From contig JAAFAL010000010.1 of the NCBI GenBank assembly GCA_018222345.1, positions 1 through 44,399 on the forward strand: a DNA stretch of 44,399 nucleotides. The letters run 5' to 3'. The notes under the pieces were generated by a model. It made no database searches and had not been told where the DNA came from. It was given only the letters and a program-made list of their open reading frames with translations. Source of the stretch: a bacterium. Lineage in GTDB: Bacteria > Pseudomonadota > Gammaproteobacteria > Nevskiales > OUC007. This document shows positions 1 to 44,399 of the stretch, in pieces; position 1 is the first letter of the stretch, and every line of letters begins with the position of its first letter. The position numbers and the translations under genes were made by a program.

Positions 1-29
1 GACATGTCCTGGAAAGCGCTGATGCCGTT

Positions 30-545
30 CTAAACCTTCAGCACCAGGCACACCTCAGCCAGTGGAGGCGCAGCACCTAAGGCATAAAAGTGCTGCTCGC
101 CATTGGCCAGCATCCATTCCATTGCTGCAAAGCCCTTGTGCGCCCAGTGCTCGTACCAGGCGCGGCGCTGATCCTTTGCCAGGGCCATGTCGTCTCGCAT
201 GTAGTGGAACACGCGCAAGATATTCAGTGGGTGCATGTCGGCCACGGCGATCTGCGAGAACGACCGAACCTGCGCGCGCAGATGCACGTCGTCCGGCAGT
301 AGCCGGCGCTCGGGATAGCGCTCTTCCAGATATTCGAGAATCGAAAACGATTGGGTAATCACCTGGTTGCCAACGCGCAGCGCCGGCACCAAGCCTTGCG
401 GGTTTAGCTCCAGGTATTCGGCGCTGTGCTGCTGGCCGGAGTCCTGATCGACAAACACCGGTTCGTAAGGCACGCCCTTGATGTTGAGCGCGATACGCAC
501 GCGGTGCGTGGAGACGCTGCGGTAGTAGGTGTAGAGCTTGAGCAT
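30..545 (-). CDS. maiA: Maleylacetoacetate isomerase (zeta-class GST), cut short by an in-frame amber codon
   Basis: The protein matches zeta-class glutathione transferases, which isomerise maleylacetoacetate to fumarylacetoacetate in tyrosine/homogentisate breakdown. It opens with an N-terminal thioredoxin-like fold (MLKLYTYYRS, then HRVRIALNIKG, the family's SxxxxRVRIAL active-site region) and has the NPQGLVPAL turn. The ATG at 545 is chosen because this motif follows it directly; the longer upstream reading has no family match. Only 171 residues are read before TAG at 32-30, against about 210 in the family. The stop falls where the family has Tyr in its CLVPQVYNA segment. The frame past it still reads N-G-I-S-A-F-Q-D-M to the window edge, so the gene is probably a recent nonsense mutant or contains a sequence error. 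It lies 4 bp after the kinase gene and probably shares its transcript. Confidence 0.8.
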   Translation of the reverse strand: MLKLYTYYRSVSTHRVRIALNIKGVPYEPVFVDQDSGQQHSAEYLELNPQGLVPALRVGNQVITQSFSILEYLEERYPERRLLPDDVHLRAQVRSFSQIAVADMHPLNILRVFHYMRDDMALAKDQRRAWYEHWAHKGFAAMEWMLANGEQHFYALGAAPPLAEVCLVLKV

Positions 546-549
546 GGGC

Positions 550-1476
550 TCATTGTGGAGTGGCGGCGGGCCAAAGCCAAGCCGCGCCGCGCACGCCAGA
601 CGCATCGCCGTGTTGTGCTTGGACGATGCGCGTGTGCAGAACGTCAGAGAAGACGTATTTCGGCAACCGTTGCGGCAAGTTGGTGTACAGCCGCTGGGTG
701 TTCGACAAGCCGCCGCCGAGCACGATTACTTCGGGGTCCAGCAGGTTGATCACGCTTGCCAGCGCGCGCGCCAAGCGGTCTTCGTAGCGCTCCAGGCAGG
801 CCGCCGCCAGTGGGTCATCATCTGCTGCGGCAACGATGTCTTGGCCCTTGCGCTGCGCATTGTTGTGCAGCTTGTAGTCCAGCTCCAAGCCGGTGCCGGA
901 CAGATACAGCTCCTGGCACCCCAATTGCCCGCACCAACATGGGTGGCCGGGGCTCTCGTGTGGGTCATCGCGCCGCGGCCAGGGCAGCGGGTTGTGGCCC
1001 CACTCGCCAGCGACACCGTTGGCACCTTGTAACAAGCGGCCATCAATGACGACGCCGCCACCGCAGCCTGTGCCCAGGATGGCGCCGAATACGCTTGCGG
1101 CGCCAGCCGCCGCACCATCTGTTGCCTCGGACAATGCGAGGCAATCCGCATCGTTGGCAGTGCGCACGTCGCGCCCCAGGTGCTTGCTGATATCGGTGGG
1201 GAAGGGTTTGCCGTTCATCACCACGGTGTTGGAGTTGCGCAACAGGCCGCTGCGCGGCGACAGGCTGCCGGGCGTGCAAATGCCCAGTGGGGCGCCGTCC
1301 AGGCCCAGTCCGCGCGTTACGGTTTCGACCAGCTCGCCAATCGTCTCGATAATGCCGTCGTAATCATGCCGCGGCGTGGCTGCGCGGCTGCGCGCCACAA
1401 CCTGCGAGGCCGGGTCGATGACCGCGGCCTCGATCTTGGTGCCGCCGAGGTCGATGCCGATTCTAAGCTCAGACAT
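550..1476 (-). CDS. mak: ROK-family fructokinase (Mak type)
   Basis: This cytoplasmic sugar kinase phosphorylates a hexose with ATP. It resembles E. coli Mak (manno(fructo)kinase) along its length. Visible are the ATP-binding start GIDLGGTK (residues 7-14), the catalytic-base region NDADCLALSEATDG, the GTGCGGG turn, EWGHNPLPW with the zinc-ligand His, and the ROK zinc motif CWCGQLGC followed by QE. The C-terminal HGDASGVRGAAWLW is typical of Mak. The start at 1476 puts GIDLGGTK near the N-terminus and gives 308 residues, the usual length; a longer ORF to 1545 has no match and would run into pilE. It sits 5 bp behind pilE and 4 bp before maiA. The exact sugar is inferred; fructose is most likely and N-acetylglucosamine or glucose is possible. 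Confidence 0.88.
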   Translation of the reverse strand: MSELRIGIDLGGTKIEAAVIDPASQVVARSRAATPRHDYDGIIETIGELVETVTRGLGLDGAPLGICTPGSLSPRSGLLRNSNTVVMNGKPFPTDISKHLGRDVRTANDADCLALSEATDGAAAGAASVFGAILGTGCGGGVVIDGRLLQGANGVAGEWGHNPLPWPRRDDPHESPGHPCWCGQLGCQELYLSGTGLELDYKLHNNAQRKGQDIVAAADDDPLAAACLERYEDRLARALASVINLLDPEVIVLGGGLSNTQRLYTNLPQRLPKYVFSDVLHTRIVQAQHGDASGVRGAAWLWPAATPQ

Positions 1477-1481
1477 TTGAG

Positions 1482-1907
1482 TTAGTTCGGCCAGCAATCC
1501 GCCGGCGTTTGCTGGCCGAAATGATTCAGTGTCAGGGTGGCGCAATTGGTGCCATCGGCCGTGTCGTTGTTTTGCGTGTCGCCGCTTTTGGCGGCTGCTG
1601 TAATGGTGTAGCCGGTTGTGCGGCCGCCAGTTTGGCTGTAGGCGATGGACACGTTGTAGTGCCCGCCACCGAGGCCGCTGCCTGAAATCGTGTTGTCGAA
1701 TTCGCCAGTGGCACTTTTGCTGCGCGACTGCTGCAACTGCTGGGCCAGGTCACCCAGCTCGGCAATCACATTGGCGCGGTTGGCACGTTGCACGTAGCTG
1801 ACATATGACGGAAAGGCGATTGCCGCCAAGATGCCGGCAATGGCCACCGTGATCAGCAATTCGATCAGCGAGAATCCAGGCTGTTGTATTGCCGGTTTGG
1901 CTGGCAT
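1482..1907 (-). CDS. pilE: Type IV pilin-like protein PilE (minor pilin)
   Basis: This 141-residue prepilin has the class III signal GFSLIELLITVAIAGILAAI: a short charged leader, cleavage after Gly, Phe at +1 and Glu at +5, then one hydrophobic helix that anchors it in the membrane before assembly. Two cysteines near the C-terminus (NCATL and DCWPN) fit the disulfide-bounded D-region. PilD would cleave and methylate it. As the last gene of the fimT-pilV-pilW-pilX-pilY1-pilE series it corresponds to the PilE minor pilin of Pseudomonas and Xanthomonas, which primes pilus assembly, rather than to the major pilin. The start codon shares one base with the pilY1 stop (TGATG), indicating coupled translation. 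Confidence 0.9.
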   Translation of the reverse strand: MPAKPAIQQPGFSLIELLITVAIAGILAAIAFPSYVSYVQRANRANVIAELGDLAQQLQQSRSKSATGEFDNTISGSGLGGGHYNVSIAYSQTGGRTTGYTITAAAKSGDTQNNDTADGTNCATLTLNHFGQQTPADCWPN

Positions 1908-4900
1908 CAGCGCAGTTCTCTCCAGGTCGCGCGTTGGCGTTCAAAGCCGCCAGGGGTGGCGACGACGGACGACACCGTACCATCTTCGCTGCGCGACAAG
2001 GTCACCTCTTTGCCGTCCTGGGTTAGCAGCACCGTGGGCACTGCGCTGATCGCGTCGTTGCGGATGCCGTTGGCAAAAATACCGTCGATAGTCTGGTCGA
2101 TAGGCGCCACAAAGGGGCGGCCGCCGGACGCGGACTCCAGCCGATAAACCACCGACGAGCCATCAAATGTGCATTGGCTGTCGGACGGCAACACCGTGGC
2201 AAAACTGATCTGGCCGTTGCGCAATGACGGGTCGCCAAAGATGCGCTCGCCTTCGTTGTCGCTGGCGCCAGCGACGATCAGGTCGAGATACCAACCCAAA
2301 TGCGTACCTGCGCCGGTGTTGAGTGCATTGCGATAGTTGACGGCGTTGTTGCTGGTCACGCGTAGCGTGGTCGGCTCGTCGTCACCATCGTTGTCGAGGT
2401 CGGCGCTGACAGTTCGTTCGTCGTCGATGGTTTGTTCCAGCAGGTCGCTCTGGTCGATGTCGGGTTGGGTGCCGGCGCTGTACTTGTCCCAGATCGAATA
2501 AAAGCTTTGCGTGGGTTGGCCGCTACTGGTCAGGTCTTCGACCTCATGGAATTTGCCGGTGCCAAACAGCACCAGAATATCTTCGACCGGATGCAAGCCG
2601 ACCTCGGGCCGTGTGGTGATGGGTTGATAGACGCCGGCAAGCACGGAGGAATTGACCAAGGGCTGGTTGTCGCTCACAAGCTTGAAGGCGAAGTCCCAGT
2701 TGTCGGAATCGCTGTCGTCCGTGTCGATGCGCCACATGTTGCCGCGCTCGTCACCGGCGTAGATGCGGTCGATGATGAAGTCGCCGTCCAGATCAACCGG
2801 CGCGGGGTCGGCCAAACCGTTGGGACGGCCATCATTGGTTTCGAAGTCTCCGGCAGTTCCTGTACCTGTCGGATCAGGCGCATCGATCGGGATGAGTGAC
2901 GCGTTGGTGCCGGTGAGCGGTGGCACCCAATTGCCAACACCGGTATCGAACACGCCGGCTTCGCCAGGTGCATTGATGGCGCCGGTTGCCAAGTCAACAA
3001 CGTATAACACCGCATTGCCGCTGGTGGATACGCCAAGGCCCAGCAGTTGGGCGTCGGTGTCTTGGGCAACGCCAATGTCCACATCGGTGGCGTGGTAGCC
3101 ATTGGCCAGCACGGCTGCCCAACGGCCGTCGGCCATGCGCGTGATGTTCGGCCGCGCAAGGGAAAAGCCCATGTCGGGGTGGCCGTATTGCAGGCCCGTT
3201 GGAATCTGGTCGTCGAGAAAGTCCGACACCGTAGTCGTGACAGTTTCCAGCGTTGGCAAGCCGGTGAGCGGCACCGAAATATTGGTGATGTCAGTCAGTG
3301 CAGCGGCAACGCCCGGGGAGATCGTGCCGATCAAGTTGATCACCGAGCCGACCGCTGAAAGTTCGCACAAACCGCCCAAACCCGTGACAGCCTTGCAGAT
3401 GTCCTGCACGGCTTGCAGCGACAGATCATCCAGAAATACCGGGTCGGCGAGGTCGCCGAGGAAGTCGTATAGGCCATCGGTGAGGATGCCCTGGACCAGC
3501 AACTTGGCGCTGACCGCCAAGCCGGGAATGCCGAGGCCGGAGGGCGAGTCGGTGAACTCCCACAGCACAATGTCCTCGGCCAGGTCGTTTTGTTGGGTGG
3601 TGGTGGTCGCGCTGGCAAAGTTGCCTGGTTCGGTCACGTCCAGCGCAAAATAGCCTTGGCCACCGGAGCCGAGGCCGCCGACCAACACGGTGCGCCAGCA
3701 GCGCTCGCCGCTGGGGCAGGCGGGGAAGCTGTCGTAGGCATCGACCACGCTGATTTCGCCATCGACAAAAGTGCTGGCGGTGTAGCCGGGGCTGGCAATG
3801 TCGGCGACGCGATGCAGTACGGCGCCCGGTACGTAGGCCAACAACTCCTCACCGGTGTTGGCGTCGAAGCCGTGCAACATGCCGTCGTTGCCACCCACGT
3901 AAACCATCTCGCGGCGGCTGGCGTGCGTGCTGCGGAAGTTGCTGTAGCTGGCGGCAGAGCCAGTGCCTTCGAGGTCGTCCGGATAGTCGAATGCCGGCGC
4001 GCCGACAAACACCGGCTCCGAACGATAGATCGGCCCCATTAGCGAACTGCGGTCGCGCAAGTCGCCGCCGTTCTGCGCTTCGTTGCTGCGGTCACCGCGG
4101 ATGTAGTCCACGCGCGCTTCCGACAAGTTGCGCGTCAGGCCCACCAAAAATGCAGCGTCAATACCGTCGGCTGCGCAAACGGTGGTGGCGGTCGTGCTGC
4201 GAATCTCGGTAAAGCTGGTGCCGGCCAGCGCCAGGACGGGGTCGAGGAATTCGTCACGCAGATCGGCCAGTGCCGTGACCACGCTGCCCGGCAATAGCGG
4301 GTTGTTTTCGATGGCGCTGTACAGCTCGTTCGCCGCATTGGCAGCAGCGGCAACGCCGGCCAGGGCTTCGTTGATTTCGCTGTCGAAACCGAGTTGTGTC
4401 AGTTGGTCGGTGCGCGCCTCGCACAGTGCGTCGGGTGCAAAGCGGATGCCACTACGCGTGCCCTGGTTAAAGGTCAGTATCAGCCGGTCTTCCCAGTTGC
4501 TGCCAGCTAAGTCGATATCCAGCCGATCGGCCGCGCTCCAACTGCGATTACCCAGCGAGCCATCCATATCCAGCTCGAAGGCTTCCAGGTCGCCCTCGGC
4601 GCTGTCGGTGTTGTAGCTGGCCAGATAAATCAGTTGATCGCTCAGGATTGCACCTGACTGGATGCCGATGCCCGATGTGCCCTGGCTGCGCCCAGCTGTG
4701 AGGTCTAGTGTGGCGCCAAACTTGTCGATGATGTCCGGATCGCCAACTGCGCAGGACGCACCACGCCCATTGAAGGCGGCGTGGGTGAGGTCATCCAACA
4801 AATGTTGCGGGTCAAAATCACCGGCGCCGTGCGTGGGGTTGGGCCACGCGAAGGTGCCGGCCGAGGTGGTCGGTGTGCTCACCGTGCCGTTGAGGCCCAA

Positions 4901-6370
4901 GTGCAGCACAAAAGTGGATACGAACTGGCGCGCATCCAGGGTGGCATCCAGGTCGCGCTCGAAGGCGTCCATGGCGACATCGCCCAGCGTGCCGCTGAAG
5001 CTGTCGGCGTAGGTGCCGCCGTCAAAACTGGTGTTGTCGTCGCCGTCGGCATTGGCTGCGCCGTTGGCATCGGGCGTGTTGACCACCGAAACGTTGCTGC
5101 CAGGCACGCCGTTGGCAACAGTGGCGACTACAGTCGCGCCATTCGCCGTATCGAATCCGTCAGTTGCCAAAATGGTCGCCGCTTGTTGGCAACTGCCGGC
5201 AGTGGCGTCGGGCAGGCGCGGGCAGTTGGTGTTGCCATACAAATTGGTGGTCGAACCATCGCAGGCAAAGTAATTTTTTGCATCGTCCAGCGCTTGCCGC
5301 AACGGCGTGCCTGCCGCCGTGCCGCGCACCGAGAAGATGGCATCCATAACGGCGCGGCGGTGGCCGGTGGTTTCATCGTCATTGAGGAAATCCATCTCGA
5401 CCTGCGCAGCGTTTGTACGGTTGACAGCGGCCGTGCCGAGGTAGATGTCTTGCACGCCGGCCATGAACGTGGAAAGCGACGCCTTGAGCGAATGTGCCCG
5501 CGAGCGGTGATATTGGAACCAGTTGGCAAAGTTTTGCAGCTCGGCGGCGTCGGTGATCTCGATTAGCGTCGGTGTGTCGTTGTCATCAATGACCGAATCA
5601 GCGTTTGTATCTGTCAGCACGTAGTAGTGCGGGATATACACGCGAAAGTCGCAGTTGCTTGTATCGAAGACGCAAACCGCAGCGAGATCGTGCTCTGCCG
5701 ACCGCAAATTGCCGTTGACGTCCATCACCGGCACGTCGATGTCCAAGCGGGCAGTCAAATTGATGACGCCGGCCGTGGGGTCGTAGGGGTCGAGACGCGC
5801 TGCAGTCGGCGTTGCGTCGGCAAAGGCAGCGCCTGTGGCATCCACGCCATATGGCCAAGGTTCATAAGTCTCAGTGGGGTCGTAGTACTGGCTGTTGAAT
5901 TCCGGGCTGTAGGCTTTCCAGGCGTTGTCGTAATCCGGATGCAGGTCAACACCGCCAAAGAACGGCCGGCCTACGCGTGACGCGATTGCGCCGTCGTTCC
6001 AATAATTGACAACCTCGAGCCGTGGCGCTGCCAGGCGATGCAGATGCGCATTGGTGTAAGCGCCATCGCTGATTGGTGCATCCGCTGGTAGCGGGATGGT
6101 CCACGCATAATCCAGCCCGCCCATGGGCAGCTTGGCCAGGGCGTCGGTATCGTCCATGAGCAAGTTGGACGACATCGACAGGGAGTCGTCCAGCATCAAT
6201 AGCAGCATGGGCGGTGGCGACACGCCGAGTTCGACCGGCGTAGGCGGGATTTCCGAACCATCGGGCGACAGTGCGTCCAGCGGTAAGTCCTGCGCGCTGG
6301 CCAGGCCGCTACCCAGCGCGAGCAGAGCGGCTGCCAATTGGGTGTGCATACGCGTATGCAGATGCGTCAT
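1907..6370 (-). CDS. pilY1: PilY1 type IV pilus tip adhesin with an extra insertion in its beta-propeller
   Basis: This 1487-residue exported protein is the tip adhesin and retraction modulator of type IV pili. A Sec signal peptide ends near ASA at residue 26. A von Willebrand factor A-like region starts with a metal-site motif DDSLSMS at 61-67. The C-terminal half is the PilY1 beta-propeller (YVGGNDGMLHGFDANTG, GYFALDV). The acidic loop DLDGDFIIDRIYAGD near residues 1190-1204 matches the family calcium loop; another acidic loop, DLDNDGDDEP, lies near residue 1320. Between WEFTD and PDMGFS an insertion of about 120 residues (about 942-1062) interrupts the propeller; it is helical-looking and has two cysteines. 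Start at 6370, 3 bp after the pilX stop; a second ATG seven codons in has no better ribosome site. It would work with PilV/W/X at the pilus tip. Confidence 0.93.
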   Translation of the reverse strand: MTHLHTRMHTQLAAALLALGSGLASAQDLPLDALSPDGSEIPPTPVELGVSPPPMLLLMLDDSLSMSSNLLMDDTDALAKLPMGGLDYAWTIPLPADAPISDGAYTNAHLHRLAAPRLEVVNYWNDGAIASRVGRPFFGGVDLHPDYDNAWKAYSPEFNSQYYDPTETYEPWPYGVDATGAAFADATPTAARLDPYDPTAGVINLTARLDIDVPVMDVNGNLRSAEHDLAAVCVFDTSNCDFRVYIPHYYVLTDTNADSVIDDNDTPTLIEITDAAELQNFANWFQYHRSRAHSLKASLSTFMAGVQDIYLGTAAVNRTNAAQVEMDFLNDDETTGHRRAVMDAIFSVRGTAAGTPLRQALDDAKNYFACDGSTTNLYGNTNCPRLPDATAGSCQQAATILATDGFDTANGATVVATVANGVPGSNVSVVNTPDANGAANADGDDNTSFDGGTYADSFSGTLGDVAMDAFERDLDATLDARQFVSTFVLHLGLNGTVSTPTTSAGTFAWPNPTHGAGDFDPQHLLDDLTHAAFNGRGASCAVGDPDIIDKFGATLDLTAGRSQGTSGIGIQSGAILSDQLIYLASYNTDSAEGDLEAFELDMDGSLGNRSWSAADRLDIDLAGSNWEDRLILTFNQGTRSGIRFAPDALCEARTDQLTQLGFDSEINEALAGVAAAANAANELYSAIENNPLLPGSVVTALADLRDEFLDPVLALAGTSFTEIRSTTATTVCAADGIDAAFLVGLTRNLSEARVDYIRGDRSNEAQNGGDLRDRSSLMGPIYRSEPVFVGAPAFDYPDDLEGTGSAASYSNFRSTHASRREMVYVGGNDGMLHGFDANTGEELLAYVPGAVLHRVADIASPGYTASTFVDGEISVVDAYDSFPACPSGERCWRTVLVGGLGSGGQGYFALDVTEPGNFASATTTTQQNDLAEDIVLWEFTDSPSGLGIPGLAVSAKLLVQGILTDGLYDFLGDLADPVFLDDLSLQAVQDICKAVTGLGGLCELSAVGSVINLIGTISPGVAAALTDITNISVPLTGLPTLETVTTTVSDFLDDQIPTGLQYGHPDMGFSLARPNITRMADGRWAAVLANGYHATDVDIGVAQDTDAQLLGLGVSTSGNAVLYVVDLATGAINAPGEAGVFDTGVGNWVPPLTGTNASLIPIDAPDPTGTGTAGDFETNDGRPNGLADPAPVDLDGDFIIDRIYAGDERGNMWRIDTDDSDSDNWDFAFKLVSDNQPLVNSSVLAGVYQPITTRPEVGLHPVEDILVLFGTGKFHEVEDLTSSGQPTQSFYSIWDKYSAGTQPDIDQSDLLEQTIDDERTVSADLDNDGDDEPTTLRVTSNNAVNYRNALNTGAGTHLGWYLDLIVAGASDNEGERIFGDPSLRNGQISFATVLPSDSQCTFDGSSVVYRLESASGGRPFVAPIDQTIDGIFANGIRNDAISAVPTVLLTQDGKEVTLSRSEDGTVSSVVATPGGFERQRATWRELR

Positions 6371-6373
6371 GGC

Positions 6374-6952
6374 TCAGTACCGCCGAATAAAGGTGGATTG
6401 CAGCACGCGCTGGCTGGCATCTTCGGTGCCGACACCCAGTGCGGTGACTTCGTAGAGGTAGCGGCGGGTTTCGTCGCCGCGGCCTAGCGTCAGGCTGTCG
6501 CGGATGATGCGCGCCTCGCGCACGAAATAGCGTGCCTTGTTGGCATGGTCGGTCACGTAGTTCTGCATGTCGGTGCCCTGCAGGGTTTCGGCGTCGGTTT
6601 TCCACTCGTCCAGTGTCAAGGCGATGTAATCGTCGGGGGTGTCGAATCGCGTCTCGGCAGCCGCAAGCACGAACACACCTGGGAAGCCTTCGCCGCGGCA
6701 TGGGGTGGATGCCACGCAGGTGAGGTCTTCGGGTAAATCTGCTTGCGAGTTGATCCAGATCTCGCCATCGCGCAATGCCATTTCGGCAGTTTGCGTGGCC
6801 AGTTGTGACTCGCGGTCGGAAAACGCCATGCGTTCCTGGCGCACCGTGGTGCTCAGCGTGGCGATACCCGCAATGGTCAGTACAAAAAGCATCACCAGGC
6901 TCACCATGAGCACGGCGCCGCGTTGCTGAAGCTGGAGTGGTGTGGTTCGCAT
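6374..6952 (-). CDS. pilX: Minor pilin assembly protein PilX
   Basis: The 192-residue product begins with a charged leader, QQRGAVLMVSLVMLFVLTI, and one transmembrane helix. It continues TTVRQERMAFSDRESQLATQ with AEMALRDGE, the conserved N-terminal region of PilX-type pseudopilins. PilX lacks the strict FTLIE signature but is treated as a minor pilin that bridges PilY1 to the PilV/PilW complex. It sits 3 bp upstream of pilY1 and 4 bp downstream of pilW in the same transcript. Family assignment is from the N-terminal signature and operon position; the C-terminal domain alone would not be diagnostic. Confidence 0.88.
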   Translation of the reverse strand: MRTTPLQLQQRGAVLMVSLVMLFVLTIAGIATLSTTVRQERMAFSDRESQLATQTAEMALRDGEIWINSQADLPEDLTCVASTPCRGEGFPGVFVLAAAETRFDTPDDYIALTLDEWKTDAETLQGTDMQNYVTDHANKARYFVREARIIRDSLTLGRGDETRRYLYEVTALGVGTEDASQRVLQSTFIRRY

Positions 6953-6956
6953 CGTG

Positions 6957-7787
6957 CTACCTCAGCAGGTTGCGCAGGCTGATCGTGCGCTGAAAACTGC
7001 GCTGCAAATCGGCCTCGGTTGTTGTGGTGTTGCCGGCCAATTGCGCCACCGACAGTGGCCGCGCGCCGCTGATGACCATGGTCAACTGCAAGGCGATGAC
7101 GGCGGACATGTCGAGGCCGGCGTTGTCCGCCGGCACAAAGCGGTTGGCGACGCCATCGCCGTCGGTGTCTTCGCCGAACAACACTTGCAGGTCGCGGCTG
7201 TCGGACGACAACGGCACCGCGCCGTTGGCATCCAGCGTGCCGACGCCGAGGCTATCGACCCGTGCGGTTTGGCAGTACAGCGCAAATTCCGACGCCTCGG
7301 TGGCGGCGGCTGCAGCGATGAAAAAGCTATCGACGGCGGTGTCGTTGCCATCCACATTCCCGCCTAGGCAGTCCTGCACGGTGCCATCGTCCAGCCCTTG
7401 GTAGCGCACGGTCAGGGTGTCGGTGTTGGCTTTGACCGCCGGCAGGGTCAGGTTGGTGGCGCCGGCAATGTTGACCACCACGCTGCGTGTCTGGTCGTCG
7501 GCAACAGCCGTGCCGTTGGTGCCGGCGACCGCCGGGTTGGTGCTGTCGAACACCAGGGCCGGCAACTGCTCTGGCGTGGTGCGCAAGCCGGTTTGGCGCA
7601 ATTGGTGGGCCAGCGCGTCGGCGGCAAAGCGGCTGTTTTCGGTCAGCCGTGCCTCGCCAATGATGATGTTGTTCGATGCCTGCGTGCCCGAAAACACCCG
7701 GATGATGCCGATGGACAGCAGCGAGCCTAGCAGCAGGCTGATCATGATTTCGACCAGCGACAAACCCTGTTGTGTGTGGCGGCTCAT
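6957..7787 (-). CDS. pilW: Minor pilin assembly protein PilW
   Basis: This 276-residue prepilin has the processing site QQGLSLVEIMISLLLGSLLS, with Gly at -1 and Glu at +5, followed by a single membrane helix and a long extracytoplasmic domain. The segment after the helix (ENSRFAADALAHQLRQTGLR) is characteristic of PilW. PilW forms the priming complex with PilV, PilX, FimT/FimU and PilE at the pilus tip. Its start overlaps the pilV stop by 4 bases (ATGA), so the two are probably translated in a coupled way. Length and position agree with other PilW proteins. Confidence 0.9.
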   Translation of the reverse strand: MSRHTQQGLSLVEIMISLLLGSLLSIGIIRVFSGTQASNNIIIGEARLTENSRFAADALAHQLRQTGLRTTPEQLPALVFDSTNPAVAGTNGTAVADDQTRSVVVNIAGATNLTLPAVKANTDTLTVRYQGLDDGTVQDCLGGNVDGNDTAVDSFFIAAAAATEASEFALYCQTARVDSLGVGTLDANGAVPLSSDSRDLQVLFGEDTDGDGVANRFVPADNAGLDMSAVIALQLTMVISGARPLSVAQLAGNTTTTEADLQRSFQRTISLRNLLR

Positions 7788-8281
7788 GGCACCACCTGCA
7801 GGTTCAGTGTCGGGTCTGCCGCGGTCACATCGCCGCTGCGATCTTCATCCCAAGCCAGGGCAATGGTGTAGGGCGTGCCGGTGTCGCATGGAGCAGGGCA
7901 GGTGACGCTGGCCTGTGCCGACGGCAAGCCGGTGGCTGTGTCGCCCAGGCGTTGGTACCACTGGTAGAGGTCAGCTGCTGCGAGTTCGGTGCCCGAACAA
8001 CTTGTCGCCGCAGGGAAGCTGGTCTGGCAGTCGTAACCGGGGTCGCTGGGCGCGTCTGCAGCCACATAGGCGCCGTCGCGCGCCGCGTCCAGGTTGGCGC
8101 GCATGCGGTCGGCGAGGTCAGTGGCAAACAGTGTGGCCTGCGAGCGGTAATAGGCGTCGTGGTTGGTGTTCAAGCCGTTGAGCTGAAGTGCCGCCATGCC
8201 CAGCAAGCCGACGGCCATGACAAAAGCCGTGATCAGCACTTCGATCAGCGTGACGCCGCGTTGATGCTGTTGCCGGGTCAT
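7784..8281 (-). CDS. pilV: Minor pilin assembly protein PilV
   Basis: The 165-residue product carries the class III prepilin signal QRGVTLIEVLITAFVMAVG (Gly at -1, Val at +1, Glu at +5) and a single hydrophobic helix. The continuation LLGMAALQLNGL, then YYRSQATLFATDLADRMRAN, is the PilV signature. Several cysteines in the globular part (DCQTSF, SCSGTE, TCPAPC) could form disulfides in the periplasm. It overlaps both neighbours by 4 bases (fimT stop/pilV start and pilV stop/pilW start). The role inferred from the family is part of the priming complex that starts type IV pilus assembly. Confidence 0.9.
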   Translation of the reverse strand: MTRQQHQRGVTLIEVLITAFVMAVGLLGMAALQLNGLNTNHDAYYRSQATLFATDLADRMRANLDAARDGAYVAADAPSDPGYDCQTSFPAATSCSGTELAAADLYQWYQRLGDTATGLPSAQASVTCPAPCDTGTPYTIALAWDEDRSGDVTAADPTLNLQVVP

Positions 8282-8913
8282 GCCGCACCGCCGAATCGGC
8301 AGGCCGCACTGGTGGCGGTTTCCGAGTCCAATTTGGTACGCACAGCGGCGCGTCCGGTGAGCGCCAGGGTGACGAAGCGGGCGCGCTCCAGCACGTCGGT
8401 GTCGTCACTAGTCGAGGATGTATCGTCAGCCATGCACAGCGCGAAGGTTGCCGGCGCACCGGTGAGTTGCCCGCGGCCATTGAAACCCACAGTGCCGCTG
8501 ACTGCTGCCGCGCCATTGCGGCGCAGGCTGGCATTATTTGCCAGCGGTGCTTGCACGCCCAACAGCACATCGCCAGTGCTGTTCAGCGTTCCATCGCCAT
8601 TGATGTCCACGTAAGTCAGCCAGCCGTTTTCCCATTGACTGCCGCTGCAGCCGCAGGCGCCAGTACCTTGATTGCTGGCGGTGCAGGCGGTGTCGGTGCC
8701 AGCCGCCGGGCGGGCGCACAAATTGACAGTGCGCCGGCGCTGCGTGGCCTCGGTGCGGGCGGTGGCCAGGTCGGCCAAGAATGTGTTGGCGATGGACGAG
8801 GTGCGATGTCGCATGACCATGTCGCCGAACGTAGGCGCAGCCAAGCTCACGACGATGGCTAATACCGCCACCGCGACGATGAGTTCGATCAGTGTAAAAC
8901 CAGAATTGCGCAC
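8278..8913 (-). CDS. fimT: FimT/FimU-like (GspH-type) pseudopilin, GTG start
   Basis: This is the first gene of the minor-pilin operon. The prepilin signal VRNSGFTLIELIVAVAVLAI has Gly at -1, Phe at +1 and Glu at +5. It is followed by APTFGDMV and the GspH-like block TFLADLATARTEATQRRR, with the NLCARP strand typical of FimT/GspH. I place the start at the GTG at 8913, giving a five-residue leader; the reading frame stays open to 9036, but that extension is cysteine-rich with no family match. Ribosome site is weak. The product has 211 residues with paired cysteines (ACTAS, ACGCSG). The operon promoter should lie in 8914-9030, next to the MITE-like element. Confidence 0.85.
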   Translation of the reverse strand: MRNSGFTLIELIVAVAVLAIVVSLAAPTFGDMVMRHRTSSIANTFLADLATARTEATQRRRTVNLCARPAAGTDTACTASNQGTGACGCSGSQWENGWLTYVDINGDGTLNSTGDVLLGVQAPLANNASLRRNGAAAVSGTVGFNGRGQLTGAPATFALCMADDTSSTSDDTDVLERARFVTLALTGRAAVRTKLDSETATSAACRFGGAA

Positions 8914-9020
8914 GTCAGTAGGTCGATAGCAGACGTTTTGAACCTGATTGCATGGTAAGCAAACTGCCGCTGCACAACGGGGATTGCAGACAATGCGCCA
9001 GCGCGGGCCGACAAGCGGCA

Positions 9021-9266
9021 AGCCCGGATGTTTCACGTGATGCGCAATAGCTGGCGCAGGATTGGTTGTTCTGGGCGCCGCTCTGGACTGAGGAACATAG
9101 CCGTAGCTATGTTTGGAAGGAAGAGCAAGCCCAGGGCAGCCGAGACCAGCAAGATGTTGTGCAAGCGATGCTCAGGTACAAACTAGTTTTTCAGCGAGCC
9201 CTAAATTGTTTCTTACGATCATATTGTTACATTCACTAACAAGCGGTCACGTGAAACATACGGGCT
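9021..9266. mobile_element. 246-bp MITE-like element with 20-bp terminal inverted repeats
   Basis: The left end AGCCCGGATGTTTCACGTGA (9021-9040) and the reverse complement of the right end (9247-9266) agree at 19 of 20 positions. The interior has no credible ORF. No clear target-site duplication is visible outside the repeats. The element fills most of the gap between fimT, whose 5' end faces it, and batD, whose stop codon starts at 9271. A second, single end of the same kind lies at 38921-38945. The ends look like those of a transposon whose transposase is absent; I cannot name the family without a search. The remaining bases 8914-9020 carry no gene and would hold the pilin operon promoter. 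Confidence 0.7.
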
Positions 9267-9270
9267 AGCG

Positions 9271-10983
9271 TCAGGCCGGGTAAAGCGGCGGTAAATCCAT
9301 CGTTTCGGCAGGCGATTTGTTGGCTTTTAGCGCATCAATCTGTGGCAGCAAAGCGGCGATTGCTTGCCAGTTGCCGCTGGTTTTTGAGCCGAACGCGGCT
9401 TGATCCAGCGCGCGAATCGCGGTTGTTGACTCGCGCAGCAACGTAGGTGATGCGCCAGCCTGCTGCAACAACTGCGGCAGTGCAGATAGGCGCGTCAGGC
9501 CGGGTTCCGAAAACCGCAGCGAGGCCCAGGCCAGCAATTGCGTGCGCGTTGCGCGGGCGTCACCGGCCTTGCACGCCGCCAGCACGGCCTTTTTACGGGT
9601 GTGCCGGTGCTGCATTTGCTGCTGGCGCAGCGCGCGCAGTGGCCTGCCGTGCAGCCACCGTGAGGCAATCCACGCCAGCGCGGTGAGCAGCCAAGCTAGC
9701 GTTGCCGCCGCGGCTAGCCAGGGCCACCACGTATTGGCTGGCGGTTGCGGCGTCGAAACGCTGGCTGGCGTATCTGGCGCTGCCGGATCGTCTGCAGCCC
9801 GCACCGGGATTGTCGCCGGCGGCGCGCTGGCGCTTGGCGCCGGCAACACGCTGAGGGTTGTTGCTGGCAGCGTTGCGGTTTTTGGCATGTTGCTGCGCGT
9901 GTCCCACCAGCGCAGTTCCAGCGCCGGCAAACTCAGCCGCCCCGGTGTTTGCGGGATCACAGCCCAGCGCTGAGACTGCTCTCCGCGCAGGTTACCGTCG
10001 GCCGTAACCTGGGTGCTGCCAGTTGGGGGTTCGGCATAAACCTGCGCCGTTGCCACCTCAGGCAGATCGATCGGCGCGATCTGCGTGTGCAACTGGCCAT
10101 CGACGGTCAGCACAATCTCGCGCGTCAGCGGCACGCCGACGCGCGGCTCGACGTCTGGCGGCAGCAGGCGCTGGGCCAGCGTGACATTGCTGGCAGGCAG
10201 CCAGCGCCCGGCCGGCGCATTGGTGGGCGGCGCTTGAACATCCAGCGTAATCGCATCGCCACTGGCGACCACGGTGCGGGTGTCGCCCAGGCCGCCAAAG
10301 TTGAACAGCGCGCGCGGCGAGCGGCCTGAACGCAGTTCACCGTTGAAGCTGGGCGGCGTAATGCGCAGTGGGCCCGCGGCCTCGGCAAACAGCGCGTAGT
10401 CGCGCTCGAACACGCGATAACGGGTCTGCCCGCGGACGGCCTGGCCCTCGCGTTGCTCACCCAATTGTTCGATCACCGCGCCGTCGGCCGCCGGGTCGCT
10501 CAGCCCGCCCGAGGCCAACTGCCCACCGATAAACAACTTGACCGACAAGCGCACCTGTTGGCGCACGTAGGGCTGCGTGGTGTCAGCCGTAAATTCGATG
10601 AACGCGGGCGATGCCTGGCCGGCCTGTGGATCGGGCGGCAGCACCTCCAGCGCGATGGGCTGCGACTGGTCATTGCCGACGGTGATCGGCGGCACGGTAA
10701 GCGTGCCAAGGCGCCGCGGGGCCAGTAACAATGTCCAGGTGCGCAGGCGGGTGGTCTGGCCATTGATGGTGCTGATCTGCGTGCCGCTACTGCGTCGCAA
10801 GATATTGAAATCACTTTGCAATGACGAAAAATCAGGCTCGCCGGGGCTGGCGCCGTCGGCGGTCACTTGCAGTTCTACCGCTTCGCCCTGCATGGCCGGG
10901 TTGCGATCGACGCTGGCAGTCACCGCAGCCTGAGCAGGTTGCGCGATTACCGCCAGCACAAGTAAGCAAAGCCGTACTCGCAT
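9271..10983 (-). CDS. batD: BatD family protein (membrane-anchored beta-sandwich protein)
   Basis: The product is 570 residues. A signal peptide ends near AQAAV (residues 1-19), the BatD start VTASVDRNPAMQGEAVELQV follows, then repeated beta-rich segments, and a transmembrane helix lies near residue 440 (WWPWLAAAATLAWLLTALAW). A cytoplasmic tail of basic and helical segments follows. The ATG at 10983 is chosen because it begins the signal peptide and shares one base with the stop of the preceding gene (TGATG); the longer frame to 11088 lacks a match. BatD proteins go with MoxR and VWA proteins and were linked to aerotolerance in Bacteroides; the molecular role is not settled. Last gene of the six-gene operon. 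Confidence 0.87.
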   Translation of the reverse strand: MRVRLCLLVLAVIAQPAQAAVTASVDRNPAMQGEAVELQVTADGASPGEPDFSSLQSDFNILRRSSGTQISTINGQTTRLRTWTLLLAPRRLGTLTVPPITVGNDQSQPIALEVLPPDPQAGQASPAFIEFTADTTQPYVRQQVRLSVKLFIGGQLASGGLSDPAADGAVIEQLGEQREGQAVRGQTRYRVFERDYALFAEAAGPLRITPPSFNGELRSGRSPRALFNFGGLGDTRTVVASGDAITLDVQAPPTNAPAGRWLPASNVTLAQRLLPPDVEPRVGVPLTREIVLTVDGQLHTQIAPIDLPEVATAQVYAEPPTGSTQVTADGNLRGEQSQRWAVIPQTPGRLSLPALELRWWDTRSNMPKTATLPATTLSVLPAPSASAPPATIPVRAADDPAAPDTPASVSTPQPPANTWWPWLAAAATLAWLLTALAWIASRWLHGRPLRALRQQQMQHRHTRKKAVLAACKAGDARATRTQLLAWASLRFSEPGLTRLSALPQLLQQAGASPTLLRESTTAIRALDQAAFGSKTSGNWQAIAALLPQIDALKANKSPAETMDLPPLYPA

Positions 10984-12824
10984 CACCAATTCTGCTCGCT
11001 GTCTCGGGTGTCGTCGCGCCGCGCCTGTTCGCGGGCAAATTTGCGCCGCAGCAGGCCGCCGGGGTCGTCGGGTACGCGCCGCAGCCATTGCTCCAGCGCT
11101 TGTTGTTGCTGTTGCTCGGCGCGCTCGTCTTCGCTCATGGTTTGGGCCTGCGCGGCGCGTTGTTCGGCGTCTTGCGCATCGCGCTCGCGCTGGTCCGCCT
11201 CGGCTTGCGCTTGTTGTTGAGCTTCATTGTCTGCTTGTTCGGGTTGCTCGCCGCCGTCCTGGGGGGTGTCGCTGGCCTGATCCTGTTGCGGGTCGGCGCC
11301 GTTTTGGGCGTGTTGCTGCTGGGCGTCCTGCGACTGCTCGTCGCCTTGGCCTTGCTGGCTTTGCGACTGATCCCCTTGCTGCTCTGACTGCTGGTTGGAG
11401 TCGCTGTTCTCGCCACCATCGCCCTGTTGCTGTTGTTCCTGTTGTTCCTGTTGTTGATCCAACAGTGCTTGGATCAGTTCGCGGTTGTACTGTGCATCGG
11501 CGTGGTCGGGCCGCTCGGCAAGCTGTGCGTCATAGGCTTCGAGTGCGGCTTGCAGCTCGCCAGCGCGGGCCAAGGCATTGCCGCGGTTGTAGCTGGCATC
11601 GGCCTGTTCGGATTGCTCGAACGCCTCCGCTGCGGCGGCGTAGTCGCCGGCTTCGAATGCAGCCACGCCACGCCAAGCCGGCGTCGCGAATTTTTGCTGA
11701 GCCTCGGTGGCCTTGCCGTCTTCCAGCAGGGCTTTGCCTTGTTGGTCGGCGTTGCGCCAAAGCGAGCTGTCAGCAGCGTAAGTTGGTGAGGGCATGCCGC
11801 TGGCTCCCAAACAACCCAAAACCAGCATGATCTGAGCCAGCCAGCCGCGCCGGGCCGTGAGCGCGCATAGCGGCAACAGCAACCACACCAACCATTGGCC
11901 GGCGTCCAGCCAGCGGTCGGTGGTCAAGTCGTCGCGGCTGCTGCGATTGTTTTGGTCGGGCGCCTGCCATTGTTGCGCCGTAGCCAGCAAGCCGGCTGCC
12001 GGCAAGTTGCGGTATTGCCCGCCGCCGCGCGCGGCCAGTTGGCGCAGCGCTGCCTCGTCCAGGCCTGCCAGAACAATGCTGCCGTCATCACGTTTGATCC
12101 AGCCGCCGTCGGCCGCAGGCACAGGTGCGCCGGCCGCAGTGCCAAAACCGACAACTTGCAGGCTGTGGCCGGTATCTCGCAGTGTTTCGGCCTGACGCAG
12201 CGCTGCGCGGTCTGGGGCGGAGTCAGTCAACAGCACGACACGGCCATTGCTTGCCGCCGCATTGCGCAACAAGTCGTGCGCTTTTCCCAGCCCGGTGCCG
12301 ATACGGCTGCCTTGTATGGGCATCACATCGGTGTCCAGGCTGGTGATCAAGTGCTTCGCGGTTTCGCGGTCGTCGGTGAGCGGCACCACGGTAAAAGCGC
12401 TACCGGCAAAGCTGACCACACCAACTCGGCCCTCTGGGAGTGCGGCAAGCACGTCCAGCGCCGCAAAGCGCGCGCGGCTCAGGCGGCTGGGCTCCAGGTC
12501 GGTGGCATCCATGGATTTGGACAAGTCCAGCACGATCACCGTCGCCGCCTTGCTTTGCAACACTGGAGTTGGCAGCCGTTGCCAGGTCGGCCCGGCGAGC
12601 GCGATGGCGCCAATCAGCACTGCGGTACTGGCTAGCCACAATGGCCAGCGCGATGCCTGGCCGGGCTGTTGCAGCATGGCATCAAGTAGCGCCGGATCAC
12701 AGGCGCGGGCCCACTGGCTGCCGGCGGCTTGCGATTGCTTGTTGCGCCAGATCAGCCACAGCGCAGGCACGGCGATCAATAACCACCCAGGGCGCAGCAG
12801 ATGCAAGTCGGCCAGTGCGCTCAT
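10983..12824 (-). CDS. batB: Fused BatB/BatC: membrane VWA domain plus TPR and glutamine-rich tail
   Basis: The 613-residue protein starts with two hydrophobic segments (about 12-26 and 62-79), then a VWA domain with the metal-site motif DLSKSMD (D100, S102, S104) and the Thr/Asp site LLTDSAPD. Another membrane helix pair follows (about 325-365). The BatC part has tetratricopeptide repeats (WRGVAAFEAGDYAAAAEAF; ASYNRGNALARAGELQAAL) and ends in about 130 residues dominated by Gln, Glu, Asp and Ser. Separate batB and batC genes are seen in some phyla; VWA-TPR fusions are known in proteobacteria. The start at 12824 overlaps the batA stop by 4 bases (ATGA). The Gln-rich tail is probably disordered or coiled-coil and faces the periplasm or cytoplasm depending on the unproven topology. 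Confidence 0.88.
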   Translation of the reverse strand: MSALADLHLLRPGWLLIAVPALWLIWRNKQSQAAGSQWARACDPALLDAMLQQPGQASRWPLWLASTAVLIGAIALAGPTWQRLPTPVLQSKAATVIVLDLSKSMDATDLEPSRLSRARFAALDVLAALPEGRVGVVSFAGSAFTVVPLTDDRETAKHLITSLDTDVMPIQGSRIGTGLGKAHDLLRNAAASNGRVVLLTDSAPDRAALRQAETLRDTGHSLQVVGFGTAAGAPVPAADGGWIKRDDGSIVLAGLDEAALRQLAARGGGQYRNLPAAGLLATAQQWQAPDQNNRSSRDDLTTDRWLDAGQWLVWLLLPLCALTARRGWLAQIMLVLGCLGASGMPSPTYAADSSLWRNADQQGKALLEDGKATEAQQKFATPAWRGVAAFEAGDYAAAAEAFEQSEQADASYNRGNALARAGELQAALEAYDAQLAERPDHADAQYNRELIQALLDQQQEQQEQQQQGDGGENSDSNQQSEQQGDQSQSQQGQGDEQSQDAQQQHAQNGADPQQDQASDTPQDGGEQPEQADNEAQQQAQAEADQRERDAQDAEQRAAQAQTMSEDERAEQQQQQALEQWLRRVPDDPGGLLRRKFAREQARRDDTRDSEQNW

Positions 12825-13807
12825 GCTGCCACCTGCTTTGTTGTCGTCGGCAACCCGCCGCGCAGCACCCAAGCCAGCAGCGCCAACATGCTGGCTGCGG
12901 CCAATGGCCAGTAGAACACCGCCGTGCGTGGCCGGAATGTGCGGGCATCGACCTCGACCGGCTCGATCTCGTCCAGTGCGGCGTAGATCCGCGCCAAGTC
13001 CTGGGTGTCGCGCGCACGGAAGTAGCGCCCGCCGGTTTGCTGGGCAATGCGTGTGAGTTGCGCCTCGTCGAGCTGCGCCCGGCGAATCTGGAAAAAGCCG
13101 CCGCGGCCGTCCGAACCAAAACCGATGGTGTGCACCCGCACGTCAGCGGTGGCGGCCAGGTCGGCGGCCTTGTCGGGCTCAATGCTTCCGGCTGTATTGA
13201 CACCATCGGTGAGCAACACCAACACGCGGTCGTCCGACTTCGAATGACGCAGGCGTTTGACGCCCAGGGCAATGGCGTCGCCAATGGCCGTCTCTTTGCC
13301 GGCCAAGCCCGTTTCGGCCTCGCTGAGCATTTGCGCCACTGTCGGGCGGTCTAGCGAGAGCGGCGACAGCACGTAGGCTTGGCGCCCGAACAGGATCAGG
13401 CCGATGCGGTCGCCTTCGCGGCGTTGGATGAAATCGCCGGCTACGGCCTGCACGGCCGCCAGGCGTTGCACGCGGCGGCCAGCAACTTCCATGTCAGCCT
13501 CGTCCATGCTGCCCGAGATATCCACTGCCAACATCAGGTCGCGGCCACTGGCGGGCAGGGTGACAGGCTCGCCCACCCATTGCGGTTGCGCGGCTGCAGC
13601 CACTAACAGTACCCAGGCCAAAACAGGCAACAGCAGGCGCGGCTGCAACCACGCGGCGCCGCCCTTGGCCTGGCCTGCCAATGCAGTGAGTTCAGCAGCA
13701 ATCGGCAGCGCCAATGCGCCGCGCGTAGGCGCCGGCGGCATGAGCAGGCGCAGCAGCCACGGCAGTGGCAATACCAGCAAAGCCCAGGGCGCCTCAAGTG
13801 TGAGCAT
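12821..13807 (-). CDS. batA: BatA: membrane von Willebrand factor A protein
   Basis: The 328-residue protein has two N-terminal membrane segments (about 6-24 and 56-73), a VWA domain and a C-terminal helix (about 295-315). The complete metal-ion-dependent adhesion site is visible: DISGS at 96-100, followed downstream by TDGVNTAG. The IGLILFGRQAYVLSPL strand is typical of the Bat VWA group. The ATG at 13807 is chosen because it starts the first membrane segment; it lies 14 bases inside the preceding DUF4381 gene. BatA and BatB are thought to interact at the inner membrane with MoxR acting on them. Confident family call; the client proteins are unknown. Confidence 0.9.
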   Translation of the reverse strand: MLTLEAPWALLVLPLPWLLRLLMPPAPTRGALALPIAAELTALAGQAKGGAAWLQPRLLLPVLAWVLLVAAAAQPQWVGEPVTLPASGRDLMLAVDISGSMDEADMEVAGRRVQRLAAVQAVAGDFIQRREGDRIGLILFGRQAYVLSPLSLDRPTVAQMLSEAETGLAGKETAIGDAIALGVKRLRHSKSDDRVLVLLTDGVNTAGSIEPDKAADLAATADVRVHTIGFGSDGRGGFFQIRRAQLDEAQLTRIAQQTGGRYFRARDTQDLARIYAALDEIEPVEVDARTFRPRTAVFYWPLAAASMLALLAWVLRGGLPTTTKQVAA

Positions 13808-14297
13808 TGTTTCGTTCCTGCCCCGCCACGTGTTCAACCCAGGCTTGGCAATGCGCCACCAGGCGTTCGCGCGACTTGATCTGCGGGCTTGGCGCATAGC
13901 GGCCAGTGCCCAGCGCTGCCCAAACCTCGGCGTCGCCAGCCTCGTGGTCGGCCGGCGCATGCGCTGCCAGATGTTGTGCCCAAGCCTCACCCGCCAAGCC
14001 CGCAGCCTGCGGGCCGTGTTGCTGCATGGCCACCCGGCGCAGCAGTGCCGACCACTGCGCGATCAGCGCGCGGTCATCCAAAGATTGGGCGCGAACTTGC
14101 AGCCGTGCCATCTCGGCCAGGGCGGGGTGCGGCCGGCTTCGTTGTTGATGGCGGCGCCACAGCCAGACGCAGGCCACGCCAAGCAAGATCAACATGGCCA
14201 GCAGCAACCACCAGCCCGGCGCCAACGGCCAAAAGCCTGGATCAGGCGGCAAATGCAGGCCGCGCAGATCGGCCAATGGATCGCTACCCGGGTTCAT
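13794..14297 (-). CDS. DUF4381 membrane protein of the MoxR/Bat operon
   Basis: This 167-residue protein has one transmembrane helix near the N-terminus (PGWWLLLAMLILLGVACVWLW, roughly 28-48, preceded by the DPGFWPLAPGWW run). A soluble helical domain follows, with SLDDRALIAQWSALLRRVA. This layout and its place between the DUF58 and BatA genes identify it as a DUF4381-type protein, regularly found in moxR operons of proteobacteria. No catalytic motif is visible. The start at 14297 overlaps the DUF58 stop by 4 bases and its own end overlaps batA by 14 bases, so all are translated as one unit. Confidence 0.82.
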   Translation of the reverse strand: MNPGSDPLADLRGLHLPPDPGFWPLAPGWWLLLAMLILLGVACVWLWRRHQQRSRPHPALAEMARLQVRAQSLDDRALIAQWSALLRRVAMQQHGPQAAGLAGEAWAQHLAAHAPADHEAGDAEVWAALGTGRYAPSPQIKSRERLVAHCQAWVEHVAGQERNNAHT

Positions 14298-15205
14298 GCG
14301 GCCAAGCGACGGCGGCCGAGGCTGCGTGATACAGCGTCATGAGCTGCCAAGTCTGTCGGCAAGTCCAGCCAGTGCCCGCGGCTCGCGCGGCACAGATCGG
14401 TCAGTGCCGTATGCCGTGCTTGAAACTGTTGCGCCCATTGTTGCCGCGTGCGGCGCTGGGCGGTGTCGATCAGCGCCGGATGCTCATCCTCGCCATCGCG
14501 TATCGGATACTGCCCCGGCGGCGGCAGTTGGCGCTCCAGCGGGTCATGCACGTGGCCGATGATGAGCTCGCAGCGCCGGCCAAGCCGGCGTAGCAGGTCT
14601 TCGGTGTTGTCATCCAGGCCGCGGAAATCACTAAACAGGGCCACCAGGCTACCGCTGCGAGCCGTGTGCAGCAGGCGTTGCAGGGCATCGAACAGCGCAG
14701 CCGGGCGGTCGGTGGCGCGGGCGTTATCGGCCACCAGTGCGTGCAGCAATTGGCCCATGCCGCGGCGGCCGCCGGCAGGGCGTACCTCGCTATGTTGGCC
14801 GCCGGCAAAACACAGGCCACCGACGCGGTCGCCATTGCGCACTGCGGCCCAGCCGCATAAAGCTGCAGCGCGTGCTGCCTGCACCGCCTTGAAGCAGCCG
14901 CGGGTGCCAAACTGCATGGGCAAGCGCAGATCAACGGCCAAGATCACTGGCCGCTCGCGCTCTTCCCGGTACAGGCGCACATGCGGCTGGCCAGTGCGTG
15001 CGGTCACGCGCCAGTCCATGCTGCGCACATCGTCGCCGGGGGCGTACAGGCGGTGTTCTTCAAACTCCATGCCGCGGCCGCGAAACCCCGACAACTTTGG
15101 CCCGGCCAAGTCGGTGTGCACGCGCCGGCGCGACGACAGATCAACCGCCGCCGCGTGTTGGCGCATCGCCGTAAGGTCGGCCAGTTCGATGCGGGTGGCG
15201 CTCAT
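14294..15205 (-). CDS. DUF58 (VWA-like) protein of the MoxR/Bat operon
   Basis: The 303-residue soluble protein has the DUF58 hallmark GRGMEFEEHRLYAPGDDVRS with MDWRVTARTG, followed by VRLYREERERPVILAVD, which begins a degenerate VWA-like fold. DUF58 proteins pair with MoxR AAA+ ATPases in nearly all such operons and probably act as adaptors or substrates. The ATG at 15205 shares a base with the moxR stop (TGATG); the ORF continues upstream to 15382 but that part is a shadow of moxR. No signal peptide is present, so it should be cytoplasmic. Confidence 0.88.
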   Translation of the reverse strand: MSATRIELADLTAMRQHAAAVDLSSRRRVHTDLAGPKLSGFRGRGMEFEEHRLYAPGDDVRSMDWRVTARTGQPHVRLYREERERPVILAVDLRLPMQFGTRGCFKAVQAARAAALCGWAAVRNGDRVGGLCFAGGQHSEVRPAGGRRGMGQLLHALVADNARATDRPAALFDALQRLLHTARSGSLVALFSDFRGLDDNTEDLLRRLGRRCELIIGHVHDPLERQLPPPGQYPIRDGEDEHPALIDTAQRRTRQQWAQQFQARHTALTDLCRASRGHWLDLPTDLAAHDAVSRSLGRRRLAA

Positions 15206-16167
15206 CAGCCTACGGGCACCCGTTGTAGTAACAGCGCCACAGCGTCGTTGGCATCCACGCCATCGGCCTCGGCCTCGAAGCTCAGTAGCACGCGGTGGCT
15301 GAGCACGTCTGGCGCCACGGCCTGCACGTCGTCGGGCGAGACATAGTCGCGGCCGTGGATGAGCGCGTGGGCGCGGGCACAACGCTCCAATGCCAGGCTG
15401 CCACGGGGGCTGGCGCCGTACTCAATCCAGCGTTCCAACTCGTCGCTGTATGCGGCTGGTTGGCGTGTGGCGTGGATGAGTTGGACGATGTATTCCTCCA
15501 GGCTGTCGTCCATGTGCAGATCGAGCACTGCCTGGCGGGCAGCGAAGATTTCGTCCTGGCTGATCCGCGTAGTCGGCGCCGCTGCCGCGCTTCCGCGGGC
15601 CTGCTCGCGCCCCAGGCGCAGGATGGCCCGCTCTGTTTCGACATCCGGGTAATCGACCGTGACGTGCATCAGGAAACGATCAAGCTGCGCCTCGGGCAGG
15701 CGATAGGTGCCTTCCTGTTCGATGGGGTTTTGCGTGGCCATGACCAGGAACAGCGCCGGTAGCGGATAGGTGGTCTGGCCGACCGTCACCTGCCGCTCGG
15801 CCATGGCCTCCAGCAGCGCCGACTGCACCTTGGCCGGCGCGCGGTTGATTTCATCGGCCAGCACCAGGTTGTGGAAGATCGGCCCGGGCTGGAATTCGAA
15901 CTTGCCCTCGGCGGCGCGGAAAATGTCGGTGCCGATGAGGTCGGACGGCAGCAAGTCAGGCGTGAACTGCAGGCGGTGGAAGTCAGCCTCCAGATGCGCA
16001 CCCAGCGCCTTGATCGCAGTGGTCTTGGCCAGGCCCGGCGCGCCTTCCACCAGCAAGTGGCCGTCGGCCAGCAGGGCAATCAGCAGCCGGTTGACCAGAT
16101 TCGTTTGCCCCAATATTTGGGCTTCGACAGCGCTGCGTAGTTTGTTCAGCGTTTCAGCGTGAAACAT
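15205..16167 (-). CDS. moxR: MoxR-family AAA+ ATPase
   Basis: The 320-residue ATPase has a Walker A motif GAPGLAKT (42-49), Walker B LVLADEINRAPAK, sensor-1 region MATQNPIEQEGTYRLPEAQL, and arginine-rich lid SPRGSLALERCARAHALIHG with RDYVSPDDV. These are typical of the MoxR subfamily, which acts as a chaperone-like remodeller for VWA-domain proteins such as those encoded directly downstream. The ATG at 16167 gives the usual MoxR N-terminus; an in-frame TTG at 16218 adds 17 residues without a match. First gene of the operon; its promoter is expected in 16168-16257, where no strong -35/-10 pair is obvious. Confidence 0.93.
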   Translation of the reverse strand: MFHAETLNKLRSAVEAQILGQTNLVNRLLIALLADGHLLVEGAPGLAKTTAIKALGAHLEADFHRLQFTPDLLPSDLIGTDIFRAAEGKFEFQPGPIFHNLVLADEINRAPAKVQSALLEAMAERQVTVGQTTYPLPALFLVMATQNPIEQEGTYRLPEAQLDRFLMHVTVDYPDVETERAILRLGREQARGSAAAAPTTRISQDEIFAARQAVLDLHMDDSLEEYIVQLIHATRQPAAYSDELERWIEYGASPRGSLALERCARAHALIHGRDYVSPDDVQAVAPDVLSHRVLLSFEAEADGVDANDAVALLLQRVPVG

Positions 16168-16257
16168 GAGGTGTTCGCTTCTAGGTTTGTTTGAATAGTG
16201 CGGCGTTGCACATTGCAAGACCGTCTGCAGCTGCGTGGGTTCCCGCGCAAGTTGGCT

Positions 16258-17598
16258 TCAGGTCATCGCGCGCCGGCGCAACGCTGGGTAGGCGGCCACC
16301 AGCGTACAGGCGCGGGCGATGACGTACCCAACAAAGGCCAGCCACAAACCCAAATTTTGCCACGAACCGAGTAGCAGGCTCAGTGCCAGGAAGATCAGCA
16401 CCGCGACCACACTGGCATTGCGCATGGCGCGGGTTTGCGAGGCGCCGATAAAGACGCCATCGAGCTGGAACGCGCCTACCGACAGCAGTACGTAAAGCGC
16501 GGTCCACGGCAGGTAATCTGTCGCGACAGTGCGTACATCGGGCAAGTCAGTCAGCAGGTTGATCAACAGCGGCCCAAAAAGTAGCACCGTGGCTGCCAGC
16601 GCGGCGGCGGTAGCCACGGCCAACTGGGATGAATTGCGCACCACGCGATCCAGCCGCTCAACGCGTCGCGCACCCAGCGCTGCGCCCACGCGCGACTCGG
16701 CCGCGTTGGCAAAGCCGTCGAGGAAGAACGCGCTAAAGGTGATGAATTGCAGCAGCAGATGATTCGCTGCCAGCACCGCGTCACCAAACTGTGCGCCACG
16801 GTTTGTGAACCAGGCAAACCCCAGCAACAAGCACAGCGTGCGCAGCATGATGTCGCCATTGGCGCTGAGCACCGCACGCCAGCCGGCCCAGTTACGCAGC
16901 CGGTCGAACGGCAGCATGGGTTCGTCGTCGCTGGCGCGTGCCTTGAGCACGCGGTGCAGTAGCACCAGGGCCAGGCCAGCGGCCAGCCACTCGGCGATCA
17001 CCGTACCAATAGCCACGCCGACAATGCCCAGCCCGAGGCCAACGCCTAGCCACAAGTCCAGCGCGATATTCAGGCCGTTGAGCACAAGTTGCACGATCAA
17101 CACGCTGCGGCTGTCACCCAGGCCGATCAGCCCGCCCATGATGGCGACAATCATCAGGCTGGCCGGTGCGCTCCAAAGCCTGATACTCAGGTACTCACTC
17201 GCCACGCTCTCAACTGCAGCGCTGGCATCAAAGGCCGCCAGCCCGGCGGCGAGCAGTGGCACTTGTAGGGCAGTCAGTGCGCTGCCGCAGACTAGTGCCA
17301 GCAAACCGGCACGCAACATGTGGGCACGCACGGCGGCGCTGTCGTCGCGGCCGTTGGCATTGGCCACAAACCCCGTCGTGCCCATGCGCAGGAAGCCGAA
17401 GGTCCAGTACAGCAGGTTGAACAGCAGGCTGCCCAGCGCCAGGCCGCCGAGGTCAGCCGTGCTGCCGATGCGGCCGATGATGGCGGTGTCGGTCAGCGCC
17501 AGCAGTGGCGCGGCAATATTGGCCAGCACAATTGGCCAAGCCAGCGCCAGAATCGCGCGCCGGCTGTTGTCGGCGTGGTTGCGCCGGATGTCAGTCAT
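16258..17598 (-). CDS. MATE-family (DinF-type) multidrug exporter
   Basis: The 446-residue membrane protein has about twelve hydrophobic segments in two bundles. It begins ALAWPIVLANIAAPLLALTD, then TAIIGRIGSTADLGGLALG, the usual opening of the DinF branch of MATE proteins. Such proteins exchange protons or sodium for cationic drugs or metabolites at the inner membrane. Length is standard. It begins 15 bp after the symporter gene, so the two are probably co-transcribed; the physiological link is not evident. The specific substrate cannot be told from the sequence. Confidence 0.87.
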   Translation of the reverse strand: MTDIRRNHADNSRRAILALAWPIVLANIAAPLLALTDTAIIGRIGSTADLGGLALGSLLFNLLYWTFGFLRMGTTGFVANANGRDDSAAVRAHMLRAGLLALVCGSALTALQVPLLAAGLAAFDASAAVESVASEYLSIRLWSAPASLMIVAIMGGLIGLGDSRSVLIVQLVLNGLNIALDLWLGVGLGLGIVGVAIGTVIAEWLAAGLALVLLHRVLKARASDDEPMLPFDRLRNWAGWRAVLSANGDIMLRTLCLLLGFAWFTNRGAQFGDAVLAANHLLLQFITFSAFFLDGFANAAESRVGAALGARRVERLDRVVRNSSQLAVATAAALAATVLLFGPLLINLLTDLPDVRTVATDYLPWTALYVLLSVGAFQLDGVFIGASQTRAMRNASVVAVLIFLALSLLLGSWQNLGLWLAFVGYVIARACTLVAAYPALRRRAMT

Positions 17599-17613
17599 GA
17601 AGTGCTGGTGCGC

Positions 17614-18483
17614 TTACCCGTTGGCTTGCGCGTCAATGCGCCGACCCCACACGGCTAGCCCAGCCACGCTGGCGTACATGAACAGGCCATAAACCGCGGC
17701 CGGCAACGCCAGTTCGGTGCTTTTCATCAGCGACAAGGCAATCGTCAGGCCCAAGGTGGTGTTCTTGATGCCCAGTTCGATGGCGACCGTGAGCGCGTCC
17801 TGCATGCTCAGGCCAGCGAGCTTGCCGGCGATGATGCCAATAGCCAGCGCGCCAATATTCAGTGCCAGCACCGGCAACCAGGCGGCGGCCAGCCAAACGG
17901 GCAGGTTGGCCCACTCGGCGATCAGGATGCCGATGACGATAACAATGAGTACCACCAGTGCAAACTTGCTAATCCACGGTTCGGCCTTGGCTGCGAAGCG
18001 CTCGGCGCGTGCGCGTATGAGCATGCCAATGCCGACAGGGATAACCACGATCACCAACATGGTGATCAGCGTCTTGCCCACTGGCAGGTTCAGGTCGGCC
18101 GACTCGCCGACGAAATACTGCAGCGCCCAGTTCACATACAGCGGCAAGGTGAAGATGATCGCCAGGCTGGCGATCACCGTGAGCGTGATCGACAGCGCCA
18201 GATTGGCGCGGGCGAGGTAGCACAGCACATTGGATGTGGTGCCGCCCGGCAGCGCCGCCAGCAGCACCAAGCCCACGGCCAGGATGCCGCCGCCAGCCAG
18301 CCCGCCGATGGCAAAGCCCAACAGCGGTACCGCGATCAGTTGCAGCACGCTGCCTAGTGCCACCGCGCGTGGCTGCTGACCGACGCGGCGGAAGTCCGCC
18401 ACGGTCAGGCTCAGGCCCATGCCCACCATGATGATGAACAAAGCCAGCGGTAGCCCGACTGTGATGAGTGCGTTGCCTTCCAT
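17614..18483 (-). CDS. Bile acid:sodium symporter (BASS) family transporter
   Basis: The 289-residue protein has nine or ten hydrophobic segments and the two conserved crossover motifs of the BASS family: ALPGGTTSNVLCYLARAN in the first half and ELGIKNTTLGLTIALS in the second. These carry the sodium-site residues. Bacterial members take up diverse organic anions with sodium, consistent with a marine or saline niche, but true bile-acid transport is not implied. The ATG at 18483 is followed by a short polar N-terminus. Upstream lies an AT-rich stretch and a 27-bp palindrome that may control it. Followed after 15 bp by the MATE gene. Confidence 0.87.
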   Translation of the reverse strand: MEGNALITVGLPLALFIIMVGMGLSLTVADFRRVGQQPRAVALGSVLQLIAVPLLGFAIGGLAGGGILAVGLVLLAALPGGTTSNVLCYLARANLALSITLTVIASLAIIFTLPLYVNWALQYFVGESADLNLPVGKTLITMLVIVVIPVGIGMLIRARAERFAAKAEPWISKFALVVLIVIVIGILIAEWANLPVWLAAAWLPVLALNIGALAIGIIAGKLAGLSMQDALTVAIELGIKNTTLGLTIALSLMKSTELALPAAVYGLFMYASVAGLAVWGRRIDAQANG

Positions 18484-18535
18484 GCCGATCTCGCCTAAAA
18501 AAATATTGTTATTAAAATCAAATACTTGGATAAAA

Positions 18536-18562
18536 ACACGAAAATAATTGCAATTTTCGTGT
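18536..18562. promoter_or_regulatory. AT-rich palindrome upstream of the BASS transporter
   Basis: Perfect 10-bp arms ACACGAAAAT and ATTTTCGTGT are separated by 7 bases. The site lies 53 bp upstream of the start codon at 18483 within the most AT-rich segment of this neighbourhood. Such symmetry and position suit a dimeric repressor or activator site. A hairpin in RNA is also possible, but there is no downstream T-run on either strand typical of a terminator. The regulator is unknown. Confidence 0.5.
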
Positions 18563-18593
18563 CCGGTTTTGCGCCCAGATTACGTTATTACTA

Positions 18594-18680
18594 GTGACAG
18601 GGCGCAAACGGTTGATGTCATCCCAACACGAGCCCCTGTCACCCCCCAGGCCCGGCCTTCCATGAAGGTCGGGCCTTCTT
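18594..18680 (+). ncRNA. Candidate orphan structured RNA ending in a terminator-like hairpin
   Basis: A perfect 9-bp stem GTGACAGGG (18594-18602) with CCCTGTCAC (18634-18642) encloses a smaller self-complementary stretch (GATGTCATC). A C-rich linker (CCCCCCAGG) follows, then a strong hairpin GGCCCGGCCTTC (18649-18660) pairing with GAAGGTCGGGCC (18664-18675) with one mismatch, ending in TTCTT. On this strand there is no upstream gene whose terminator it could be, because both flanking genes are on the minus strand. A small RNA with C-rich single-stranded loop is therefore possible. No clear promoter was identified. Low confidence. Confidence 0.3.
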
Positions 18681-18732
18681 GCGGTTGTCGGCGCCGAATG
18701 GGCAAGATTCAGCCGACCACTTCACACCCAAT

Positions 18733-18831
18733 ATCGTCATTCCCGCGAAGGCGGGAATCTAGCCTTGCGATTTGGCGCTGAGCTGTGCCTGCTAGAGACG
18801 GCTAGATTCCTGCTTTCGCAGGAATGACGAT
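18733..18831. repeat. Paired inverted palindromic repeat (REP/BIME-like) with compensating changes
   Basis: Two 30-bp arms (18733-18762 and 18802-18831) are inverted copies agreeing at 27 of 30 positions. Each arm is itself a hairpin: ATTCCCGC-GAAG-GCGGGAAT on the left, and on the right arm read on the minus strand ATTCCTGC-GAAA-GCAGGAAT. Two of the three differences are paired changes that keep the small hairpin. The core resembles the CGTCATTCCCGCG repeats widespread in proteobacterial intergenic DNA. It lies just after the putA stop codon and could end or protect its transcript. The rest of 18484-18874 holds the palindrome and RNA candidate listed separately, and no ORF. Confidence 0.75.
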
Positions 18832-18874
18832 TATGTTTGTGGTTCGGCAGCGGCTTGCCGATTTGCCTGGCGCT

Positions 18875-21800
18875 CTATTCAAGCGTTAGCAGGCTAGTGT
18901 TCCCACCAACTGCCGCTGTATTCACAGTCAACGACCGTTCGGTACAAAACCGCGGCAAGTAGTGCGGCCCGCCGGCTTTCGGGCCGGTGCCTGACAGGCC
19001 CTCGCCACCAAACGGCTGCACGCCAACGACGGCGCCCACCATATTGCGGTTCACATAGGCGTTGCCCACCCGGGCGCGCTGGGTGATGCGCTTCCATATG
19101 CTGTCGATGCGGCTGTGTACGCCTAGCGTCAGGCCAAAGCCGCTAGCGTTGATCTGGTCAATCAAGCCATCAAGCTCGCTGGCCTTCCACGTGAGCACGT
19201 GCAGCACCGGGCCGAAGGTTTCACCGCCGACATCTTCGAGCGATGCCACGCGGTACGCACAAGGCCGGAAGTAGGTGCCGTGGGGCTTGTCGGGCGACGG
19301 CGCGCGGGCGATCAGCTCGGCGCTGGCGTCCATGCGCCGGGCGTGCTCGCGCAGGCGGCCCAGGGCCTCGTCGTCAATCACCGGGCCGACGTCGGTTGAC
19401 CAATCCGCCGGATTACCGACCTGCAGTTCCTGCATGGCGCCCGCCAACATCGGCAACACGCCGTCGGCAATATCCTGTTGCAGCATCAACACGCGCAGTG
19501 CCGAGCAGCGCTGGCCAGCGCTACCAAAGGCGGATTGCAGCACATCCTTGACGACCTGCTCGGGCAGCGCAGACGAGTCAACCAGCATGCAATTCAAGCC
19601 CCCGGTTTCGGCAATCAATGGGGCGATGGCGCCCTCGCGGCCAGCCAGCGCCTGAGCAATGGCCTTGGCGGTGGGCAGCGAGCCGGTAAACACCACGCCG
19701 CTGACGCGGGGGTCGCTAGTCAGCCGTGCGCCCACGGTCTCGCCGTCGCCGGCGACGAATTGCAGCGCATCGCGCGGCACACCCGCGGCGCGCAGGATTT
19801 CAACCGCACGGCGTGCGATCAGCGGTGTTTGTTCGGCAGGTTTCGCAACGACCGTGTTGCCAGTGGCCAAAGCCGCAGCCACCTGACCAGTGAAAATCGC
19901 CAACGGGAAATTCCACGGCGAGATGCAAACAAACAGGCCGCGCGGCGCCAGTTGCAGCGAATTTGATTCGCCAGTCGGCCCGCGCAGCACAGTTGGTTCG
20001 GCCATCAGCCGCCGCGCCTGCAGCGCGTAGTAGTTGCAAAAATCGACCGCTTCGCGCACTTCGGCAACAGCGTCGGCCCAGGTTTTTCCAGCCTCGCGCA
20101 CTAGCAAGGCGCAGAGGTCGTCCAGCGCATCGTTCATGGCGCGGCCAGCCGCTTCGATGATGCTGGCGCGGGCATCAACAGGCGTATCAGCCCAATTTGG
20201 CGCCGCCAGGCTAGCGGTCAGTAGGGCGTGTTCGACCTCGGCCGTCGAAGCGTTGACACATGTGCCGACAATTTCGCGGCGGTCGGCGGGTGATGTGATG
20301 GGTTGTGCGCCGGCGGTTGTGGTGGCAGCGTCCTGCCGGGCGCGCGCAATCAAGGCGTCGGACAATGCCCGCCGCACGCCAGCATCGGCCAGATTTCGGC
20401 CTAGCGAGTTGCGGCGGTCGCCGTACATGGCCGCAGGCAGCGGAATCGCCGGATGCGGTTTGGGCGCAATGGCCGCGAGTTCAGCAACCGGATCCTTGAC
20501 GATGTCGTCAACCGGCACATTGTCGTCAAGGATGCGATTCACGAACGATGAATTGGCGCCGTTCTCCAGCAGCCGCCGCACCAGGTACGGCAGCAAATCT
20601 TCGTGCGAGCCTACAGGGGCGTAAATGCGGCACGGCGCATTGCCCAGTTGCCGCTCAAGCTCGCCGTATAGCGCCTCGCCCATGCCATGCAGGCGCTGGT
20701 ATTCGAAGTCGTCCTTGCCGCGCGTGCCATCACGGGCGAATTGAGCGATCGCGGCCACAGTGTGGGCATTGTGACTGGCAAACTGCGGGTAGAACGCGTC
20801 GCCAGCGCGCAACAAGAACCGCGCGCAGGCTAGGTAGCTGACATCGGTGGCCGATTTGCGCGTGAACACCGGATAAGCCGGCAGGCCCTGCTCCTGTCCG
20901 CGCTTGATCTCGGTGTCCCAGTAGGCACCTTTGACCAGCCGCACCGGAATGCGCCGGCCGACGTCGCCAGCTAGATCGCGCAGCCATTCGAGTTGGGGCA
21001 GGGCGCGCTTTTGGTAGGCCTGCACCGCCAACCCGAAGCCGTCCCAGCCACTGAGCTGGTCGGATCGAAACACGCGCTCGAACACGTTCAATGCCAGCAT
21101 CAGCCGGTCGGCTTCCTCGGCATCGACCGTCAGGCCGATGTTGGCGGCGCGCGCTGCCAGCGCCAACTCCAACAGCTTGGGCGTCAGTTCGCGCAGCACG
21201 CGCTCGCGCTGGGTGAATTCGTAGCGCGGATGCAGCGCCGACAATTTGACCGAGATGCCCGGCCCGCGGGTGACGTGCCCGCGGTCACCCAGGTGTTTGC
21301 CGATGGCGGCAATGGCATCTGCATAAGCCCGGTGATAGCGCTTGGCGTCGGCAGCAGTCAGTGCGGCTTCGCCCAGCATGTCGAACGAATGCCGCACACC
21401 GCCATCAGCCTCGCCGGCGCGCCTGAGCGCCTCGCCAATGCTGCGGCCCATGACGAACTGCCCGCCCATCAACCGCATGGCTTGGCGTAGTGCGCCGCGC
21501 ACGACAGGCTCCGAACTGCCCGACAACAGGCGGCCTAGTGCCGCGCCGGCGCTGCGCGTGAGGCTCTGGTCGAGCTTGATCAGCTTGCCGGTGAGCATCA
21601 GCCCCCAGGTGCTGGCGTTGACGAACACGCGGTCGGACTTGCCCATGTGCGCGCCCCAGTCGGCATCGCGCAGTTTGTCGGCAATCAGCTTTTCGGCCGT
21701 GTCTTCGTCGGGGATGCGCAGCAGCGACTCGGCCAGGCACATCAACAACACGCCCTCCTGCGACGACAAGTCGTATTCGTGCATCAAGGCATCGAGCGAC

Positions 21801-21973
21801 GACTGCTCGCGCTTTCGGGCGCGCACACCGCGCACTAGGTCCGCGGCAGTGGCGACGACTGCCGCGGCATCAGGCTCGGGTAAACGCGCTTGCCCCAGCA
21901 GCGTTTCGACGGTTTGCGATTCGTCAGCGAGGTAATGCTCGTTGAGATGGCTCAGTGGTTGAGGTTGCGGCAT
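18875..21973 (-). CDS. putA: Bifunctional proline dehydrogenase / P5C dehydrogenase PutA (without DNA-binding domain)
   Basis: PutA oxidises proline to glutamate in two steps, passing electrons to quinone and NAD+. The 1032-residue protein has an N-terminal helical arm, then the FAD-dependent proline dehydrogenase barrel (GPGISVKLSALHPRYE; RLVKGAYWDTEIKRGQ; PQFASHNAHTVAAI; YAPVGSHEDLLPYLVRRLLE). The aldehyde dehydrogenase domain follows (ISPWNFPLAIFTGQVAAALA; IAETGGLN; SAGQRCSAL with catalytic C823). It starts directly with the arm and lacks the ribbon-helix-helix repressor domain of E. coli PutA, so it should not autoregulate by DNA binding. The ATG at 21973 fits the family N-terminus. It follows the DUF4112 gene by 45 bp. 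Proline oxidation also ties to osmolyte use. Confidence 0.95.
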   Translation of the reverse strand: MPQPQPLSHLNEHYLADESQTVETLLGQARLPEPDAAAVVATAADLVRGVRARKREQSSLDALMHEYDLSSQEGVLLMCLAESLLRIPDEDTAEKLIADKLRDADWGAHMGKSDRVFVNASTWGLMLTGKLIKLDQSLTRSAGAALGRLLSGSSEPVVRGALRQAMRLMGGQFVMGRSIGEALRRAGEADGGVRHSFDMLGEAALTAADAKRYHRAYADAIAAIGKHLGDRGHVTRGPGISVKLSALHPRYEFTQRERVLRELTPKLLELALAARAANIGLTVDAEEADRLMLALNVFERVFRSDQLSGWDGFGLAVQAYQKRALPQLEWLRDLAGDVGRRIPVRLVKGAYWDTEIKRGQEQGLPAYPVFTRKSATDVSYLACARFLLRAGDAFYPQFASHNAHTVAAIAQFARDGTRGKDDFEYQRLHGMGEALYGELERQLGNAPCRIYAPVGSHEDLLPYLVRRLLENGANSSFVNRILDDNVPVDDIVKDPVAELAAIAPKPHPAIPLPAAMYGDRRNSLGRNLADAGVRRALSDALIARARQDAATTTAGAQPITSPADRREIVGTCVNASTAEVEHALLTASLAAPNWADTPVDARASIIEAAGRAMNDALDDLCALLVREAGKTWADAVAEVREAVDFCNYYALQARRLMAEPTVLRGPTGESNSLQLAPRGLFVCISPWNFPLAIFTGQVAAALATGNTVVAKPAEQTPLIARRAVEILRAAGVPRDALQFVAGDGETVGARLTSDPRVSGVVFTGSLPTAKAIAQALAGREGAIAPLIAETGGLNCMLVDSSALPEQVVKDVLQSAFGSAGQRCSALRVLMLQQDIADGVLPMLAGAMQELQVGNPADWSTDVGPVIDDEALGRLREHARRMDASAELIARAPSPDKPHGTYFRPCAYRVASLEDVGGETFGPVLHVLTWKASELDGLIDQINASGFGLTLGVHSRIDSIWKRITQRARVGNAYVNRNMVGAVVGVQPFGGEGLSGTGPKAGGPHYLPRFCTERSLTVNTAAVGGNTSLLTLE

Positions 21974-22018
21974 GTGCGACCTACGTTATGCAATGCGTGC
22001 ATCGTAGCCCAGCAATGC

Positions 22019-22489
22019 TTATCTGAGCACCAGCCACGCGGTGAAAATTGCCACCATCGTCCCAGCCGCAAGCACCCATCCCAGACGGTGTTTCGGGCGT
22101 GCCGTTGGCGCGACTGGCCGTGGCCGCTGCTCGTCCAGGTGGGCTTGCAACAACGCCATATTCTTGCGGTTTGCGCGGAACACGAAGTCTGACAAGTCGC
22201 CCACCAGTGGGATCACGCCAATAACGGCATCGATGCCCACATTGCGGGCCATTGTCCATTTGACCTTGGCCGGCGCGCCGAGCTGATGGGCCTCGTAGAT
22301 CATGTAACTACCAATGAGTGCGCCGGCGGCGTCGCCAACACCGGGGATCAGGCCAATGATGGCGTCGGCGCCAATGCGGAAATCGGTGCCGGGGATGCGG
22401 ATTGCGTCGTCCAACACATGGCTGAGCCGTGCCAAGCGGGCGGCTTTGCGTTGGAATTCTTCGTGGCTAAGCGGGGCGGGCGTGTCCAT
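22019..22489 (-). CDS. DUF4112 membrane protein
   Basis: This 156-residue protein has the DUF4112 signature: LARLSHVLDDAIRIPGTDFR followed by IGADAIIGLIPGVGDAAGAL, and the repeat-like VGIDAVIGVIPLVGDLSDFVF with RANRKNMALL. Two short hydrophobic segments and a C-terminal helix (GWVLAAGTMVAIFTAWLVL) suggest a membrane protein. The function of the family is unknown. The ATG at 22489 is chosen because the reading frame beyond it (to 22528) runs into the plsB start region and has no match. It is transcribed divergently from plsB, with only 37 bp between the two starts, and precedes putA. Confidence 0.85.
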   Translation of the reverse strand: MDTPAPLSHEEFQRKAARLARLSHVLDDAIRIPGTDFRIGADAIIGLIPGVGDAAGALIGSYMIYEAHQLGAPAKVKWTMARNVGIDAVIGVIPLVGDLSDFVFRANRKNMALLQAHLDEQRPRPVAPTARPKHRLGWVLAAGTMVAIFTAWLVLR

Positions 22490-22526
22490 GCCGGTAGAAT
22501 AACGCCAGGGAGACAACGGGATTCTC

Positions 22527-25034
22527 ATGAACCCAATCCGCTGGACAATCGAGATGCTGAGCTACGCCCTCGGCTGGCTGTGGCGCAAGCCGCTGTTGGC
22601 GTGGGTCAAGGTGCGCACGGTGCCGCAGCCGCTGCGTGAGTCGTTGGAACTCGATCCCGCAAAACCGATTTGCTACGTGCTGCCCGTACGTAGTTGGGCC
22701 GACCGCGTGGTGTTGGAAGACGCCTGCGCCGAACTTGGCTTGGCGCCGCCATTCAAAACCCGCCAGCGCTTGCCTAACGCATCGCGTGCGGCGCTTTTGT
22801 ATCTGCCGGCATTGGCCGAGAGTTCGCTGGAGGCGCAGCGCACCGAGCTGCAGTCGCTCATAGACGCCGCGCTGGAAGCCGAGGATTACGACATCCAGCT
22901 CGTGCCGGTGTCGGTGTTCTGGGGGCGCGATCCCGGCAAGGAAACCTCGTTGTTCAAGATTTTGTTCACCGACAGTGCGCAAGCCGGCTACCTGCGCAAG
23001 GCGCTGATCGTGCTGGCCAACGGCCGCAATACGCTGGTGAGCTTTGGGCAACCGGTGTCGTTCAAGGCTTTCGTGGCGCAAGAGGCCGACCCGCCCAGCG
23101 CCATGCATAAGCTGGCACGCGTGCTGCGGGTGCACTTTCGCCGCTCGCGCGATGCCGCATTGGGGCCCAGTAAAAGCACGCGCAGCACCATGGTGCGCGC
23201 CATCCAGGCCAACCCCAATGTGCAGCGCGAGGTCAAAGCCTTGGCAGCGCAGGATGGCATCGACATCGACAAAGCCCGCGCCAAGGCGCGCAAATACGCG
23301 CTGGAGATTGCCGCCGACTACACCATGGCGCCGATCCGCTTCATGGAGGTGGTGCTCGACTGGTTGTTCTCCAAGCTGTTCGACGGTCTCGATGTGCATC
23401 GCATCGATGTGGCGCGCCAAGCTGCGCACGACGGCGTGGTGATTTACCTGCCATCGCACCGCAGCCACTTGGACTATTTGCTGCTCACCTACGTGCTGTA
23501 CAAAAACGGCCTGGCGCCGCCGCATATCGCCGCCGGCATCAACATGAACTTTTGGCCCGTTGGTGGGCTGCTGCGGCGTTGTGGTGCGTTTTATCTGCGG
23601 CGCAGCTTCAAGGGCAACAAGCTGTATTCGGCGGTGTTTCGCGCCTATGTCGATTCGCTGATCGCCAAGGGCACGCCGATCGAGTTCTTCCCAGAGGGCG
23701 GCCGCTCGCGTACTGGCCGTCTGCGCCGGCCGATGACCGGCATGTTGTCGATGGTGGTCGAATCGGCCATGCGCAATCCCGACAAGTCAGTGAAGATTGT
23801 GCCGATCTTCCTGGGCTACGACCGCATCATGGAAGTCGGCAGCTATTTCTCGGAGCTGTCGGGTAAAAGCGGCAAGCAAAAGGAATCGGCGCTGGGCTTG
23901 CTTAAGGCCGGCCGCAAGATCAAGCGCGCCTACGGCAAGCCCTGCATCGCCTTTGGTGATGCCATAGACCTGCACGACTACCTGGGTGCGCGCCATGATG
24001 ATTGGCAGCACTTCAATTGGGCAGGCGATACGCGGCCAGATTGGTGGGGCGGCTTCATCAGCGATCTCGCGGTCTCGACCATGCGCGGTGTCAATGCGAC
24101 AGCCGTCATCAGCCCGGTGGCGATCTCGTCGCTGGCGCTGCTGGCCACGCCGCAGCGGGCGCTGGCGGCGGATGAACTGCAAGACCGCATCCACGCGTTT
24201 TGCCAATTACAGCGCGAGGCGCCGTACAGCAAGCAAATCTCGTGGGGCGCGCAAGACGCCAAGACCCTGCTCGAACGTGCCGAGCCGGTGGCTGGCTTCA
24301 CCCGCCTTGATCACGCCTGGGGTGACCTGTTGGTGGCGCAGGACAAGACTGCGGTGCTGATGACTTACTACCGCAACAGCGTGCAGCATCTGTTTGCTTT
24401 GCCGTCGCTGGTTGCCAACTTTTTCTCCGGCATGCCGCGCCGGCAACGGCAAGAGGTGATCGACGGCAGTTGCGCGCTGTATCCGATCTTGCGCGACGAG
24501 TTGTACCTGCCCTGGGATGCCACCCAAATCGAGCACGCCATCAGCGAGCAAATCAACGCTATGGTCGCGCTGGGCCTGTTGCAGGCCAGCGACGATGGCG
24601 CCGTGTTGTGCCGGCCCGAGCCCAGCAGCGATGAGTACGGCCACTTGGGCGGCTTGATGCGCGTCATGCGCGAGTCGCTGGAGCGCTACGGCATGACGCT
24701 GGTGCTGCTCAATGCTCGCAGTGGCAACGCCACCATCGAGCGTAAAGCCTTCGAGGACCAGTGCGGCCTGATGGCCGAGCGCATGGCAGTGCTCACCGGC
24801 CGCAATGCGCCGGAGTTTTTCGACAAGGCGATTTTCCGCGGCCATATCGACTCGCTGCTGCACGCCGGTTTCTTGCGGCCTGCAGCGCCCGATGGCAAGC
24901 TAGACCGCCTTGTGATCGAGAAATCGGTGAACGAACTCACCGCTCGGTCACTTAGCCTGCTGGGCCCCGAGGTCGAGCAGATGGTGCTGCACCTCACTGG
25001 ACGACAACGCATCGAACTTGCCGCCGCAGATTGA
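22527..25034 (+). CDS. plsB: Glycerol-3-phosphate 1-O-acyltransferase PlsB
   Basis: This 835-residue inner-membrane enzyme acylates sn-glycerol 3-phosphate at C1 with acyl-CoA or acyl-ACP, the first step of phospholipid synthesis. The acyltransferase motifs are visible: the HX4D motif HRSHLD (H311, D316), then GGAxxLRR-like RRCGAFYLRRSFKGN, FFPEGGRSRTGR (about 387-398) and VKIVPIFLGYDRIME. The full length matches E. coli PlsB (about 807). The ATG at 22527 follows a modest purine stretch (GGGAGACAACGGGA). Its divergent spacing with the DUF4112 gene implies a shared promoter region. Confident call. Confidence 0.95.
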   Translation: MNPIRWTIEMLSYALGWLWRKPLLAWVKVRTVPQPLRESLELDPAKPICYVLPVRSWADRVVLEDACAELGLAPPFKTRQRLPNASRAALLYLPALAESSLEAQRTELQSLIDAALEAEDYDIQLVPVSVFWGRDPGKETSLFKILFTDSAQAGYLRKALIVLANGRNTLVSFGQPVSFKAFVAQEADPPSAMHKLARVLRVHFRRSRDAALGPSKSTRSTMVRAIQANPNVQREVKALAAQDGIDIDKARAKARKYALEIAADYTMAPIRFMEVVLDWLFSKLFDGLDVHRIDVARQAAHDGVVIYLPSHRSHLDYLLLTYVLYKNGLAPPHIAAGINMNFWPVGGLLRRCGAFYLRRSFKGNKLYSAVFRAYVDSLIAKGTPIEFFPEGGRSRTGRLRRPMTGMLSMVVESAMRNPDKSVKIVPIFLGYDRIMEVGSYFSELSGKSGKQKESALGLLKAGRKIKRAYGKPCIAFGDAIDLHDYLGARHDDWQHFNWAGDTRPDWWGGFISDLAVSTMRGVNATAVISPVAISSLALLATPQRALAADELQDRIHAFCQLQREAPYSKQISWGAQDAKTLLERAEPVAGFTRLDHAWGDLLVAQDKTAVLMTYYRNSVQHLFALPSLVANFFSGMPRRQRQEVIDGSCALYPILRDELYLPWDATQIEHAISEQINAMVALGLLQASDDGAVLCRPEPSSDEYGHLGGLMRVMRESLERYGMTLVLLNARSGNATIERKAFEDQCGLMAERMAVLTGRNAPEFFDKAIFRGHIDSLLHAGFLRPAAPDGKLDRLVIEKSVNELTARSLSLLGPEVEQMVLHLTGRQRIELAAAD

Positions 25035-25094
25035 GCCGGCCCCAAACCCACAGCCCCTCAAAGACTTTTGTTGACTCAAACACATGGAGTGTTC

Positions 25095-25820
25095 ATGACC
25101 GTATTCACAATGCGCGCCAGCCTGGTTGGCTTGGCCGCACTCACCCTGGCCGCGTGCCAACCGCCCGCGGGTTCCACCGGCGACGACGAAGCCGTGACGC
25201 TGGATGACCAGAACAGCAAGTTTTCGTACACCGTTGGTGTCGATGTGGCCCGCTCGTTGTCGCAGGTTGAAGGCCGCATCGACGGCGCCGCTTTCAAGGC
25301 CGGCTTCACCGACGCACTGGCCAAAGGCGACATCAAACTGACCGACGCCGAAATGACCGAGGTCAAGAATGCCGTCAGCGCCGAGCTGCAGGCCGAACAA
25401 CAAGCCGCCGACGCGGCGAAATCCAGCGAAGCAGTCGCCAAAGGCACTGCATTCCGCGAAGAAAACGCAAAGAAGGACACCGTGACAACAACCGAAAGTG
25501 GATTGCAATACGAAGTGCTGACCGAAGGCGAGGGCGACAAGCCCAAAGCCACCGATACCGTGAAAGTGCATTACAAGGGCACGCTGATCGACGGTACCGA
25601 ATTCGATAGCAGCTACAGCCGCGGTGAGCCCGCTACCTTCCCGCTGAACGGCGTGATCAAGGGCTGGACCGAAGGCGTGGCCTTGATGCCCGAGGGCAGC
25701 AAGTACAAGTTCGTCATCCCGCCGGAGCTAGCCTACGGCGAGCGCGGTGCCGGCGCCCGTATCGGCCCCAACGAAACCCTGGTGTTCGAGGTTGAACTGC
25801 TCGAAATTGTCGAGAAGTAA
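25095..25820 (+). CDS. fkpA: FKBP-type peptidyl-prolyl isomerase lipoprotein (FkpA/Mip-like)
   Basis: The 241-residue product is a periplasmic folding catalyst. A lipoprotein signal ends in LTLAAC with the lipid-modified Cys at 21. The N-terminal dimerisation region ([13 protein letters not shown]; helical residues 30-130) is followed by the FKBP domain ([56 protein letters not shown]). The ATG at 25095 is preceded by GGAG at the right distance; an in-frame TTG at 25068 is less likely. FkpA of E. coli is soluble, so lipidation here is closer to Mip-type proteins. It lies 60 bp behind plsB and ends at a strong terminator. Confidence 0.9.
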
Positions 25821-25837
25821 GCCAAGCGCATGACTGC

Positions 25838-25866
25838 AAAAAAGCCGGGCATTGCCCGGCTTTTTT
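25838..25866 (+). terminator. Rho-independent terminator after the FKBP gene
   Basis: AAAAAAGCCGGGC, a 3-base loop ATT and GCCCGGCTTTTTT form a symmetrical stem followed by a T-run. It lies 18 bp after the stop codon. Because it is palindromic with A-runs on the other side, it could also stop transcription coming from the minus-strand recQ side. Confidence 0.92.
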
Positions 25867-25888
25867 GTGCGTGTGGCTCGCAGGAATT

Positions 25889-26084
25889 CCCCTCATCCGC
25901 CCTGGAGGCACCTTCTCCCCATAGGAGAAGGGTTTGATTGAAGGAGAGGGGCCAGGGGTGAGGTGCAAATACGCCACATTCCCCTCGTTCACCCACCCCA
26001 ATCCGCCCTTCGGGCACCTTCCCCCACGAGCGGGAGAAGGGGAGCTTTGCTCCGCACTGTCTATGGGGCACCTTCTCTTCGTAG
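25889..26084. repeat. Cluster of CCCTC/GAGGGG hairpin repeats between fkpA and recQ
   Basis: The stretch has no gene. It holds two degenerate units of a C/T-rich then G/A-rich palindrome: CACCTTCTCCCCAT with AGGAGAAGGG (about 25907-25931) and, after a short spacer, CACCTTCCCCCACGAGCGGG followed by AGAAGGGGAG. Related units lie at 39017-39074 and 44248-44286. This pattern resembles intergenic repeats common in Xanthomonadales and other proteobacteria. The function is unknown; it lies at the 3' ends of convergent genes. Confidence 0.6.
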
Positions 26085-26098
26085 GGGGCGGCATATTC

Positions 26099-27916
26099 TC
26101 AACTGCCAGCGAATTCTTCCTCGTGATTGGCAATCTCGCGCACAAAGTCCTCGCCGTACTTGTCCAGCTTGCTGGCACCCACGCCGCTGATCTCGGCGAA
26201 GGCTTGCAGATCGGTCGGTTTATGCGCGGCCATTTCAGCCAAGGTGGCATCGTGGAAAATCACGTAGGCCGGCACGCCCTGGTCTTCGGCCAGGTCGCGG
26301 CGTAATGACTTGAGCGCTTCGAACAGGCCCTCATCGACATTCCCGGGCAGCGCTTTCTTGGCCTTCTTGACCTTGGTGCCACCGGACTTGGCCACCACAT
26401 CCTTGTGTAGTTCCAGGCGCTGGGCGCCAGTGAGCACCGGTTTGCAGGCCGGCGTCATGCGCAGGCCGCCGTGCTCGTCTGCGACCAGCAGCCCCTTGGC
26501 CAGCAATTGCCGGAATACTGAGCGCCACGCTGCCTGACCGACGTCGCTGCCCGCACCCCAAACATTCAGGCTGGTGTGGCCCAGGCCCTCGGCGCGTTCG
26601 CTGTCTTTACCGTGCAGCACATCCACCAGGTAGGTCACGCCAAAGCGCTGGCCGGTGCGATATACCGCCGACAACGCCTTTTGCGCGGCTTCGGTGGCGT
26701 CCCACGTGTCAGGCGGGTTGAGGCAGGTGTCGCAGTTGCCGCAGGGTTCTTCGAGGGCTTCGCCAAAATAATCCAACAACAATTGCCGGCGGCAGGTCAC
26801 AGCCTCGCAGTAGGCGAGCAGGGCATCGAGCCGCGAGCGCTCGGCGCGCTTGTGCGCCTCGCTGGCATCGGTTTGCTCGACCCACTGTCGCAGTTGGATG
26901 ACGTCGGACAGGCCAAAGTGCATCCAGGCTTGCGCCGGCAGCCCATCGCGGCCGGCGCGGCCGGTTTCCTGATAGTAGGCCTCCACCGAGCGCGGCAGGT
27001 TCATGTGCGCCACAAAGCGCACGTCGGGCTTGTCGATGCCCATGCCGAAGGCCACGGTGGCGCACATCACGGTGTCGTCGCTGCGCTGGAACAAGCGGGC
27101 GTTGGCTTCGCGGTCTTCGCCGGCCATGCCGGCGTGGTAGGCCAGTGCGTTGACGCCCTGGCCGGACAAAAACGCGGCGGTTTGCTCGACTTTCTTGCGG
27201 GTCATGCAATACACAATTCCGCTTTGTTTGTCGTGGTCGCTGCGGATGAAGCCCAGCAAGGCCTTGCGGGCGTCGCCGTGCTGGCCCACTCGATAACGAA
27301 TGTTTGGCCGGTCGAAGCTGGCGAGAAATTTTTGCGCGTCTTCCATCAACAGGCGCTGCGCGATCTCGGCTTGCGTGACCGGCGCCGCAGTCGCCGTCAA
27401 TGCAATCCGCGGCACACCACCAAAGCGCTCGCCCAGTACCGCCAGTTGTAAATATTCGGGCCGGAAGTCGTGGCCCCATTGGCTCACGCAATGCGCTTCG
27501 TCGATGGCGAACAGCGCCAGCGGCACGCGGTGTTCCAGCCAATCCAAGGTATGCGCCTGCAACAGGCGCTCGGGCGCCATGTACAGCAGGTCCAACTCGC
27601 CGGCCTCGGCCTGGCGCGTGACTTGCCGCGCGGTCTCCGCGTCCAGCGTGGAGTTCAGGCAAGCCGCGCGCACCCCAGCTTGGCGCAGTGCATCGACCTG
27701 ATCCTGCATCAGCGCAATCAATGGCGACACCACAATGCCGACGCCGGGGCGCAACATGGCCGGGATTTGGTAGCACAGCGATTTGCCGCCACCCGTGGGC
27801 ATCAACACGATGGCGTCGCCGCCAGCCATCACACGCTCGACCACGGCCTGCTGCTCGCCGCGAAACGCGTGATAGCCAAAGGTGGTTTCGAGAACCTGCT
27901 GGGGGGTGGGCGGCAT
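26099..27916 (-). CDS. recQ: ATP-dependent DNA helicase RecQ
   Basis: The 605-residue helicase unwinds DNA 3' to 5' in recombination and repair. Visible are the Walker A motif in LMPTGGGKSLCYQ (about 39-50), the DEAH box with the aromatic-rich loop (DEAHCVSQWGHDFRPEY), motif VI QETGRAGRDG, the RecQ zinc site (CRRQLLLDYF, then CGNCDTC), the winged-helix region, and a C-terminal HRDC domain (VPAYVIFHDATLAEMA to GVGASKLDKYGEDFV). All parts of the standard RecQ are present and the length is typical. It begins 41 bp after murI on the same strand and may be co-transcribed with it. Confidence 0.96.
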   Translation of the reverse strand: MPPTPQQVLETTFGYHAFRGEQQAVVERVMAGGDAIVLMPTGGGKSLCYQIPAMLRPGVGIVVSPLIALMQDQVDALRQAGVRAACLNSTLDAETARQVTRQAEAGELDLLYMAPERLLQAHTLDWLEHRVPLALFAIDEAHCVSQWGHDFRPEYLQLAVLGERFGGVPRIALTATAAPVTQAEIAQRLLMEDAQKFLASFDRPNIRYRVGQHGDARKALLGFIRSDHDKQSGIVYCMTRKKVEQTAAFLSGQGVNALAYHAGMAGEDREANARLFQRSDDTVMCATVAFGMGIDKPDVRFVAHMNLPRSVEAYYQETGRAGRDGLPAQAWMHFGLSDVIQLRQWVEQTDASEAHKRAERSRLDALLAYCEAVTCRRQLLLDYFGEALEEPCGNCDTCLNPPDTWDATEAAQKALSAVYRTGQRFGVTYLVDVLHGKDSERAEGLGHTSLNVWGAGSDVGQAAWRSVFRQLLAKGLLVADEHGGLRMTPACKPVLTGAQRLELHKDVVAKSGGTKVKKAKKALPGNVDEGLFEALKSLRRDLAEDQGVPAYVIFHDATLAEMAAHKPTDLQAFAEISGVGASKLDKYGEDFVREIANHEEEFAGS

Positions 27917-27957
27917 GGCGCGATTGTGCCAAGGATTGCCGCCGCGTGTCGGTGCTG

Positions 27958-28761
27958 TCAGACCGCGGCCGGTTCCATGGTGATGGCTTGCCCCAGCAAG
28001 CGCGAGGCAACGTCGGAAACGCGCGCCGAATCGCTGGCCGATGTGCTGAATGCTGCTGTTGGCGCCGCGCCCGACGGCGCCTGCAGGCCAGCGTCATTTA
28101 GCCGCTTCGCAAGCTGCGTGGCCACCGCCTGCGCGGGTTCGATGATGCTGACATTAGGCCCGGCCAGCCGGGCAATCTGCGGCTGCACGAAGATGTAATG
28201 CGTGCAGCCCAAAATGATTACATCGGCCTGCTGGGTTTGCAGTGGTTGCAGGAACTCGGCCAGCAGTTCCAACGTGCGCGGCGCATCCAGTGCGCCTTGT
28301 TCAACCTGCTCCACCAGGCCGTGGCAGGGCTGGCGGATGATGGTCAGGTCGCTGGCGTGGCGCTCGTGCAGGCGCTCCACCGAGTAGCTTTTGAGCGTGC
28401 GCGGCGTGGCCAGCAGCAGCGCGGTGCGCGTTTTCGATGCAGCCGATGCCGGTTTGATGCCCGGCTCGACGCCCACGAACGGCACGTCGTAGCGCTCGCG
28501 CAGCGTGGCAATGGCATGCACGGTGGCGGTATTGCAGGCCACCACAATGGCTTTCGCACCTTTGCTCAATAAATAGTCGGTGATGGCGCAGGCGCGCGCG
28601 ATGATGTTTTCCACAGCGCGGCCGCCGTAGGGGCAGTGGGCCGTGTCGGCGAAGTAGTGTGTGCTCTCGGCGGGCAGCCGCTCGCGGATGGCGCGGTAAA
28701 TCGCCAAACCGCCTAGGCCTGAATCGAAAATGCCGACCGATGCTGTATGGCGCGTGGTCAC
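27958..28761 (-). CDS. murI: Glutamate racemase MurI
   Basis: MurI makes D-glutamate for peptidoglycan. The 267-residue protein has the start GIFDSGLGGL, the loop FADTAHCPYG, and the two catalytic cysteines in VACNTAT (C76) and LGCTHY (C186). The C-terminal 25 residues after RLNDAGL are Ala/Ser-rich and less conserved. The start at 28761 lies 1 bp after the stop of the preceding membrane-protein gene. Confident call from both catalytic motifs. Confidence 0.95.
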   Translation of the reverse strand: MTTRHTASVGIFDSGLGGLAIYRAIRERLPAESTHYFADTAHCPYGGRAVENIIARACAITDYLLSKGAKAIVVACNTATVHAIATLRERYDVPFVGVEPGIKPASAASKTRTALLLATPRTLKSYSVERLHERHASDLTIIRQPCHGLVEQVEQGALDAPRTLELLAEFLQPLQTQQADVIILGCTHYIFVQPQIARLAGPNVSIIEPAQAVATQLAKRLNDAGLQAPSGAAPTAAFSTSASDSARVSDVASRLLGQAITMEPAAV

Positions 28762-28762
28762 C

Positions 28763-29185
28763 TCAGAGCACCGACCAACGCTGAATCGTGCCGGTCAAAT
28801 GCACCAGGCCTAATGCGGTGCAAATGAGCGAACTCCAGAACCAGAACACGGCGCTGTTGCCCATCGCGGGCGAAGCCACGAACGCAAAACCCACCAGCCC
28901 ACGCAACAAGAAGACCCCAGTAATGGCGACCAGGGCGACCTTCAGCAACGGTAGCTTGATGATCAAGCCAGCCGCCGAGGCAGCGTATGCCGACCACATC
29001 AATAGCACCACAATGATGCCCGACGTGATGAGCGTTGGCCGCAGGCTGCCGCTTTCGGCCATCTGCGCCATGTGTTCGCCAGCGCCAAAAAAGCGATACC
29101 ACGGGCCGCCAAACACGATGCAGCCCACGTGCAGCAATGCGGCCAGGGCGTTCAGGGTGGCTGCGAGCAGCAGCATTGTGTTCAT
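28763..29185 (-). CDS. Small four-helix membrane protein of unknown function
   Basis: I do not recognise a named family. The 140-residue protein has four hydrophobic segments (about 3-25, 52-73, 78-103 and 113-132). The first carries LLHVGCIVFGGPWYRFFGAG, a His/Cys-bearing stretch that looks conserved-type, and SGSLRPTLITSG follows. The ATG at 29185 gives a clean N-terminal helix. It lies directly upstream of murI, with only 1 bp between stop and start, so translation is probably coupled. No other functional clue is seen. Confidence 0.75.
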   Translation of the reverse strand: MNTMLLLAATLNALAALLHVGCIVFGGPWYRFFGAGEHMAQMAESGSLRPTLITSGIIVVLLMWSAYAASAAGLIIKLPLLKVALVAITGVFLLRGLVGFAFVASPAMGNSAVFWFWSSLICTALGLVHLTGTIQRWSVL

Positions 29186-29242
29186 TGTGGTTCTCGCTCA
29201 GTCCATTGCAGTGGCCGAATCAGCGTCGGCTGCGCTGTGCGC

Positions 29243-29675
29243 TCATACGCCACTTACAGCATAGATTGCGGCGGCAATTGAATTCGCAACCATCAAGGTG
29301 AAATCCGTGATGAAGATGAAGCGCATTAAACCCCTGACTTCCCATACGCCCCGGCCTTTCCGGTTAGCCAGCGCAACAGGCACATTGGATACGAACTGCG
29401 ACCCGTGGGCGATAGCAAACGCCACGCACAAAATGGCCCTTTGCTCCGCCTCCGGGAAGGTGCTGGTGTTGATCAGCACCAGCAAATTCAGGGCGCAAAA
29501 AGCAAGGTTGAAACCACCCAAAAAAGAGCCCCGTCGCTGCCAGCGCGTCGAAAACCGGCGTGTCGCGATGCGCCTTTGGCACAAGTATTTTCGCAAAGGC
29601 TTTGTTGCGTAGCGCAAACAAATGAAACGCCAAGCTAAACCAGATGGCGTTTGCCAGGAGAACAAGCTCAAACAT
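29243..29675 (-). pseudogene. Small membrane protein gene with a one-base frameshift in a T6 tract
   Basis: Two overlapping minus-strand frames together make one membrane protein. The first, from ATG 29675, reads MFELVLLANAIWFSLAFHLF and continues to ATGLFF; the second frame reads GGFNLAFCALNLLVLINTST and continues to IAAAIYAVSGV at 29243. The switch falls in a run of six T on the coding strand (29525-29520). Removing one T gives a continuous product of about 143 residues with four hydrophobic segments. The alternative N-terminus of the 29671 ORF is arginine-rich and lacks membrane character, so it is a shifted reading. It may be a true pseudogene, a sequencing error in a homopolymer, or less likely +1 slippage. 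Family unknown. Confidence 0.75.
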
Positions 29676-29973
29676 GAGGTTTCACGGTCTGTGATTCGTT
29701 AGGGTTGCGTCGCGGAGAATGGTTCGGATGCATCGCGTTGCTGGCCTTCAAACTAGGTGGTGCTCACGAGTTGTGCAATCACGAAATCAGCAGGCAAAGC
29801 CCCGAACATCAATGCGCCATATAAAGGCCGCAGCGACTCGCCGCCACGCTCACCCGGTATGGCGACGGGCAGCCCCGGCTTTTTGTGTTCAGCCTCCGGC
29901 TGACTCCGACTTTCAGACCGACTTGGATCGAATCGCACGAATTGGGCACATGTCTCCTAATTGTCTCTGAGCA
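29676..29973. other. Gene-poor spacer between the frameshifted gene and the DUF2165 gene
   Basis: No supported gene is seen. A 61-codon minus-strand frame (29753-29938, GTG start) reads KKPGLPVAIPGERGGESL and ends ADFVIAQLVSTT, which looks protein-like but has no ribosome site and no family that I recognise. A good AGGAG site precedes an ATG at 29951 on the minus strand, but that frame stops after 12 codons. The stretch may hold remnants of a decayed gene. Confidence 0.35.
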
Positions 29974-30462
29974 CTACGAGTCCGGAGTGTTCACAAACAA
30001 CAGGACAAGCCCACTCGTGACGGCGAATACAAAGGCATCATCAAAAGACCCTGATCCAATCTGCGTCTGCCACATTTGGAAAAGAGCGCCGCCGATAACG
30101 ATAAAGCCTCCGAACCACACCACTAAAGCCATTCCTGGCCCCAACAATGCGTAGGTCTTGGAGGAATTGAACTCCTCCGCGCTACCCCCGCGGGCCTTCC
30201 ACAAGTCCCAGGCGCCCTTGAAAGATAGAGCGCCAACCAGAAACTCACCTGTGATGATGGTGAGGAACACAAAAGTCACCAGAGCCGGGCTCGTGATCGG
30301 TGGAAAAATATGGCTGCCGTAAATCTCGTGCCCATCCATACCGAGCACGTATGCCACCGCACCAAAACCGGAGCCCCAATTGGCAATGTTCCCTGCGACG
30401 TAGAACCAACCCTGCAGCCCGACGAAAGCCACCAGCACGATCTTTAGAATTCGAATGGCCAT
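29974..30462 (-). CDS. DUF2165 small integral membrane protein
   Basis: The 162-residue protein has four hydrophobic segments and the DUF2165 pattern: GWFYVAGNIANWGSGFGAVA, MDGHEIYGSHIFPPITSPAL, GEFLVGALSFKGAWDLWKAR and MWQTQIGSGSFDDAFVFA. Function of the family is unknown. The ATG at 30462 is preceded by GGGAGG five bases upstream, so it is preferred over the upstream in-frame start. It lies downstream of the HEPN-like gene, just past a half attC-like sequence, and is notably less GC-rich than core genes around it. Confidence 0.85.
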   Translation of the reverse strand: MAIRILKIVLVAFVGLQGWFYVAGNIANWGSGFGAVAYVLGMDGHEIYGSHIFPPITSPALVTFVFLTIITGEFLVGALSFKGAWDLWKARGGSAEEFNSSKTYALLGPGMALVVWFGGFIVIGGALFQMWQTQIGSGSFDDAFVFAVTSGLVLLFVNTPDS

Positions 30463-30505
30463 AGATTCCTCCCTAAGTTCCTTACACGTATTCCCCGCTA
30501 CCAAC

Positions 30506-30528
30506 TTACCTCATGGCGATGTTAGAGC
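30506..30528 (-). repeat. Half attC-like sequence overlapping the Abi_C gene stop
   Basis: On the minus strand CTCTAACATCGCCATGAGG begins inside the last codons of the HEPN-like gene, with its TAA stop forming part of the TAAC core. The same CTCTAAC...GCCATGAGG arrangement appears in the complete site at 31300-31386. No matching right arm is found before the DUF2165 gene, so this may be the left part of a cassette recombination site that lost its other half. It could also be a chance match. Confidence 0.4.
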
Positions 30529-31271
30529 GCACTTTTCGCGCGATACGTTGCAATGAGAAACATTGAAACAGAACCAGCGAGGTTTACTGCTAATTCTGCA
30601 TGACGTGGAGCTGGCTTTGCTGGCAGCTTCCCCTTGCCATGTGCATCACCTAGCCGATTTCTAAGTGTTCCTAGCCCTGAAACTATGCCGGAACACCCAC
30701 CCAATATTTGCTTGAACACTTTTTCGTTGTGTTGATCCGGCGACAACGTCAGCTCCTTTGCGACCAATTTATATAGCTCGTGTAACTCGATGGCATTGGA
30801 ATCGTATCCGACCTGCAATTCATCGAGGATATGCTTGCACGTAGTTTCTAGAAGAGTGCGTGCGCTGGTTATTGCCCCCTCTGGATCATTGACACGCCTT
30901 TCCAAGGCCTTGGACCACACGCCTTGAACTCCTGACTCACTAAGTTGCCCCAGCGCGTCAGAAATTGAAGTGTCTGCAGGCGCCCTGCTGCCTGACTCAA
31001 GCTGCTCCAGCAACGGATTGAATTCTTCCCAGATGAACTGCCTGCGCTCGGCGTAACTTGGAAACTTGTGCTTAATGAACTGCCAGAACTGCGACAAATC
31101 TCGATTGGTTCGTACGAATCTTGGGACGCATTGCTTGGTGGCATGATTGTTCAAAAACTCCAGCCGGAGTGCCTGATAGTGCTGGTTATCTGCATTTCCG
31201 CCGGTAGCCTGCGAAATCAGCATGCTCAGCAAATACTCTCCACGCTCGTAGGCTGAGTCTAGTTCTTCCAA
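30522..31271 (-). CDS. Abi_C / HEPN-like protein, candidate abortive-infection factor
   Basis: The 249-residue soluble protein has a C-terminal half matching the abortive-infection C-terminal domain: NDPEGAITSARTLLETTCKH, FKQILGGCSGIVSGLGTLRN and then RLGDAHG with RHAELAVNLAGS. The RN...H pattern (R204, H211) fits the R-X4-6-H motif of HEPN ribonucleases. The N-terminal half (1-120) is helical and unrecognised. The start is taken as TTG at 31271 because the frame is closed 33 bp upstream by a stop inside the attC-like site; ribosome site is weak. It is less GC-rich than flanking core genes and placed right after a cassette recombination site, as expected for an acquired gene. RNA cleavage and phage defence are inferred, not shown. 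Confidence 0.75.
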   Translation of the reverse strand: MEELDSAYERGEYLLSMLISQATGGNADNQHYQALRLEFLNNHATKQCVPRFVRTNRDLSQFWQFIKHKFPSYAERRQFIWEEFNPLLEQLESGSRAPADTSISDALGQLSESGVQGVWSKALERRVNDPEGAITSARTLLETTCKHILDELQVGYDSNAIELHELYKLVAKELTLSPDQHNEKVFKQILGGCSGIVSGLGTLRNRLGDAHGKGKLPAKPAPRHAELAVNLAGSVSMFLIATYRAKSAL

Positions 31272-31299
31272 GGTTGCAATACCTACTGTCGTGCGTCCG

Positions 31300-31386
31300 C
31301 TCTAACGCCTGCCATGAGGGGCGTTTTTGGAGTGGAGCGCGCAGCGCGTAACGGAAAAAACGGCCCGCTCCATGGCATTGTTATAC
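31300..31386 (-). repeat. attC-like integron cassette recombination site
   Basis: This 87-bp imperfect palindrome has outer cores GTATAAC (minus-strand start) and GTTAGAG (end). Inside these, ATGCCATGG pairs with CTCATGGCA, and further in, GGGCGTTTTT pairs with AAAAACGGCCC with one unpaired G, an extrahelical base as expected for attC. The top contains CGCGCAGCGCG. It lies 4 bp after the stop of the GDCCVxC gene and before the HEPN-like gene, matching cassette order gene-attC-gene on the minus strand. The final base of the right core deviates from the GTTRRRY consensus. No integrase gene is in the window. Confidence 0.65.
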
Positions 31387-31390
31387 GGCA

Positions 31391-31600
31391 CTACCCGCAA
31401 CTTTTACTTTCTTGAATTGGAGGGCATGGAACAGAACCGTACGAGCAAAAAACACAACAATCACCTTGCTGAGGTTTAAGCAAAGTATTGCAGCCCTGAC
31501 ATTCATAAAAATACTGGCATGAATCAGTGGGCATTGTTTCTTGTTTTTTGTGACCACACTCAGGACAAGTGATTTCAGATTTAAGGGTTACGTTGGGCAT
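31391..31600 (-). CDS. GDCCVxC-domain small zinc-ribbon-like protein
   Basis: The 69-residue protein is cysteine-rich: CPEC at 12-15, CQGC at 34-37 and the signature GDCCVFCSYG with GDCC at 46-49 and Cys 52, followed by VPCPP. This is the pattern of the GDCCVxC family, some members of which carry selenocysteine; here all positions are ordinary Cys codons. The ATG at 31600 gives the family's usual N-terminus and overlaps the merC end by 13 bases. A metal-binding or redox role linked to mercury or thiol stress is inferred from merC next door. Followed by the attC-like site. Confidence 0.85.
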   Translation of the reverse strand: MPNVTLKSEITCPECGHKKQETMPTDSCQYFYECQGCNTLLKPQQGDCCVFCSYGSVPCPPIQESKSCG

Positions 31601-31983
31601 GCAGGTTGCCTCGGTGGTTTGAGCACATCTAAGACCGAAACGGAGAGCATATGTGCCAGAGCGGCATAGAAAAGGTACGTGCTCCAGCCGTACTTCCAGA
31701 GTGGATACAGGGTAAGGAGAACAGCACTCGGGCCAAGCAGCGAAAGCAGGCCGCGCCAATGAACACGATGCTGCCACCAATAAAAGAGGTTAATGGCTAT
31801 GACCAGAATTGCGAAGAAAGGCAGCAGCTTACTGATTAGGACGCCCTCATAGGCAGATAGGAAGCCCAAACCAACCGAAGCAGCCAATGCTCCCAACGCG
31901 GGAAAACAAGCTGCACAACCCATAGCGGCAACGATGGTTCCAAGTGCGGCGAATTTTTCAGCGAATTTTGGCGCTCTGCTCAT
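31588..31983 (-). CDS. merC: MerC-like inner-membrane (mercury) transport protein
   Basis: The 131-residue protein has four hydrophobic segments. The motif GCAACFPALGALAASVGLGF with Cys23 and Cys26 in the first helix, and LSAYEG after it, match the MerC family, where a vicinal cysteine pair passes Hg(II) across the membrane. The ATG at 31983 lies 12 bp after a GTTATAC core on the minus strand, as usual for the first gene of an integron cassette, and has an AAGAGA ribosome site. No merA or merR is nearby, so mercury itself may not be the substrate. Forms a two-gene unit with the GDCCVxC gene. Confidence 0.85.
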   Translation of the reverse strand: MSRAPKFAEKFAALGTIVAAMGCAACFPALGALAASVGLGFLSAYEGVLISKLLPFFAILVIAINLFYWWQHRVHWRGLLSLLGPSAVLLTLYPLWKYGWSTYLFYAALAHMLSVSVLDVLKPPRQPACPT

Positions 31984-31995
31984 GTCTCTTGTGCC

Positions 31996-32121
31996 GTATA
32001 ACGCCAATTAGGTGGATAAATGTCCGCATAACAAAGCTGCAGCCGGCGCGGCCAGAATACTGATTGAAGCGTCCAAGATGTACTCATTTATCCGGGTTTT
32101 CCGTGATTAGGTGGACATGCC
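31996..32121. repeat. Recombination-site remnant upstream of merC
   Basis: The minus strand carries a GGCGTTATAC core (32004-31996) just before merC, as at the end of an attC site. Further out, GGATAAATG (32014-32022) and CATTTATCC (32085-32093) are perfect inverted arms, and ATTAGGTGGA occurs twice in direct orientation (near 32008 and 32106). A second core-like GCATAAC lies at 32026-32032. The other attC arm is not recognisable, so the site looks decayed or rearranged. No ORF is seen in 31984-32213. Confidence 0.4.
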
Positions 32122-32213
32122 AAAATTGTTGAAATGTGGACATCAACGTATTCAACGTTGCGCTTACTCTACAACACGGTTGCACGTGACTGAATTAATC
32201 GGCTTCCAGGCAC

Positions 32214-32241
32214 AAAAAAGGCGCCACGCGGGCGCCTTTTT
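32214..32241 (-). terminator. Rho-independent terminator of pckA
   Basis: On the minus strand AAAAAGGCGCC, a 5-base loop and GGCGCCTTTTTT form a strong stem with a T-run, 22 bp beyond the pckA stop codon. It is nearly symmetrical and could also act on the plus strand. It separates the accessory strip from core genes. Confidence 0.9.
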
Positions 32242-32262
32242 CATTTCGCCGGTCGGCGATAC

Positions 32263-33918
32263 TTACATGACAGCCGGAATACCCAGCTCGCCCAGGCCTT
32301 TGGCCTTGTAGTTCTCGTGGAACATGTCCAGCAACTGGGCGGCTTGTGCGTCGTAGGCGTCCTTGTCGTCCCAGGTGTTGCGGGGGTCGAGGATGTCGGC
32401 GGGCACATCGGGGCAGCTGGTTGGCATTTTTAGCTTGAACACGGGGTGTTCGGCGTAGCTGACCTTGTCGCTGTCCAGGTCGCCAGCCAGGGCGGCGTCG
32501 AGCAGGGCGCGGGTGTGCTTGATGCTGATGCGCTTGCCCGTGCCGTAAGGGCCGCCACTCCAACCCGTGTTGAGCAGTATGCAGCGCGTGTTGTGGGCTT
32601 TCATCTTCTCAGCCAGCAGCTCGGCATACACCGATGGTTTGCGGGCCATGAACGGTGCGCCAAAGCAGGCCGAGAATGCAGCCTTGGGTTCGGTCACGCC
32701 GACCTCGGTGCCGGCCAGTTTGGCGGTGAAGCCCGAGACGAAGTGATACATCGCCTGCTCGGGGTCGAGGATGGACACGGGCGGCAGCACGCCGAAGGCA
32801 TCCGCCGTGAGGAAGATGATGGTCTCGGGGTGCGGGCCGCGGGCGCCATCGGCGACGTTGGGATTGCATTCCAACGGGTACGAAAAGCGCGTGTTCTCGG
32901 TGATGGACTTGTCGGTCAGGTCCAGGTCCTGCGGGTCGGTGTCGGCCAGCGCCTTGCCGGGCAGCGGCGGGACGTTTTCGATGACGGTGCCGGGCATCGA
33001 CAGCGCCGCAGCAATAATCGGCTCGGCGTCTTTGTTCAGGTCGATCAGCTTGGCGTAACAGCCGCCTTCGAAGTTGCTGATGCCGTCATCCGTCCACGCG
33101 TGTTCGTCGTCGCCGATCAGCTCGCGTTCGGGGTCGGCCGACAGGGTGGTTTTGCCGGTGCCGCTGAGGCCGAACAGCACCGCGCCGTCGCCGCGTTTGC
33201 CCACGTTGGCGCTGCTGTGCATCGACAGGTTGCCATCGGCCGGCAGTTGGTAGTTCATGACCGTGAACATGGTCTTCTTGTTGATGCCGCAGTAATCGGC
33301 GCGGCCCAGCACCAGGCCGGTGCGGGTCTTGAAGTCCATGATGACCGCGCGTTCGCTGCGGGTGCCGTCGCGCTCGGGGTTGCAGGTGAAGCTCGGCACG
33401 TTGATCAGCGTCCAGCGCTTGGCCTCGGCGTCGTCAACCGTCACGTCGCTGGCAAACATGTTTTTGCAGAACATGGCGTGCGTGGCGAACTCGCCTACAA
33501 AGCGGTAGGGCACCGAGTAGCTGGGGTCCCAGCCGCAGAACACGTCCTGCACATACAGGCGGGCGTTCTTGTCGTTCAGGTGGGCGACGGCGCGAGCCAG
33601 CAGCGGCTGGAACTTGTCGGCGTCAAACTTTTTGAAGTCTTTTTTCCACCACACGCTGTCTTCCAGCTCGGGGTGGGCGACAGCGAAGGTGTCTTGTACC
33701 GGGCGGCCGGTGCAGTCGGGGTCGGTGTAGAACACCAGCGGGCCATCAACGCCCAGTTTGGTGGCGAACGCCTTCTGGGCGTCGTCGGGGCCACCTTTGG
33801 CCACACGACCGCGGTCGTTGGCGATGGCTTCGTTGAACAGGGTGGCCTTGTCGAGGTTGTAGTGAAAATCAACCGTATCCAGGCCGTATTGCTGCTTGAG
33901 CGCGGCGCGAAAATCCAT
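32263..33918 (-). CDS. pckA: ATP-dependent phosphoenolpyruvate carboxykinase
   Basis: PckA converts oxaloacetate plus ATP to PEP and CO2, the first step of gluconeogenesis. The 551-residue protein has the substrate-site region INKKTMFTVMNYQLP, the kinase P-loop GLSGTGKTTLSADP, the metal-site run GDDEHAW, and ENTRFSYPLE. The TGRxxxD segment near the N-terminus reads TGRPVQD where E. coli has TGRSPKD, so a Ser/Lys pair is changed while the Arg is kept. The motifs are of the ATP type, not the GTP type used by Xanthomonas. The ATG at 33918 gives the usual N-terminus; the ORF to 34035 is unsupported. A terminator-like hairpin lies in its leader. Confidence 0.94.
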   Translation of the reverse strand: MDFRAALKQQYGLDTVDFHYNLDKATLFNEAIANDRGRVAKGGPDDAQKAFATKLGVDGPLVFYTDPDCTGRPVQDTFAVAHPELEDSVWWKKDFKKFDADKFQPLLARAVAHLNDKNARLYVQDVFCGWDPSYSVPYRFVGEFATHAMFCKNMFASDVTVDDAEAKRWTLINVPSFTCNPERDGTRSERAVIMDFKTRTGLVLGRADYCGINKKTMFTVMNYQLPADGNLSMHSSANVGKRGDGAVLFGLSGTGKTTLSADPERELIGDDEHAWTDDGISNFEGGCYAKLIDLNKDAEPIIAAALSMPGTVIENVPPLPGKALADTDPQDLDLTDKSITENTRFSYPLECNPNVADGARGPHPETIIFLTADAFGVLPPVSILDPEQAMYHFVSGFTAKLAGTEVGVTEPKAAFSACFGAPFMARKPSVYAELLAEKMKAHNTRCILLNTGWSGGPYGTGKRISIKHTRALLDAALAGDLDSDKVSYAEHPVFKLKMPTSCPDVPADILDPRNTWDDKDAYDAQAAQLLDMFHENYKAKGLGELGIPAVM

Positions 33919-33955
33919 GTGAGATCTCGTAAAAGCTGAAAAACCGGGCGCCAAC

Positions 33956-33978
33956 AAAAAAGACCCGCGGCTGGCGGG
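33956..33978 (-). promoter_or_regulatory. Terminator-like hairpin in the pckA leader (possible attenuator)
   Basis: On the minus strand CCCGC, a 5-base loop CAGCC and GCGGG are followed by TCTTTTTTG, about 37 bp before the pckA ATG. No minus-strand gene lies upstream that it could terminate, since the next gene starts divergently at 34107. If the pckA promoter is upstream of it, it could attenuate transcription; if the promoter lies between, it has no such role. No strong -35/-10 pair was found downstream of the hairpin. Confidence 0.4.
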
Positions 33979-34106
33979 CTTCGGGCGGGCGTTGACTAAG
34001 CCCGACAGGGTAGCGTGGGCGGACTTTACCCGCAAGCTGCGCGGGCGGTGTATTCTACATTTAACAATAACTTTATCAATGTGGGCAGCAGACCCGCGGG
34101 GGAGCG

Positions 34107-35321
34107 ATGAACACTAGCCGCGAGCGCTTGGAGGAATGCCGGACGCAACTCGACCAGCCGTCGGCGTGGTGGCGGTTTTCGCCCGAGCTTGAATTGGAGT
34201 TCATACGCCGCACCGGGCAGTCGTTTTTGCCGATTGCTCGGTCGGCGTTTTGGGCCGTGATTGCGCTGGTTTTGATTGTCATGTTGGCCGACCAGTGGCT
34301 GTTAGAAGCGCGGCTCGACGCGCCAGTTGTAGCTGCGATGTTCGGGGTCGAGATCCCGCTGATGATCGGGTTGTACTTGTTTGTGGGGCGCTTGCCTGGC
34401 GAGACCTTGCCCAAACTCATGGCCGGCGTGATGGCGTTTCAAGGCCTCATGTTCACCTGGGTGGCGCTGCAATTGGCCGCCGCTGGTGACACCGTGCCGT
34501 ATTTGTACGAAATCCTCGTGCTCTATCAGTTCTTCTTGTTCTTTTTTACTGGCGTGATGTTTGTACCAGCGGTTGTGCTAGGCGCGCTGTGCATTGCGCT
34601 GGCGGTGGCTGGTTACGTGGCGATTGGCATTGACAGCGTTGGCGTGGCCCGTGTTGCCTTGTTCCTGCTGGCCACTTACGGCATCGGGGTGGTCGTGCGC
34701 TATTTGCTCGAGCGCATTTTGCGGCAGGATTTTCTAATCCGCATTGTCAGCGAGGAAGCATCGCGCACTGACCCACTCACATCGTTGCTGAACCGGCGCG
34801 GCTTCGAAACCGGCCTGAGCAAACTGTTGGGCCACGCCCGGCGCTACCAGTGCCCGGTCGGCTTGCTGATGATCGACCTGGACAACTTCAAACAAGTGAA
34901 CGACAGCATGGGCCACGCTGAGGGCGACGCGCTGCTGGTGAGCGTGGCTGGCGTGTTGGAAACCATCGCGCGCCGGTCGCTCGACCTGATCAGCCGAAGT
35001 GGCGGCGACGAGTTCGTGGTGGCGGTTTACGACGCGTCGGAGCAGTCCGTCAAAGAGATTGCCGACAAGCTCGAAAGTGCTTTGGCCGAAGCGAGCGCGC
35101 GATGGACGCAATCGGTGCCGGCGCTAGGAGCCAGCGTAGGTGCGGTGTGGTTTGCACCAGCAGACACGCCGGCCGACACCAGCGCGATGCTGGAAGTGCT
35201 CGACCGCACGCTCTACGACGCCAAGCGTGCCGGCAAGGGCCAGGTGAAGTACGAACGAACCGGCAAATGGAGCAACGCCGATGAGTTGCTCGGCGCGCCC
35301 TTGGATCAGGCCGGGGTGTAG
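34107..35321 (+). CDS. Membrane diguanylate cyclase (GGDEF domain)
   Basis: The 404-residue protein makes cyclic di-GMP. The N-terminal half has about six hydrophobic segments (roughly 45-210), a possible membrane sensor. A short linker leads to the GGDEF domain, starting DPLTSLLNRRGFETGL. The active site GGDEF is intact at 299-303, and an RxxD product-inhibition site (RSLD, 290-293) lies five residues before it, so feedback control is expected. The ATG at 34107 is preceded by GGGGGAGCG, a good ribosome site. The last 16 bases overlap the convergent ggpPS gene. Possible targets include the type IV pili encoded in this window, but this is conjecture. Confidence 0.92.
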   Translation: MNTSRERLEECRTQLDQPSAWWRFSPELELEFIRRTGQSFLPIARSAFWAVIALVLIVMLADQWLLEARLDAPVVAAMFGVEIPLMIGLYLFVGRLPGETLPKLMAGVMAFQGLMFTWVALQLAAAGDTVPYLYEILVLYQFFLFFFTGVMFVPAVVLGALCIALAVAGYVAIGIDSVGVARVALFLLATYGIGVVVRYLLERILRQDFLIRIVSEEASRTDPLTSLLNRRGFETGLSKLLGHARRYQCPVGLLMIDLDNFKQVNDSMGHAEGDALLVSVAGVLETIARRSLDLISRSGGDEFVVAVYDASEQSVKEIADKLESALAEASARWTQSVPALGASVGAVWFAPADTPADTSAMLEVLDRTLYDAKRAGKGQVKYERTGKWSNADELLGAPLDQAGV

Positions 35322-37642
35322 TTGCGCCGCTCGGCCACCGCGTGCGCGGCATGCACACGGGCCATCTTGGCTTTGGGGTCATTCTTGAATTTCTTGCGCT
35401 CTTTGGCGGCTTCTTTCACGGCGTTGATGAAGCCGTCGCCCCAGGTGTGCAGGTCGTAATTCGACACCACCTCGCTCATTTGCTCGATGCGGTCACGGCG
35501 CTCGGCATCGCCTAGTGTTAGCGCGCGGTAGAGCTGTGCGGCCATATCGACGGTGTCGTAAGGGTTGGTGCGGATAGCGCCTTGCAGCTCCACCGCCGCG
35601 CCGGCGAATTCCGACAACACCAACACGCCTTTGCCCTGCATCAAGCCCTGCACCGCGGCGTATTCTTTTGACACGAGATTGAGGCCGTCGCGCATGGGCG
35701 CGATCCAGCCCACGTCGGCCACCGCGTAGTGCGCCAGGACTTCCTCGAACGGCATGGAGCGGAAGAAGAAGCGGATCGGTGTCCATTCCAGATTGGCGAA
35801 GCGGCCATTGATGCGCCCGACGGCGTTTTCGATGTCGCGCTGGATCTGCTCGTAGATCTTCATGCCTTTCGCCGCGGGCGTTACAACGTTGACGAAGGTG
35901 ACCTTGCCGTGCAGTTCGGGGTTGTTCTCAAGCAGTTTTTCAAACGCTTCCAGCTTGCCCAGCGGGCCTTTGGTGTAGTCCAGCCGCTCGATGGACAGCA
36001 CCACACGCTTGCCACTCAGTTCGTCGCGCAAGGCAGCCAGCGAGTCCTTGAATTTGTCAGTTTCCAAAATGCCGGCGATCTTATCGACGGGCACGCCGAT
36101 GGGGTGGGCGCCCATGTGCAGCACGTGGTCTTCCGACACCCGCATGGCGGTGGTCATCTCGTCCAGGCCCAGTGCACAGCCGAAGGTGAGAAAGCGCGGC
36201 GCGCAGGCGGTGCGGCCGAGGATTTCGACCGGGAAGTTCGAGCGCACCACGTCAACAAAGTTTTCCAGATGGCGCGGGATGTGGAAACCCACGTAGTCAC
36301 ATTGCAGCAGGCTGCCGACGATCTGCCGCCGCCACGGGATCACGTTGAAGATTTCCGATGACGGGAAATAAGTGTGATGGAAAAACGCGATGCGCAGGTC
36401 GGGCCGCAACTTGCGCAGGTGCGCCGGCACCATCCACAGGTTGTAGTCGTGAATCCACACTACTGCGCCTTCGTCGGCCTCGGCAGCGGTGCGCTCGGCA
36501 AACAGGCGGTTAACCTCGACGTAGTGTTCCCAGTCGTCGTGATTGAACACGGCACGTTCGATAAACGTGTGGATGGTCGGCCAGAACGCCTCTTTGGAGA
36601 ATGATTTGTAGAAGCGCTGTACATCGCGCTCGGCCAGCGGGATGCGCGACAGCAGCAGGTTGGGGAAGGCCTCCTCGTCCGGCAGCAAATGGTCTTCGAA
36701 GCCCTCCGGCGAGCGCGTGTCCTGTAGTGACCACGCCACCCACGAGCCTGTGCGGCCGCCGGCAAACAGGCTCAGCAGGCTGGGCATGATGCCGTTGGGG
36801 CTTTTCGGCCGGCGCATCTCCAGCTTGCCCTCGGCATTGAAGTGCTCTTCAAACGGCAGGCGGTGATACACCATCACCAACTGGCTGCTACCGCGGTCGC
36901 TGCCTTCACGGGTCAGGTCTTCGATGGCTTGCGGGCCAAGGAACGAGAAATAGCTGATGGCGTCCAGAATGCCGCCGGCGCCAGTGGCCTCGGCATGGAA
37001 CACATTGCCCATGCGCTTGGTGGCTTCGATCAGGCCTTCCTCGGCCGCGCCGACAACCACGCCCTTGAAGCCGGTTTCGTACATCGACAGGTCGTTGAGC
37101 GTGTCGCCGGCAACCAGTACATCGTCGAAATCGACATCGTCCAGGGTTTCGACCAAACGCTTGAGCGTGCTGCCTTTTTTTACACCTTTGGGCAGGATGT
37201 CGAGGTATTCGTTGGCCGAGAACAGCACTTCGCAACCCATGGGCTCGACGATGTCGCGGAGGGTTTCAAAGTCGAAATCGGCCTTGACGAAAAACGAGCA
37301 GCGGCGCTGCTGCGGCACTTCTTGACGCACCAAGCCGGGGATGTGGGCAATGGCGTCGAGAATGGCGTGCTCGCCCGGCCAAGCCTGGTTGATTTCGGTC
37401 TGCACTGGCTGGACTGGCTCCAGCGTGTCGCCATGCACAATCGTGGTGCCGACATCGCAGATCACGTACTTGGGCGTCGGGATCGTCGGGTCGGACAGCA
37501 GCGGCAGCACGTGTTCCAGGCCACGGCCGGTGACAAAGGCCAGCCCGACATCGGGGCGCTGCGTCAAAAAGCGATACAAGCGCATGCGGTCGGATTGCCG
37601 TCCGCCAAGAAAAGTGCCGTCCAGATCGGTGGCTAGAAGCAT
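35306..37642 (-). CDS. ggpPS: Bifunctional glucosylglycerol-phosphate synthase/phosphatase (GgpPS type)
   Basis: The 778-residue protein fuses an N-terminal HAD phosphatase to a GT20 glycosyltransferase. The phosphatase has motif I TDLDGT (D6, D8) and motif IV GDTLNDLSMYE, resembling sucrose-phosphate-phosphatase-like HADs. From about residue 275 the GT20 part shows FAGGRTGSWVAW, WIHDYNLWMVPAHLR, LSIERLDYTKGPLGKLEAF and MRDGLNLVSKEYAAVQ. The phosphatase-first order is known from Pseudomonas and Stenotrophomonas GgpPS, which make the osmolyte glucosylglycerol from ADP-glucose and glycerol 3-phosphate. A trehalose-6-phosphate synthase/phosphatase is the main alternative, but those usually carry the phosphatase last. 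The 150 bp upstream (37643-37793) hold no gene and would contain a stress-regulated promoter. Confidence 0.85.
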   Translation of the reverse strand: MLLATDLDGTFLGGRQSDRMRLYRFLTQRPDVGLAFVTGRGLEHVLPLLSDPTIPTPKYVICDVGTTIVHGDTLEPVQPVQTEINQAWPGEHAILDAIAHIPGLVRQEVPQQRRCSFFVKADFDFETLRDIVEPMGCEVLFSANEYLDILPKGVKKGSTLKRLVETLDDVDFDDVLVAGDTLNDLSMYETGFKGVVVGAAEEGLIEATKRMGNVFHAEATGAGGILDAISYFSFLGPQAIEDLTREGSDRGSSQLVMVYHRLPFEEHFNAEGKLEMRRPKSPNGIMPSLLSLFAGGRTGSWVAWSLQDTRSPEGFEDHLLPDEEAFPNLLLSRIPLAERDVQRFYKSFSKEAFWPTIHTFIERAVFNHDDWEHYVEVNRLFAERTAAEADEGAVVWIHDYNLWMVPAHLRKLRPDLRIAFFHHTYFPSSEIFNVIPWRRQIVGSLLQCDYVGFHIPRHLENFVDVVRSNFPVEILGRTACAPRFLTFGCALGLDEMTTAMRVSEDHVLHMGAHPIGVPVDKIAGILETDKFKDSLAALRDELSGKRVVLSIERLDYTKGPLGKLEAFEKLLENNPELHGKVTFVNVVTPAAKGMKIYEQIQRDIENAVGRINGRFANLEWTPIRFFFRSMPFEEVLAHYAVADVGWIAPMRDGLNLVSKEYAAVQGLMQGKGVLVLSEFAGAAVELQGAIRTNPYDTVDMAAQLYRALTLGDAERRDRIEQMSEVVSNYDLHTWGDGFINAVKEAAKERKKFKNDPKAKMARVHAAHAVAERRNYTPA

Positions 37643-37793
37643 GGTCTCGAGAAACCCCGTGGGGTTGACTGCAAGGCGCTAGGGCCTGCGGGCAAAGTGG
37701 CCAACCGCGCGTTCCGTGCGCGGCGGTGGTGCGCTGCACAAAGCATGCCGTTCCGCGCAACAGACTTCAACATTCTTTAACCGATTGAGCCCG

Positions 37794-38264
37794 CTAATCA
37801 GCTTGACTCGGGCTATAGCGCATCAAGTAGTGCGGGCCGATGGGGTCAATCTCGAATTCTTCGCCAATCACCGTAAACCCGTGGCGCTCGTAAAAACCCA
37901 CGGCCGGTGTGCGCGCATTGCACCACAACACTTTGCCGTGGCGGGTCACGACGTGGTCGATACCGGCTAGCAGCAGGGCGCCCCCGGCGCCAGTGCCACG
38001 CACGGCCTCGGCGGTTGCCATGCCGCGCAGCCGCCATTGTTGTTCGCCGCTGCGGTCGTCGATGTCGGGATGGGCCTCGTGGAACACCGAGGTGATACCC
38101 ACCATTTTACGCCCTGCAAAAGCCGCGAAATGCCCGGCATCGCGGTGTTCGTCGCCCGGGTAGCGCGACTCCTCCAGCGCTTGGTGAGGGCGCAGCAATT
38201 TGTGCCGCAGCGGCCACACCTGCTCGGCATCAACGCGCTTGATGTTGTAGTCCGCCACGCTCAT
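37794..38264 (-). CDS. GNAT-family N-acetyltransferase
   Basis: The 156-residue protein has the GNAT fold: a first strand with VWPLRHKLLRP, then QQWRLRGMATAEAVRGTGAG followed by GALLLAGIDHV, the acetyl-CoA-binding motif A (R/Q-x-x-G-x-G/A variant RGTGAG), and CNARTPAVGFYERHGFTVIG, motif B. The acceptor substrate cannot be predicted. The ATG at 38264 overlaps the nth stop by 4 bases (ATGA), so it is translated with nth. The longer upstream frame is a shadow of nth. Confidence 0.88.
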   Translation of the reverse strand: MSVADYNIKRVDAEQVWPLRHKLLRPHQALEESRYPGDEHRDAGHFAAFAGRKMVGITSVFHEAHPDIDDRSGEQQWRLRGMATAEAVRGTGAGGALLLAGIDHVVTRHGKVLWCNARTPAVGFYERHGFTVIGEEFEIDPIGPHYLMRYSPSQAD

Positions 38265-38908
38265 TGGACTGGCGCCGGGCGTTTGCTGGGCGGGTATTCG
38301 CACAGGTCGTCGATGATGCAGTCGTGGCAATCGGGTTTGCGCGCCTTGCAGGTATAGCGGCCGTGCAGAATCAGCCAGTGGTGAGCGTCCAGAATGTAGT
38401 CCTCGGGCACCAGGCGCACGAGCCGATCTTCGACCTCGCGCACAGTTTTGCCGGGGGCGATGCGCGTGCGGTTGCTCACCCGGAAGATATGCGTATCGAC
38501 CGCCATGGTGGGTTGGCCGAAGGCGGTGTTGAGCACCACATTGGCGGTTTTGCGACCTACGCCAGGCAGTGCCTCTAGCGCCTTGCGGTCACGCGGTACC
38601 TGGCTGTCGTGCTCGAACATCAGTTTTTGGCACAGTGCAATCACATGCTTGGCTTTGCTGCGGTACAGGCCGATGGTCTTGATGTATTCGATCAAGCCTT
38701 CGACGCCGAGGTCGGCAATGGCCTCCGGTGTATTGGCTACCGGGAACAGCTTGGCTGTGGCCTTGTTGACGCCCACGTCGGTGGCCTGCGCCGACAGTAC
38801 GACGGCAACTAGCAATTCGAATGGTGAGGAGTAGTTCAGCTCGGTTTTTGGTTCCGGGCGCTGAGCCTTGAGGCGCGCGAAGATTTCGCGGCGTTTTTCG
38901 GCATTCAT
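38261..38908 (-). CDS. nth: Endonuclease III
   Basis: This base-excision repair glycosylase/AP lyase removes oxidised pyrimidines. All key elements of E. coli Nth are present at the same positions: the helix-hairpin-helix LPGVGRKTANVVL with catalytic K120, the catalytic Asp D138 in AVDTHIFRV, and the iron-sulfur cluster ligands C187, C194, C197 and C203 (C-X6-C-X2-C-X5-C). Length is 215 residues. The upstream region carries one end of a MITE-like repeat 12 bp before the start. First gene of a two-gene unit with the GNAT gene. Confidence 0.96.
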   Translation of the reverse strand: MNAEKRREIFARLKAQRPEPKTELNYSSPFELLVAVVLSAQATDVGVNKATAKLFPVANTPEAIADLGVEGLIEYIKTIGLYRSKAKHVIALCQKLMFEHDSQVPRDRKALEALPGVGRKTANVVLNTAFGQPTMAVDTHIFRVSNRTRIAPGKTVREVEDRLVRLVPEDYILDAHHWLILHGRYTCKARKPDCHDCIIDDLCEYPPSKRPAPVQ

Positions 38909-38920
38909 GCGCGCAAGTTT

Positions 38921-38945
38921 AACCCGGATGTTTCACGAGATGCGC
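38921..38945. repeat. Solitary end of the MITE-like element
   Basis: ACCCGGATGTTTCACG followed by AGATGCGC matches the left end of the element at 9021 with few changes. The interior that follows (38946-39000) resembles it only loosely, and no inverted partner end is found before xseA. It lies in the nth promoter region, so it may be a truncated copy. Confidence 0.6.
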
Positions 38946-39016
38946 CGCGGTTGGTGCAGTACCGGGCGAGACAGGAGGCCGAATATGGCCGACAAGTGTT
39001 TCCTGTTGCCGAAACA

Positions 39017-39074
39017 CACCTCACCCCGGCCTTCTCCCATGGGGAGAAGGTGGCGCGCAGCGGCGGATGAGGGG
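39017..39074. repeat. CCTTCTCCC/GGGAGAAGG hairpin repeat between xseA and nth
   Basis: CCTTCTCCCAT and ATGGGGAGAAGG form a hairpin (about 39029-39050), flanked by CACCTCACCCC and GGATGAGGGG. The same family occurs at 25889-26084 and 44248-44286. No gene is seen in 38946-39098; the repeat follows the 3' end of xseA. Confidence 0.6.
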
Positions 39075-39098
39075 CTTTGCGCCTGCATCAGGCTCCGC

Positions 39099-42070
<2,972 letters not shown>

Positions 42071-42087
42071 ACTGCCCGCCGCGGCTT

Positions 42088-42178
42088 GTCATTGCGAGCG
42101 CCAAAGGCGCGCGGCAATCTCGACATGTTGGCGATGCATGACGAGATTGCCACGGGCGCGTCGCGCCCTCGCAATGAC
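42088..42178. repeat. Palindromic GTCATTGCGAG element inside the guaBA operon
   Basis: The 91-bp element starts GTCATTGCGAG and ends CTCGCAATGAC (perfect 11-bp ends). Inside, CGGCAATCTCG and CGAGATTGCC are a second pair of inverted arms, so each half can fold. The core resembles the GTCATTGCGAG...GCAATCTCG repeats widespread in proteobacteria. It lies between guaB and guaA on the transcribed strand and could form an RNA hairpin affecting the guaB/guaA ratio. Confidence 0.75.
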
Positions 42179-42199
42179 AGCCTGAATCAAGGATTTCGA

Positions 42200-44241
<2,042 letters not shown>

Positions 44242-44247
44242 TTGAAT

Positions 44248-44286
44248 CCCCTCTCCCTGGGGGAGAGGGCTAGGGGTGAGGGGGGG
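44248..44286. repeat. CCCTCTCCC/GGGAGAGGG hairpin repeat after tadA
   Basis: CCCCTCTCCCT with GGGGGAGAGGG forms a hairpin and is followed by TAGGGGTGAGGGG. It belongs with the units at 25889-26084 and 39017-39074. The rest of the window end (44287-44399) shows C-rich, T-rich tracts and no gene. Confidence 0.6.
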
Positions 44287-44399
44287 CGGTTGCGGTGTGA
44301 AGTGCTTTGACGGCTCACCACTTGTCGGGCTTCCTGCCCTCCAACCCCCTACCGCCGTCCACCCCGCCCTCCCTGTCGGGCGTTACTCCGCCCTTCCAT

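Follow-up and report, generated by a model that had tools for sequence, protein, structure and literature searches.

The window (the whole 44,399-nt stretch of DNA analysed here) in all likelihood carries a decayed chromosomal integron without an integrase, and not random debris, located 3' of the PEPCK gene (32263-34035). On the minus strand the order is an attI-like site, merC, a GDCCVxC ORF, an 87-base hairpin and an Abi_C gene, followed by a half site overlapping the Abi_C stop codon and then a DUF2165 gene. The features are as follows:

32000..32045, minus strand: predicted attI relic; DR1-like box GTTATGCGG ∼30 bp before the crossover, then TTATCCACCTAATTGGCG/TTATAC (slash, crossover); rank 1 with the attI matrix
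31387..32002, minus strand: cassette 1 (merC + GDCCVxC); core GTTATACGGCAC to GTGCCGTATAAC; exact 12-bp end complementarity
31588..31983, minus strand: merC, mercury transport membrane protein; intact ORF; NF033784 152.6 bits (cut-off 140), PF03203
31391..31603, minus strand: small ORF with GDCCVxC (seleno)protein domain; NF041374 106.8 bits (cut-off 40)
31300..31386, minus strand: intact attC of cassette 1; R'' GTATAAC ... R' GTTAGAG; copies in the genome, covariation, matches to covariance models R1 and R2 (below)
30521..31306, minus strand: cassette 2 (Abi_C/AbiJ-like gene); GTTAGAGCG to CGCTCTAAC; 9-bp end complementarity
30522..31271, minus strand: Abi_C-domain protein (AbiJ-like C-terminus), 249 aa; intact; probable TTG start; PF14355 80 bits
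30507..30529, minus strand: attC of cassette 2, truncated to R'' plus GCCATGAGG; lacks L', R' and the central part

The start of the GDCCVxC ORF overlaps the end of merC, and the ORF is contained in a longer one (31391-31780). The GC content of the two cassettes is 49% and 51% vs. 62.5% for the window, in agreement with the lower GC noted in the original prediction, and the window's lowest-GC 700-bp stretch is inside the array. Outside the array, two overlapping minus-strand frames at 29243-29675 (142 and 103 aa) look like one membrane-protein gene frameshifted near a run of A at ∼29510.

The attC hairpin and the cassette boundaries

The palindrome at 31300-31386 (minus strand) is a genuine attC. 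It had been proposed as attC-like from its fold and an extrahelical base, and both its relatives in the genome and the covariation of its stem bear this out. Its fold, taken alone, is modest (DNA z -2.3 on the plus strand, -2.0 on the minus strand). Four strong further copies (77-87% identity) were found on contigs C179, C160, and C216 when the genome was searched with the site alone, and the genome holds seven further attC on C144, C160, C179, and C216. Six aligned sites fold as attC with the unpaired bases confined to one arm; in the window hairpin the extrahelical bases are in columns 16, 20, and 24 of alignment A1, on one arm only. The R''/R' and L''/L' arms together with extrahelical bases on one arm are those of a gene cassette attC. 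Over the six sites 8 pairs (13 cells) showed compensatory changes, a number of cells reached in 0 of 500 shuffles, and 85.6% of cells were paired vs. 34-50% once the partners were slid.

Covariance model R1 was built from the six own-genome sites, and R2 is a broader model. A low score was to count against the site; its scores are high, at 105 bits for R1 and 67.5 bits for R2, both of which had it in their training sets. Training sites match these models by construction, and the two C144 sites are outside both sets. At E below 1e-6, R2 gave eight sites in the genome: C82, C144 (two), C160, C179 (two), and C216 (two). A weaker additional site on C18 was listed by R1. In relatives, R1 matched site clusters, several of which directly adjoin intact intI (L088, L092, L089) or truncated intI (L077); this is an independent test because those neighbours took no part in building R1. 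The further attC that the original prediction called for are thus present in this genome and also beside integrases in its relatives. An Rfam search gave no attC family match, and the Rfam matches listed all lie outside 31300-31386.

A cassette begins with R' and finishes with R'', and as both come from one circular molecule its ends must be complementary. The start of the merC/GDCCVxC cassette, GTTATACGGCAC (32002-31991), is complementary to its end, GTGCCGTATAAC (31391-31380), at 12 of 12 positions; the Abi_C cassette start GTTAGAGCG is complementary to its end CGCTCTAAC at 9 of 9, and one C216 cassette has ends complementary at 11 of 11. Complementarity over 12 bp is by itself common (30 such pairs in 44 kb, judged by distance alone); it carries weight here because it is placed exactly on both cores. 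The cassette boundaries are real. As originally described, the merC ATG (31983) follows the GTTATAC core (32002-31996, minus strand) at a distance of exactly 12 bp, and the TAA stop codon of Abi_C shares bases with the R'' half site (30529-30521). The end complementarity, the GDCCVxC gene after merC and the attI-like site had not been part of that description.

Beyond the second R'', only ∼14 bases of attC-like sequence are left, so the attC of the Abi_C cassette is truncated (30507-30529, undetected by R1 and R2) and only the merC/GDCCVxC cassette has an att site on each side. Judged from these sites, the latter could be excised by an integrase acting in trans, provided that it has kept its recombination competence, and for the Abi_C cassette the normal route of excision is probably closed. 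The array had been called a source of mobile functions: this may apply to the merC/GDCCVxC cassette at most, and only with an external integrase, and does not extend to the Abi_C cassette.

The attI-like site and the integrase search

The sequence ahead of the first core reads GTTATGCGGACATTTATCCACCTAATTGGCG followed by TTATAC, and positions 32024-32000 (minus strand), just 5' of merC, are predicted to be attI. The matrix used has 25 columns and was made from 15 attI sites 147-272 bp from intI in relatives, with the own genome excluded. Among 270,288 own-genome positions scanned the window site ranked first at 26.6-27.1 bits, within the 10-30 bits of true attI; the next best in the genome's own loci reached 18-20 bits. 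Sites upstream of the C216 array and of C18 scored 18.6 and 14.4 bits, respectively, vs. a 95% level of 14.1 bits for random 1.5-kb stretches, a level that is inflated because such sites occur in some of the stretches. The DR1 spacing is the same as in the attI of relatives; the box at -30 is present, without a clear second box at approximately -52. An attI model trained on the same-family genomes G001 and G003 (R3) missed the own-genome sites, the window's included, and attI there therefore rests on the order-level matrix. Plasmid DNA searched with the attI region gave short, weak matches only.

The attI regions of G001 and G003 (L076, L077, L162, L166, L191) share a conserved stretch ∼80 bp before the crossover, between boxes like GTTATACGGC. 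We take this stretch to resemble the IHF consensus AATCAANNNNTTA; to our knowledge an IHF-type arm on attI is unusual.

The array has a predicted attI at its head, as a complete integron does, and because it starts at a recognisable attI it would be a decayed integron. The original prediction of a remnant array stands as to the missing integrase; the array is more than the loose attC sites it described. A distant integrase might have inserted the cassettes at a secondary chromosomal (attG) site, with no integron ever present here. The window holds no intI remnant, as expected from such an event, and insertion of this kind is described in work by Loot et al. (2024) as cited in PMC12901181 and PMC12444791. 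The attG sites of those accounts are strongly divergent from classical att sites, unlike both attI and attC, whereas the site upstream of merC scores as attI, higher than any other position of the own DNA scanned. We regard this origin as improbable.

In the 98.4%-complete draft genome, the integron-integrase model gave no match above cut-off, as the original prediction had it, and nothing was found with an N-terminal IntI piece as query. Neither an intI gene nor a trace of one was found in the window, and no intI beside attI, as a complete integron has, was found in this genome. The IntI candidates turned out to be XerD, XerC and two other unrelated tyrosine recombinases (a control G001 protein scored 462 bits). 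IntI above cut-off was present in 60 of 100 relatives, and integrons are common in the order. In G010, of the same order, 22 attC matches were detected, many near contig ends, and no integron integrase at E 1e-60.

The draft consists of 220 contigs, and an integrase could sit in a gap. A complete integron on broken or misjoined contigs would give the same picture: attC repeats hamper assembly, as noted for drafts (PMC9024848), and the C160 array is cut by the contig end. Core genes flank the window array within its 44-kb contig, and the array runs from attI to a truncated attC; no intI gene was found at 98.4% completeness. An assembly artefact is therefore highly unlikely.

Integrase remnants in related genomes

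Six attI-like sites are present in G001 with one complete intI (C19); further ones head integrase-less arrays on C5 and at both ends of C21. In G003, integrase-less attI-headed arrays are on C148 and C283. Model R3, made from six G001/G003 sites, found unseen sites on G003 C369 (52 bits), G001 C12, and G001 C5 (348 kb); the C369 site, found blind, was then shown to precede four attC matches. The integrases of these genomes form a decay series: complete, 191 aa (G003 C311), an in-frame 77-residue piece of 75-80% identity adjoining attI (G001 C12), a stub of about 15 codons adjoining attI (G001 C21), and none. A further genome of the family, G002, gave no matches to attC or attI.

The G001 C5 array occupies about 3 kb between two genes that are 110 bp apart in G003, and by eye no attI-like sequence was seen in the 110-bp gap. 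From this empty site and the 3-kb insertion, attI came together with the cassettes. Synteny around PEPCK in G001-G003 gave no clean empty site for the window locus, because PEPCK there precedes other genes; a neighbour gene from that block is on another contig in the own genome. Elsewhere on G001 C5 (L192, 344000-356000; positions 4165-6323), an orphan attI-like site immediately precedes a gene resembling DNA cytosine methyltransferases and then a second gene; no attC was detected there.

The joint arrival of attI and cassettes in G001, and the intI stubs kept at two orphan attI, argue against attG insertion; the graded intI remains and the several integrase-less attI-headed arrays of the family favour local loss of the integrase. 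The same arrays could also be read as attI docking sites maintained at several places per genome and served in trans by one integrase elsewhere. G001 has six attI-like sites for one complete intI, and G003 has more integrase-less attI arrays, including the C369 array, whose attC were recognised after the attI model had pointed to it blind. The intI stubs adjoining orphan attI indicate loss rather than design, and no in-trans integrase was found in the own genome. Trans-docking at the window is set low because of these stubs and is very improbable. That one integrase in this family serves dispersed attI sites heading small arrays, so that apparently dead CALINs (clusters of attC sites lacking an integron integrase) are live satellite arrays, seems to us improbable.

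For a decayed integron, we propose that a sedentary chromosomal integron (intI, attI, cassettes) once stood 3' of PEPCK with its cassettes on the minus strand. Its integrase would have captured at least two cassettes (merC + GDCCVxC; Abi_C) by recombination of attI with the folded attC strand. Deletions would then have taken away all of intI on one flank and the greater part of the last attC on the other, and frozen two cassettes. The former presence of intI at this spot is suggested by analogy with the relatives, and the order of loss is what we infer.

Cassette genes and comparison with known systems

The merC, GDCCVxC, and Abi_C genes are intact; by its family, MerC imports mercury. In G001, a second genome of the family, mercury genes also occur near integrons: the attI-headed array on C21 (L162) has a MerT-like and a MerR-like gene at its distal end (1859-2692). 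The Abi_C protein shares its C-terminal domain with abortive-infection proteins (PF14355, 80 bits; PADLOC AbiJ, 64 bits) and has 35 homologues in named genomes, with up to 63% identity. Homologues in Nitrospina and Desulfatitalea assemblies are bounded by att cores (L024, cores GTTAGGTTTT and AAAACCTAAC; L017, attC on each side, the downstream one by eye), and the Nitrosomonas copy has attC sites nearby. Abi_C is therefore a recurrent cassette gene. Plasmid DNA searched with the array gave scattered gene-level matches only and no relative of the array. A viral scan for TAACGCCTGCCATGAGG gave one match (L015), with no attC context visible. A promoter scan 5' of merC did not find a sigma-70-like site; the cassettes could be transcribed from a remaining Pc or from elsewhere, if they are expressed.

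Other arrays in the own genome (L053 on C216, 5798-7579; L158 on C144, 3515-5440) carry an OLD nuclease (PADLOC Old, 691 bits) and an OLD-like ATPase/TOPRIM protein. Together with Abi_C, the OLD genes suggest that the scattered cassettes of this genome lean towards phage defence.

CALINs, an IntegronFinder class, make up about half of integron-related elements in genomes (2961 CALIN vs. 2760 complete; PMC9024848). Their origin has so far mostly been inferred. The window resembles them in having attC sites and cassettes in one orientation without an integrase. It differs in having one intact and one truncated attC, whereas the default threshold is two or more (the loci on C144, C179, and C216 have two each), and in keeping attI, which has no part in the CALIN definition; attI sites other than those of class 1 are said to be poorly described and go undetected by IntegronFinder (PMC9024848). 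The recognisable attI indicates that integrase-less arrays can be decayed integrons and not insertions at random sites. Recognition of attI together with shrinking integrase remnants would provide a test for sorting CALINs by origin. Among the genes frozen in the array is one of abortive-infection type, a recurrent cassette in other phyla.

The inactivated chromosomal integrons and CALINs of Xanthomonas (PMC12444791) are similar in that the ancestral intI was lost by deletions, leaving small frozen arrays at several loci. They belong to another lineage, and here there are several attI-headed arrays per genome and integrase stubs of varied length. In a limited literature search, several attI-headed integrase-less arrays within one genome were not found described. 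The sedentary chromosomal integrons of the same order (G001 C19, G026 C10, G045 C1) share the attC family, the attI core and the DR1 spacing with the window, but keep a complete intI. CALINs, their likely origin as degraded integrons, and the inactivated Xanthomonas chromosomal integrons are already known; the retained attI and the decay series are the additions to this known kind.
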